A stretch of DNA of 64,000 nucleotides. Source: Rhizomucor pusillus (Eukaryota > Mucoromycota > Mucoromycetes > Mucorales > Lichtheimiaceae). The notes beneath the pieces were generated by a model, which searched no databases, was not told the origin of the DNA, and was given only the letters and a program-made list of their open reading frames with translations. The position numbers were made by a program, and so were the translations under genes. Positions 1-64,000 of this stretch are shown here, in pieces. The first letter of the stretch is position 1; each line of letters begins with the position of its first letter. The DNA is taken from assembly GCA_900175165.2 (NCBI GenBank), contig FWWN02000627.1:253036-317035 (forward strand), read 5' to 3'.

Positions 1-494
1 CAATTTGTCTAGTTACAGTACAGAAATTTTGGAAAAGACTTGCTGTACACGTACAGCTTATCCTTCTTACTTATAACAAAGTGCGAGGAGTACACTGACC
101 CGGTTTACGGTGTGGAAACTGCAACACGTCGATACTTAATCCAACCAAACTTTTAAAGACAGCTTGCATGCAAGAGCTTAAAAGCTGCAAATGTACCTTG
201 CAGATCGGTTCCGTGAGAGAATCTGATCCACTGTCGAGAAAGGACGTAGAATGACAATAAGAACTTCAGGACGGAATCGATCAACGAACGGTTTATATCA
301 TGAACGCTTCTTGTATGTAGTTCTATTACGGAGACGAATGCATTGTTCGTGCGAGAAAACGGCTTCAACTTCCACAGTTGAAGAATCCCTGCATTGTTTG
401 TTTTTTATTTAGTTATTGCATAGTGCGTACAATGCATTTACGTATGTCGACAGCAAACAATTGAAAGAGAACCCAATTTATTGTAGCACATGAA
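1..494. other. Intergenic, left edge
   Basis: AT-rich sequence downstream of the MARVEL gene, which is read on the minus strand and stops at 495-497. The short open frames here show no recognisable protein similarity and no splice pattern. I see no gene. Confidence 0.5.
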
Positions 495-1293
495 CTACTG
501 TCTTAGAAAGTTCAATCCTGCAAAAAAGTCCCAGAGTGCAAGTATGATATACCCAACGAATAGTACCACGCCAAAAAATAGACCGGTATTGAAAAAGTCG
601 CACCTAAGCAAGTTCGAAGAGATTTTAGGCTATAATTTGTTATCCATAGCTGTTTTGATGTAGCTTACCATCCGTCAAATGCGCCTGGCAGGCACTTGTA
701 TTCTCCGATTTCAAAACAGACAAGTACGCCCAGGATGATTGCTTGAATTGTATTGACTGCAAAAGAGACACCGTGCTTGACTTTACCGCCGGACCCCATG
801 CGTCGTGTTATATAGACGTAAATCATGAACGTGCTCCATACAAAGGAGGCCCAGATAGCAGTGTATGTAAAGTAGATCAGCGATCGGCTAGCGAACGGAG
901 GGTCAGACTTGGAGTACTATACATATCCACACGTCAATCACATTGCAATAATAAGCATTTGCATCATATGGATCTTACAGGACTCGCGCATGCCTGGAAA
1001 ATAAAGGTGCTCAGAGCTGCCAATACCTGCCATGCATGAAGGAAAGGTCGCCACGGTGCTGGCGTTTTACGACGTCTAGTAATGGAATCTTTGACCTCTT
1101 CGTCTTGTAATTTATCAGCTTTCGTTTTTTGATTGTATGGTTGTTGAAATGTGGGGCGGGCGCTGCTTGAGGCATAGGACGCTGCCGGCTTCGGTGTACA
1201 GATTTCGACTTGTTCTACAAGTGTTTTCTCGGGTAAACCTTGCATATCCCGATCCGGAGCTCGTGGCAACGGAGACGACGAGCCGCGTGAAGT
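495..1293 (-). CDS. MARVEL-domain-like membrane protein
   Basis: Three exons read leftward: 1293-979, 916-669 and 603-495, giving 223 residues. Each junction has GT and AG borders and keeps frame. The N-terminal ~85 residues are hydrophilic and rich in Pro, Ser and basic residues, so probably cytosolic. Four hydrophobic segments follow: HAWQVLAALSTFIFQACAS, one around IYFTYTAIWASFVW, one around TIQAIILGVLVCFEIG, and LFFGVVLFVGYIILALWDF. The last is preceded by WCDFFNTG, like the WC-x-N motif before the fourth helix of fungal MARVEL proteins. That family works at membrane apposition sites and eisosomes; the role here is inferred. The start is the ATG at 1293; codons further upstream are open but lack a better-placed ATG. 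It is divergently arranged with SOD2. Confidence 0.7.
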
Positions 1294-1653
1294 CATATCC
1301 ACCGAAAGTTCTTGGACTATCCAGGAAGGTGATGAACTCAGAAATACAATAGAGTAGTAATAGAGTCTGAATCGCTGAAAAATCAAGAATTACTTATATG
1401 ACTGACTCTCGAAACTAACAAACAAGGTTAGTACAACCATATTTGACATATGGCTGCTAGACAAGCAAATTGATCTCTAGTATGGACACCAAACAGACTC
1501 AGCAGTGCGATGGATCTCCTCAAGCATGACATCAGCGTTACACGAGATTTCATTCATGGGTGCAAGTGGCGGTGCTGGCTTGTAAATGGGCGACCAGCAC
1601 AGAAGAGCGTAGAAGACGCGTCTCTTTTCCCTGCTTTTTGCTTTATTCTCGAC
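1294..1653. promoter_or_regulatory. Divergent upstream region, MARVEL gene / SOD2
   Basis: A 360-bp region lies between the two divergent start codons and must hold both promoters. A CT-rich stretch directly precedes the SOD2 start. I cannot name specific factor sites with confidence. Confidence 0.4.
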
Positions 1654-2754
1654 ATGCTCTCCATCGCAGCTCGCTCTCTCAAGTCTTCGACCGTCAAGCC
1701 CGCTATCCGCAGCCTCACTGCCATCCGTACCAAGGTCACCTTGCCTGATCTCCCTTACGACTATGATGTATGAACCATTAATAAGCAGCACTCTATCGCT
1801 ATCTCGAGATCCTAACGGCAAACCGCAACTTTCTAGGCACTTGAACCCTATATCAACACTGAAATCATGAAGTTGCACCACTCCAAGCACCATCAAACCT
1901 ACGTCAATGCCTACAACCAAGCTGAAGAAAAGCTCCAGAGCTCCTTCCAGGGCCAGAATGTCACTGAATTGATCGCTCTTCAGAACGCTTTGAAGTTCAA
2001 CGGTGGTGGTAAGTGTTCAAGGTCATAGATACTTGTCAAATTAGAAAACACGATGCAAACTGGTATCGCACAGGTCACATCAACCACAGCCTTTTCTGGC
2101 AGAACCTTGCCCCCAAGAGCGCCGGTGGCGGTGAAAAGCCCAGCGGCGAGCTCTTGAGCGCCATTGAGAAACAATGGGGCTCCTTTGACAACTTTGTGAC
2201 CAAGTTCAACGCTGCTGCTGCCGGTGTTCAAGGTAAGCATGACGAGATAGGTTATGCAAGAGAGAGAGAAAGCAACGGAAACTCACAAAATCTTCCCCGA
2301 AATTCCGCGCATGTGATTTACAACAGGTTCCGGCTGGGCATGGCTCGTAAGTCGTATATTTTGAAGGGATGTAACGGAAGCGGAAGTAACTAAGCAGGAA
2401 ACGTTGCAGGGTTACAACAAGGAGTTCAAGCGCCTTGAGATCGCCACCACCCCCAACCAAGATCCCTTGCTTGGTAAGGCTGCCTTAATGCCTCTTGTGC
2501 CACCACAAGTACTCAACCTTGTTTTCTTTTCGAATAATTAGGCTTGGCCCCATTGCTCGGTGTTGATGTTTGGGAACATGTGAGTGTTCAGTGAGAAAAG
2601 CCATCATCGGCTTACAGTTGATCACAGAATGTTGATCTATTATGTGTAGGCTTACTACTTGCAGTACAAGAACGTACGTCCCGATTACCTCAAAGCTATC
2701 TGGGAAGTCATCAACTGGAAGACCGTTGCTGAACGTTTCGCCAAGGCCCAATAA
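1654..2754 (+). CDS. SOD2: Mitochondrial Mn superoxide dismutase
   Basis: Seven exons (1654-1767, 1837-2008, 2074-2232, 2327-2346, 2410-2473, 2542-2579, 2650-2754) encode 223 residues. The enzyme dismutates superoxide to oxygen and hydrogen peroxide in the mitochondrial matrix. The first ~27 residues are basic and Ser-rich, as expected for a matrix-targeting peptide. The mature protein starts near [17 protein letters not shown]. The Mn ligands are visible: His in [11 protein letters not shown], His in NHSLFW, and Asp and His in DVWEHAYY. Length and motif order fit the Fe/Mn-SOD family. Exon 4 is only 20 nt (residues GSGWAWL), but it has canonical borders and is needed for the conserved core. 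A polyadenylation-like AATAAA lies at 2782-2787. Cytosolic MnSOD is the alternative, but the leader argues for mitochondria. Confidence 0.96.
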
Positions 2755-4725
2755 AAAACATTGCAATTTCATTAGCAAACAAATAAAGGAGAAACATCTC
2801 TGTGTGCATAAACATTTGGATTTATGCTTTCGATGACATGAACGTTGATCAGATGTGCTAACACTTTAGAAGCTTATCCGTATATGTCTGTCCCTGAGAT
2901 CTGTGCAGGAGGCAAATGCGGCAAGTGCGACGACCGCCCTTACTGAAACCTCGAATCCTGATTATGAACGTCTGAACAAGAATTCATCTTAGTTTACATC
3001 GAATAAACGACCGAATCTGGCAGCCTTATCGTAGACCTTGACTTTCATCCGAAATTTCTTTGTTTCTCGGAGACTCATATGCTATGGAGCCGCCAGCAAA
3101 TTCCAGTAAACACAGCGTTTAATTGCCCTCTTTCGTTGTGATTGCTCCAACCCATTTTGTCGCTCCGTCTCCAAGCATTGGATTTCGATCCTAGAGACAT
3201 GTTTCGTTCAATATCCAACGTTGAAGGATTCTTATCACGTATCAACTTTTTTAGGACATGAAAATGTGATCTGAATGGATAGTTTATAAGCGGAATCAGT
3301 TTCCAGGAAGAATACGATCTTTCGCCGCAGAGGCTTGCTGGTATATTGAGTTGATCGACACCAGCAAGGCTGAGGTAAGACGACTGTAAGTCCCATGTGG
3401 TTTGCATATACACTAGTATCTCAATATTGCTTCTGGCCGTGCAAAAATCTTGATGCGAGATCGCCCTGAAATCTTGCGTATACTTCATTCTAGTTCTCAG
3501 CGCAGAATATAAATTAAGACATTATGATTTGATTCTCACATCAGGCAAAGAAGTGTGGAAGGAAGAACAAGTTTGCAAGAATCCATTCGCAGTCATTTTA
3601 CGAGAAAGAATCGGAATCCTAGATATAATTGGCGCAATGCATAAGGTCTGGTGACTCGTATTGAAATGACCCATATGGCACTATATTGCGCCCACAGCAC
3701 CCGTGGGTTCTATGCTGCTATTAGATTGTAGTAACAGATTCTTTGTGTGCCTCGGGATACTATGAGACGAAGCATATATTAACAAAGACAGACAGGAAAA
3801 GCAATCGTGAACTTCCTCTCAGGTGGATTTGGAGCTGCTCAGTTGGAAAACAATATAATCAGAGCAGATTGTGTTTCTCTTTACTAACTCAAAGGACGAT
3901 CCGTGTCTACATATTTCTCTCGTAGAACCTCGATCAAACTAAACCTTGGCAAGTCTACAATTTTTCCTTGTTCAATACATATTGCAAATACAACCCCTTC
4001 AGATGAAGCAAGCGCTAAAATGGGATTAAGTTTCGCTGCACGCACGCCCGCGTAAAGACATGTCCTTTTTTGGAAGTGATACATACAGTAACATAAAAAA
4101 AGGAGTGCTCCGATTATCTCTGCGTGTGGAAGGTTGTCCATGCACGATAATATATACTTTAGATTATCTTGCGCACTTTTACGTCGATATGCAAGTTGAG
4201 TTGGGGTAAAGTTTGAGTGCGCGCGAATAATCGTTTTCAAGAACAGCGCACACACCTGCATGCATTGTAACCAAGGAGACCACAGACTTGACCCGACTAG
4301 GTCCGCATCTGCTGTTGTTAACCTGTCACGTAAAAAAAAGGTGCTAACTTGCGAGCGAGAAAAGCTTGTTAATCTTATCAAGAACGATTGGCTCTAGATC
4401 GCTCTTCTGCAATATAAATTAAATACTGTAAAAGTAGAACGCTGTGTCAACAAACGAGCTCGGAAGAATCAAGACAAAAAAGCGAAAGAAGGTGCCCGAA
4501 AGGGGAGTTATCCCGCAGACTGATCATGCCGGGCCACATGTTTCAAGATACGCAAAAAAGGGCAGTTTGGTATTGTTATGGTGATGGTCAGTGTGGTGGG
4601 GTACGGCAAAGGGGTCTACATAAATAAATTACAATAGCCCGCTTTGCAGATCCGGAACCTTATTGAATGCAAGTCCATAAAAAATGTACAGTAACCCACC
4701 CGTCTCGCATAGCAACGCTAAGCGG
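2755..4725. other. Intergenic, SOD2 to zinc-finger gene
   Basis: About 2 kb of AT-rich sequence with no spliced gene I can assemble. One minus-strand frame (3884-4378) is listed separately. Close to the downstream gene there is a GTGGGG at 4596-4601, which matches the degenerate CreA/Mig1 consensus (SYGGRG). A match this short is expected by chance. Confidence 0.4.
3884..4378 (-). CDS. Possible remnant of a fungal regulatory protein
   Basis: An open frame of up to 165 codons, with no ATG at its upstream end. Around IIGALLFLCYCMYHFQKRTC followed by LYAGVRAAKL it has the feel of the helical middle homology region of Zn2Cys6 regulators, where a run of hydrophobics is followed by an aromatic and a small-residue helix. 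There is no zinc cluster nearby and the match rests on pattern only. It could equally be non-coding chance. No neighbouring exon with matching splice sites was found. Confidence 0.15.
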   Translation of the reverse strand: MRLTSFSRSQVSTFFLRDRLTTADADLVGSSLWSPWLQCMQVCALFLKTIIRAHSNFTPTQLAYRRKSAQDNLKYILSCMDNLPHAEIIGALLFLCYCMYHFQKRTCLYAGVRAAKLNPILALASSEGVVFAICIEQGKIVDLPRFSLIEVLREKYVDTDRPLS

Positions 4726-4733
4726 TATAAAAG
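4726..4733 (+). promoter_or_regulatory. TATA box of the CreA-like gene
   Basis: TATAAAAG lies 74-81 bp upstream of the ATG at 4807. It is followed by a T/C-rich leader (about 4740-4800), the usual layout of a fungal core promoter with a short 5' UTR. Confidence 0.6.
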
Positions 4734-4806
4734 AAACCTAATGTTGTTTTTTTAATCACCTCGTTTTCTTCTTTCTCTTTCTTCTATTCTTCCTTTTTTT
4801 GCTCTG

Positions 4807-5679
4807 ATGTCTGCTCCTGCTCACTCTGATCTGGAGTTACAGATTGCTCTGCAGCGGCCTTACAAGTGCGATTACTGTCAGAAATCATTTTACCGTCTTG
4901 AACACAAAGTAAGGCATGTTCGCACTCATACTGGTGAGAAGCCGCATGTCTGCACTTTTCCACAATGCGACAAGAGGTTTGCACGCTCTGACGAGCTTAG
5001 CCGGCATACTCGCATTCACTATGCCCCTCCTTCCGTGCTGCTGCAAAAGCGGAGAAGAGTACGCCGATCAACAAGCGCATTAAAGCAAAGGTCCCCTGAC
5101 GACGAAGAGGCCTATATCCGACAACAACAGCACTGCTCTATTTTGCGCTTCATTCAATCCGGTACCACTTCCTCATCAACCTCAAACCAGTCCAAACCTC
5201 GTTCCAGCCCGTACCGTCAATCTACAACTGCTAAGCTCAACCACTGCCCAGCACCAAGGTGTTTCAAATCATTCTGGAGACGTGGGCAACTAACTCGTCA
5301 TATTGAAACACATCACGGCGTCCAGCTCTCTGCTGCCGAACGCGAGGATCCAGAAAAGATTCCTTCTTCCACCTTCTTTCCATCTCCAACGCTTACAGCC
5401 GTCGATACGCCTTCACCTTGCTCTTCTGCCTCTTCCTCTTCCTCTTCTTGTTCGTCAACCTGTATGCTTCCTACTCCTTCGCTTGTTCATCCGTTGGACG
5501 AACCCGAATATTGTGACAGCTCATCATTTTCGTCTCCAGCGGCAACACCGGTGCACACCGAGGAAACCCCAATGTACCTGCCGCCTGTCAGCTGTATGAA
5601 TCAACCCGTGACCAAGCCCATGACCTATCGTTTACCATCCATCCAAATGCTCTTGTCCAATGATCAAGACTTGTACTAG
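4807..5679 (+). CDS. CreA/Mig1-like C2H2 zinc-finger repressor
   Basis: A single exon encoding 290 residues. Two C2H2 fingers sit near the N-terminus: finger 1 with C21, C24, H37, H41 and finger 2 with C49, C54, H67, H71, joined by a THTGEKPH linker. The recognition helices YRLEHKVRH and RSDELSRH match the CreA/Mig1 family, which binds GC-rich sites and represses genes for alternative carbon sources in glucose. A basic stretch (KRRRVRR) follows. A third, well-separated finger is visible at C146, C151, H164, H168; it is not part of the standard two-finger CreA layout. The rest is low complexity, rich in Ser, Pro and Thr. The short length and third finger suggest a paralogue rather than the main glucose repressor. 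The regulatory role is inferred from the finger pair. Confidence 0.8.
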
Positions 5680-6479
5680 TCTGCAAAGTAACTGTTTTTC
5701 CCCATAGTGTGTACTGTACATAGCTGCGTTGGGTACTTTCGTATGTTCATTTCTTCCCTTTTTCCTTCTTGTCACATAATACACCTTTTTGATCTTTTTC
5801 ATTTCTGCGTCAAAAAAAAATTGCACAGTGATCGATACCTGCAGGTGGATATGGCTGTAGCTTTGATGGCGACATTCTCACTAGGATCAAAATGATCACA
5901 TAGCTTACGAGTGAGGTGTAAAATCAGGCAAGTTATGATATGCCCTTTTGGGAAATTAAAGTTACCATGGCAAGAAAACGACCCGATGCCCCAATTTTGC
6001 GTTATTGCTTTGGTTTTCCCATTTCTTCTCACAAGCTGTCAAGATCTGCAGTGGACTCTGGGAGGACCTTCACTTGTTGTCTCGCGGGAGCTCACGATCA
6101 CGGGTCTCGTTACCGCTAAGTATCGTTCCAATCACTAATGTAACTCAATGATCCAAATTTTTCTATAGCTTCTGATTGGAGTGCCAGCCTTTTTGACACT
6201 TTGCTCCTCATTAAGCTGCCACAAACTTGGAGACTTAACGTGCTGTAGTAACTAAAAGGCTCGCATCGGCTCCGACGTGGGACCTACATCGGGACTTCCC
6301 ACCTTCAAGCCAATCAAATCAAAAAGTTGCTCCGCGTATCCAAGAGGTTACATCTAAGCATTTACGGGCTATGCTATCTTCTCTGTATCGTTCCAATCTT
6401 GGCAACCTGCTAAGTATGATTTGAATCAGTCACATAGTTCAAGCGATTCTGGTTTCCTTTCTATAGCTCCAGCTTACAA
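5680..6479. other. Intergenic
   Basis: 3' flank of the zinc-finger gene. It contains a CTTTTT-rich stretch and a short A-run, with no spliced or intact frame I would call a gene. Confidence 0.4.
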
Positions 6480-6880
6480 GGCATTCAAGGCGGCTAAGAC
6501 GCTCGTGCTACTGATGACATCCAAGACATCCGAGGTAGTTATTTATAACGTCCTTGGCTATTCATGCTACTCATGGCTACTCAAGGGCGCTCAAGACTAC
6601 TCAAGAGGGCTGAAGGTTATTCAAAGCTATACATGTTATTCAAGACATCCAAGGCACTTAAAGCAGTCAAGAGTTTCCAAAGCTTTAAAGACGTCCAAGG
6701 GAAGTCCAACGATCCGAAGCATCCAAAGCGTTTCAAGACCGGATCATTTCGAGTTTCTGTGCTCGTACATTAAAACGCCCATCATGCACAAAGATGACAA
6801 ATAGAAAGAGAATGTGCCGCCTCCTCGTGATGGCTCCTGGATACATCGCCGACGATACATGCTTATCACCCAACATAGAC
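6480..6880 (+). repeat. Interspersed repeat, copy A
   Basis: A degenerate run of short units related to CAAGGCA and TCCAAG (6480-6740) is followed by CAAGACCGGATCATTTCGAG and then, from 6814, GTGCCGCCTCCTCG leading into CCTGGATACATCG. The same order occurs reversed at 26577-27110 and forward at 61600-62045. Copy A is the most diverged at its 3' end, where similarity stops after the CCTGGATA block. I see no coding capacity, no terminal inverted repeat and no target-site duplication. Confidence 0.65.
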
Positions 6881-9265
6881 TGGATAGCAGTCGTATAAAA
6901 AGGACACAAATGAACCTTGTAAGTGACACAATTCTCTTTAAGCTAAAATATGTCGTACTTTTCTCTAAATATTTCTAAACTCTTTGAAGCTCTCTGGATA
7001 TCTTATGAAACTGGTCTGAATAAAATCAGTGGCTAAAGGATACTTATAATGATGTCCTCGACCATACGTCTACTTACTGCCTATGAAAAGATATTTGTTG
7101 ACAAGTATAAGTGCCGTAATACATACAATGAAAACTGGTAGCATGTTTCAAATTAATCAACGAGGCTATCAACAGCGGATCTAATAATATTCATGTACAC
7201 AGTAAAAAGTGACATTCGTGTCTTTATAAAGTGCTGTTGGACGATGTGTTTTCGTTTTTGCAAAGTATCTGCAGTAACACGTACTCCTCCTTCCTGGAAC
7301 TCCCATTCATTCCTCCTGTTTATCGCATGCGTTACATGATTTCGTATTCTTGTACATACAAAATGTAAAATGACGTTTCTCTTGAGAACTGTGCATCATG
7401 CAGCTAGTAGATCGTCGGGTACAAGAATGTCTCTGACGCTTTTCTTTGTCCGTTTTTTATGTGGTAACTGTAGCCTCCGCGCAGCATACTGAAGCGAGAC
7501 TTCAAAGTTTCAATTATTTCACTCGCCTTGAGTCCATATCCGCGGATTTTAGACTATCTACAGTAACAAGAAGAATTCGGACAGCTATGTAATGATATCT
7601 CCAGAATAACCCTTAATAAGCTCGTCGAAAAGATGCAACAGAACTTGACCGCTCCGCTTTTTGCAATACAGCCAATCTCCTACATGTTCATATTCTTGAA
7701 ACGTCTGTCTGGAAACAAAAAAGCACAAAGGGCGCTGTATGGCTGGAGCATGGCATTTGATAACCCATATGCAAGACCGACGGTGATTTGCATTGCAATA
7801 CATATCCATACAGGAGGGACCTTGCATAAAGACTCTGTCTAGTGTCACGATATATGTAGACGAGTTGCTTTGCTTCTTTTTTCCTTTCCTTTTACTTTGC
7901 TTTTACGTACTTTATCGCTCTCCAAAGCGTGCGCCAAAACTTGGAACTGCAGCTACAGTGTTTTTAGACAAAGTTAATAGATAAAACATCGGTATGTGCT
8001 GTACAATTTGAAGCACCTTCCTAACACAGCATATAATCTTGCATGCATGTGCGTCCTGAGTATTACTCCAACTGTTGCACAAGTCCTTAGCAAAATGAAC
8101 CTGCATCAATCCCAAAAATTGTTTTTCACACATACATAAGGTCAGAATACATTGATTATCGCTTCTTTACACTTTCTAACATGTATTCCATATTCTTCTA
8201 TGCAATTTATGTCCAAAATATACCTAGCACTAGGGAAGCTCTGATCCAACTTCATGAACAAGATCAGGTGTCCGACTCTGACCTCCTCCGAAAGTCGGTA
8301 TGTAGACTGTTTGAATAACTCTTATTGAAATGACGATGGAACTCACTTATTATCTGAAATAAAACAAGGATGACACCAATGATTTGTGGACTATGCTCAC
8401 AATATCGCTGTTTTCTGGCGCGCTCTAGATTAAACGGCGCAGCAATGGCAAAAGAAAGGTATACAGTTCATATTTACTTTTACAAAGACAAACGACTGAA
8501 TGGATGCCTTTGATTGTATAAAGTTATGTTTTCATCAAGCTCGGCTTCTCTCGTCCGCGGTTTCCCGGCTCTTCAAGGGGCCGGGTGGCCGCATTAGCCA
8601 TTGCAACAACGCCAAAGATAGACAAAACTGTTAGCCTGTCAATGTAATTAATAGATCAAAGGCTCCTTATTTGTCCCGTCACGAGCTTCTAATGCATAGA
8701 ATATACACCTGTGTGTGAATGTCTATAGTGAGGAATACGATATGGCTGATGAATGTGAAAGCTTGATCAACCTAATGATGATAGACGTTATCAACATACC
8801 TCAGACGTGATCCGTTTTAGGAACACGTGCTTGTACATATACCCGTCGTATCGTTTCCGTTTCATCATTGATACTGTGGATTTTGGAATATTGGATGTAA
8901 ATGCGCTTGAACAAAGAGAACAAGCTTTCACCCAAAAATGCTAGATTATAATTGACAAGATACCCAATTTCGTTTCCACAAGTAACATCATGATACTGCT
9001 GCAAAAGAACTTGGTTTTCAACAGCGCCCTTCTTGAAATTGTCAAAGAAGGGAGAGTTGTGTCTTTTTTACAATATTCTCTTAATCATCGCGGAAGAAGC
9101 TTGCCATTACCAGTCCTTTCTAATCAATGCAAACGCAAATGATTCCAAACAGTGGGTAGTCTGAATTTTATATGTATTTTAAGGATATCATCCCAATCCA
9201 ATATAAAACTAATATAAAGAGATGGTGACCTAATAAGTAACTGTTGAAGCAGATCTAGAATCCTT
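6881..9265. other. Intergenic, gene-poor
   Basis: About 2.4 kb of AT-rich sequence. Only short frames are present. A coding-like patch at about 8230-8310, ending in a GTATGT donor-like site, could be a fragment of a lost gene but cannot be extended. No RNA gene recognised. Confidence 0.4.
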
Positions 9266-10209
9266 CTAGCTGCCTTCTTGCTTCTGACATCGCCGGAAAG
9301 ATAACAGTTCTTCTGGGGATCCAATGAGCAGAGTCGTATACACCGGGAAGCAGGCCTTTCTGCTCAGTGAGTTATCCTGTGCAGAAAACCATCGGAGGTT
9401 TTCGACATGATTGTTTTCTTCGTCTTGATCCTTATGATCCACATATGGTCTTTCGATGGTATCGTACTGCTGCCAATGGCATGCGAATGCCATGATGCGG
9501 TGGACTTTCATAGCGACCGGGTTATGCTAAGTAGTCGTCTACCTTGTGGATGGTCCAACAGGCACTGGCTTTTCGTTGCGTCAAGATTCTCCCAGTTCTT
9601 CTGTTACGTATAACCCCATCTTCAGGGACTTTGTAGTCAGCAAATGATCTATCGTTGCATTCGCCAACCGAATGCCATATTTGCACCCTGGATTCCGCGG
9701 GCGGACGATTGAGAGTTTATAGTGCTGTATGCGCACGCAAGGCATTTTTTGAGTACGTAACATATTCCAAGTTGGCTGAACTGTTGCTTGCCCTATTTCC
9801 ATCAAGATGATCGATTACTAATCCTGGCGGGCGAGGGTAAGTGAAGCTTGCCAGAACGATGTGATGAACTGCGAACCACGCTTGGGAGTTGTTCACATTA
9901 AAGGCACGCAAGACATAGCCGGTAGTCTCGTTTAGAGGAAGTTCAGAATCGCTCGCAGTTGAAAGAGTAAACCTGGCCTTTTGACGATACCAGATATGTG
10001 AAAATGAAACGTCCGTGAGGTCCGATGTTCTTCACGGTGGTGAATTCTTCGCCGGGAAACTCGTTATTGAGACGTGTTATCATACGTTCAGTTGAACAGT
10101 TCATGCAGTTCCGGTCCAGGTAGGTAACAGCTCCTTCGTCACTGGCTTGTATTCTTCGGAAGGAATGTGGCATAATGTATGCCAGTTTGATTCGCTGAGT
10201 TGCATCCAT
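9266..10209 (-). pseudogene. Decayed HNH homing-endonuclease-like gene with two HNH units
   Basis: Read leftward, an N-terminal part ends in YLVSSKGQVYSF, like the NUMOD4 motif that precedes HNH domains. One frame over comes a first HNH unit: VHHIVLASF, then VIDHLDGN, then NLEYVTYSKN. After an in-frame TAA (9717-9719) a second unit starts with GVIRNRRTGRILTQR. A second TAA (9522-9524) and a frame change follow, then VHRIMAFACH, YVDHKDQD and NLRWFSAQDN. Both units keep the His, the Asp-His pair and the Asn of the HNH fold. At least two stops and two frameshifts make it a pseudogene; introns do not explain the breaks because no splice borders fit. Such genes nick or cut DNA and spread as selfish elements in phages, organelles and some fungal nuclear genomes. 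Confidence 0.75.
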
Positions 10210-11003
10210 AGTGATCCAACGCACATCAGATTTGACTGTTGTAGAGGGATAATTCTATTGGGACAGCTGAGACACTTGGATTGGTACCAAAACAGAGACA
10301 CATCCGCTGAATCTTCCTTCTCTTCCGCCAGCGTCGTGCGAAGGTGATATATAACGAGAAGAAATCACATGGAAAATCGATGGTGCGAACGTGGAAGTGA
10401 ACAGAAAGAAAGAAGTGTGAAACCAAAAGGACGATGATTTTCAATTGACAATTTTATGCCTCGCTTTCATTGTCAATAACGTCATCGAAGCACTTAATTG
10501 GTTGACAGTGAAGCAAGTATACAAGGTTGTCGATTACCCTGAATTTAGATCGAGCATGCGGTAATATGAGAAATAAGCAATGAGAACTTTATGCTACAAC
10601 TTGTAGATAATCGAGCATGATATGAAGGTGGAACGTCGGTTCATCAAGGTATTGAGAGCTCCATTAAAGGTTCAACACTCGTAGGCTGTAGGCTCCAGTG
10701 CCACAAAACATTTCCAAAACATTTCTGAACAGGACTCATTTCCCTGATCATTTTAGGGGCCGATGGGGATATGAATAAATTGTCAGAGTCTTTTGTTTTC
10801 AAAAACAAACTTGCTAGCATCATCCTTGTCGCAATGTTTTTATTCATCGACTTCCAATGATGATATAACGTAAGCTTTTTTAGGGATGATAAGGGGAGAA
10901 AAGAAGAAAAAAGAGGAAATATTTACGGGGAAATGTACACAAATTAAATGTCGAGCGATGGGTGTGAATGTGAATGGTACATTAAACAGGTATTGCAAAA
11001 CAT
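10210..11003. other. Intergenic
   Basis: Sequence between the HNH relic and the HSP90 3' end. It includes the HSP90 3' UTR; an AATAAA on the minus strand lies near 10840. No gene seen. Confidence 0.4.
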
Positions 11004-13254
11004 TTAGTCAACTTCTTCCATCTTGGAGGTTTCGACAACTTCGTCAGCAGTTTCGGTGGCAGCGGGCTCATCAGCCATCTCTTCCTCATCGATAGAAAGA
11101 CCAAGAGCAACCATGCGGTGAATACGGTTAGCGAAGGTGCTGGGTTCGTCAAGGCTGAAACCAGAAGTCAACAAAGCAGTCTCGTACAACAAGGTGGTGA
11201 GATCCTTGACGGTGCGGTCGCTAGAGTCGGCAGCAACCTTCTCCTTGAGGGACTTGATGATAGGGTGCTTGGGGTTGAGTTCGAAGGTCTTCTTGGAGGC
11301 CATGTAAGAGGACATGCTGTTGTCACGGAGAGCCTGAGCCTTCATGATACGTTCCATGTTGGCAGACCAACCGAATTGACCGGTGGTAAGAACGCATGGG
11401 GAGTCAGTGAGCTTGTTGGAGACGACAACCTTCTCAACCTTGTCGCTACCCAAAATTTCCTTGACGTGCTTGCAAAGGTCCTCGAACTTCTTTTCCTCTT
11501 CTTCGCGGGCCTTCTTCTCTTCCTCATCTTCCTCGATCTCGACACCTTCCTTGGTAATGCAGACAAGCTTCTTATCGTCATATTCCTTGAGCTGGGTGGT
11601 GGAGTATTCATCAATAGGGTCGGTCATCAAAAGGACTTCAATGCCCTTCTTCTTGAAACCTTCCAAGAATGGAGAGTTCTCAATGGCAGCGCGGGACTCG
11701 CCAGTGATGTAGTAGATGTTCTTTTGCTTCTCGGGCATGCGAGTGACATAGTCCTTGAGAGAAGTCATCTCGTCGCCAGACTTGGTGGAGTAGTAACGGA
11801 GGAGGTCGGCAAGCTTCTGGCGGTTCTGGGAGTCTTCGTGGATACCGAGCTTGAGGTTCTTGGAGAAGGCTTCGTAGAACTTGTCAAAGTTCTCCTTGTC
11901 TTCAGCGATTTCAGCGAACATTTCAAGGCACTTCTTGACGAGGTTCTTGCGGATAACCTTCAAAATCTTGTTCTGCTGGAGCATCTCACGAGAAATGTTG
12001 AGAGGCAAGTCCTCAGAGTCGACGACACCCTTCACGAAGTTGAGCCATTCAGGGATCAATTCGTCGCAGTCATCCATAATGAAGACACGGCGGACGTACA
12101 ACTTGATGTTATTGCGCTTCTTCTTGGTCTCGAACAAGTCGAAGGGAGCACGCTTGGGGACAAAGAGGATAGCGCGGAATTCAAGCTGACCTTCAACGGA
12201 AAAGTGCTTGACAGCCAAGTGGTCCTCCCAGTCGTTGGTGAGAGCCTTGTAGAACTGCGCATATTCTTCAGACTTGATGTCTTCGGGGTTGCGGGTCCAG
12301 AGCGGCTTGGTCTTGTTAAGTTCCTCCGTGTCGGTGGTCTTCTCCTTGATGGTCTTCTTCTTCTTCTCGTCCTTCTTCTCATCCTCATCCTCAACTTCTT
12401 CGATCTTGGGCTTCTCTTCGCCTTCCTTGACCTCTTCAGCCTCGTCGTCAGAGACTTCCTTCTCGACCTCCTTTTCAACAACGAGCTGGATAGGGTAGGA
12501 GATGAATTCAGAGTGTTTCTTGACAATATCCTTGATTCTGCGTTCCTCAAGGTACTCGAGCTAAATAAGGAATTCAAACTCAGCATACCTGTGTCAACTA
12601 GAAGGAGCTGGAAAAAACGGGAACTTACCTGGTCTTCCTTCAAGTAAAGGCGCATCTCAGTACCGCGACCAAGGCGGGGGTTGACTTCATCGCGGGTGAT
12701 GGTGAAGGAACCGCCAGCGGAGGAGGCCCAGATGTATTGCTCGTCATCGTTGTGCTTGGTGATGACTTCGACCTTGTCAGCAACAAGGTAGGCAGAGTAG
12801 AAACCGACACCGAATTGACCGATCATGGAGATATCAGCGCCAGAGGAGAGAGCTTCCATGAAAGCCTTGGTACCGGATTTGGCAATGGTACCAAGGTTGT
12901 TGACGAGATCGGCCTTGGTCATACCAATACCGCTATCGCGGATAGACAAGATGTTGTGTTCCTTGTCGGGGATGATGCGAATGTAGAGATCCTTCTCGGA
13001 TTCGAGAACGGAAGGGTCGGTCAAGGACTGGTAGCGAATCTTGTCCAAGGCATCAGAGGCGTTGGAGATCAACTCACGCAAGAAGATTTCCTAAAATCCC
13101 AAACGATATCATGTCAAAACGCCGTTCTACCAAGCAGAACTCTGTTCAATTCTTTTTACGTTACCTTGTTGGAGTAGAAGGTGTTGATGATCAAGCTCAT
13201 CAACTGAGAGATCTCAGCTTGGAAGGTGAAGGTTTCGGTCTCGGGAGCGCTCAT
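11004..13254 (-). CDS. HSP90: Cytosolic heat shock protein 90
   Basis: Three exons read leftward: 13254-13165, 13090-12629 and 12560-11004, encoding 702 residues. Hsp90 is an ATP-dependent dimeric chaperone for kinases, steroid-type receptors and many other clients. The N-terminal GHKL ATPase signatures are present ([46 protein letters not shown]). A highly charged linker rich in Glu and Lys follows (about residues 215-265), then the middle domain and the C-terminal dimerisation domain. The protein ends in MEEVD, the docking tail for TPR cochaperones, which marks the cytosolic form. Both introns are short and keep phase. The promoter carries a TATA box and heat-shock-element-like sequences (listed separately), so heat induction is likely. 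Length and motif order fit the family throughout. Confidence 0.98.
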
Positions 13255-13316
13255 GGTAAGTGTTCCTTTGGCGAAGAAAGAAGGCAGTGGAAAGGAAAGG
13301 GGCAGCCGCGCGACTG

Positions 13317-13324
13317 CTTTTATA
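13317..13324 (-). promoter_or_regulatory. TATA box of HSP90
   Basis: Read on the minus strand this is TATAAAAG, about 63-70 bp upstream of the HSP90 ATG at 13254. Confidence 0.6.
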
Positions 13325-13337
13325 CTCTCCACTGGAT

Positions 13338-13379
13338 GAAAAATTTTGAAATCCAGCAGTATCTCTTTCTAGCAGGTTC
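13338..13379 (-). promoter_or_regulatory. Heat-shock-element-like units near the HSP90 TATA box
   Basis: Plus-strand GAA at 13338 and 13348 and TTC at 13367 and 13377 form two pairs, each spaced 10 bp, as expected for alternating 5-bp HSF units with a degenerate middle unit. The first pair sits in an imperfect 25-bp palindrome flanked by CTGGAT and ATCCAG. They lie within 130 bp of the start codon. The match is imperfect, so this is a candidate only. Confidence 0.4.
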
Positions 13380-13584
13380 CATGACCATCGCGAGCTTTCA
13401 AACCCCATAAACGAGGTGGCCCGTGGTACAGATCATAATATGAACGTGTAGAATGTGCATTTACAACTAAATATGACACCATTCGACACCATGTATACGA
13501 GAAATGCAGCGTGTTAGCTACTAGTTTTATTGCAAGAAATTGAAACAATAACACGACGCGCTGCTACTGGCTGTGTGCCTAGTT

Positions 13585-13600
13585 ACTGGAACCTTCCAGT
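13585..13600. promoter_or_regulatory. Palindromic heat-shock-element core (GAA-CC-TTC)
   Basis: ACTGGAA-CC-TTCCAGT is a perfect inverted repeat with 7-bp arms. Its centre, GAACCTTC, is exactly the head-to-head nGAAnnTTCn unit bound by heat shock factor. It lies about 335 bp upstream of the HSP90 ATG. Confidence 0.5.
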
Positions 13601-13610
13601 AGACAGTATC

Positions 13611-13668
13611 CCATTTCCATTGGTCTCGGGTCGGCGAATTCTACTTTGTATCTCACCAATGGAAATGG
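13611..13668. repeat. 14-bp perfect inverted repeat containing CCAAT
   Basis: The arms CCATTTCCATTGGT (13611-13624) and ACCAATGGAAATGG (13655-13668) are exact reverse complements with a 30-bp spacer. Each arm contains a CCAAT box, so the pair could be a double binding site for the CCAAT-binding complex in the HSP90 promoter. A transcript hairpin is the alternative, since the region also lies 3' of the HMG-box gene. Confidence 0.6.
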
Positions 13669-13822
13669 ACATACCTTATATCTATCCAATAACCGCTCTT
13701 GAAAAAATCGAAAGGCTTACAAGAAAGAAAAAGATGGCACGCCTTTGTATTTATTCAAATGGCAAGTGGATGAGAGCACAAAGAGAGGGTTTTGGATTTT
13801 ACACTGGTGAGACACGGAAAAT

Positions 13823-14903
13823 TTACAACGAATGACTGGAGTAGTCAAAGGAGGAAACCGTCGACTCCAATGGTTCGCAACAACACGATGAGTCCTGCAG
13901 GAACGGTTCTTGAGTAGAGGATGTTGTTTGCCATCCAGGGACGCGTTCGTACCTAAAATCTTTTGGATGATGATACAAATCGAATACCTGCTCATGGGAG
14001 GATGACCCAAGATAGGTTTCGTGACCCAAGGCAAACGTCGATTCAATGGAGGAAGTTGTCGAGATGGAAAAGGAAATAGATGGGCGAGGAGGGTAGCCTA
14101 AAAAAGCACTTTGTCGATATGCAGCAATGTCTTCAAGAGGAGGCGCCAATTGCTGGTCCGCGGCGTAGTATGCATCTTCCTCATGGAAATTACCATATGT
14201 GTAAGGTGACAACAGTAGCGCTTCCGGTGGCGTCTGGCTCCCCTCTTGCATCAGATAGGAAGGATTTGCGTAAGGTATTGGACTCAGCCATGACGGCATC
14301 GCATGGGCAGGATCGAGTGGGTGGCTCAAGTAGTATGTCTGTTCCATATTTCTTGCCATATCCATCGATGAGCTATCTTGAGATGACGTTGCAGGCATGG
14401 TAGAATATTCCAACGATGGTGATGGTTGCTCCTTTTTCTTGTTTTTCGTGCTGCGTTTTTTCCTTTTTGGCGTATACTTGTAGTTTGGATATCTAGTAAC
14501 AAGATCAGATATGTTCTCGTACATTACAGAAATTATCAATTAATCATATAACTTACGTGATAGAATGTTGCTGCTTGGCTTTCTCTGCAATGTTCCTGTA
14601 TTTTTGCTTCACATTTTCTGATTCTCTGCGCCACCATTTCGCCACAACCTTGGAGATATCGCGATGGTTGGCACCAGGGCAACGCGCTACGATTTCTTTC
14701 TGTTTCTCGAGACGGTAGGCCATGAAACAGTTCATGGGACGCGGAATCCGGTCGCTATCTTGTTTCTTTTGCTTTCTTCTTGGACGACGGGTACGCGATT
14801 TTACCATTGATACAATGTTGGCAAGATCCCGAATATCCTTCTCTTGAGCTGCATCAAGCAGAACCTTTGGGGAGCATACAGTTGTCTTTTCCGGTTTGGA
14901 CAT
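13823..14903 (-). CDS. HMG-box (MATA_HMG/Ste11-like) transcription factor
   Basis: Two exons read leftward (14903-14557 and 14492-13823) encode 338 residues. One HMG box runs from about residue 55 to 130: RIPRPMNCFMAYRLEKQKEI, then NHRDISKVVAKWW, then SENVKQKYRNIAEKAK, followed by a basic tail (YKYTPKRKKR). The single 64-nt intron interrupts the box near its end, and joining it gives the usual HSITYPNYKY continuation. The rest is Ser-, Pro- and Tyr-rich, typical of an activation region. I chose the ATG at 14903. An upstream in-frame stretch to 15014 is hydrophobic, and a TATA-like TTATAAAT at 15013-15020 places that stretch in the promoter or leader. The box is close to those of fungal mating-type and Ste11-type regulators, but the neighbours are not those of the Mucorales sex locus. 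Confidence 0.85.
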
Positions 14904-15378
14904 GATAAACGAGAGTACTACCAAGGAATGGAATGGGAATATAGGGAAGAAAAAATAGAAAGAGAGAAAAAGAATGACGAGAAGAAGAACGCTGCTCTTA
15001 CCACTGGAAACCATTTATAAGTGGTCCTTTATATCACAATCAAGTCAGCTAAAATAAGCCGAAGTCGTCTACCTAGTCGTAAAGTAAGAGTGTTAGGATG
15101 ACCATTTCTAAATATGGTTTCCTGTTGTCCATGTTTCATTCATTTGTTGCAAGGAAGGAAAGACGGCAATGACGTATACGCGAGAATCTTAACATTACGA
15201 TGATGCGCGCCCGAACAGAACATACGACGATTTCTTCCAGTATTTAAAACAATTGGACAGATCTGTCACAATGAATTCACTGCAACGATTTGCTGGAATG
15301 GCTCCAATATGAATAACTCATGCTGATTGGATCTTCCACGAATGTACGTATATTGAATCAAAACAAAGATATGTTCAT
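14904..15378. other. Intergenic, HMG-box gene promoter and L35 3' flank
   Basis: 475 bp. It holds the TATA-like sequence of the HMG-box gene (15013-15020, minus strand) and the 3' flank of L35. No gene seen. Confidence 0.4.
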
Positions 15379-16114
15379 CTATGCCTTAACAGCGTACTTG
15401 CGGAGAGGGAAGTAAGCCTCCTTCTTCTGTTGCTTGACAGTCTTGAGGCTGCGCTCGTAGGGAGTCAAGGCACGGCGCATAGCACGGGTTTTCTTGACAC
15501 GCAAATCCAAGGGAAGGTACTTCTTCTTCTTGTAGAAGAGACGAAGCTGTTCGCGCTGGGTCTGGCTGATAACGGTCAAGGTGCGAGCAATGTTCTTGCG
15601 GGCAGTGCCACTAGTAATTTTCAGTTTGCATAAATATACATCCGTATCCACATGTATAAGTGCAAGCCGTAAACTTACATTTGCTGAAGCTTGGAGGCAG
15701 AGGCACCAGCGACCTTTTGGACGCGGAGACTGGCAAGCTCCTGCTTTTGCTCATCAAGGATCTTGAGAAGCTCAGCCTTGTTCTTGTTGCGAAGTTCGTA
15801 GGCTTTGACGCCGGCCTAATAGAAAAATTGCTTTTGTGAGCTAGCTGCAATTGCAAATGTACATATAGTGATCCAGCCGGTGCTTCTTTGCTTTTGGCTC
15901 CTTTCTTTCTTTGTACTCCTCTCTTAAATTCACGGAATGTGTTTGGCAAATGCTGGTGGTGCTGCTGACAATTCTGACATGCGCTGAATTTCGTGATCTC
16001 GAGACCGACGTTGCCACATCTGCATTCTACGCATCATTGACCGGAAAGCAAAGAGCACACGACATGGATCGACTGGTGGATGGATGGATAATAGATTTCA
16101 GTGATACGCACCAT
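15379..16114 (-). CDS. RPL35: 60S ribosomal protein L35 (uL29)
   Basis: Exons read leftward: 16114-16112 (ATG only), 15815-15679, 15610-15379. The total is 372 nt, giving 123 residues, the length of eukaryotic L35. The protein begins [20 protein letters not shown], continues through [14 protein letters not shown] and [20 protein letters not shown], and ends [12 protein letters not shown]35 sits at the exit tunnel of the large ribosomal subunit. The coding sequence opens right after a TTAG acceptor with no ATG in front, so the start must come from an upstream exon. The best candidate is an ATG directly followed by a GTGCGT donor at 16111-16110, which makes a 296-nt first intron. A long first intron beside the start codon is common in ribosomal protein genes. 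The start exon is inferred; exons 2 and 3 are certain. Confidence 0.93.
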
Positions 16115-16485
16115 GACGACGAATTGAAGGGGGGATCATACTTGGTTGCCAGGGCTGCATTTCAGGTCTACGCACAGCCGTTTCGGAGTCTGTATGATGC
16201 TCAAGAACTGGAGTGAATTTGTAGACCTCTGATATGTTAAAGGACCTGCAAAATTTACTGGACCTTTAGAGTACATAGCCATTATTTTAGTTGATGGCAT
16301 CTGCGTCAAATGCCCCCTTATTAATAAAAGAACAATTTTATGAAGTGTATATTGTCGCAGGAGAAGAAAAAATAACAGATAGTACAAAGGAAAATACAGC
16401 ATTAAGTAGATCATAAACAAGAAGGGAACGAAGGTAATTATTAGGAAGTTCTGCATAGATATAGTTTTGAAATTCAAGGATCGTT

Positions 16486-16901
16486 TTAATCTTTTTGCTT
16501 TCTTGGCGTATTGGAAGGAGAGTTGTTGCATAGCGGGATCTCCAGGTCTGATGTCCTGAGATAAATGCTGTCATAGTCCGGCGTCAAGTTAGGATAGAGA
16601 CTAGTAATGTCTACAGTTGTTGTATGATTTTGATGCTCGAATCTTTCTTGTCTAGGTGACAAATGATCTTCCGCTCTCGTGGGCGACCCCAGAATTCGGG
16701 CAACACCATTTGGTGTAAGAATGATTCCGTGTTGGAAGTCCAAAACTTGTCGGTAGCAAGTATATCGTTGATGGCATCAATATTGAAAAATGCCCAAAAC
16801 ATCGCCATTTTTTCTCTCCAAGCTCGATCCGATAAATTCTTCAGCGAAGGTTTCTCTTTGAAAGCGTTGGATGCGTTGTACTCTGGCTGAAACTGCATCA
16901 T
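16486..16901 (-). CDS. Hypothetical protein, possibly broken
   Basis: Two overlapping minus-strand frames look coding. The upstream one (16901-16611) includes LSDRAWREKMAMFWAFFNID and LPEFWGRPRERK. The downstream one (16743-16486) includes ILTPNGVARILGSPTRAE and ends in a basic tail, PRKQKD. They overlap by over 100 bp, and no intron with GT-AG borders joins them cleanly. This may be one protein with a frameshift or two chance frames. I recognise no family, and the upstream start is uncertain because an acceptor-like GATGCAG precedes the coding stretch. Confidence 0.25.
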
Positions 16902-17242
16902 TAACGTAAGGTATGAATTCCTTGCAAACTTGACACTTCAACCCCTCTCTCTGTCATGAACCACTTTCGTGTTTCATCTTATCACCATGCACAAAATTGT
17001 TTATTTCATCTTCTTCCCTTTTTAGCTTGCCTGTAATCTTCAGACATTAGATAATCTTGTCAGGCACTTATAAACCAGCGATGCATGGGCGAATGTCAGG
17101 GTTACTAAAACCGGAAAACTGTGGAGACAGGCTGTGACCGGCACTGTGGAGCTCAGTGCTGAGAGAGGGGTTGGTGAGCACTTTTCGGCGGACTCCCGGG
17201 CGCCATTTTCAAGCAAAAACTGAGGCATCTTTCTCAGTCCTT
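16902..17242. other. Mdv1 upstream region
   Basis: 341 bp upstream of the Mdv1 ATG. The Mdv1 frame stays open back to 17156 but has no ATG there, so 17243 is the likely start. No specific site recognised. Confidence 0.4.
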
Positions 17243-19671
17243 ATGCCATATCCGGATACAACGCGCAGCAGTAAAAAGAATGAAAGTGCGGGGGGATCCA
17301 CTTCACTCGGACCAGCAGCAGCTCCTCCTGGTGCTGCTGCCCAGAACGCAACAGCCCTGGTAAACAGTGCGCGAAACAGGGCAGTTGGAATCGCCAACGC
17401 TGCGCGAGACTGGCTCCATCCACCTTCCTTCCCCGATTGGTTCTCGTCACTGTCTCAAATCGAGTCCTTAACAACCGTCATGTTCAGTCCTCTTGGTGGG
17501 CACCCTGCATATCGGAGCGAATCGCTTGCGAGGGCATTGCAGCTTATGCAACAACAACAACAGCAACGACAGAGATCTGCTCAAACGTCATCTGGTTCGG
17601 ACGTGGTTCTACACAGCGGACGTCTTGCGCTGCCCCCAAGCTCCGAGTTGTTGAAAGCCGAGATACCCGAGTCCCAAGCACCGTTATCACTATTCCAAGG
17701 ATTTGCAGCCGCGTATCCTTCACTGACAAGCCCAGGTTCTCCGAGCACATCGCCAAAAAGGTCTCGACACCGACGGAAAAAGCATGGAAGCACAGCTAGT
17801 ATAGGTGCGTCAGACATCTCGATATATGCACTGTAAAGAACGGTAATGCTGACTATGCATTCAGGCTCGGATGGGAACCGGACTTTGACACAGATCATTG
17901 CTGAACGAGAACAAAAGATGAAAGAAGGCGATAAGCTTCAAATGCAAAAGGTTTTTTTTTATCAGAGGGCAGAAAATGCATCAATCACCACAGATATAAC
18001 TGACAGTCGAATGTAACCAGTCTTCCACAGCAAACGAAATCAACCAAATCAACTTGCAAATAGAGGAACTTATAAACAAGCGAAAAGCACTAGAAGCCAG
18101 ATGGGCAAAATTAGAAGCAAAAGAGCAGCAACTTCGATCAACAAGTACGTGTAAATGGATCATACGTAAACTAATCACTCATGTCATCGCATGTGCAATC
18201 TAGTCGATAATTTGAACGATTCCATCGTATCTGCAGATGACGAAAGCCGAGCGAGCGACGTAGTGAGCTCTAGAACCGATAACCAAGAAACAGATTCAGA
18301 AGAAGAGATTTTTGAACGTGGAAAATGCTACAAGACTTTGGAAGGTCACGAAGACGATGTAATCTGCGTCGATTTCAACCATCCAAAGGGTATCTTGGTT
18401 TCGTCATCAATGGATGGCACTGTACGAGCTTGGGATCTCCATCGCAACCGATGCGTAGGCGACCTTGCAACTCATCCAAGTCTAGTGCGGTGTGTAAAGG
18501 TCAACGACGCACATTTGCTAACCGGATCCGACAATGGAACCATAAAACAATGGGACCTCTCGATGATACCACCTTTACCTTCATCCCCCAGCACAGTCAG
18601 CTCTATTTCAAGCCAATCAGACAGCTCCTCTTCACCGACGCCAGGAGAATCGCTACCATCTCTATGCAACTGCTGTGTCGGAACCTTAGAAGGCCATCGA
18701 GGTGAAGTCACCGCACTTCACTTTGAAAATTCCACAGCAGTAAGTCTCAATCTATGCAGAATATCATGAAGATTAAATTGATTTGACATTCGACACCCTT
18801 CAAGGTATCTGGTGCGAACGATAAAACTATGAAGCAGTGGGATCTGGAGACCCAACAATGTGTTCTTACCCTGGATGTCATGTGGGCTACCAACAGTACA
18901 GCTTCTTCATCCAAATTGCATACCCAGGTCCCTCTCGGTCAATGGTCGCTGGATGGACTTTATGATTACCTAGAAATGAGCGAGAACTACATTGGAGCAT
19001 TACAGTTTTGGAACTTTGCGCTTGCTAGTGGAACAATAGATGGCAAGATACGGATGTGGGATCGTAAGTTGGATTTTAAACATGAATTTGGATGTATCCA
19101 CTGATAATTACCTACTTGCGCAGTGCGTACTGGACAGGTACATCGCACTTTGCCAGCACACAATGGTGAGTCTCTCGTTCATTTCCCGGTGTAAAAAGAA
19201 TTGTTTGTAACCATCTAATATTTTGCAGGTGCTATCACTTGTTTGCAATTCGACGAAATCCACCTAGTTAGCGGAGGCGTTGATAAGAATATAAAGGTCC
19301 GTTTCGAGAACAGGAAAACGTTACGCAAAAAATTATCCAACTAACAGCAAAGAGTGCAATTTAGATTTGGGATTTGCGCACAGGTTCCGTATTCGATACG
19401 CTGAGCTTCAGCGATCCAGTGACATCTTTGCAATTTGATGCAAGCCGCATTGTTAGCTCGACCACTCGAGAAACCATTGATGTATGTTTCCCACAATCTT
19501 CTTATCACGAGGCAAAGTATTGACACTCGTCACCTGTAGATTTATAACCGCACATCCTTCCAACATACCACTTTATCTGGACACGGTGATCAAGTCAATT
19601 CAGTACGGTTCCGCGAGAGCGTACTGGCAAGCGGTGGCAATGATCACGTTGTCAAACTATGGGCACTTTAA
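17243..19671 (+). CDS. MDV1: WD40 mitochondrial division protein, Mdv1/Caf4-like
   Basis: Nine exons (17243-17804, 17865-17950, 18021-18144, 18204-18739, 18805-19063, 19124-19165, 19229-19296, 19365-19481, 19540-19671) encode 641 residues. Mdv1 bridges Fis1 on the outer mitochondrial membrane to the dynamin Dnm1 and drives fission. The N-terminal ~190 residues are helical and low-complexity with a Gln run. A coiled coil follows (about 210-260; IEELINKRKALEARWAKLEA), the dimerisation part in Mdv1. An acidic linker comes next, then WD repeats starting at CYKTLEGHEDDVICVDF and ending VVKLWAL at the C-terminus. Clear WD pairs include GTVRAWDL, GTIKQWDL, KTMKQWDLE, GKIRMWDL and KNIKIWDL. Intron 2 uses a weak GTTTTT donor. 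The repeats alone would fit other WD proteins; the coiled coil before the propeller favours Mdv1. Confidence 0.85.
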
Positions 19672-19714
19672 ACAAACAACGATCTATGTAACATAATGTA
19701 TGGTGTTTATTAGC

Positions 19715-22479
19715 CTATTCATGCAATTGAAGTACAAGGGACGGCGACTTTGGGGCTGTCCAACGTGTAATCCAGTCGATTACTATGTAAAGAATAAAAA
19801 TTATATTTGCATCCTGTTCTGTCCTTTGCTAAAAGACGATATTCACGTACCTTCTTTGTGCCATTTGAGCGAGTTGGCAGGTTTCAAGGTCCAATGATTT
19901 TCATCAGGGAAGAAAAGCAGGCGAGAGGGAACACCACGTCGCTGCAGAGCAGTGAAAGTGGCAAGGCCTTCGCCGTACAACAGGCGATAGTCACGAGCAC
20001 CTTGTATTAAATGAGAGTTAGAACAACGAAATCAAAGATAAGCGTTCGCAAACAGAATATCTACCATGGATGACAAGTGTGGGTGTGTCCCATCGGTGCA
20101 CGTAGTTGGCAGGGTTCCAGCGCTCAATCATCACGCGAACAAGAGGGTTATAAGGGACACCACCGAACTATCAAGATGTACTTGGTATGGGTTTCTCTTT
20201 TCGAACAGAAAACCTTGCTTTTTAATCTTTACCTCTCTTTCATGGAAATAGAGCTCATCGGTTGTGTAGTAACTCTCCAAAGTGTTGAACATACCGTCGT
20301 GATTCACGAACGCTTTGAATCGCTTTTCTGTATTGTGACCGTTGAGCCAATTGATCATGTAGCCTCCGTAAGAAGCACCCAGACCAGCTACGCGCTCAGC
20401 ATCCAAAAAGTCGTATTTTTCGAGACAGTAATCCAAGCCAATGATCAAGTCATGGTATGGATGGGAGCCCCAGTTACGTTGGATAGAATCGGTAAAAGCT
20501 TGACCGTATCCTATCATTGCGTTTTAATGGCTGTAATTTCTTGCCTTGTACTATTTAGTTATTGCATTTACCTGTGGAGCCGTGTGGGTTGATGGCAATG
20601 GCGACGAATCCTGCGCCTGCAAAAACGTGAGGGTTCCAGCGAGTCGACCTTGATTTTCAAACATTTAGTCACATGCTTCTGCTGAAAAACGTTTAAATGA
20701 AATATTTTACCAGCCATCAGTCCATGCACCTTGTGGGCCGCCGTGAATAAGGAAAGCAACAGGATACTTCTGGGAAGGATCGAAATCGGCAGGCTTGATC
20801 AAGAATCCATGCACTCGGTCGCCCAGAGCACCGGTGAATTCGAACTCCTCAGCAGCAGAAAATTCAATCTCTCCCAGACGTTCAGCCAGATCTGCAGCAG
20901 GTCCTTGTTGCTCCAAGTTTCCAGAGGTGATGTTCAACGTGTATAGGACATTTGGTGACTGCATGGTATTCAACGAGAGGAGGAGTAGATCGTCAGCGAG
21001 GGACATGACTTGCGAAACAGAGCCATCTTTAATCAATGTCTCAATATCTTCAGTCTCGAGATCGATAGCGAACAGTTTCTCTCGACCGTATTCCTCTGCA
21101 GTCACATAAAGCGTCCTTCCGTCTGGAGCGACCACAAGGTCTGAAGGGCTTCGGTCCCAGTCGCTTGCAACAGCGAACCGTTCAGATAGGGCTTTGCTGT
21201 ACAAGATGATCCGGTTGCGATCGGATTCGTACTGAGGAACAAACATTTGCAGATAGAATAGATCACCGTTAGGAGCATAGGTAGGAGAGTTGGATGCTGC
21301 AGGAATATCGGCATTAAGGACTTGGAGCTTTCCTTCTCCAAAAGTAGGTACAAGGTAAATATGTCTTGATGTTTGCCAAGCATTGTCTCTGCTCGTAATC
21401 TTTGCAGCAAAAGCGACCTCCTCACCTAAGGTAATGCTTTAGCTTACATAGTATACAGATCCATTAGTGTCCTTTCCTTTACCATCTGGAGAGATATCAA
21501 ACTCGGAAGCACCACCCAATGGGAAATCCGGGCACTCCTACACCAGATAAAGCGTTATTTTACTATTGCTTACAGCAATACAGTCGTTGTGTAAAAGGCT
21601 ACCAACCAAACCAGTGTTCTTCAAGAGGTTTCGAGGTTCGCCGGAAATTTTGTACTTGCCGTCGTCAAGTTCGAGTTGGACAACAAATAGCTTGTTTTGT
21701 TTGTCTGAGCGGAAAGCATCCCAGTGTCTGCGATTGCTCTGGTATTAACAATATGTGGTCACGATCACAAAGTGTTGACTGTTTTACTTGCCTGACCATG
21801 AGGTGGTCGAAAACCAAGCCGGAGCTTCGCTTTGTCGATTCGATTTCCAAATCACGCAATTTGGTATCTTTAAGGGAATCGTCGCTGTCGTACACCCTGG
21901 CAGAAAATACAAGAATGCCTTTCTTATCGTTATATCTGGAACATTTATGTACATGTCTAAGTTAAGTTTTAATTGACAATCGTAATTGGGCAGGCACTCA
22001 CTTGACATTAGCAAACTCGACAGGGAAATCAGTAAGCTTGTAAGCTTCTTCGTTCTTTGCAGCAATATCCAAGACATAAAGCTGGTCCATAGGTTCATCT
22101 TTCAAGGTTTGAAAGAACGCAATGTGGGATTCGTCGAGGAAGAACGGGTCGCTCTGAGAAGAATCGAAAGAAGGCTTCGTCAGCTGCGAGACGGAAGATT
22201 TGTCAAGGTCCACCAAGTACAAGTTTTGGGTTGTCTGTTGTTATCCACAATTATTCTAGATATTCTCACGTAACCATGGCGAGCTTTTACACCTACCTTG
22301 TCTTCCTCAGGATGATATGTCGATTGAGAATATACGACTAGTTTTCCACTCGGTGAGGTTGAAGCTGCGCCGGGACGTGGGAGAGACACCACGTCAACCG
22401 GCTGGAGAAGTCGAGCCTGTGCGATTGCGAAAAGACACAGAAACCACAGCAGCAGCCGAAGCAAGCCGGTAGCCGCCAT
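19715..22479 (-). CDS. Secreted S9 prolyl oligopeptidase, dipeptidyl-peptidase V-like
   Basis: Eleven exons read leftward: 22479-22297, 22234-22002, 21935-21792, 21727-21574, 21537-21483, 21425-20711, 20648-20572, 20510-20233, 20167-20065, 20000-19851, 19782-19715. The product has 719 residues. A hydrophobic leader (LLRLLLWFLCLFAIAQA) indicates secretion. A beta-propeller half (for example SPSGKLVVYSQSTY and SPDGEEVAFAAK) is followed by an alpha/beta hydrolase domain. The catalytic triad is visible: Ser in GASYGGY, Asp in GARDYR, His in DENHWT. The family cleaves dipeptides from peptide N-termini outside the cell. Intron 3 (21791-21728) has a GC donor, GCAAGT, which the frame requires to read VRHWDAF. 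The stop lies only 43 bp from the convergent Mdv1 stop. Confidence 0.93.
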
Positions 22480-22811
22480 TGTGTATACGTGCTGTTGTTG
22501 CAGAAGAAAGAAAAAGTGTCGCTTCGCCCGAGTGCGGCGGAACTGCTTTTTCGGCGCTTGACAAACACGGAAACGGGCTGTCCGTTGTCACACCAGAGGA
22601 GCCGACCTGCATTCTTCCAAATCCAGAAACTGTTTCCTTTTGTGGGAGCATGCGTTTCATGCACACAACAGCTTACTGTAGATATGTGTTTGAGAGAATA
22701 TATCCTCGATCCACAAGCATCCACCCCACAAAGAACCATATTCATAATATGAAGCTATTGATATATTTAATAGCAATGTAGCCGCATATAAAAATGCACG
22801 CGATTATCGAT
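22480..22811. promoter_or_regulatory. S9 peptidase upstream region
   Basis: 332 bp between the LRR gene stop and the S9 peptidase start. It must hold the peptidase promoter and the 3' end of the LRR transcript. No specific site recognised. Confidence 0.4.
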
Positions 22812-25734
22812 TTATTGATGTGAAGTTCCTATGTGCTGCTTTTGTTGCAGTTGTGCTACTATTGTCTCTGCAGACGCGACATCTGTCTCGTTAATCGCAA
22901 TCCCGTCCAAAGTTTTCAGTTTCGGACAGCATTTTACAAAAAGCGCCCGATATGTTGCTCTTCTTTCTTGCCAGTGTGACGGTAGGTTTTGACAAAACTC
23001 GGCATCCCGGGACATCCAGGTACGGTCGTGCTCGTTAGCGAGATAGCGGGATATGCGTTCTGCAAGTACAGACTGGTATGCTTCCGGTGTCTTTATAGGC
23101 GGGTATAACTTTGCTGATATCGGGTTTTGTCTGCCATGCATAGAATGAATACTCTGCTGTTTCAAGGCACTTTTTGCAAACTTACCGAAGGTCAAGGTGA
23201 TGCAATTTTTCGAGTGTGCGTATAGTTTCAACAGTCTCGCTAAGACTTTGAAGTCGATTGTCAATCAGCACGAGTTTCTGCAAATGTCGAAGCTTGCGCA
23301 ATGGATGAATATCCCTGAGATAATTGTGGCTCAAGTACAATGCTCCCAGGTTCGGGACCTGTCGAGAAAAGTCGGACGGCAACTCCTCGATTTGCACAGC
23401 GCAAAGTTCCAGGTATTCAAGAGCGAAAAAGTCGACTACCGTGTCAAGCTGCTTTAGAGCATTTCCTGACAAATATAGCTTACGCGCTCCTCGTAGATAT
23501 CGCAAATTGATTTCGCTAGTGTAAGTTAGTAACCCATCCTTTCCATGGTAATGAAACAATAACATGAACGCATCTTTACTTACACTTTCTGACCACCTTG
23601 ATCGCGCAGAGAGAAACTATCTAGCCGCGAAGTGCAGGACAAGCCAACGATGCGAAGGATCTGATTATCATCAAGATACAGCGTTCGCAAATCAGGGAAA
23701 AAGCTTCCGTCAAATGTTTTCAATCGATTGTAGCTCATACGCAGAATCTTTAGCTTCGCTGCAGGCTCTTCAAGTTGGATCCATTTGACATCGTTGTGAT
23801 CTGTGATACGAATTGGTGTAAATATATGAGAGAAAGGAATAAAAGGATTAACCACATACCCAGATTGAGCACCTTTAGGCTAGGAAGCCCTTCAATGGCT
23901 TCTAGGCAATCAATTCTGTTGAAGGAAACATCCAGTGTTTCAAGGAATTCCCTTCAAAAACAAGTAAGCGATAGTTTAATCCTAATTAACGAGTGAATAT
24001 ACTCACAATCGACCTTTACGAAAGCCAAGATGTCTGATTGCATTAGACCGCAAATTCAAGTGAATTAATCCCTTCATGTTTCGAAACGGTGCGCAGGATG
24101 AAATTTTGTTGTTTTCTGCGTGCAATGTCCTCAAATGATACAATGGATTGATTCCTAAATTACTCATCAGAATCTGCATGCTGGATAAATGCTCCCAGTA
24201 GCGTTACCTTCAAAGTTATCGATAGCATTGTTGCAAATATCCAGATACTGCAAATTACGAAGGTTTTGGAACGAGCTGATATCCGTGAGCCTATCAAGAG
24301 CAACCAATTAAGCATTATGCGACGAACAAGTGTATAATGTCAAGGGCGCCTACCGATTTGATTTTGCTTTGAGTATTCGCAATGTCTGTGGTAGCCGCGG
24401 CATTCGAGAAATAGCATTGTTAGATCTATGAGTGGGATACACTGTCAAAATCAAAAGAAAAGATTGATTGAGTCAAATAAGCAGCATTACACTACAAATG
24501 TCTCCAAGGAAGGTAGAATTGTCTCCAAATCAATCACTGTTGTGAGTTTTCGATAGCTCAAATCCAACGATCGCAAAAATGACCACTGATGGAATGGTAG
24601 AATACTGCGTATGTGCTCGACCACTGCTAACACACCCTGATGATGATCGATTTCTGCCTCGAATTGCAACCTCGAACACAGAGCCTGGATTTCGTCGTTT
24701 TTCTCTTCGCCTTGTGATTTCTGTTGTTGTTCCGTATTTCGACTTTTATCCGGTTCCAGCGCTGTCTCGAGCTGCCCGAGCAATAATCGCTGCGCTTCTT
24801 CTTGTAAATCGTCATCCACACTTTTCACACTTTCCTGACGAGAGGGTGCATCGTTACTAAGATAAGGACTGTCTCTTATGACTTTGATGAAGTCATCGGA
24901 ATCATCCGTATTCGTTTTTGTTGTCGATGGTGTCTGTCCGCCGCTTGTAGGCTGACTGCTGCTGGTAGTGGTAGTAGCAGTAGCAGCACGGCGGTGTTGT
25001 CGCATGGTTTCGTCGTAATCTCGTTTCTTTCGCAAGGCTGCCTGCGCTAGGTCTGCACGTTGCTTTCCCTTGTCTGCATCCATATATAAGTTCCGTGAGT
25101 TTTTGTGAGTCAAACTGGTCTTAAGATGGTTTTGGAGGTAGGAGAGAAGGAAAAGAAGAAATATATACGAATTTCACTTGCCTTTTTTAAAGTGATCATT
25201 TTGAATGTTGCCAGTAGAGAACATGGGAAACGAAGCACCACCAACAGCACCGCGGCTAGGTATCCAATGTGCTAAATTTTCTGCGTCTGATGAAGGCTCA
25301 TCGGTTTCGATCTTTTCGCTGGACATTCGTAATAGTCTTTCTTGGATGGTCGGTTGAGGAGAAGGAGGAGCAGTGTTTGGATGATCCAGTGTATTGCTTT
25401 TATCAGTAGCGTCATTGTTTTGAAAGTATCGATTGTTTCTGGAATCGCTTTGTTCTTCCACAACGTGCGGCGGTGGTGGTGTCATTGAACGCGACATATC
25501 CACATCCTTGTCAGCGTACCGTTCCAAGCTGTCGTATGGTTCGAGATCTGCAGGTGAATCTACACGGTGCGATTGCTTTTCGTCCGAGCTGTTGTCGGGA
25601 TCAGACAACTGTTTGAAGCGATCAAAGTTGAGAGTGACACTTTTTGAAGGTATAGGCGTAGGCTGAGGCGTTTCAGCGTTCTGATTGCCGACATTGTGAC
25701 CTGAGGAGCTGTGCTTCTCTTCAACAGAGTCCAT
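22812..25734 (-). CDS. Leucine-rich-repeat protein, Nud1/Cdc11-like scaffold
   Basis: Nine exons read leftward: 25734-25178, 25114-24491, 24425-24354, 24290-24208, 24154-24007, 23951-23860, 23800-23584, 23515-23186, 23130-22812. The product has 813 residues. The N-terminal ~350 residues are low complexity, rich in Ser, Pro, Asp and Gln with many SP and TP sites. A long LRR array follows, for example LRSLDLSYRKLTTV, LRNLQYLDICNNAI, LETLDVSFNRID, LRTLYLDDNQI, LGALYLSHNYLRDI. It closes with an LRR cap (YRALFVKCCPKLKTLDGI). This arrangement resembles Nud1 of budding yeast and Cdc11 of fission yeast, scaffolds of the mitotic-exit or septation network at the spindle pole body. The identification rests on architecture and the cap; another LRR protein is possible. 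All nine junctions keep frame. Confidence 0.7.
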
Positions 25735-26576
25735 TATCCAGGCACGCTTAGACCAGAAAAGGAGTCTGTGCGTAAAAAACGATATATTGTTTCTCTTCTC
25801 CCGTTACATCAATGTGTTATCATTAAACGACTGCTTATGCAGAACCCCTTACTTGACTTGCTTGTATTTTTAATATGCTTCCCACTTCCTGCGCGGAATG
25901 TATCACAACGACGATTCGGACCAGAAAAGACTGCTTGTACTGAACACTAACACAGAATTACGTAGATGAGTAGATATAGACTTTATACTAAACTGGTTGG
26001 AACGCAAATATCATTATTTAATTAAGAAAAATATGTATGAAACTGGTTTGTAGTAAAGAGACATAGTTTTTAAGTATCTCTGTTATGAGTTTAGATCCTG
26101 CAATTAGAAGTCTTCCAACGATCCCTTCTGGTTTTTTGGTTTCCATTTGTACTTGAAGGTACCAGTATAGCTCCTAGCAATGAGATTGATCGAATCATGG
26201 AAGTACTGTCTTCAATATACGTTTTGATGAAATGATTTACGCATCTGCAACAAGATCCAACAGCACTGTATCCTCTGGCATTTCTGCGTGTGGTTCGCCT
26301 GCAAAAAATCGAATTCATTGTCTATTGCGTAGGACCGGATCGACGACCAAAGCGTTGGAGAAGTTTCATTCTTCTACGTATTCGCTTTCTGATACGTATT
26401 ACTACAACGTTGATTTTCCTTGGACTGCTACCGGATTGTCCAAGAACCGAGAACGGAGCTGTTCGAGATTTATCACAGATCGCATAAAAAGAAACAAATT
26501 TTTTGACTTTGGAAACCTCTTTATTCACACTATTCATCCTATCTTATCGTTTTACATAAAGGTGCGGTTTAGTTCA
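25735..26576. other. Intergenic
   Basis: LRR gene promoter and flank. A plus-strand frame of 116 codons begins with ATG at 26232 and runs into the end of repeat copy B. It has reasonable codon character but no recognised similarity, so I do not call it a gene. Confidence 0.35.
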
Positions 26577-27110
26577 CGTTGAGCAAGCTTCAACGATATA
26601 TCCAGGAACCACCGCTAGGAGGCGGCACCACCAGTCCCCAAAAAGTAGGCGAGATTCTACAGATACAATCTGTATCCTCTTTGCAGCTGCCATCCTTGTG
26701 CAGAGGCATAACATTGCTGATGAAATAGGAGCGTAAAAGCTCGAATATGATCCGGTCTTGAGCACCCTAGACTGCCTGAATTCACCTTGGACTGCTGCCT
26801 TGGATGCCTTGGGTGCCTTGAGAGCCTTGGGAAGTGGGACTTGTAGAAGGAAGCCTTAATCACTGGAAGTGTATGACAAACAGGAACGATACTTAACGTT
26901 CAAAATGAAGCCTAGGATGTCTTGAATGTCATGAATGCCCCAATAACGACTTGACCAACTTGCAAGGGCGGAACACCGTGGGCTTGTTTCCTCACCGCAG
27001 GGCCCTGACCCGGGTTTTTATAGTTACTACCTACCCCAAGCCAACAGGTCGATGGCAGCTCGAATGTGGGGCAAGAGGACAAAAAGGCCGGCACATCAAA
27101 AACAACTCAA
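26577..27110 (-). repeat. Interspersed repeat, copy B
   Basis: Read on the minus strand, the conserved parts come in order. First is a GC-rich block near 27090-27050 (CGGCCTTTTTGTCCTC). Next are degenerate CAAGGCATCCAAGG units near 26860-26780, then CAAGACCGGATCATATTCGAG. After ATACAGATTGTATCTG comes the shared 3' end, GTGCCGCCTCC to GTTCCTGGATATATCG and GAAGCTTGCTCAA (26628-26577). The last ~60 bp are nearly identical to copy C. The block of units shows that tandem short units lie inside the element rather than beside it. Confidence 0.7.
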
Positions 27111-27657
27111 CTTGGAACCCAAGCTGCTGGCCGAATCCGTTGGCACCAACCTGAAGACTTCACCGATGGCCTGCTTTCCTCCTACAGGGCCTAGCCCGGT
27201 TTCCTTTTTCTACATACCCCTTTCATGCAATCGACATCACATCGAAAGAGCATGTTACTACAGCGGGCGTGGGAAGGGCTTAAGGACAGGAAACCGGCAC
27301 ACCAAGCCCACGCGATCTTTTGTCCGGACTTACGCGCGGGGGGAGAGACCTAAAGAATGTTGTGTAGGCTACATCGCTAACAAGAACATTGTTGTTGGTT
27401 TTGCAACTTACTGGAGAGAGTTGGAGTTGACATGTACGGACCATGAGGATCTTTTCCACGCCTATTCCCAAGCTTGACCTCTTGCGAGGAAAAGAATGAG
27501 AAAACCCGAGGAAATATGCCCAGAGGGGGACGCGCGTCCTTTTTATGTCGTGCGTTCATTGGTGATTGTTAAATTGTCATTTTTGGTCATTTTTGTGCAG
27601 ATCTAGAAGTGCATCGCCCAACTCCACGTCGGTTCATGGAGCCACTTGATATATGTA
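27111..27657. other. Intergenic beside mobile elements
   Basis: About 550 bp between repeat copy B and the Tc1-like element. It is richer in GC than its surroundings around 27180-27350. It may be part of an older, unrecognised repeat. No gene seen. Confidence 0.35.
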
Positions 27658-28404
27658 CAGTGCTGGAAGTTGAATTTGATCAGAACCAGCGAATATGGGC
27701 CATTTTCCATGGATTTGGGCCCGATGCAGCGAATGTGAACTACGTTCTCCAATTTAAGCCAAGGCAGCGAAAATGAACCAGCAGCTGTGGAAGTGAGCCT
27801 TGGCTACTGACACGAGATATTCAGCAGACAAAGCATGAATATCATGATAGTTTTATTTCTATCTACAGACCTTTCTCACCGTCAAGACAGCACAAATATA
27901 CTTGTATATTTTTTTAAAAAAATTCATTCGCTTATGCATAAAAGACTGGCAAAGAATGAACAATGATAGAAAACGCGATGGTGAAGTGGCCACAAGATCA
28001 TTTAAAGTCAGCTTTCGAGCTGGATGCAAGGTGTACGCTAAGGTGTGGTTGCTACTCAATGAGGGTCGTTTTAAATCACCAAGTAAAAAAGGAGCTTTTC
28101 TAATAGCAATAAGAAAAAAGTAGTTTAAATTATGATTCCAATAATTATATAACGTTTCTCAATGACGTTTTGGCTGTGCTGCCTGGTGGTGAGAAAGGTC
28201 TGTAGATAGAAATAAAACTATCATGATATTCATGCTTTGTCTGCTGAATATCTCGTGTCAGTAGCCAAGGCTCACTTCCACAGCTGCTGGTTCATTTTCG
28301 CTGCCTTGGCTTAAATTGGAGAACGTAGTTCACACTCGCTGCATTGAGCCCAAATCCATGAAAAATGGCCCATATTCGCTGGTTCTGATCAAATTCCAGC
28401 ACTG
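27658..28404. mobile_element. Tc1/mariner-type non-autonomous element with long inverted repeats
   Basis: The left arm (27658-27880) and right arm (28188-28404) are near-identical reverse complements, about 220 bp each; the left has a 6-bp insertion near its tip plus scattered mismatches. The tips read CAGTGCTGGAA and TTCCAGCACTG, flanked on both sides by TA (27656-27657 and 28405-28406). A TA target duplication and CAGTGCTGG ends are characteristic of Tc1/mariner elements. The ~300-bp centre has no transposase, so the element is non-autonomous. The arms are much longer than in most short elements of this type, giving a strong foldback potential. High arm identity suggests fairly recent activity. 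Confidence 0.88.
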
Positions 28405-28410
28405 TATTTT

Positions 28411-29279
28411 CAAAAATCAATTGGCGTTTCCCAAAAAGTAGATGGCGAGACGTACCAATGGACTCTGGAGGCAATGCGGCAGACAATCTGGCCTAAAGGT
28501 GTTGTGGGTATATTCATCATCGATATGAAAAAAGCATTCGGCGGTGCAATTGAGGATGTGTTTCACGATTCTAAGCACGTCCTCTGTCGATGGCATATAT
28601 CCAAGCACCTTGAAGCAAACATGGGAGGTTGCTTCCGTAAAAAGAGGAAGGAGACAGAAGAACTGCAAGAAGCCGTCCACACGATGGTCTACAACCGTCA
28701 AGCGCAAAAATTTACTGAAATACCGTGCGCTGGCCAATAAGACTTCATATGCTTTTACAAGTGAACTCAAGAGGTCAGGATCATAGAAAAAAGAGATAGT
28801 CCAAAAGAAAGGAAGCTGACAAGAATGTGAAAAATTAGATTTCTGCGAAAACACAACAAGACGACGACGAAGCTCAAAGTAAAGAAACAGAAAGTGTCAG
28901 ACTGAAGAAAGAAAGAATAATAATAGATTATTTCGAAGGGTAATCATTAATTTCTCTGACACTTGCATATCTCCAGCTAAGCTACAGTTTCTCTAGATTC
29001 TTGGAGTACAAGGAGAAATGAGCCGGCTATCTTGCTGGTAATATTTCGAACCTTGGCGTCCGTTCGGCTTCTCGCGTGGAAGGCATGCATTGACAAATCA
29101 AAAATACAACGCAAATAAGGGGCAGCTTATTCCAAACTTTCAAGGTGATAGATGCCGTAATGTGGAAAGAAGTATTGCTTGACGGAGGGATGTATGCATT
29201 GGCCGAAATGCATTCGATTATTTTTCCACAATCCGTCAAGGATATTCAAATGTTCCTCTCTCAGCTTGACGAACTGTAA
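28411..29279 (+). pseudogene. Decayed MULE (Mutator-like) transposase fragment
   Basis: The first part reads GVSQKVDGETYQWTLEAMRQ and then a catalytic-core block: IFIIDMKKAFGGAIEDVF followed by SKHVLCRWHISKHLEAN. This is the MULE pattern of an Asp followed by a C-x-W-H motif. A stop at about 28738 and a frameshift follow. The C-terminal part reads FLEYKEK, a TGA at 29019-29021, then NLGVRSASRVEGMH, a TGA at 29091-29093, then QIKNTTQIRGSLFQTF, ending at 29279. This matches the usual xSNRxESxH-LK region. The N-terminal third is missing, and the remnant begins directly beside the Tc1-like element. It is non-functional. Confidence 0.85.
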
Positions 29280-29518
29280 CGTATTTCTGAAACGATCCGA
29301 GGCACCAAAGCTGTCTGTATAAAAGAATTTTGGGAGGTGAACAGTCAATAAACAATGGGTACGCCATCACTTCGAGAACAGTGCATCAAACAACTTCCAA
29401 GTTGAATCGATGTATCGTGCATTTTTAGGCGCTTTCATATCCACAATGGGATCGGTATTTCGGAATTTACTCAATCTTTTACCATCCTTGATAACTGACG
29501 TGCATATTTAGCTCTATG

Positions 29519-31664
29519 TTGCCTTCCCTCGTTTGCACGATCCAAGTGTAAACGAGAATTTCTATCAAGAATCAGTCCACCGTGACTTTACCGACCTCTT
29601 GCTGCTGCCCACATTGCGCAATGTCGTAACACCTTCCGCCCGCCAGTCCGTTCCTTTGTCCTTTGCCGCTACTCCTTCCGGTCCTTCTCTGCACGCGATT
29701 TGTCGGAAACCTTCCGGCAAATCTGTGACACCGTCCAACGTCGGGATGACCTCGCGCGGTTCCAGGACTTTGTCCTCATCTCTGTGACCCATGGGCTGAA
29801 ATCAGTGATTTCAGCCCCTATGGATATTTTTTGTCAATCTGTCGGACCTGAGCCAGCAAGTTGTCTCTCCTTGGACAGCCTCTATGTCGACTTTGGCATA
29901 GAGTGCTTACCAGATACCAACCTTTCTGTCCTTGGCGCGTGATATCTACCCACACGAACCTCTGTGTTCCACTTCCTTTCCTTCCTTTCCGTGGCTCCGA
30001 TCCCTCGTAGCTATCTGGCTACGTATATGTTCGCAAATTGTGCCCATTGGGCCAGTGTGTCACTTACCGTTTTCCGGCTGGTTCCTCCTCGGTTTGGTCT
30101 TTGGCTGCTGGTGTGGGCGGTATCACTCAGATCCGCGCATACCAGAAGCTCAAAGAACCGTTTTACCTCCGTTCAATCCATCGCGGGAATCATTCAAAAG
30201 ATTTCCGACCATCTACACTCCTTTTCGACAGAGAATAAAACATCCTGGTAAGTTCATATCATCATCTGTAAGTTGCCACAAATTGACAATCTAACGCTTT
30301 CCTTTCGAATTAGAGTGACTTTCTACATCTACTCCACTCCTGACGCTCCGAAACATATGGAACTCGGCGGGAATACCGTATGAACATGATCGACATGGCT
30401 GCCAGCTTTGAACGAATCACAGAGATTTCCTCGTAAGTATTAACTCTTGATATTTATATGTCGTATAATCATCTAACAGATGTCAATTTAGTATGCTATT
30501 TTATGATTACGTGGACTGGTTCCCGACCGATCTCTACTGCCAACTGTGCTGGTCCTACATCGATTGCATGCAATCTGTAGCCAGTACATTGGCATTTATG
30601 CCAAATTTAAGCCCGCAACCTGCACACTTGTCGCTCCTTTCTGTCTCTTGCTACTTGGCGTCTGCTGCATTCAGCGACCCAAGCTACACCACCTTTTGGT
30701 CCCCTGTCGTGCGCTATCTCCGTTCCTTTTCTCTGGGTTCTCCTCTGCGGTTTGTTTGTGCGTTCGTCGTCGACAATGCCTTACAAGTCGCTGTTCCTTT
30801 GGAACCGATGCGCTGGCGCTTTTGGGTTTCTCTCTGATTCCAGGGAATAAGCCCCTGAAGACGTCGTAAGTTGGAAAACAGTTTCTATGTTCTTGGCCTT
30901 TCAGTAATTCCGTTTTTGATTATCATAGTTCCTCCTCCCGAGAGACCCTCTCATGTTGCAAGAACGAATGGAAGGCGTCATTCAGATCCTAGAGGCTTCT
31001 GGCGAGGCTGAGTCGTTGGATGTCTCAAAAGCACATCCAACGAAGGAGGAAGGCGAATGTCGGGCAGCTCAAATCGCTGCTCGATGAGCTCAAGACTCTG
31101 TCGTTCGCTGATGAGGCCGAGTTGCGGTTCATACTGCGCTCCTGTACCACGGCCATTGTGTCGTGGTACTTGAAGGAGAGGGACGTCTGTAACGAAAAGG
31201 GTATGTCCCTTTCAATCTGTGTGGAACATTAAACGAGCACTAACATGTTCCTTTTTGCAGGCCAGGAGTACTACGGCCGTCTACTTGATGAACTGAACAG
31301 CAGTCGGGTGACGAAGGCCCGAACTATTGCGTTCGCATCGTCAGCGTTTGTCGCTTGATGGGTCCTGGTGCTCTTTTGGCTCCAAACGATTGGCATTCGG
31401 TGCTTGTCCGTGTAAGTTCATTAACCACAAAACTTTCCAAAAGGTCGACTCTAATCCCCTTCTATCCGCTAGCGAATGAAGGTCAGCCCGTACAAGACTT
31501 GGGATAAGGCTCTTTAAGAGCATGACGACGTCCGTCGAGCCTTCCAAGAGGCCTTCAAGTCCGTGGATGCTTCTCGTGTAGCTCCCTTGCGGACGTTCCT
31601 TGCGTTTGTCGACAGAAATGTCGAACATTACGACAAGGCTCGCCTTTTGCAAGGCATGAAATAA
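29519..31664 (+). pseudogene. Broken multi-exon gene of unknown family
   Basis: Coding-like sequence is split by five well-formed introns: 30248-30313, 30433-30491, 30866-30928, 31201-31260, 31412-31472, four of them with GTAAGT donors. The frame breaks inside exons. AFPRLHDPSVNENFYQES is followed, one frame over, by FRQICDTVQRRDDLARFQDF and LYVDFGIECLPDTN. In a later exon PRDPLMLQERMEGVIQILEA shifts to QLKSLLDELKTLSFADEAEL within a few bases. The last exon ends ARLLQGMK and a TAA at 31662. Intact splice sites with at least three internal frame breaks point to a once-working gene that has decayed. I do not recognise the family. Its place in a transposon-rich stretch suggests a repeat-associated or lineage-specific gene. 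Confidence 0.5.
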
Positions 31665-33755
31665 AGTCTTTTTTCTTTTCTCTTGTCCTCGCTTTGCCTT
31701 TCAGACCTAGTTGTCTGTGGTCTTCGTTTTCCCTCAACAATAAAGAACTGGATCATTACGAGGACTCGGACGATCGTTTACTCTCCCAATGATGCCACTG
31801 CAGAAATCCACAACGTACTTCATATTACTGCCTAAAATACGATCATCTAGTTCTCCTCTGCTGTTTAATAAGATCATGGAATCACAGTAGCATCTGGAAG
31901 CCCGTAATTATTTGGCTGCAAAGATAGATTCGAGCTTTAAATTCACAGCATGTTTATTACTGCAGACATTCGCGAATGGATAAGCATAGGTCGAGAACGA
32001 AAATATCGAGATCAAGCTTTTAACTCTTCCCTTGTCTTTTTTCATCAGACACTGCTCCCTTTGTCGTATACAAAATATAAGAACAATTGGGATAACAAAC
32101 TGTAAATCTCTCCATAACGTATCTCTTATCCAATCCTACATACCGATCCTTCTTGCTAGCTTTATAATCCCCCCCCCTTCCCCTGCAGACTGGCTTGGCC
32201 TTTCTGTTGATTACCTGACATATAGTCGAGTACGCATTCTCTTCCGTTACGGCTTCAGCTACGATCATACTTATCTACGGATAACCAGCGATTGTTTTCC
32301 GTTATATATACTCCTAAATGGTTCTATGCGAGCTATGTAGAAAGAATAGGTTATTCTAAATAAACCGCAAACTGTGGTCAGATTCGTTTGAAAGAGAGAT
32401 CGCACTCGGTTATCCGTTCGAGTGAGCATAGTCCGTTACATACAAGAAGAGGTCCGTTTTCTTGCAAGTAAACCTGTTTGCGCGTAATAGGCGTCAAAGA
32501 GAAAGACTCACGGAAAAGTGTGTATTTCTTATTCAAAAGGAATGAAACAGATGTTTATATGCTTCCTACGGCTCATGACTTCCTGACAACTTGGCAGTCG
32601 TGTTACAAAGTTCTCCACATTACAATCCTCGTCGCGCAGCCTTTTGTCAGCCAAATTTTTCAACGTACACTCTCCAATTATCAGGATATCTGCATCTGCT
32701 TTATTTTGCAACGTTTGCTGAATCGGATGTTCTGCCTCTCGCCAAACAGCCAAAAAGGACATCCTGCCATAGAAAGGGCAGTCGAGATTTATGCACTGAG
32801 AGAGCTCGGTAATAATGTTAGACACAGTACAGGGGACATAGTTCAGGGTACTCGTCCACTCGCGTAACGGGAAGACTTGATTTGTCCTCTCGATATCCTC
32901 TTCGCGCAGCCCATGCCCAGTGGCATTACTGTTGTGCGAATCTGCGCTGCACTGTATTCCATGGTCCGATTCGGTTAATAATGCTATTTACAAATGACAA
33001 GTCCGAACAGTTGGCAGTTTACTAGAACTACTGTCCATTATCAGATCCATCGATGTTCGGTATCGATAGTTATGTATCATGGTGCCTATTGTTGCTGGAG
33101 TAATATGGTCCAGCGTTGCAGAGTGTGTATCGTACATCTCATCGAATGAGTAAAGCAGCTGGATCTTCATGGATTGCCTGTTGTTGCATGCATGCATGCT
33201 TTCTCTATTTATCTTGATTTACATCCTTTATATCTTTTACCTAGTAGTGCGGATGTGACCAAGAGACTATCGTTGATGGAATGGAATGAAAGCTAATATG
33301 TAAAAAGTGCGAAAGGAAGCGGCGCGCAGAACACCGCTCTGTAAGTGCCTTGTGGGATCATGCTTAAATCAACATTAAACGTAAGCAAGAATCCGTCACC
33401 CGGTAGTTCTATTTAAGCGTACCGCACAGTGGCCTGTCATTTGCTGCTTACAAGAGACTTTTGTGCAGGAGTGTGCGCACACGTCGGAACCTATCAACGT
33501 TGTTAGTTGTTGTTACCGTACAAACATGTCACAATAAAAAATTGCAGAATTGAGTGTATTGCCTAGCAACAGACGTCGCGTAGGTAGCAATTTTCTCACG
33601 TGGATGTGGTTTTCAACAAGCTGGTTTCTGCCCAGCCGGCGCGTTGGGTCGACTTTATTCTTCCGTTATTTCCCGCCGAGGACGGACCTGCACATGTGAA
33701 TTAAAGAGCGGGAAAATTTTGACTATTCACTTCTTCCACCCACCTCTTACCTGCA
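31665..33755. other. Intergenic, gene-poor
   Basis: About 2.1 kb. A 98-codon minus-strand frame at 32529-32825 lacks similarity and neighbouring exons. A C9 run lies near 32170. The last few hundred bases must contain the succinyl-CoA ligase promoter. No gene seen. Confidence 0.4.
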
Positions 33756-35156
33756 ATGTTGAGATCCACCGTTACAAAGTTGGCGCGTTCCCAGGGTAAA
33801 GAGCACACGGGAGAATACTAGTCAGCGGGAGTTTGCGGTTTTTACTCACGAGTGTCTGCTCGCGCAGCTCTTGCTCGCCGTACCTTTGCCAGCCAATCCG
33901 GCGGCTACGAGTCCACAGCAAGGAACTTGATGATCAACAAGAACACCAAGGTCATTTGCCAGGGCTTCACCGGTAAACAGGTAAATATTGGGACTGAACT
34001 CTCGAGGTACTCGAGCAAAGAGAGTTGCTAAGGACGTTTTGATAAATAGGGTACTTTCCACTCTGAGCAAGCTATCGCGTACGGCACCAACGTCGTCGGT
34101 GGTGTTTCTCCAAAGAAGGCTGGCCAAACTCACTTGGGCCTTCCCGTCTTTGGCTCTGTCCGTGAGGTATTTAATAGTAGGAAGAAAAAGAAGGGAGGCC
34201 CAGCTCGTCGGATACTGATAAATAGGCCTGTACATTGTTAGGCTGTTCAAGAAGTCAAGCCCGATGCATCTGTTATCTACGTCCCTCCTCCCGGCGCTGC
34301 CGCTGCCATCTTGGACGCTATTGAAAACGAAATCCCTCTCGTTGTTGCCATCACTGAAGGTATCCCTCAGCATGACATGGTCCGCGTGAAGCAGGCTCTT
34401 ATGACCCAGAACAAGACGCGCCTTGTCGGCCCCAACTGCCCTGGTATCATTGCTCCTGAGCAGTGCAAAATTGGTATCATGCCCGGCCACATCCACAAGC
34501 GTGGCAAGGTTGGTATCGTTTCTCGTTCCGGTACCTTGACCTACGAAGCTGTCAACCAGACCACCCAGGTCGGTCTCGGTCAGACCTTGTGCGTTGGTAT
34601 CGGTGGTGACCCTCTCAACGGTACCAACTTTATCGACTGTCTCTCCATCTTCTTGGAAGACCCCAACACTGAAGGTAAAACTTGGTATATTGATGCAAAA
34701 CGTCAAGTAAAATTGACGAACTCGCCATTTTACAGGTATAATCATGATTGGTGAAATTGGTGGCACTGCTGAAGAAGAAGCCGCCGAGTTCTTAAAACAA
34801 TACAACTTGACCCGTGAAGTACCAAAGCCTGTCGCTTCCTTCATTGCCGGTGTCACTGCCCCCCCTGGCCGCCGAATGGGTAAAAAAAATTCTTTATCAT
34901 AAAAGCCTTTGCTGCTGATGCTCACGGGTTCATTGTTCCTAGGTCACGCTGGTGCAATCGTTTCGGGCGGCAAAGGAACAGCAAAGGATAAGATTGCTGC
35001 TTTGAAGAAGGCCGGCGTCCATGTCACTCCCTCTCCTGCCAATCTCGGCACCACTCTCCTTGAGGTAAATGTTTTCTATATATATCCGGATCAAAACACA
35101 CAAGATTACTAAATATGATATTTGTTCTTTAGGCCATGAAAGCCCAAGGCTTGTGA
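33756..35156 (+). CDS. LSC1: Succinyl-CoA ligase alpha subunit, mitochondrial
   Basis: Seven exons (33756-33795, 33868-33980, 34050-34166, 34242-34674, 34736-34879, 34943-35064, 35133-35156) encode 330 residues. With the beta subunit it converts succinyl-CoA to succinate in the TCA cycle, making ATP or GTP. A basic matrix-targeting leader is followed by the CoA-binding Rossmann domain ([20 protein letters not shown], then [16 protein letters not shown]). The ligase domain includes [34 protein letters not shown] and the phosphorylated His in [15 protein letters not shown]. Exon 2 has two in-frame candidate acceptors 15 nt apart (33853 and 33868). I prefer the CAG at 33865-33867; the other would add five residues to the leader. 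The final exon is 24 nt. Confidence 0.97.
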
Positions 35157-35361
35157 TTAGATTCTAATAGAAACTCCCCATCCTCTTGTATTTCATCTCG
35201 ACGATAAAAGCCTGGAAAAGGATATACACTTTGAATATAGTATCTTGTTCAAGATCAGAAAGCATTGGTCGATCCAATTTTACATTCCGAAATAGAACAT
35301 GGAGGGAAGGAAACTTTAGAGATAGAGAAAGGCTCTGGGCGTTTCATTTTTATTTTCGGTT

Positions 35362-37491
35362 TCATCCACAAAATAAAGAATCTTTCCTTTCGCTATTCCG
35401 CTTTTTTACATTAGATTCGTCTTCAATTTGATGAGATGAAGCTGCAGACGCTGTGGAAGTTGAGGAGCTACTTGAACTTGAGCGTCTACGTAACCGCCGT
35501 AAATTGTGGACCTGCAAATGTGACGAAGACGTCGAGGTGGTTGTCTGATAGCAGCTGTGATGCCGTGGGGTGGAAAATACATCGACAACGGGAGGACTCG
35601 GTGTAGAAGAAGTCGATGAGGATGACGCGACCGTGTTGTTGGATCCCAAATGTAAATGTGAGAATTCACTGCTTATCGCGCTCGCGCTCGTTGTCGTCAC
35701 AATGCCATTGCTTCCACCACCGCCGCCATTGCTATCGTCACAGTTTTCGACCAGTATTCCTGCGCTAACTGAAGGGACATTGCTGCTACCGACATTGCTG
35801 TTGCTGCCAGTGGCACCACCGTCGCTGCTACTGCCTACTACAGCGGTAGATGATGTCCCAGAAGCAGTTGTTGCCGTTGATGAAGTCGGATAACGTAGAT
35901 GGTGATGATGGTGGTGATGATGGTGGTGGTGAAGATGATGAAGGGCGTGGTCAGGTGTGGTAGCTCGTCGATTGTTAGCAGAAGACGCGGAGGAGGAAGA
36001 GGTATTGGCGGAGGAGGATGTACCGGGGTTAGCAGCGGTCGTGGTAGTGGAAGAGGAAGGTGATGCAGCGTTGGAGATGCAGCCCACACTCGCAGAACAT
36101 GATGGTAAAGCTGCATTGGAGGATTCGGATTCCCCGGCTTCCAAATCCGGTCTCGTCATCCTGTATCTCTTATTCATATCCGCGGCATCGTTGCTTGATG
36201 TCCTGCGATGATGGCGCCGCCAAGTCAGGTTACTCGACATTGCTTCCTCTCCGGTCTTGTCAGTCGCGGACAAGGAGGAGTCACTGCTTGCAACTGGGGA
36301 GCTATGTCCAATCACTGTACTAGCAGATGGTATGCTTTCCATTGCTACAGAATCTCTGCTGCAGCTAGTCACGTTGCTGTTGCTGCTGCTGCTGCCAGCG
36401 AGGGCGGTGGTACCGTTGCTGTCGCTGCTGCAAGTCTTCTGGTCGTCTAGCAATACGTCAGAGCTAGATGATGATGATGATGCCTCGGCGCCCAGCCAGT
36501 TGCCACTATCCTGCCGATTTGATCTCTTTTTGCGTCTGCTCAGCTTTGCAGTCAGAGCTTCTCTCTCGTGGCGAGCGGCCTCTTGGAGCATAATACATTT
36601 CAGCTTGTAGTCAATGTTGGCTCTGCTCTGGAGATACATGAAAAACTCTGAGAGTTTTGAGAAATCCCAGTCTTGCGTGAAAGCGCGAAGGAAGCGTTCT
36701 CGCTGGGCATTCTCTGCAGTGACATACGGCGGCGTCGCAAGGATGGCCGTAATCAACGTGGCTGTGTACTGCGTAGCCCAGTTCTGCGTCAAGTGTCTGA
36801 GTAGGTAGGCTCGTTTCAAATCGCCTGCACTAGCTTGTCAGCAAAAACGACCCTTTTCCTTTTCTTCGCTCTTTCATTACCGGTGTGGTCCAACCAGTCC
36901 ACGGTCACATGGCGCACCAGGATGCTGGTGCTTTCCCAACGCCAGTCAGCTACCAGCCATTTCAAGGCGTTGGCAACACGGTCCAAAGAGTATTCGTTGG
37001 CAATGCGATGCAGATACATTGCCGTTACAAGCACGTTATCTTCAGACTTTAGCCACGAATAAAACGTTGCATCATACAATTGATCCATTCGTTTGATGTT
37101 TCGATGTACGTCTCGCCAGTCACCCGTCTCCTGCTGCACGCTCTCTGGAAGGTCCTTACACGACTGGTCTGTAGTAACACAAAGGGATGAGAATGAACGG
37201 GTTCGGATACGCTTGGATACTACTAGTTCCAAACTGAAAAACCTCGGACTTGCCTGTATCCACAGCTATGCCAGCCCACTCTGCTACCGTCATTGCATGA
37301 TGTGGTGGTTGAGATGGAGAAAGGATAGAGGAGAATGGGTCGGTGACAGTTGAATGAGCGGCGGAATGGGAATGAGAAGAGGGATGAGCGGTATACTGGT
37401 TATCAAAGTTGTAAGGCAAACGGTTGGACATTGTGGCTGTGTTGCCATCGGCTGGAGCATGCAGGTCGTCGAAATGTGCTCCAGTGGACAT
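35362..37491 (-). CDS. Ser/His-rich protein with an N-terminal all-alpha domain
   Basis: Three exons read leftward (37491-37254, 37168-36881, 36824-35362) encode 662 residues. Residues ~80-270 look like a folded helical domain: RMDQLYDATFYSWLKSEDNV, SLDRVANALKWLVADWRWES, LVRHVTVDWLDHTG, then LLRHLTQNWATQYTATLITA. This part recalls helical regions of large transcription cofactors, but I cannot name a family. A basic stretch (KLSRRKKRSNR) follows. The C-terminal ~350 residues are low complexity, mostly Ser, Thr, Asn and Gly, with an uninterrupted run of 11 His. Intron 1 (37253-37169) has a GC donor, AG-GCAAGT, which the frame requires. The gene converges with LSC1, with 205 bp between stop codons. 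Function unknown; a nuclear regulatory role is only a guess from composition. Confidence 0.75.
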
Positions 37492-37510
37492 TGGTGCTCA
37501 TTCGATAACG

Positions 37511-37532
37511 GAGAGAGAGAGAGAGAGAGAGA
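37511..37532. repeat. (GA)n microsatellite
   Basis: An uninterrupted GA run directly upstream of the Ser/His-rich gene, about 20 bp from its ATG, so within the 5' leader or core promoter (CT-rich on the coding strand). Confidence 0.8.
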
Positions 37533-37646
37533 CAGCGATCACGAAAGGAAAAAGGAAAAAGGAAAAAAAAAAGCAAGACCCTCAGCTGCTGTTGTGGGAC
37601 GAGAGAACGAGTAGCGGGTTTGTCTTCTCCGCCTAACTCTTTCATC

Positions 37647-38964
37647 TCACGGCGAACGCCTGTGTGACAACCATTGTTCAATGTCCTGCAAACAAACATC
37701 AGGATGCCGTTTAAAGTAATCCTCTATGTCTTTACAGCTCTTCATATCTTGGACAATTTCTTGGATCCTTTGGACCTGCCATGCAGGATCAGGCTGCAGT
37801 CTGGCTTGTGTCTGTTCAACTAACCGGCGAGCAATGCATGCTAATAGCTGGCAAAAGATTGTCCAATCCCAGCCGCTGTGGACCAGCAATAATCTTTGGC
37901 AAGTGTCTACAAATTCCTCGTGAGGCATTTCGGTACGCAAGTCTTCAATCGAATGCTCCACACTCCTGAGATCGGCTTGCAAGGATCGATACGTAAAGAG
38001 AAGATTACATGCGTTTGACCAATTATGGTTGATCGAGATGGTAGGTCCAATATTCTCTACTTGATGGAACCAACCACTTGGCACAAACAAGGTCTCGCCA
38101 TCTCTCTGATACAACACAATTCTTTCCGCCTTGTTAAAGTTGGGAAACTGCTTTGTGTCGACCTGGCGGATATCGTAGGGGAAATTACCCAGCGTGTCGC
38201 ATAGAAGATGCTCTTGATCAGGGTAGAACAAGGTCCATTTCTTGATGCCACAGATATTACTTGACCATGAATAGGATCTATATTTACGTTAATTTATTTT
38301 TCTTGCTCTCTATTTCCTTGGTTTGATTATTGTTCTTGTTCCCCCCCCCCCACCCTGCCTTGCCCTTCTCTTTCTTTATACTTACCGAAATACGTCGGCG
38401 TGGAAAGGAGTGAATGTCCCATCACCACCCATGTAAACAAACCGATAATCATCCTTGTCACCTTGGAGCCAAAACTCGTTCATCCAATCATCTATAGTTT
38501 TCTGTTTATTATACTTTTGTCCCATCAAGGGTCACGCAAAGGGGGCAAGGAATGGAAGGCACGCTGTTGTTACCTACAAAGATATCTGGCACCGTGTATG
38601 CTTCGTATTCTGGGAAAGCTCGGCAAAAATGCCAATCTTTCAAATAGAAGCGACCTTGTTGCCACACGTCGACAAAGTCGGAAAACTTCATATCTGTTCG
38701 CTTCTGATCGGTAAAGTGACGTTCGCTGCAATCGGCCACTTGAGCTGTAGCTTCGCCAAACGCTTGACGCAAGTATTCGAATCTCGGAATGGACGATGGT
38801 TGCTCAGGATCTGACGAATCTACTACCGGCTCGACCCATTCTCGACGAGCTCTCCAATGCGCAGTGAGTTCAGGGCCGACAAGTGCGGGAAGGTTCGGCT
38901 TCAAGTGGTGCTCGAGAAAGTATTCGTAACTGGGTGGTTTTTCATAGTAAGGAACGCTTTGCAT
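37647..38964 (-). CDS. JMJD4: JmjC-domain oxygenase, JMJD4-like
   Basis: Three exons read leftward (38964-38574, 38491-38386, 38277-37647) encode 375 residues. JMJD4-type enzymes are Fe(II)/2-oxoglutarate oxygenases; human JMJD4 hydroxylates a lysine of the translation release factor eRF1. The N-terminal part includes FYLKDWHFCRAFPEYEAY. The iron ligands fit H161 and D163 (in TPFHADVFRSYSWSSNICG) and H237 (in VPSGWFHQVENIG), followed by SINHNWSN, a hallmark of this subfamily. A helical C-terminal region (~120 residues) follows. The start ATG at 38964 is the first in frame. Intron 2 carries a run of 12 C on the plus strand near 38341. The function is taken from the family; the sequence match is strong. 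Confidence 0.9.
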
Positions 38965-39085
38965 GATGATCAAATGATTGGAAATTTTTTTGCAAGAAAC
39001 AAGAAAAAAAATGTACAGAATGGTATATTATAAGGGAAGAAATAGAAAGGTAAAAAAGGAAAAGGAGAATATAACATTGCTACAC

Positions 39086-40338
39086 TCATTTTGATGTTGT
39101 GGATGCTGTACTGCCATATCGTGGTATACGTTGCTGATGAGAAGCAGAGTGATACGTGGGTGGATGACTGGATGAATACGAATGTAAACTTGAACGAGAC
39201 CAGGGAGGATGCCGTCCGAGGATTGGGCTGCCTGACCGTCCGTTGCTCAAGGAACTTGGGCTTCCTGGAGAACCATCGAGCCAGGCATTGCTCTGCGTGG
39301 ATAGTAACGTCATGTATGTTCTTTCCTCCTCTGCGTCTTTTTCGATCATGATAGCCAGGATCACGCATGTCAGCAGGGCCGTCAACTAGACACATGCGTG
39401 AATGAGTGAGCACTCGTTTCTTTCTCTCGTTTTATCCACCATGTAATACCTTGATTGCTAGTAATACGAGACCCGTCGCTAAAATGTACTCCCGCCAATC
39501 CGCTAACGTGGCTACTATTGTTTCCTTGCATCCAGCTGCAGCGTACGCTGACGGAGTAGTCATGCCAGGACATGTTGAGGAAGGTATTGGTCGATCATGG
39601 GGTGAATTGTACCCGCAGCACTGAAATCTGTGGGAAAAAAATGTTAAGGGTTGACCATGCGTCAAGTCACCATTCGTTCCAATACTTGCGCTTGTTCTAC
39701 GTTTAACAAGAATTTTGAATCGTGTTCTGCAAAAAAGTCCCAAGATACGCTCGCGTAGTGATCCATCTAAAAGATTGGAATTTCGGAGGTCGCTTAGCAC
39801 ACCGCTGCTGCTGCTTGCCTATATCCTCCTTCATCCAGCACCACCGCAACCCCCGCCCCTCCCCTCGCTCCTCCAAATAATACCTCTCGGCGGTGGGCGT
39901 ACGCTAAAGCGATCAGGACGACCTCGATGATCAAAAACAGAGCCGTTGCGCCGCTGTATGATTTCAAGAATCCAGAGTGTTCAATGTGTGCGCCGAAATA
40001 CGCAATGAAAGATATAACTGCGACGATAAATCCGACAGCGACGAGGACGATAGATACAGTGGGGCTGATGATAGGAGCGTTGATGGTGTAGGCGCCTAGG
40101 TGGAAGTGTAAGCTATTCCCATTGTTGTTTTTCTCCCCTCCCCGCGTTTGTTTGAGCTGTAAGTACCGAACGATAACAGTGCAAGACCTGCCACCTAGTA
40201 AGCTGGGCGGTTCAGCTGCCAAGAAAGAAAGTGACGATCGTCGCAAAAGAAAGAGAGTCAAGTTACCGTGAACAGGAGGTGGAACAAGGCAACAGGTTCG
40301 CGCAATCCTTGGGACCGCCGAGCCAATGAGTCCTCCAT
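39086..40338 (-). CDS. Tetraspanin
   Basis: Five exons read leftward: 40338-40267, 40194-40167, 40095-39884, 39818-39450, 39385-39086. The product has 326 residues. Four membrane spans are visible: around FHLLFTVAGLALLSFGAY, IVLVAVGFIVAVISFIAYF, ATALFLIIEVVLIALAYA, and LATGLVLLAIKLTALLTCVILAI. The large loop between spans 3 and 4 has the diagnostic CCG motif (FQCCGYNSPHD) plus two further Cys for disulphides. A Ser- and Pro-rich cytosolic tail of ~85 residues ends the protein. Tetraspanins organise membrane microdomains; fungal ones act in polarised growth and host or surface penetration. Exon 2 is only 28 nt but encodes part of span 1 and is needed to join LFT to GAYTIN. The loop between span 3 and CCG looks somewhat long, so an unseen intron there is possible. 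Confidence 0.85.
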
Positions 40339-42180
40339 TAACAAGCTATGCAAGCAGACAAGAGAAAAGAGAAAGACAAGGAAAAATGGTCTTTAGGAAA
40401 ACTTTAAAACCGAAAAAGTCAAAGGGCTTCATGCTTGTGCATTCCCGGGCTCGTCCATCCATTCATTACTTTAATGGAAATACTCTCGCCACTAGAATGC
40501 GCGCTTGACATTTTTCTTTATGTCATCCTACTCTTCGATGCCTCTGCTCTGCATCTGCTCTTGCACGCTTGCTCTCCCTCTCTCTTTGAACACGGTGGTG
40601 TCACGGAACACAACAGGTGCTTTTTGCTCTAAAGCAACGAAACTCAGCCTGCTGTTATTCAGTGTGCCTGATCAGGCTCTCACCTTTTTTTGCTGGCCTG
40701 CCGAAGGGCCGACGTAATAAAACAACAGAGTATCCGGTCAGAAATGAAATTGCAACCTCAAGGAAAATACTTTTCCTTTGTGAAAATAACAGATGCAATG
40801 TCCTGTATACGCTGTTGCTGCATGACGGAATGCGGCTCTCTGGGAAGCGGAAGAACAGCTGACAAGATCATCACTTGGCATCTTTTTGTTTGCAAAGTTG
40901 TCCTACAGCAACAAGGTTTCTTGAATGTATTTGTATCCATTCTTGGATGTAGTGCGACGTATCTTTGAGCTGCACCGATTACGTTTCTGCAAAGGAATAC
41001 GCTTCTATATTTGATGATCCCTGTTTGTGCAATGACCGAGAAATGGGAAAAGGAGGCAGAAAAAAGGAAAAAGAATAGAGTCATTCAAGTCGTACACAAG
41101 CCCAAGTGGCTCTATTTTGTGAATAAACACGCTGCAGTCGAGTACATACGTGACAAGCTAGCAACATAATAGGTGGATCAACTACTTGTTGGATACTGAG
41201 CATTCATCTCTACTAGACGCAGTTTGATGATTTGGGCAAGATCATTTTGAAGAAGACTCGTCTTGTCAAGACTTGGAACAAGCAGTGATGTGTATGTATT
41301 CATCACATCTTATATAAATGACATTTTACGGATGGTTGGTATCACGCGACCTGTCCCTGCATTGGATTGTCAACCGGGATCTCTCAAAGCTAGAAATGTT
41401 GAATACATGGACATTCGTTGTATCGTAAAGGTATACATCGGAAGGAGGCGAGTCGGACAAGACTGACAAGTGAGGAGCGGATGATCATCATGTTGCAAAA
41501 ACGCAGCACTCGCAGTGAGGATAGCATGTTTGCAATAGTCCGACATCGAATGATGTTATTATCGCTTGCATTTCTAGGAATTCTCTGACTAAACTATATA
41601 ACTTGCAAGCGCGCCGCTGTTATATATCTTTTCTACTGTCCAATTCTTCATTTTTTAACTCAATTATTTCTTGAGCTAAATAGTCTAGGTCTACGATATA
41701 TACCTGCACGATTCTCTATTCCGCTAAGCATATGCAATTTAAAAAAATGCATAGCAGAAATATGTCATTTACATGGTATCTTTTTGCTGTAACGGACAGG
41801 AATCAAATATGTAGAAAACTTCGCGTTTGCAAAAATAAGGAAGATAATAAGGATAATGATGTAGTAAGTATAGAGAATCATTGTGTATACAAGTGAGCAT
41901 AATCATTTGCATAATATCTTGTAAATGTATATGTACAAGAGGATAATACACGACTAGAACCTGGGGATATCGTCAAGAAGAAGCAAGGCGGTTTATGCAT
42001 TTTTTAGGGAAGCCCTCTGGGTTCGGGCAATCAAATCTCGACATGAAAAATGGGTTCCATGAAAAACGGGCGTGCATGCTTGCTTTTGCCGCTCTCTGTT
42101 CTTCTGGCTCTTTTTTTATTTCTTTCTTTCTTTCCTATTTCCTCCCTTGCTCTGACGTGCACCCGCACCACTATCTTTGC
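40339..42180. other. Intergenic
   Basis: About 1.8 kb with only short frames. CTATATAAC near 41595 looks like a TATA box but has no convincing gene nearby. The last 186 bp are an open upstream extension of the next gene. Confidence 0.4.
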
Positions 42181-42789
42181 ATGCTGACGCACCGCAACAA
42201 CAGCAACTTGGTTTTAAACGGCGGCGTTTCTGACCTAAAATCACGGCAGCAGCAACCAGAACAGGAGGACGATTTTGAAGACGCACCGTTTGTGGAGACC
42301 ATGAGTCGCCGCCGACCTTACAAACCCAACGACCTCAGCGATGTAGGCTCCGATCGCGACGATTTCGGCGATGGCAACAAGGATCGCTTTATTGAGCTTG
42401 CACAGGCAGCGTTGGAGGAAGCCACGCTTGAAGATGAACGCAAGGGAGTTATTCAAGAAGTAGTGGAGGCGCTCATTGCAAAAACGGGTGCACCGCTTGT
42501 TGCCGAGGTAATCTCTGAACAGCTGCGATCGCAAGAAGTTATCGAACGGATAGCAGAGTCATGTGAGGAAGAGGAGGAGCGGCGGCGGCGACGGTCCCGG
42601 GAGCATGTCTTTGCGCCAAGCATGCTCAAGGAACCACCAGACGCCGTGTTTGATGGAAGCAGTACTGTGAGTAATCGTCGATGGCTTATTTCTGAATATA
42701 TCTGGAAACTATTTCGAATCCTCCTGCTAGCTAGCCTGGTAGGCCTCGTTTACCATTTCATGTGCGCCTTCCATCACGATTTGTTTTGA
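42181..42789 (+). CDS. Hypothetical tail-anchored protein
   Basis: A single exon. The frame opens at an ATG at 41995 (264 residues), but I prefer the ATG at 42181 (202 residues) because the upstream part looks like an untranslated leader (CTTT-rich, with a hydrophobic Phe/Ser run). The middle is acidic and charged (FEDAPFVETMSRRRPY; ELAQAALEEATLEDERKGV; EEEEERRRRRSREHV), probably helical. The end is one hydrophobic span, IWKLFRILLLASLVGLVYHF, followed by ~9 residues. That suggests a C-terminal anchor in the ER or outer mitochondrial membrane with the bulk in the cytosol. No family recognised. Confidence 0.55.
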   Translation: MLTHRNNSNLVLNGGVSDLKSRQQQPEQEDDFEDAPFVETMSRRRPYKPNDLSDVGSDRDDFGDGNKDRFIELAQAALEEATLEDERKGVIQEVVEALIAKTGAPLVAEVISEQLRSQEVIERIAESCEEEEERRRRRSREHVFAPSMLKEPPDAVFDGSSTVSNRRWLISEYIWKLFRILLLASLVGLVYHFMCAFHHDLF

Positions 42790-43145
42790 TTCTTATTATA
42801 TATATCCAATCCCCAACAAACTCTCCATTATCTTTATATTTCTGTTATCCTTTACCCCGATTCCCTCTCTCTCTCACACACACCCTTTCTTCCTACATCT
42901 CATCCCGCAACCCACCCACACACATACGCACACACGCTTTATTATTCTTCTGTTATCTCTGCATGTACACGCGGTTAAGCCCCGTTTTATAGCATTTTTC
43001 ACATATTAAAAGAACAAGAATTTGACGTAAAAAAAGCGGGCCAATTACGAGATCAAGAACAAGATGGGTACATGCATTAGCGGGCATACGACTCGCGCGC
43101 GCGCGCGTTCATCTGCGTTTGTGTGTGTTTGTCCCAGCTCTTGGC
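42790..43145. other. Intergenic, low-complexity
   Basis: A CT- and CA-rich stretch (about 42860-42930) and an alternating (CG)7 run at 43094-43107. The surrounding genes converge here. No gene seen. Confidence 0.5.
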
Positions 43146-43784
43146 TTACGAGGCCGTTCTACTGCGATGTTGTCTTTTCCTCAGCAGAGTTCGTTCAATG
43201 TAGGCCTTTGGATCTTCGTCGTCTTCACTGTGCCACGTCCATTCATCGTCTGCGTCTGCTGTTGACACGCTTGATTTTCGCTCCACGTTCCGTAGCTGAA
43301 AGTGCTGCACGTCTCGTTGATCCGTCTCTGCTTCTTCGTCTTCTTCTGATTGTCGCCGTCGTTCCGCCTCGTCATCGTTCTTTTCCATTGTCGCATCATC
43401 GTTATCATCCGCCCCTTGTCGGTGAGTCTTTGACTTGTCAGAGCCCCAAGTTGCTGACAAGAGCATCGCCGAGAACGCCTCCACAGCGAACCCAGCGCAC
43501 CCGCCAATAAGTGCACCGCAGCCAACGACTATCAACAGATAAAACAGGATCGGGTATAGAGTGTGGAACATGACGGCAATGTGCGAAAGTATCCATGTGA
43601 TTGCGTGCCATATCCATCGTGCAGGCGAACATGCATAGTATGTTGCAGATTTTACGACATCAACGAAACTGTAGCACAGCCTCAGCGGTGCGTAGCTTGT
43701 TATCACTTCCACCGTGGTCGCAGCAGCGCCGCTTTTGATAAACAGAGCTGCAGGTATTATGAAGAGTGATGCAACAAGAGACAT
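43146..43784 (-). CDS. Hypothetical membrane protein with acidic tail
   Basis: A single exon encoding 212 residues. The N-terminal half has hydrophobic segments near residues 1-20 (LVASLFIIPAALFI), 55-78 (WIWHAITWILSHIAVMFHTL) and 78-105 (ILFYLLIVVGCGALIGGCAG). The C-terminal half is highly charged, rich in Asp, Glu, Arg and Gln (DDNDDATMEKNDDEAERRRQ), ending in a basic stretch. The layout suggests an ER or Golgi membrane protein with a cytosolic tail. No family recognised. The start ATG at 43784 begins with the first hydrophobic segment. Confidence 0.6.
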   Translation of the reverse strand: MSLVASLFIIPAALFIKSGAAATTVEVITSYAPLRLCYSFVDVVKSATYYACSPARWIWHAITWILSHIAVMFHTLYPILFYLLIVVGCGALIGGCAGFAVEAFSAMLLSATWGSDKSKTHRQGADDNDDATMEKNDDEAERRRQSEEDEEAETDQRDVQHFQLRNVERKSSVSTADADDEWTWHSEDDEDPKAYIERTLLRKRQHRSRTAS

Positions 43785-44866
43785 GACGGAAATTATACAG
43801 TGGATGAAGAAAAGAAAGAATAAAAAGACGACGTCCGTCTGTGCTTGGGCCCCAATAATCTTGCAACTTCGTCAGTGCTTGGTTAAAATAAGGTTTTAGG
43901 CCACGTGTTTTTGGGATAGCATGTGAAGAATAACATTGGATAACGCACAGATCAATTCCACACACTTCCGTTTTCCGAAATGAAATGCTTTTCTTTCTTG
44001 ACTGCATGCGAGAACAGTACTACAGATCTTGAACAAACAAAACCATAGATCAAATTCCCTGGAACGACAAGTTCTCGTTTGTATCCCACGCTATAGTCAG
44101 TTTAACTTTATAAAATGCATAATATTGATCCTCCGGATGATGATAGAGGAGTAAGGTAGAACGTCGCATAGTAAAAATATCGAATACTGGTCTTAGTTGC
44201 CATGGTTTATGCCTGATTCAACGAGCGCAGTGCGACCAGAATTTGTAAGCTGTTTACTGTATGTATATTGATTCATTGTATTTGCAAATCTCCTACCTTA
44301 TAACTCTTGGCAAGTCGATCCTTCATTCCCGGGTATCAGTTGCTTACATAAACCGTCTGTGAAAGGATCATTGTGTGTCGTATTCTATATTATATTTTAA
44401 TAACATATGATGGTTTAATTACCATAACATTTGGAAAGGGTAACAGGTAGTACTGTAATTATCACTATTATGTCCATCTATTGTATCACGTCACGACTAT
44501 ACAGTACCTTTGTCTCGGCGTTAAGTGAATTGTATTCTAACGTAAACCGAAATTCGGGGCCCCGCGAACCATTAATGCATTGGCAAAGGCATTCTTTTCA
44601 TATGCTGCAAGAGCTTCTGCCAGTTGACGCAAACAGGCCAAACTGTTCGGTTACGTAATATCATCCGGGAGCTAGAATCGTACTAACGACTAGCTCGTGC
44701 TTTTAATCGACCGGACGCGTCGGGTAGACCCTCGTTTATGGTTACAATGCATATTGCGCCACGGACTTGCATCCGGTATATTTCAATTGGCATCTCATCC
44801 ATGCGACCGCATAATACAGGGAATGACATTAATAACACAAGCGTAAATGACTCATCATATCTGTGT
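43785..44866. other. Intergenic
   Basis: About 1.1 kb of AT-rich sequence. It must include the promoter of the 43146-43784 gene. Short frames only. Confidence 0.4.
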
Positions 44867-45091
44867 CTAACGTGAAAACATACCGCATACAGCGGTCATA
44901 ATTCCAAATCGCAAAGGTTCACCGTCGTTCTCGTAAATATGCAATGCATCTCCAGGAAAGAATTTTAGTAAGCGTGTTTGTATTTGGATATGAACATGAA
45001 GTGTCTGCGGCAGATATTTGGATCGAAGGTAAAAACGGGCGGGGGATGTTTCGCTGGTTATGATGAACAGGGTAAACAGGTGTATATACAT
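44867..45091 (-). CDS. Possible small secreted protein, first exon
   Basis: 74 codons start with an ATG at 45091, 9 bp beyond the CKS1 stop on the same strand. The first ~18 residues (MYIHLFTLFIITSETSPA) look like a signal peptide. Then come FYLRSKYLPQTLHVHIQIQ and FFPGDALHIYENDGEPLRFG, which resembles a beta-sandwich, perhaps CUB-like. A GTATGT donor-like site near the end (about 44880) suggests a further exon that I cannot place. The frame could instead be CKS1 3' UTR, since the spacing is too small for a separate promoter unless it overlaps CKS1. Confidence 0.3.
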   Translation of the reverse strand: MYIHLFTLFIITSETSPARFYLRSKYLPQTLHVHIQIQTRLLKFFPGDALHIYENDGEPLRFGIMTAVCGMFSR

Positions 45092-45099
45092 GGTGATCG

Positions 45100-46050
45100 T
45101 TAGGGTTTCCGCTTCCTGAGCGTCGCAGCTCTCGTCATCCTAGTTGGTTGCGTTGTTTCGTTTGTCTCTTTTGCATCCTCTACCACCTCCTTAGCGTCAT
45201 CCTTAGCTGGGTTAGACTCGCCAGCCTCGTTGACCTCCTTGGGTGCTTGCTTGGATTGATCTGCATCGTCTGGTCGTCGTTCCTCGTTCTTTACTCTGGA
45301 TTTAGCCCGAGCTGCTGCTCGTCTACGCTCTTCCTCCCTAAACTCCTTTTGCTTTTGTCTGACTTCTTGCTCGGCTGCCTTGATCTCCTTTCGGAATAAG
45401 AGGACCTGTGGCTCAGGAGCTATGAGAGAGAGAATGCGCCAGCGTCAGCCAAAGTTCAACACATAGCTGGATATCCAAGTCATCAAATTACCATGCACCA
45501 TGTAATGCTCCCAGCCGGATGGTATATCAACTCCTAAAGCTCGCCATTCCTTCTCAGGCAGCGGATCATACGACGGCAGCCATCTTGCTATTTGGTTTGG
45601 CAATTTGCAGTGCCTGAATGAATGGCGATCAGTAATTAGACACGTAACATTGTGGTTATGCAGAGTTAGTACCTATATCCATAACCGTCATCTACTCCAA
45701 CGTAGGAGATCACAGTATTAAGATTTGTCAATTATGCATTATCCTCTTTGTATGTTTATCGCACCTCCCCAGTAGTAATTCGAGTAGTAGATATTCTTTT
45801 TGTGGTTGGCGACGTCAATGTCTCGCTGCTCGAGCAACTGTCTTTCTTCTTCCTGAATAAGTCTTTGAACCTCTTCGGGATCCATCTGCTCTTCTTCTTC
45901 TTCATTGTTGCCGTCATTAGCTTGTGGTGCTTGATTGTCGGTTGCCTCGACATGAGCTTGCACGGGCCTCCTTCCTGCAAGAGCAACTTGCTGTGCTGCC
46001 TCTCGTTGGGTCTGGGCACGCAACTTCTGGGCCGTTGTCAGTTCTGTCAT
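45100..46050 (-). CDS. CKS1: Cyclin-dependent kinase regulatory subunit with extensions
   Basis: Four exons read leftward (46050-45765, 45694-45673, 45613-45492, 45419-45100) encode 249 residues. Cks1 binds cyclin-dependent kinase and phosphorylated substrates, allowing multisite phosphorylation and mitotic entry. The core runs from about residue 88 to 160: NIYYSNYYWGVDDGYGYRHC, KLPNQIARWLPSYDPLPEKE, WRALGVDIPSGWEHYMVHAP and EPQVLLFRKEI. The conserved RH, EWR-LG, GW-HY and H-PEP-LLFR positions are all present. Around it lie an unusual N-terminal region (~85 residues, Gln- and Glu-rich) and a charged C-terminal tail (~90 residues) ending in a basic stretch. Cks proteins are usually 80-150 residues, so both extensions are notable. 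Exon 2 is only 22 nt yet encodes the DDGYGYR core. Confidence 0.92.
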
Positions 46051-48965
46051 GGCAAAGTGCGGGTCGGGGAAAAGTGGATATGTTAGGGCGTGGAAAAAGT
46101 TTCGTGCATCTTGGCGCGCGCGTTTTCTTCTGACGCGCGACCAAATTCTGCTGTGTGTGCGGCGGAGATTCTTTGCAGCAGCAGCAGCACATCCGCCACT
46201 TTTTTTTGTTACCCGTCTTGGCAGAAGGTGGGGGGAGGGAGTACACACACAAGCCAGAGAACAATGTGCAACGGATGCCCGCCCTGATACGGTTGGAACG
46301 AACTGCAACAAGTAGGCTTGTAATGTTACATTTCTAATGCATCCAGATCGTTTCGGCTTACATAGCAACAGCGTACGTGATACGCGGGAATCACGTCCAA
46401 AACGTGAGATCGTATTACTAATTCATGTATCCTAAACGATCTCCTCCTCCGGACAATAATTGTAGCACATGAAGCGAGCCTATCGTGAAAAAGCAAGAAC
46501 AAGAACTTGGAGATAGTGGGACCATTGAACTGCAATTAGCGTTTACTATATATTGTTATGTTTAAGTTTAGAATGATCCCAGTACGAGTTGGGAAGGGGT
46601 CTTTTTTACTCAAAACTATGATCTACAAAGTTCAGAGCCATAAACTAGGTTAAGGATCTTTTATTGCAACATAATAGTTATTACAAGGAATAAAGTATAA
46701 CTTTGCTGCGATATGTAACGGGTGAATTATCCAAAATATATGGACGTCAAGCTTCCACTGTCTCATCCATTCAGCAGAAAAAGTGATGTAGGTCTCTTGT
46801 CTCAGAATGCTGCAATCATTTTTCTATGGCAAGCGCTCGATCAAAATGCAAGTATGTATTCAGCGTTTACTCAGGATTTATCCCTATTCGGTAACATAAA
46901 TGGAATTCAGAATCTCTGTACGATTATTACCCCATATCCTACTTACAGTTTCCCACTCTCTTACATTCAATCTATGACCTCCGACTATCTAGCCCTGGTT
47001 TCTCGGTAGTGAGCAGCAACAACAGGTCGCTGTTCAAGAGCAAAGTTCAGGTAAACCTTATTTAATGGCTCTCCTCGTTCAGTTCCTGCAACTGCTGTGG
47101 AACAACAAAGTCAAATCACCGGTAAAGTGTCGGAGTTGCTCTGTGCCACGGAAATGGCATCAGATTCGTAGGCTCCTGCAGCAATACCATTATCTGCGTA
47201 ATTGCAATGACATATCTCATAGTTTACGTAAATAGTAACTAAGCGTTCAATTATATGAAAACGCATTCGATCGTCTGCTCATTTGTCCCATCTCCCTGTC
47301 TGAGTGTATGGATGCATATCCCTGATGCCAGCTCTCGTCCTTGATACGTGATTCGTCGATTGAAAGTGGTGTCATTTTTTGCAAGTAGTAGAGAATCAAT
47401 CGACTTACACGCATGGCTGAAAATCTTAACTTTGGATGGGACGGTGGGAGTTATCTGCATGAGTACGTATCTATATCGACGTGCGTGTGTGTGTGAGAGA
47501 GAGATATAGAGAAAGGGATGATTCTTGTCTAATATTCTGTCTGATGCGGCACTTGATGATGTATAAAGTAACGAAAATCGTGCTTATGCTCGGTAACCGG
47601 AATGAGTCTGTACATATACGTTTCCAGTATATTGGAAAAATGTATTCCGAGATTCCCAATGTTTTGGGACTTTTGCAACCAATAATCTGGGCGGGGCGGA
47701 TCGGTCACACTACAGTGGCATTCTAACCGAAGGGCTTTGGGCGCGGGGATCGATCCCAAATTGAACCCAATGTGCGTTGCGATAACGAACGCTTACTCGT
47801 CACTAAGTATGTATTTTCGTGAATGCCCGATTGACGTCAGAATCGCTTGCATTCGTGTGCGTTCGTGGGATGAAATCCGGTTTATGTGTTCCCGACCACT
47901 TGTCTTGGCAACGTTGTAACCAATTGAAACGTCGTGCTGTGAGTAAGAAAGCAGAAGTAGGTTTAGAGTTCTGGACAAGAGCTTAAACTTCTACGTGACC
48001 TAGCATTCAACGTCTTGCGACAATGTTTAGGGAGGATCGGGAACCATTGGGAGACATAGACATAGACATATGGAACAGGGGCCATGCAGCGTGTGATATG
48101 TCGGGCAGACGGATCAAAGATTTGTCGAGCGGCAACTGCAAGAAGTGTGGCTAGTGTCGCTACCTTACAGACGCATGCAAAATCAGTCTAGTCCGTTTGG
48201 GAACGTAGGCTTGTGCGTTAGGCTGCCAAGAGATTACGTGTACAATGACAGTTCAGAGCTCCTGGTTTTGATGATCAAGAGTGACAAAACGTGGAAGTTC
48301 CACGGAAGATATGTCCGATTAATAGTTGAATAACAGAGTTGCTGGATGTGAAGAAGGCTAGCGAAGAATAAAAATTTTTTGATGCAATTGGAATTTAAAG
48401 ACGAAAACCCTAGAATTTTCCCAAATGAAATTATCAGCATGTACATTAAATCTTAAGATTAAGCTCTAGAGATGTCACGGGCATGGTGTCCGGCAGCGTA
48501 GATCCCCACAATCTCTCGGATTGGCAACCTCGTAAAGTAAAATGCGGTTCTTGATTGCAACCTCTGCACAATCCGACGACCTGCATTGCGTCTAGACAAA
48601 AAGGGGTAAAAGTAGCTAAGCCATTCTGCCGTGGCGCGGTACGCCTCAAGACCCTATCCACCAGTTATCTGGTCGACGACCCCCAAACTCCCGAGTAACT
48701 CTGCTCCCTAATATGTAGGTCGTACAATGCAATGGCTGCCCTGTATACTTTTCGAGGTAAGGACGTAAGATCTCGAAGGCCACCGTTCGATATTCCGCAC
48801 CAGGATATATAGAGCCCAGGGTAGACGATCCGTTTCTAGCAATTCAACCCGCCCCTCTCTTCTTCCCTCTTTCATTTGTCTCTTTTCCTCTTTCTCACAC
48901 CGTACGTATTTATCTAAATACGACATCCTCCTTTTCGTGCCTAAACGCATTATATATCAATCTTT
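46051..48965. other. Intergenic, gene-poor
   Basis: About 2.9 kb upstream of CKS1 with no recognisable gene, apart from a short Gln-rich frame listed separately (47005-47235). A GATATATAGA near 48810 may be a core promoter for the next gene. A palindromic GGGATCGATCCC lies near 47750. Confidence 0.4.
47005..47235 (+). CDS. Short Gln-rich frame, possible gene remnant
   Basis: An open stretch of 76 codons has no ATG at its beginning; its first ATG is followed by only 56 codons. It reads SEQQQQVAVQEQSSGKPYLM and continues with QFLQLLWNNKVKSP and CRSCSVPRKWHQIRRLLQQY. Composition looks protein-like, and the downstream half is basic with two Cys. It may be the last exon of a gene whose upstream exons I cannot place, or a remnant. 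Confidence 0.2.
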   Translation, partial: GSEQQQQVAVQEQSSGKPYLMALLVQFLQLLWNNKVKSPVKCRSCSVPRKWHQIRRLLQQYHYLRNCNDISHSLRK

Positions 48966-49652
48966 ATGGACACATTGTGCCTTGTTCCTCTAGACTACGA
49001 ATATCAGGGTTTGACATCTCAAACGATATACCCAGCACCAATCTACCACCGTGAGGATTCATGTCTAATCGACAACATTGTGGCCATTCCCGCCAAATCA
49101 TACGTCGTCGATCGCAATTGCAACAAAAGGAAGTTCCAACAAGAAAACGATTACGAACCAGCAGTAAAGAAATATCAGAAAGTGATGCATCGGCAGATCC
49201 GTCATCCATCCAAATCTCGTCGGCGCCGTGTAAATCAGCAACAGCCGGAAGATCAACAGTTGCAACAGCAACAGGCGCCTTCTTCTTCTGCTCAGAACTC
49301 AACTGTCAATTGTCTTGAGAATGAACTGCGTCACCTCAGAGACGAATGGGCAACAATAGATATCGTGCTCACGTCAGTTCGCAACGCTTTGAACTTCACT
49401 ATCCAGCCAATCGAGACTGCTTCCGAGGAGCATTTGGACGATATTGATCGCGAGTTAGCCATTGCGTACGATGATCTGTTAGCTCAAGTGCGGCACCTTG
49501 ATCGCAATCTCAAGAGGCTCAACGAGGTTATGGATCCACTTCGCGAAGCAACTCGAACTACTACCTCTTCAAATCAGGCACCATCCACACCATTCCCTGT
49601 GGAAACGTCAGCCCCGCCACAACATAGCAGTAGAAACACGAGCTTAAAGTGA
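48966..49652 (+). CDS. Hypothetical nuclear coiled-coil protein
   Basis: A single exon encoding 228 residues. A basic cluster (HPSKSRRRRVNQQQ, around residue 80-92) looks like a nuclear localisation signal. A Gln-rich linker follows, then a helical segment (ENELRHLRDEWATIDIVLTS; DIDRELAIAYDDLLAQVRHL; DRNLKRLNEVMDPLRE) with heptad-like Leu spacing. The C-terminus is Ser/Thr/Pro-rich. No family recognised. The ATG at 48966 follows a T/C-rich leader. A factor that binds DNA or another protein through a coiled coil is plausible, but that is inference. Confidence 0.6.
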   Translation: MDTLCLVPLDYEYQGLTSQTIYPAPIYHREDSCLIDNIVAIPAKSYVVDRNCNKRKFQQENDYEPAVKKYQKVMHRQIRHPSKSRRRRVNQQQPEDQQLQQQQAPSSSAQNSTVNCLENELRHLRDEWATIDIVLTSVRNALNFTIQPIETASEEHLDDIDRELAIAYDDLLAQVRHLDRNLKRLNEVMDPLREATRTTTSSNQAPSTPFPVETSAPPQHSSRNTSLK

Positions 49653-51976
49653 AGCAAAAGGTGCGCGTTAAGTCCCCTGATCCTTTTCCTCCGCGTTTCT
49701 AACAGACACGCTGTATTTTCCATAGGTTCTCTTTACTTTTTAACTTTATCCCTACTTTCTTGAAACTGATCTCTTTTCCATGCTCTCCTACTCGGTCATC
49801 CTCTTCTTTTTCCCACATTGATTTATTATTACTTTATTATGCACCTTTTCGACACTCAACTTGTACTATAAGCTTTTCTAGGATTTGTTCCTTTTCTTTC
49901 TCCCCTTACTACTCCTCTCTTTTTCATTTCAAGAGACATCTACGTCCTGTTCACGCTTACTCCCCTTGGGGAGGTGATCGACGTGGTGCATCCCCCATGC
50001 CCTTTTCCTTGTCCCACCTTTTTGATGGATTGACTTAAACATTTTATTTTTCTTTTTCTTTTTCGTGCATAAGGATCTTGATCGATAGGTATACGCTTAC
50101 AATCACTCTCTTGGCACACGATTCAGCAGCAACAACAGCAACGTCAGGAGTCTTCTTTTTTATTATTATTCACAACAACTCTATACTCACACACACACAA
50201 ATGTTTATCAGGTTTGCGAGGATGTATACTTATCCCCATATCCATTATTCCATGCAGATCCATCTTTACACATATGCACTGTAACTCTTTATTGTATGTC
50301 CAATAAATCATGGTTAAGTTATTATCCTTGAAGAAAACAGGTTTCCACGGTGATATTATCTAATTTGCTCTCCCCCCATCGATCTTCCGCGATCGTGATT
50401 TGCTCCCAGAAAGTCGGTCGCATGCCATTCGTTCCTCGGAACTTTGTCTCTTCCGCCTGTGTTACTAACGGATTGTGGAAATCGAGCTATTCACAGAAAC
50501 GACCACTGGGATGTCCGATCTCTTTCGTACTATATATGCCACTACCAGCACTTGTTTCTTGTTTTGTCATTATCGACATTTGGGCGGGTGCTGACAGGAT
50601 GAGTGTTTTTTGCAAACGGGCCCGTTACTCAAAACGTAACTTGGCCATGCATGGCGTGTACATTCCAGCCAACGCGTCGGTTGCTGCTGCTGCTGCTGAA
50701 GCGGGTTAACGGAGATAATCAAGCAAAATTTTGAACATGTACGTATCTGTATCTGGTGCTGCTGCTTGCTGCAGGTTTCTTCAGCAAATTTCTGTTTCTG
50801 GTTAATCCTGCAAAAATTCATCACCCGAACCATCTGGCGAAAGCCCGCCCAAGGAAACTGTGAGTCAATGCGCCAAATCGATCATGTGCGCGCACAAATA
50901 CGAACATTCTTGTATTTTCCGTAGCTTCGGCGATGCACAATCCATGTATACATGTAAATGTGCGTGACTAGCGTACATCAGATTCTTTCAGAGAGGAAAA
51001 ACACGCCAAGCCCTGCTGCCATGATCGGTCGATCTGGATTTTTGGGACGTCGTATCTTGGCAAAAAGGAAGAAAAAAAATCCCATCAAAAAATACCGCTG
51101 CGATCACCCTCAATTGTACAACATACTTGTGAGTTTCAAAGGGCTGCCAGCTATACACATCCCCGCGGCCGCCCTAGCCCTTGGGCTTGTATACGCATAC
51201 GAGCGTAATGCTCACCTGTAACAGGTGCCACCTCCGTGCTAAATCAGGAACTCGCACGTCATATGTACGTTCCAAAATGTATCACGACCGAATGCTTCTA
51301 TGTAAATGATGGCTCGCCTGTTGGTTTCCCCACTTTGTTGATGAGTCCACGCGCTCGATCTGTTGCTGTCAATACTTGTTCCTATTACTGGATTGATTGA
51401 CATTCGTCCGATTTGGAAGCACACGACGTATTTGGAAACATTCATAGAATAAACATGTGTATGGTTACAATGAATGAAAACACACACAGAAAACAATGCT
51501 ACATGTGGTGGAGCAATGCTGGAAAATAAAGTCTTTTTAAATGTACTGAATCTCAATGTATATAAACTTCATAATATGATTTTCGTTCTTGGTCCTGTTT
51601 GAAAGCTCGTTTCGGTTACTTCCTCGGTTAGATTACATCAGTTACTATGAACGTCTGCGACTGTGATTGATTGTTTATAGTCGCTATTTCACATTGTTCT
51701 CTCTCTCTCTATTTCTATTTCTCTTTCTCTCTCTCTCGCTCGATCCCCCTTTCTCTTTATCGTTGCAAAGTCTCCTCCTGATACCGGTTTCAACTAGCAG
51801 TGCTGCTGCTACTGCTATCGACACGCACGATACAAACGTGAATTAAAAGATCAAAGCAGCAGTTTATTTTTCTTGTCTCTCCCTTTTCTCTTGATCTTAT
51901 TATCCTCGCTCTCACTCTTTCTTTCCCTTTTTTTCCCTTCTCACGTTTACTCTCCTTACCGAGCCCATTCTCCCTA
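49653..51976. other. Intergenic
   Basis: About 2.3 kb with several short frames of low quality. A CT-rich tract at about 51698-51760 probably belongs to the promoter of the next gene. No gene seen. Confidence 0.4.
51698..51760 (+). repeat. CT-rich low-complexity tract
   Basis: Mostly CTCTCT and TTTCTA units about 215-280 bp upstream of the next ATG. Pyrimidine tracts like this are common in fungal promoters. Confidence 0.6.
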
Positions 51977-52519
51977 ATGTCCGGAGACTTCCACCACCTA
52001 CCATCGTCCGTGTCCCACGACGACGACAGCGACGACCAGAGGAGGGGTGATCGACAGCCGTCCCCGTTCCTGCTGAGAAAGGCAGAAAAGGGAATTTTAC
52101 GCCATATATCGGAGCACGTGATCAATCCAGGGCACGATCATGCTGCCGGTGGGAGCAACAACGACAATGATAACCAGGAACGACCTATTCTTCCGGAATC
52201 CATATATCTGTCATCATCATCGCCCACGGTCGTTTGTCCCGAGAAACGCCGTTCATTGTCTAGCTGCATAGCAGCTATATTTATGATCACCATCGGTACT
52301 TTGCTCGCGTTGACGTTTGTCATGATCGGCATAGGCAAGGCACTAGCTACTTCGAAAAAGCACATACCTGATATCCAGACGTCTTCCACGACGACGCATA
52401 CTGTAACCGCCATCGACTCTAAAATAACATCGTTTATACCCCCAACTTCAACTTTTGCCAACCCATCTGCGGTCACCGTTACACACACCGATATACTTGT
52501 GCATATCTCGTCGTTGTAA
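51977..52519 (+). CDS. Hypothetical single-pass membrane protein
   Basis: A single exon encoding 180 residues. The N-terminal ~93 residues are hydrophilic and acidic (VSHDDDSDDQRRGDR). One span follows (AAIFMITIGTLLALTFVMIG, residues ~99-118), then a Ser/Thr/Val-rich C-terminal segment (STTTHTVTAIDSKITSF). The layout is that of a type II membrane protein with a short, potentially O-glycosylated outer part. No family recognised. Confidence 0.55.
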   Translation: MSGDFHHLPSSVSHDDDSDDQRRGDRQPSPFLLRKAEKGILRHISEHVINPGHDHAAGGSNNDNDNQERPILPESIYLSSSSPTVVCPEKRRSLSSCIAAIFMITIGTLLALTFVMIGIGKALATSKKHIPDIQTSSTTTHTVTAIDSKITSFIPPTSTFANPSAVTVTHTDILVHISSL

Positions 52520-52703
52520 ACGGATAATGCAAAGTGTTGTATGTGTGGATTTATAATGTAAATAAGGACTCAGAAGGAAAAAAAATTACCAAGTGGACGG
52601 TGACATTGCACACATGGCCGCCCCTTTTCCCGTCATAAATGAAACGACATATATACGAATCTGGCAGCCAAACATGGTATCACATTTGTACTGCCCATCT
52701 CTA

Positions 52704-55666
52704 TTAATTTCGCGATAAATGGCGGTCCAACAGCTTTTGCCATTCCCGCGCCATTTGACAATAAAACTGGTGTTGTACATTAGCAAGATCCCCAACAAGG
52801 ATATCAAAGTACTTTGCAGTCAGCTTGAAAAATCTTGGGAGCTCGTCCACCAACTGCGCATTGATCGAAACATATGCATCTGCTGACTCTTGGAGGGTCT
52901 TGTCGGGTGTGTCGCCTTTGGACTTGATGTCACGTACACGGTCGTAATCCAATAACTTTTGCGCCCGTTTTCGAATCACTTGCATAGGGTTATCAAACAC
53001 CTTGAGAAACTCGTCTATTCGTGGGTACACGTAGCTTTGCACTTTGGTGTCCTGCATATATTAAGGTTAATTGGAACGGTATAGCAATGCTAATAATATA
53101 TTTATAAAAACACATGCCAATTCCCGGGTCATTGCAGACGAATACATGGCCGTCGATTTTGTAAAGTCTTGGAAACCTTGCAAGCTTTTAACTCGCACGC
53201 CTCCCCATGATCCGTACAAAGACTCCAAACTCTCTGCAAGCACACGTAGATTCTCAAAGTGGTTCTTGACCTGCCGCACCCATCCTTGGATATCTCGCGC
53301 AAGTTGCCGTGCAATTTCCTGCTGCTCTTCAAACTGTAAATACAATGCGTCGAACAATGCGTCCTGCGTTGCCTCTGCCGAAAAGCCGGTCGCTTGCTTG
53401 AATTGCTGCGCTCGGCGCGTCAACTTTTTGTTAATGCCGTGCCTACACACAACACCGCGGCGTTGTTAAGGGTTGCAATTATAGCGCATCAGTCGAATTT
53501 CAACAATACTTACACAACCTAGCGGAAAAGTAAGGTTAACCGCCTGTCACAGATACATGTGATCACTGAAACGAGGACTTACATTGATGTCATTCTTTTT
53601 CTTGTCGCCCACAATCTTCTCAACAATATCTTTCCTCCGTTTAATCTCGTTAATGTGGTCTGCTACTTGCTGTATTTCCTGCGTTGCCGCAGCGAGGTCG
53701 TCGTGATCTGGATGGTCCGTGGGTGTCAACAAGAATATTTCCTACATGATATCATCAGCAACCACGGTGTATACGCAGCTTCAATGACATATGCTCACTC
53801 TTAACAATAGCGGGTATTTAAGTACTCGTTGCACAGGCTTGATCAAAAGACTTCCAAGGTCCCAGCTTGCGGTCAGACCTTGCATTTGTATCCGGCATTC
53901 ATCGAAAAATGGTTGGGTATCAGGCCTGTTCTCTAATTCTTGCAGTCTCAAGACAGCATCCTCGTGATTCTTGCAGTACTCGCAATAAATGGCATCAATT
54001 TGCTCCATCTATGCAGTGTACAGTCAATATCTGGCTACAGACGCGTTAAATTTCCTCTGTCAACTACTTGCCATTTCTCGGAATGCAAGGCCTACAGTCG
54101 TTCCATCCGATACTTCATCGTCATCGTTATCATCGCTGTGGTCGACGCAAGTCGCTTGCGTAAGTCGAGAGACAAACTCATCCTCAAACTGAGTAATATC
54201 CAGCAAGTTCGAGAATAATGTCTTGACATCGGATTTGTCGAGCGGCGACGTTGAAGTACACGCATGGTCGTAGTAGACTTCTTTGACAACGACCATATCG
54301 TTCTGGTAAGAACGTTCTGTATCTATCAGCTCCTTTATTACTTTGGCGCGTTTGACTTTTCGTGATGCTTTTTCGTGCGGTTTGCCGCTCGGTTGTGGAG
54401 AAATAGGTAAAGATGTTGTTGTTGTACAAGAAGTAACTGTATCAGTTCCTGACACTGGTCTATCTTCTGTTGCGGGCGTGATGGGTTCTCTGGATGTAAC
54501 GACGATGGAGTCTTTTAGACTTGGCGACGATGTTGAGGATGGGTGTTGCTGGTTGTGGTCGTGGCCGCTTAGCCAGTTTGCCAAGGCGGCACCGTAGTGC
54601 CATGCTCGTTTTGATGCGGATTCGGTTGTAGCAAGGGAAGATGTGGCGGAAGAGGTGGACACTGTGCTGTTTCCTGTGCCTGTTCGTGCTATGGATGGTA
54701 AATGCAGACCGGAGTTGGACGGGGAATTAAGGTTAGCCATAGAAGGCTTTTTGCTAGTGATGGGTGGTGGCCGGCTGTCAGCCGTTCGGTTTGATGGTTT
54801 GCGGTGGACTGAGGAGCGCGGTGATGAGGATATACGTCGTGTAGGAAGTTTGTGGGATGATTCATCGTCGACATTATGTTCAATTCGTTTGCTAAGTTCT
54901 GCAACAAAGGATCCGCTGCGTGGAACTTGAGGGGTATCGCTGTCTATGACATTGTTGTTGTTGTTAATCGTCTCTATAGGTGATGGTCTCGGCGGTCGTA
55001 CTAAAGGCTTGGCAGGTATGCTCGTTGGTGGTTTGGAGTAATCAGATTTACTGTTTCGGATGTAAGTTGATTCCGGACGCTTAGGAAACGGCAGTGGCTA
55101 GAACCATCGAAATAGCATCAGAGGCAAGATACGCTTCCTATTTCGTCATTATTTTATACCTGTGCATTTTCTTTCTGCTGGAACCTAGCTCGAATGTCTT
55201 GGAAAGCAAGCGACGTCTCGTCCACGTTTGAATTATGTTCTTTCTGCTCGGGAAAATTTTCTTCGGTCTCTTTGGAGGATCGAATATGTGATTGTACATC
55301 AGATGCGTAACTTGTCACAGAGGTGGCTACGGTGCCGGTGCTCGATGGAGAAATGAGCGACTCGGATGACGGGCTCGGCAGAGGATCGTGTGGTCGGTTA
55401 GTGTATGTGGTTGCTCTCAGAGACGGAGGTTTTGTTGGAGGAGGAGGAGGTCGTTTCGGTGCTGCAGTTGTAGTTACTGGAGGAACAATGTCTGCGCTTG
55501 AACGTCGATCTTGTTCAAATACGCGGGATAAGCGGTCTACTGCATTTTCTCCCCCATGCGAGAATGCGACTGTGCGCGCTCTAGACTGTGAATGCGCCAA
55601 CGACGCTCTCTGGCGCGGTCTACTTTCTAATGTCCTTGAGAAGGCATCCTGGCGATCGACGTCCAT
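52704..55666 (-). CDS. DH-BAR Rho guanine-nucleotide exchange factor, Tuba/Gef1-like
   Basis: Seven exons read leftward: 55666-55160, 55097-54072, 54008-53799, 53741-53583, 53518-53514, 53442-53112, 53051-52704. The product has 861 residues. The first ~390 residues are low complexity with proline-rich stretches (KRPPPPPTKPPS). The DH domain starts at KRAKVIKELIDTERSYQNDM and includes LGSLLIKPVQRVLKYPLLLR, its signature helix. No PH domain follows; instead there is a BAR-like helical region (VVHGINKKLTRRAQQFKQAT, then FFKLTAKYFDILVGDL). DH-BAR without PH is the layout of Tuba-type and fission yeast Gef1-type Cdc42 activators, which act in polarity and septation. Intron 2 (54071-54009) has a GC donor, and exon 5 has only 5 nt. 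Both are required by the frame. Confidence 0.87.
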
Positions 55667-55929
55667 TTCTTTTCTTCTTCCTTGGAAAGCTGGGAAAAAA
55701 ATAAAGGCGGCCAAAGTGATCAGCAGAAAAGGGGACTCGGCTCTCACTTCATGCGAAAATTTGGTTCCGACCCGTTTGCCGCAACTGGCAATAATCACAA
55801 CATTATTCTGTTCATGTCACACAGAACAGCGAAGAAGATGAGTGATATGTATATGTATATGGATATTTGATTTGCTTTTGGTGTTATTGTACAATGACAT
55901 GCGTGGTATACTGGGTAATTGCAAATGGT

Positions 55930-57589
55930 CTATATGACTACAAATACTTTTCCTCGGCTTCGAATGAACCGCAAAATGATAGCTGTGAGGCCAGCAGCTA
56001 CTGTTAACGAACCTGAAAACTGGATTGCTGCTGTCCAGCCATACGCGCTTTGGAGAAGACCAATAAGCGGCGTACCAAGCAAGTTACCGCAGGTCGTAAG
56101 CAAGTATGCCATACCGATGCCTGCCTGGATGTTTTCTACACCGACGATTTCTGCTGTTACTGGCGGGATCAATGACACGAAACCGCCTCCAGTCAAGCCA
56201 AACAAGACACAGTAGGCAACGAAAGCTCCAAAGGTCGACGAAAATTGCCACACAACCATAGTGAAGATACCTACAGACGCGGTAAAATTAGTAAGCTGTG
56301 CCAGTCATATGTAAAGGCTCTAGAGTCTTACCAGAAAAGAAAGTGAAGAGCGCCATGACAGTCAAACGACCATAGCGGTCGCCAACGAAGCCGAGGGATA
56401 TACGGCACACAGCATTACAAGCGGACATGATGGATACAAGACTAGAGCCCATAGATGCATCCACGCCAATCACGCCAGCGTAAGTTGGAGCCAAAAAGAA
56501 GGGAGCAACGTAGCCAAAAGGTACGAGGAATGCAAATACTAGGAAAATGCAGAACGAGAAATTCAACAACTTTGTATCAATAAGTTTCCACCATTTGCCG
56601 CCTGCTGATGGAGGTCGGAATCGTGGACGTGCAAGAGCTGTGGCGATACACAGCAAACCAAATCCTAGACCACCAAGCGCACGCAAAGAGTTGCGATAGC
56701 CAGCGGACTGGATCAGCGACTGTGACATTGGGGATAGGCACACACCGCCAATTCCAGAGCCACTCACTGCCAAACCAGTAGCGAATGCACGGTTCTTATT
56801 GAACCACTGAGCAGGAAGAGCGACGGAAGGAGTAAAGACGAAGCTTGCGCCGATGCCAAAAAGAATTCCCTGAGCGAGGTAGACATGCCAAAGCTGCGTA
56901 GCGTAGCTGGCCAACACTAAGCCGAGAGGTGCCAAAATTGTTCCAATAAGCATGGTAAATCGGTAGCCGATCTTTCTGATAATTGGTGATACGAAGAGAC
57001 CAGTTGATAACATGAGAGCATTCTGAGAAGTGCCGACAAAAGCGATTTTGAACTGGGTCGTTTGTCCAGCATAAACTTCATTCAAGTATCTGGAACAAGA
57101 TCAAAGTCAGCGAGTGCCCTTTTTTTTTCTATTTTTCTATTTTTCCTTTTTACGGTTCAACGATACCGAATATATTACTTACAGTTTATGAAAGTTGCCC
57201 CAGGTGAAGACGGTACCAAAGACAGTAAAGTTAACGAGGAAGGTGGATAATACGACGAGCCATCCTGGATTTCGAATGCCTTCGGTCCAGTAAGGTTCAC
57301 CAGGCACTGGTTCGCCTTTGGAGTCGTCTTCTAAGGCTGCTTTCTTGCCATCCACTGTTTGCTGCGACGCAGCAGCTACGCTTTGCCGGGTTCGGGTTTT
57401 TGAAAGGGTAGTTGTAATTTCCTGGAGGGAGCCGAGTGTGGGGAAAGGTGCACATTCTACAAGGCCAGGATAGCCTTCTTCCTCGGCATCCTTGTTCTCT
57501 TGTGATCCCACTATGGTATGCTTCTCTGGGTCATAGACTTCAGTGTGGTCGTCAGGGATTACTTTCTCCTCATCGTGGCCGGTTGTCAT
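55930..57589 (-). CDS. MFS transporter, monocarboxylate-transporter-like
   Basis: Three exons read leftward (57589-57183, 57089-56332, 56270-55930) encode 501 residues. The first ~105 residues are a hydrophilic, acidic cytosolic tail, after which GWLVVLSTFLVNFTVFGTVF begins the first of about 12 spans. Typical monocarboxylate-porter motifs are visible: RNPGWLVVL just before span 1, QWFNKNRAFATGLAVSGSGI in the middle, and GFVGDRYGRLTVM in the loop between the halves. The family carries monocarboxylates or related metabolites across the plasma membrane or an organelle membrane. The substrate cannot be read from sequence. It shares the minus strand with the DH-BAR gene, 263 bp away. Confidence 0.9.
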
Positions 57590-58667
57590 GGCTATGCAGC
57601 GAAGCGGATAAAAAGTGGAAAAAGAAGCTGGAAATCAGTTTTTCAGCACTGATTTTAAAACGTTGTCCATTTGAGTTTGGCTGGGGAAAAAGTTGGCGCG
57701 CCCCGAAGCATCGGCAAACTTCACCCATTCTTTTCTTTTCGAGCGGTTAAGAACTTTCCAGCTGTTAAACCAAATTACAGATCGCCACCATTCCAGATAG
57801 CGGGAAACTCCATGGAAACTAACCAAAAAGCTATAATATTTCTACTTGATCCTCTCTGAATATCTGTATCGATCGGAAGGGCGGAGGGGAAAAAGTTTTC
57901 CAGACTGAATTTTGAGGGCGAGAAACTTCATTTTGACATCGCAGATGTAAAACCTGGGCGTACACATTGTTGATTATTTTGTTGCACAACAACGACGAGG
58001 GTTAAATTACTAACCTTATCCTAGCTCGCGCATATGAAAATTCATCTTGTGTTGCAATGAACGTAATGTGGCGAAATTGGGCGTCACAATCTCCAAGTAT
58101 TGCCAATCTTTTTAATCATCTAAACAAGAAACTAACTCTTCTGATGCACAACGGTTGATACTTGCGTTGATTACTCAGCAAGGGAAAACCCAAACCTGCA
58201 TGAATGTCCGGGAGCTGCACTCCACGCGCGGAATACCGCATTTGTTTTTGTAGCATTTGATAGAAGACATACTTGTAGATCCAATCGGATTGCTTGGAAA
58301 GGATAGTTTTGGGACGTGCGCAGTAATTTTTGTTTTAGGAAACCCAGATCCGAAAATTAGACCAAGCATTCCAGGTTGCAAACACGAATCGACCGTTCCA
58401 CAACCTATTGAAGATCCTGCGCGAATCATCTATCTTTCTCACGATCAGTTTAATAAGTAAACACGCATCAGCATACAAAACAGGTGTAGTTGAAAAATAA
58501 CAAATATATTGTGCGAACAATTGATGGAGCACTACAGGTAATAAAAAGCAGAAATGCATTGTGGAAATATATACAGAGAGAGAGAGAGAGGGGTAGAATA
58601 TATATCGGCTAGAGTCTATCTAAGCAAAGTAATCCAAGGTATAAATGGATGTTTACGAATATCGAGT
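57590..58667. other. Intergenic, MFS promoter and AOX 3' flank
   Basis: About 1.1 kb. It includes an AG microsatellite at 58574-58590. No gene seen; short plus-strand frames near 58560-58930 lie over the AOX gene and are not separate. Confidence 0.45.
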
Positions 58668-59664
58668 TTAATGTGTAGGGGACGGCGACATATTTCTACC
58701 TTGTTTCTTGTGGGCCATCTCCGCCAATCGCTGCTGTTGCAACTGTGCGTCGATATCTGCAAGTATATCTTCGCGACGAACAGCGATGCGATCGGAGAAA
58801 TGATGGTTAGCGTCACGGTGGAGTGCTTCGTCTGCTCTGACAGCCAGCACAACGTCTCGGACAGTGGCCGTTTCCGGGTCCAGATTGTAGTATTCAACAG
58901 CAAGTGGAGGAGCCTTGATGTTTGGTAACGATCCATTGTCTAATGCGTCCAGGAAATGTGTATATGATATCACAGCTTCTTCTTCGAGGTATCCACACAT
59001 TCTATGCGCTGTCTTGGGAGAGAACACATAGAGCCAAAAGTATGCGTTGAAGAAGACACCTTGCGCACCGAGGATAATCAGTCGATTGAATAGACCAGGC
59101 TGCATGCATTTCATCCATGTCATCAGATGCATGCGTTCGTTTTCAGCTTCGTGGAGGAGGTGGGTAATCCATCCGTTGTCACCAGAGAGATTGCGTAGAG
59201 ACTTCATGTGACGGAGCATGCCTCCAACCATTCCGGGAACTAAATTGTGCAATCTGTGAGTGAGTGATTCTTGATATAGAATCTGGCTTTAAGCAAACAT
59301 TACCTGCAGCGATTGTTTCGAGCATTACAGCTCGCATGTAGTGATCTTGTCCAAAGTAAGTGTCTGGCAATGTACGAAGAGCCTTGACCAAGCGATAGGC
59401 AAACTTGTCACTGAATGTTTGTGGGATACGGTGCTTGCCAAGTTCAATATCAATCTTCTCCAGAACTTCGCTGGAAAGCTTTTCCTTGCCCATGAATTCG
59501 ACTCGCATAGGTCGTGGATGCTCAGCGCGTACTTCTTCCAGTACATCTCTGGGTATTTCGAGCTGGGGAGCTTGGGTTGAAAGCGTTCGTCGGGATAGAG
59601 TGGATACTAGCGCGCGTGCAGCGAGAGGTCGGCTTGTGTAAGCAATTGGCTTGAGAGCTAACAT
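58668..59664 (-). CDS. AOX1: Mitochondrial alternative oxidase
   Basis: Two exons read leftward (59664-59304 and 59239-58668) encode 310 residues. The enzyme passes electrons from ubiquinol to oxygen, bypassing complexes III and IV; it sits on the matrix side of the inner membrane and is cyanide-resistant. A basic leader (~30 residues) targets mitochondria. The di-iron ligands are visible: Glu in LETIAAVPGM (E116), Glu and His in NERMHLM (E155, H158), Glu in YLEEEAV (~E207), Glu and His in [12 protein letters not shown] (E258, H261). The membrane-binding stretch [20 protein letters not shown] is present. The start at 59664 gives the right leader. A TATA box lies at 59728-59734. Confidence 0.97.
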
Positions 59665-59727
59665 GTGGAGTGAAGTGTAGAGTAGAAGAGGTTTGTTGAT
59701 CTGCGCTCTGTCAGATCGAGCTTTTCT

Positions 59728-59734
59728 TTTTATA
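59728..59734 (-). promoter_or_regulatory. TATA box of AOX1
   Basis: Read on the minus strand this is TATAAAA, about 64-70 bp upstream of the AOX1 ATG. ATTGG/CCAAT sequences lie just upstream (about 59757-59762). Confidence 0.6.
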
Positions 59735-61599
59735 CGGCCCCCGAATATGGCGCATTGACCAATGGAAGCCGAGACAGGCAAGCGGTTTGCTCCGTCGGTG
59801 AGTCATCTATTGCTTTGCACTCAAATTCCATAAAAATCCAACACGTTTTCGCTCGATTCTTTTATATGGCAATTGTAACTTTCAGTATAAGTGATGAGAA
59901 GGTATTCTACAAGGTGCTTGAAGAGTTCAAGGCGTAAAATTAGTGGGGATCGACCATGGGAAGCTAGGCCGTCGGATAAATATCCCCGAGTTCCGACCAA
60001 TCAATTGCATAATGCACTCCGGCTTACGCCGATCGCTTTGCCGACACAGGGGGAATAATCACTCGAGTCTTCTAGCGTTTCATCGAAACACCTCGAGAAA
60101 ACGGATGCCGAAAGTTGGGTAGGATCGCCACTTATAGCTAAGAAAAGGTATAGCGTAAGCCAAAGACCAGATACAAGTCGCACAAGGACAGATAACAATG
60201 GACAACAGTGACACCCTTGTGTCTGGACAGGCAATCCAAATGAACTCGGAGCATCTCGTGGCGATTAGGTTTAAAGCTTTAATACGGGAGAATGTTTTGA
60301 ACTTGTGCGACGTCAAAGGGTAATCGTTTCGCAACTTTGGCAAGTTCCAACGAATCATCACTACTGTGCATATCCGCAGAATTCTTCATTATAATTCCCG
60401 GCAGTACATGTGGTGTAGTCTATTGAAAGATTGGCATGTTTCTAAAGGATCCAGGTCTACATTTAAGATAGAGCTTCGTCTGCCACATATTAATATGCAA
60501 CTTCTTTGTCGCTGCATATGGTATCCGTTTTATAAAAGTAGACTTGACAGATGTCTGTTGCGGAAATTTGATTTTTCAGATACTTACTCAAGGCTGATAT
60601 TAATAATCTTTCCCTGATAGCTACAGCAATAATGAAGTGAATATTCATACATGTTTGGAGAGCTGTGCTATTAGTCGCAAGGAATAGTTGATAGCAGTAT
60701 TGGCAAAGCCTTTGGGATGAAAGGGTCATCATCGAAAATGAAAATCCAGTGGGCTCCCGTGCTGAATTTTTCAGAAAATGTCACGTCTTTCATGGATTGA
60801 ATGATTGTGAGCGATTGGAACAAGATACGTGTCTGGTAGTGATGTAGAGACAGCATAACTGATCGCTTTACTTACCAAAGATTTCATTTCGCATAGCAGA
60901 AACATTGAAAATGGGAGGAAAGAAATGAAATGAAATTTTTAACTTCCGTTACCATCCTCACAAGGCTTTGCAAATAACTCATTTCCAGGCAAAGGCACGC
61001 ATACACCGGAGCAGAGAGGAGGCAAGAGTTAACTTGTCAGGATTGAATTCCTGAAGAGGACAAGCAGATATACTGTTCCTCAAGTAGACCTTTAGATATC
61101 CAGACGTTGCCAGAACAGAACAAAACCAGGTTACTATTTTCTTAGCCAGCAATTTGATTGGCTCTTGCGTCACGAGAACGGCGCGGGTCCTCATGAAGGG
61201 CGCGGGGCACTCAACCTTTGTGGGGTTTACTGTTTTCTGATCGCCGCAAGACGGTCAAAGTCATTAATTCAACGGGAGCCGCATTCGTGTGGCACACCAT
61301 TTGCTCCTTTTATCTTCTGTAGATCACGGACCCAAGGGACTTCCGAGGCACACACACCCGCTGGGGTTTATGGTCTTTCCCCAGCTTTGACCTAGGAGAA
61401 AAAGACTACCTAACATGTAAATCGCAAGAAGGCCACAGCAATCAAACCAGTCAAATCACTTACAAGCATTCCCTCCATAGTTTACTCCCATAGAACGGTC
61501 AAGACCCGTAAGTGTACGAACTATCGACAGTTAAAAAAATCCATACTCACGTGGACTCTTCTACGCAGGGACGTAATGGTTCATGGCACCTTTATTCAG
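59735..61599. other. Intergenic, gene-poor
   Basis: About 1.9 kb with only short frames. The GC-rich part from 61180 onward may belong to a longer version of the interspersed repeat that follows. Confidence 0.4.
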
Positions 61600-62045
61600 T
61601 GTTGCGGAGGAGACTGGCCTCCAAGGTCAAGTCGACTTCCAACACTCCTAACCCGGGACAAAAAGGGCTGCGGCGGCTTGTGTTCCTTTGTTGCCCCTCC
61701 CACAAGCTGCTTTAATAGCTAGAAGAAAGGCGACATTCGGTGGTGCCCTAGCAAATTGGTTAAGTCAAACCCAGGGCTTTCAAGGCTATCAAGGTTGCCA
61801 AAGCAGTTCAAAAAGTCAAAAAGTCAAAAATCCGTTCTTGAAAAGTCTTGCCTCTGTCTTGTAATCAGGATATACTTCCCGCCTTTTACTGAAAGATATG
61901 TCGATGCTAAGACGCGAAGGAGACAAGCACCAATATTTGAAAAAGGAGGGATACAGATTTTATCTGTTGAACTGCCGGGAACTGGCAGTGCCGCCTCCTC
62001 GTCGGTGGTTCCTGGATATATCGTTGAAGCTTGCTCAAAGTGAAC
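61600..62045 (+). repeat. Interspersed repeat, copy C
   Basis: In order: a GC-rich block near 61670 (GGCTTGTGTTCCTTTGTTG, diverged from copy B), short units GGCTTTCAAGGCTATCAAGG near 61775, then ATACAGATTTTATCTG, then the shared 3' end from 61988 (GTGCCGCCTCCTCG, GTTCCTGGATATATCG, GAAGCTTGCTCAA, GTGAACTGAAC). The order of blocks is the same as in copies A and B. A plus-strand frame across it ends PGYIVEACS, as does the matching frame in copy B, so the last block may once have been coding. Confidence 0.65.
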
Positions 62046-62289
62046 TGAACGGCACTTAATAAAACATGTGTAGAAATGATTTTTACAAATAAAATGGTTT
62101 TAGTTGTTATTAATTAAAATACACTGTGTTGTTCTTTTCATTGACTGTGATGAAGTCCAACAGTGTCTTCATATACAATTGTTCTTTGTCAACCCAGATA
62201 TCTCTGATCAGAGGTTTACAAAGCTAAAGGGTATTACAATGTTTGTGAATTTTGCGGTTGCTTTCTTGCCCAGCTATTTCGAAGTGCAC

Positions 62290-63151
62290 ATGGCCAAGGT
62301 TAAAAAGAAAACGACGCCGATTACACAGAGATCCGAAAAAAAGTTCAAACACTCGTCAAAAGAGACAGCCAAGCTTATTCGACGATATCATGTCTTGAAC
62401 AAGGAGCTGGCAAAGTGTAGATCAAGCAACGATCGAGAGAAGGAGCAGCAGATCTTGGCAGAAATGGAAGCGATGGGTGGACTAGACTGGTACCAACGGG
62501 CATCGCAGCTCGGCCAGAGCAAATCACGTGGCGGTGATTCGTCTAAATGGTTGTTGCAGAAACTTGAAAAGCATGGTTACAAGGGAGGAGAAGAGAAACT
62601 GCGGTTGTTAGAGATTGGTGCGGTTGCTCCTGACAACTACGACAAGGTCAAGTCATGGATCACGGTCTTACCTATTGATTTGAACCCTCAGGATCCACGT
62701 ATCAAGAAACAAGACTTTTTGGAAATGAAGCCAACCGAGAAATTTGATGTATTGTCACTAAGTCTTGTAGTAAATTTCGTGGGCGATCCTAAAGATCGAG
62801 GTGAGAAAGAAAGAAACAGCGCTTAGAATATGTGGATTGCTAAGACATGTTGTATCCACAGGCAAGATGTTGCTTCACACACGCGACTTTTTGGACGGAC
62901 CACATCGCCTTTTATATCTCGTATTACCTCTTCCTTGCATCACTAATTCAAGATACATGTCACACGAACATCTGATAACTATGATGACAGCAATGGGATA
63001 TTCATGCATTGAGCATCATTTCTCAAAAAAGCTCGCATATTATTTGTTCCATCTGGAGAATGTGAACAAACGATACCAGCCTTTCAAAAAGACATTGCTT
63101 CCTGACAAACAAGGCGGTAACCGCAACAATTTTTGCATAGTTATCGAGTAA
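62290..63151 (+). CDS. BMT2: 25S rRNA adenine-N1 methyltransferase
   Basis: Two exons (62290-62800 and 62862-63151) encode 266 residues. Bmt2 uses S-adenosylmethionine to methylate an adenine of the large-subunit rRNA in the nucleolus. The basic N-terminus (MAKVKKKTTP) suits nucleolar import. Family motifs are in order: KETAKLIRRYHVLNKELAK, GGLDWYQRASQLGQSKSRGG, SAM-binding LRLLEIGA (~residues 104-111), then LPIDLNPQDPRIKKQDFLE, then FDVLSLSLVVNFVGDPKDRG with ML. The C-terminus reads YLVLPLPCITNSRYMSHEHL then NRNNFCIVIE. I start at 62290; ATGs upstream in frame (for example 62239) precede a hydrophobic stretch with no family match. The intron is 61 nt. Confidence 0.92.
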
Positions 63152-63788
63152 GATAGTGGAACGTTTTTATCTATATATTTGTTGCATTATTTCCTTTCAT
63201 TGTAGCATATAAGCATCTCTTGTTAAGCTTAATGTACTGATTTCATACCTTTTGAAATATAAAGCAATTAAATAGCGCATTTTCGTGGCAAATGCTTCAT
63301 TTGGACCCTGAAGATCATCAATGTACTCCTATCTTTATCGGATACAATGTTATACGGTCAAGGGCCCAGCAGCGTGTCAATGCGGTTCTTAACATGCCGC
63401 AGAATTTTTGCATGATATAGCGGTCGACACATACTCGCCATCTACGCGTGTACAATCTTGAAAAGGTTCTAACGGAAATGTCAAAATCCAAGGCGGGTCG
63501 AATCGCCAAGTATCTGAGAGTCTCAGAGAGAGAAAACACTATGTTGCATGGTTACCAAAGAAGGTTTCGGGTTGTGCTTCAGGGACAGATCGGTAACCGG
63601 GGCAACAGGAGCACACGAGAATGAGAGACAGGCCACAGAGAGTGACAAAGTTACGAGCTTTAACTCCACTCTTTCCTTTCTTTTCTTCTCTCCTCACATT
63701 TTTTTTCTTCAGTGTGCTTTTCCTTTGAATTTTCGTTTTCTGTGTCTTGAAAAAGCTGTGCATTAGATAGAGAAAGAGAGGGTCTCAT
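63152..63788. other. Intergenic
   Basis: BMT2 3' flank and upstream region of the last gene. A T/C-rich leader (about 63660-63730) precedes the next start. No other gene seen. Confidence 0.45.
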
Positions 63789-64000
63789 ATGAACAAGCCG
63801 CGGAACCTTGAACCCTGTCTTGCTCGCCTCGGTGTTATGCCAGAAGGTACTGTTGAGAAAAGGGCCGAGATTTAGACTCTTGTACAAGTCCTAACATTGT
63901 AACCTTTTTCTTGTTTGTCTACTTTAGATAGGCCCTCCTTTGTCAAAGAGGTGAACGCCATTGACGACGTTGACACTTTGCGACGGCTGCTCATTGACAA
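63789..64000 (+). CDS. Partial gene, 5' end only
   Basis: Exon 1 is 63789-63846 and exon 2 starts at 63928 and runs off the window. The predicted protein starts MNKPRNLEPCLARLGVMPE, then continues DRPSFVKEVNAIDDVDTLRR and LLIDK. The intron has a GTACTG donor and a CTTTAG acceptor and keeps frame. I do not recognise the family from ~45 residues. Confidence 0.55.

What the first reader, a model, noticed from the sequence alone, without database searches (positions are those of the whole stretch)
53443..53582. 5-nt micro-exon in the DH-BAR GEF
Read on the minus strand, exon 4 ends at a GTAAGT donor (phase 0). After a 64-nt intron ending TAG, the bases GTTGT are followed at once by another GTAAGT; 71 nt later a TAG leads into GCACGGCATTAAC. 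Including GTTGT gives DIN-VV-HGINKKLTRR in frame. Skipping it leaves the frame broken. All four borders are canonical. Exons this short are rarely annotated and usually missed by gene finders.
Basis: seen in the sequence. Interest (0 to 1): 0.75.

Follow-up and report, generated by a model that had tools for sequence, protein, structure and literature searches.

The report
Five-nucleotide exon in fungal GEF gene
A mould gene for a Rho-type signalling protein very probably contains a coding exon only five letters long, which seems to be shared by distant relatives and is garbled or lost in many public models of the gene.

Summary
A minus-strand DH (RhoGEF) + BAR gene of seven exons, 859 codons, has GTTGT (53518-53514) between a 64-nt and a 71-nt intron, both GTAAGT...TAG with a TTAAC branch-like site. 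Including GTTGT gives DIN-VV-HGINKK; skipping it or keeping either intron stops translation within 12 codons. Among shuffled inserts 0.8% held a frame-restoring canonical micro-exon, 0.13% one of 5 nt.

Homologues decide the matter. Two residues followed by HG recur at this place. Of 95 Mucoromycota models among the 120 listed homologues, 28 are intact there and 55 break right after the residue matching N634; 0 of 17 chytrid models are disturbed. Some broken models translate what look like the unspliced donors. A paralogue has AG|ATATC|GTAAGT in its DH-BAR linker, weaker support.

Best reading: an old, constitutive 5-nt micro-exon just before the BAR domain, often missed by gene finders. Ultra-short fungal micro-exons are already in print, so this is a new member of a known kind. 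No RNA reads and no genomic DNA of another species could be examined.

The parts
55160..55666 (-). exon 1, start codon at 55666
   Evidence: in-frame ATG, GTATAA donor; the start codon is inferred
54072..55097 (-). exon 2 (N-terminal part and start of DH domain); followed by a GC-AG intron 54071-54009
   Evidence: the junction FREM|MEQ matches homologues such as FRQMMSRID
53799..54008 (-). exon 3 (DH domain)
53583..53741 (-). exon 4 (end of DH domain and linker ...DKKKNDIN)
53519..53582 (-). intron 4, 64 nt, GTAAGT...CTAG, branch-like TTAAC 17 nt from its end
53514..53518 (-). micro-exon GTTGT (phase 0 to phase 2; codes V and two bases of V)
   Evidence: only hit of the canonical micro-exon scan in the insert; residues shared by homologues
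53443..53513 (-). intron 5, 71 nt, GTAAGT...GTAG, branch-like TTAAC 23 nt from its end
53118..53442 (-). exon 6 (HGINKK..., H0-like segment and BAR helices); followed by a GC-AG intron 53117-53052
52704..53051 (-). exon 7 (end of BAR domain, stop codon)

Best explanation
GTTGT at 53518-53514 (minus) is a real, constitutively included 5-nt coding exon of a DH-BAR Rho/Cdc42-type exchange factor. It joins the end of the DH domain to the H0-like segment that opens the BAR domain. Each flanking intron is short and carries its own donor, branch-like site and acceptor, so the two are most likely recognised by intron definition and removed one after the other (inferred). Inclusion is needed because 5 nt is not a multiple of three: each simple mis-splice stops right behind the DH domain (shown by translation). 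The arrangement is probably old, perhaps present in the ancestor of Mucoromycota (inferred from protein models only; I would put about 0.75 on this part), and is missed in many public models. The confidence given is for the exon itself.
For: Canonical borders and frame; the donors on either side are the only two full GTAAGT among the gene's six; TTAAC branch-like sites in both introns; shuffle rates of 0.8% and 0.13%. Homologues show two residues and then HG here (VVHG, MVHG, IVHG; VIHG in chytrids after a linker two residues shorter); in 26 of 34 further, mostly ascomycete or unnamed, proteins the aligned pair is VR followed by xG. 28 of 95 Mucoromycota models are intact; 55 of 95 are disturbed immediately after the residue matching N634 while the stretch before it still fits a loose pattern; 0 of 17 chytrid models are disturbed. 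Five broken models continue 'VC' (what an unspliced GTATGT donor gives; chance 2e-10) and six continue 'IVY' (what ATHGT followed by an unspliced GTATGT gives; chance 9e-10) (the binomial treats related species as independent, so true chances are larger). All four unnamed metagenome homologues are intact; three of them (P0009, P0018, P0021; sources lgn/jgi) lie on contigs of 2.9-4.0 kb and run cleanly through the junctions from residue 416 on, as spliced transcripts would. The paralogue has AG|ATATC|GTAAGT with the same phases (an exact 5-nt hit in 0.025% of shuffles).
Against: No RNA reads for this organism. No genomic DNA of another species could be read (searches found none), so the 5-nt size elsewhere is inferred from protein models. 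Twelve of the 67 non-intact models are disturbed earlier or could not be anchored, and five Mucor/Parasitella paralogue models read DKN-V-INKK, which may be a real difference and not an error. In Glomeromycotina only 1 of 21 models is intact, so support there rests on few residues. 'VS' after the junction (two models) is not significant (0.055). In the paralogue the linker is longer (31 residues from RKD to the junction against 18) and diverged, with no HG; the first donor is GTAGGT; the second intron has no YTRAY site in the scanned range; and 25 single-intron joins are also in frame there. Short contigs for P0009, P0018 and P0021 do not prove that they are transcripts.
Confidence: 0.93

Rival explanations
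1. One intron with a weak donor inside intron 4 (53556 GTATCT or 53550 GTGACA) and the normal acceptor at 53443; the protein then carries DINVSPRFSDHM(YL)-HGINKK, that is 9-11 residues in place of VV.
For: Both joins are in frame and keep HGINKK. 16 of 95 Mucoromycota models show inserts of this general type at this place.
Against: Intact homologues have exactly two residues here (28 of 95 Mucoromycota). The donors are poor while a full GTAAGT lies upstream. It leaves the internal TAG-GTTGT-GTAAGT and the branch-like TTAAC of intron 4 unexplained.
Confidence: 0.03
2. One longer intron from 53582 to a downstream acceptor (53424 or 53406), giving an H0-shortened protein (DIN-LTRRAQ... or DIN-QFKQ...), as the only product or as a real alternative isoform.
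For: Both are in frame. 30 of 95 Mucoromycota models join straight to a point downstream, which at first sight looks like conservation of such a form.
Against: The resumption point differs between models, as expected of a gene finder picking any in-frame AG. The lost residues recur in intact models and chytrids. The acceptors AAAAAG and GCGCAG lie inside coding sequence that aligns with homologues.
Confidence: 0.03
3. The exon is real but its inclusion is regulated, or the insert is removed by recursive splicing, so that skipping or retention yields a truncated DH-only protein as a controlled product. (Not exclusive with the best explanation.)
For: The simple mis-splices stop 2-11 residues after N634 (stops at codons 637, 638 and 646), leaving the whole DH domain and no BAR domain. 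A glucose-dependent 20-nt microexon switch is reported in Trichoderma (PMC11121469, passages seen).
Against: No expression data. The splice signals look strong and constitutive. A stop near the junction is expected for almost any frameshift.
Confidence: 0.08

Closest known systems
One-nucleotide exon of CYP621A in Fusarium (PMC12940212; abstract and part 1 of 3 of the text read)
   Same: Fungal ultra-short exon between two introns, inferred by comparison of orthologues, not a multiple of three, needed to keep a conserved motif, a problem for annotation.
   Different: 1 nt against 5 nt; a P450 in one ascomycete genus against a DH-BAR exchange factor over several Mucoromycota groups; there SRA reads confirm it, here none could be examined.
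Conserved, misannotated plant microexons such as 1-nt APC11/VPS55 and a 5-nt rice example (PMC8831610, PMC4674806; abstract starts and passages seen)
   Same: Old and often absent from annotations; GTRAGT donors reported for the VPS55 case; intron definition with removal of the two introns one after another proposed for APC11.
   Different: Plants; confirmed by RNA-seq and RT-PCR.
Trichoderma virens Xlr2 20-nt microexon (PMC11121469; abstract start and passages seen)
   Same: Fungal microexon not a multiple of three; when it is not expressed, shorter products are predicted.
   Different: Regulated by glucose; 20 nt; transcription factor.
Fungal DH-BAR proteins such as MsgA, and human Tuba/DNMBP (PMC7840665; passages seen)
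   Same: DH domain with a BAR domain in place of PH.
   Different: Nothing on gene structure in that paper's main text (0 hits for 'exon' and 'intron').

Membership tests
Ultra-short internal micro-exon (15 nt or less) | Acceptor, 1-15 nt, donor, with canonical borders and two introns of ordinary length | tested here: met
   TAG|GTTGT|GTAAGT; introns 64 and 71 nt, the gene's others 57-66 nt
Ultra-short internal micro-exon (15 nt or less) | Inclusion restores the reading frame and a conserved peptide | tested here: met
Ultra-short internal micro-exon (15 nt or less) | Present in mature mRNA | not testable with these tools
   No RNA reads at hand; P0009, P0018 and P0021 are only indirect
DH-BAR (Tuba/DNMBP-like) exchange factor | RhoGEF (DH) domain followed by BAR domain | tested here: met
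   Pfam PF00621 137.5 bits, PF03114 61.8 bits; several homologues are named dynamin-binding protein or scaffold protein Tuba by a source
DH-BAR (Tuba/DNMBP-like) exchange factor | SH3 domain(s), present in many relatives but not in all | tested here: not met
   none in the 859-aa model; the four best hits P0001-P0004 list none either, many other Mucorales do
DH-BAR (Tuba/DNMBP-like) exchange factor | Exchange activity on Cdc42 or another Rho GTPase | not testable with these tools
   biochemistry needed
N-BAR (amphipathic H0 helix before the BAR domain) | Amphipathic H0 segment aligned with BIN1/amphiphysin | tested here: inconclusive
   The alignment to BIN1 2fic starts at VHGINKKLTRR; a helix 246-266 is predicted in P0003, but its start, with the micro-exon residues, has pLDDT under 50; hydrophobic moment 0.44, reached by 2.5% of shuffles, weaker than several other helices of the protein

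The most novel reading that the evidence does not exclude
A 5-nt micro-exon kept since the ancestor of Mucoromycota (including arbuscular mycorrhizal fungi) acts as a splicing checkpoint: failure at it truncates the exchange factor exactly between the catalytic DH domain and the membrane-binding BAR domain, so its inclusion rate sets the balance of tethered to untethered exchange factor.
Probability: 0.1. Interest if true: 0.75.

Novelty: new member of a known kind. Interest (0 to 1): 0.5.

Why it matters
If confirmed by RNA, this is among the shortest fungal coding exons known to me and an unusually old one. It shows how one missed 5-nt exon can corrupt many public models of a gene family (67 of the 95 Mucoromycota models studied are not intact) just where the BAR domain begins. 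It offers a ready test case for gene finders and for how a spliceosome working by intron definition handles an exon too short for both of its splice sites to be bound at once.

Tried and rejected
Scans of prokaryote genome contigs and of viral contigs for a fungal DNA relative gave no relative. The bare motif YAG-N5-GTRAGT was rejected as evidence by itself, since in the window it is not clearly above chance. The alignment hot spot at residue 513 was first suspected to reflect the GC-AG intron 2; it is mostly a longer stretch in Glomeromycotina, and the FREM|MEQ join agrees with homologues. The hot spot at 489, with more disturbed models (68 of 101) than the junction, and that at 719 (39 of 101) look like true loop variation. 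Foldseek's 50 listed rows were all DH-containing structures and added nothing on the BAR part. A first look at ascomycete hits by regular expressions matched nothing and was replaced by alignment. The first exon join was one base off at exon 2 and was corrected. Literature: seven searches for micro-exon/microexon with fungi, Mucor, Mucoromycota, fungal genomes or guanine nucleotide exchange factor listed no paper whose title or abstract start concerns this exon; two searches showed only 25 of 61 and 15 of 41 papers, and only this open-licence library was searched.

Full report
WHAT IS THERE. The finding lies in a minus-strand gene at 55666-52704 of a 24.45-Mb genome. Joining seven exons gives 859 codons with no internal stop. 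Pfam finds RhoGEF (DH) at 422-612 and BAR at 639-851. The four best protein hits are from Fennellomyces, Zychaea, Circinella and Phascolomyces at 70-72% identity over residues 430-859, so the source is probably a mucoralean mould near these genera; the placement is mine, from names. Introns are 62, 63, 57, 64, 71 and 66 nt. Donors are GTATAA, GCAAGT, GTGAGC, GTAAGT, GTAAGT and GCATGT, so the donors of the two introns beside the micro-exon are the only full GTAAGT. All six introns have a YTRAY branch-like site, 9-37 nt from the end.

THE MICRO-EXON. Exon 4 ends in phase 0 at AAT (53583). Intron 4 (53582-53519), GTTGT (53518-53514), intron 5 (53513-53443) and exon 6 follow, reading DIN-VV-HGINKK. 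Without GTTGT the product ends ...DINARH* at codon 638; with intron 4 kept it stops at 646, with intron 5 kept at 637. I enumerated GT-AG joins between exons 4 and 6. Other in-frame solutions exist, notably a weak donor at 53556 or 53550, or acceptors at 53424, 53406 and 53397 inside coding sequence, but none has strong sites at every border and keeps HGINKK at the two-residue spacing.

CHANCE. The bare motif is not rare (3 found, 1.65 expected in the window; 21 of 100 shuffles reach 3). In 20,000 dinucleotide shuffles of the insert interior, a YAG plus 1-27 nt plus GTRAGT/GTATGT arrangement with introns of at least 45 nt appeared in 2.2%, of frame-restoring length in 0.8%, exactly 5 nt in 0.13%, and 5 nt coding [V/I]V in none. 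GTTGT was the only hit in the real insert.

CONSERVATION AND THE TRAIL OF BROKEN MODELS. The search found 383 homologues and listed 120, which were studied. 118 of the 120 were aligned (P0067 and P0108 were dropped by my length limit). I sorted all 120 by genus name, from memory, into 95 Mucoromycota, 17 chytrids, 2 Basidiobolus, 2 Zoopagales and 4 unnamed. In the 95 Mucoromycota: 28 have exactly two residues between the residue matching N634 and HG (QG and HS were accepted too); 30 jump from that residue to a point downstream; 16 carry an insert before HG; 1 is one residue short; 8 are otherwise garbled behind it; 10 differ already before it; 2 were not anchored by the pattern. So 55 of 95 break immediately after the same residue. 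By group the intact share is 20 of 50 Mucoromycotina (with Calcarisporiella), 7 of 24 Mortierellomycotina and 1 of 21 Glomeromycotina. All 4 unnamed models are intact; both Basidiobolus models and the Syncephalis model have HG one residue nearer, and the Thamnocephalis model has no motif. In the alignment 55 of 101 non-chytrid proteins have a gap or insert of 3 or more within two residues of the junction, and 0 of 17 chytrids. Only one region scores higher, the variable acidic loop at 489 (68 of 101). By pattern 16 of 17 chytrids are intact, with a linker two residues shorter before the junction; the seventeenth, P0115, escaped the pattern but is intact in the alignment.

The broken models seem to betray the DNA. 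Five read ...-VC behind the junction, which is what GTATGT gives if the first donor is not spliced, and six read ...D-IVY, which is what ATHGT followed by an unspliced GTATGT gives: a gene finder that found the acceptor but not a donor 5 nt later. Chance by residue frequencies is 2e-10 and 9e-10; species are related, so the true chances are larger; 'VS' (two models) is not significant (0.055). Three unnamed proteins on contigs of 2.9-4.0 kb (P0009, P0018, P0021) run through the junctions from residue 416 on cleanly and carry VV or MV before HGINK, as expected of spliced transcripts, although I could not inspect those contigs. In a second search, 26 of 34 proteins examined (P0121-P0154; the named ones mostly ascomycetes, the rest unnamed or animal-like) have VR followed by xG at the aligned place, as in ESD-VR-xGLSKAF. 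A V-x-x-G pattern here is thus probably older than Mucoromycota; whether the exon is, I cannot say.

PARALOGUE. Contig C40 of the same genome holds a diverged DH-BAR gene. In its DH-BAR linker it has TTTTAG|ATATC|GTAAGT (L002 positions 1319-1315, minus), with phases 0 to 2 if the donor GTAGGT and acceptor CAATAG are used. An exact 5-nt hit appeared in 0.025% of shuffles. Against it: the linker before the junction is 31 residues from RKD against 18, there is no HG, GTAGGT is a lesser donor, the second intron lacks a YTRAY site in range, and 25 one-intron joins are also in frame. I count it as suggestive.

WHERE IT SITS IN THE PROTEIN. VV stands between the DH and BAR domains. In a model of the Circinella homologue P0003 (mean pLDDT 81.9) the matching residues lie at the start of a helix 246-266, but in a stretch (242-250) with pLDDT under 50, ahead of BAR helix 277-327. 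BIN1 (2fic) aligns from VHGINKKLTRR onward, which recalls the H0 helix of N-BAR proteins (H0 is recalled knowledge). The hydrophobic moment is moderate. Models that join downstream lose part or most of this segment.

MECHANISM. Shown: sequence, frame, residue conservation, trail of broken models. Inferred: two minimal introns recognised by intron definition and removed one after the other, as proposed for the Arabidopsis 1-nt exon (PMC4674806, passages); constitutive inclusion; origin before the split of the Mucoromycota groups.

NOVELTY. A 1-nt exon is in print for Fusarium (PMC12940212, part read), P450 exons down to 6 bp for Phanerochaete (PMC1184071, passages), and misannotated conserved microexons for plants (PMC8831610, passages). 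Seven searches of one open library listed no paper on this exon (two of the lists were cut). Hence a new member of a known kind, notable for its likely age and for how widely it is misannotated. After checking against the calls I kept the odds; the mended points (chytrid spacing, thin Glomeromycotina support, paralogue linker) bear on the age claim, for which I give about 0.75.

Noticed in passing
54071-54009 and 53117-53052 (minus): Two of the six introns of this gene are GC-AG (GCAAGT, GCATGT); the joins FREM|MEQ and REL|DTK agree with homologues.
   Followed up: partly
52704-52760 (minus): The protein ends soon after the BAR domain (LLDRHLSRN*), while the relatives aligned go on, some to a C-terminal SH3 domain; true shortening or a missed last exon was not decided.
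   Followed up: no
56291-57100 (minus): The next reading frame upstream on the same strand codes for part of an MFS transporter. In Apophysomyces models P0005 and P0019 an MFS domain is fused in front of DH-BAR, which suggests conserved neighbours merged by a gene finder.
   Followed up: partly
L002 1315-1319 (minus; G000 contig C40): Candidate 5-nt micro-exon ATATC in the diverged DH-BAR paralogue.
   Followed up: yes
P0046, P0051, P0054, P0057, P0060: Five Mucor/Parasitella paralogue models share DKN-V-INKK, three residues shorter than Helicostylum DRN-VV-QGINKK; a lineage change of the micro-exon or a shared annotation error.
   Followed up: no
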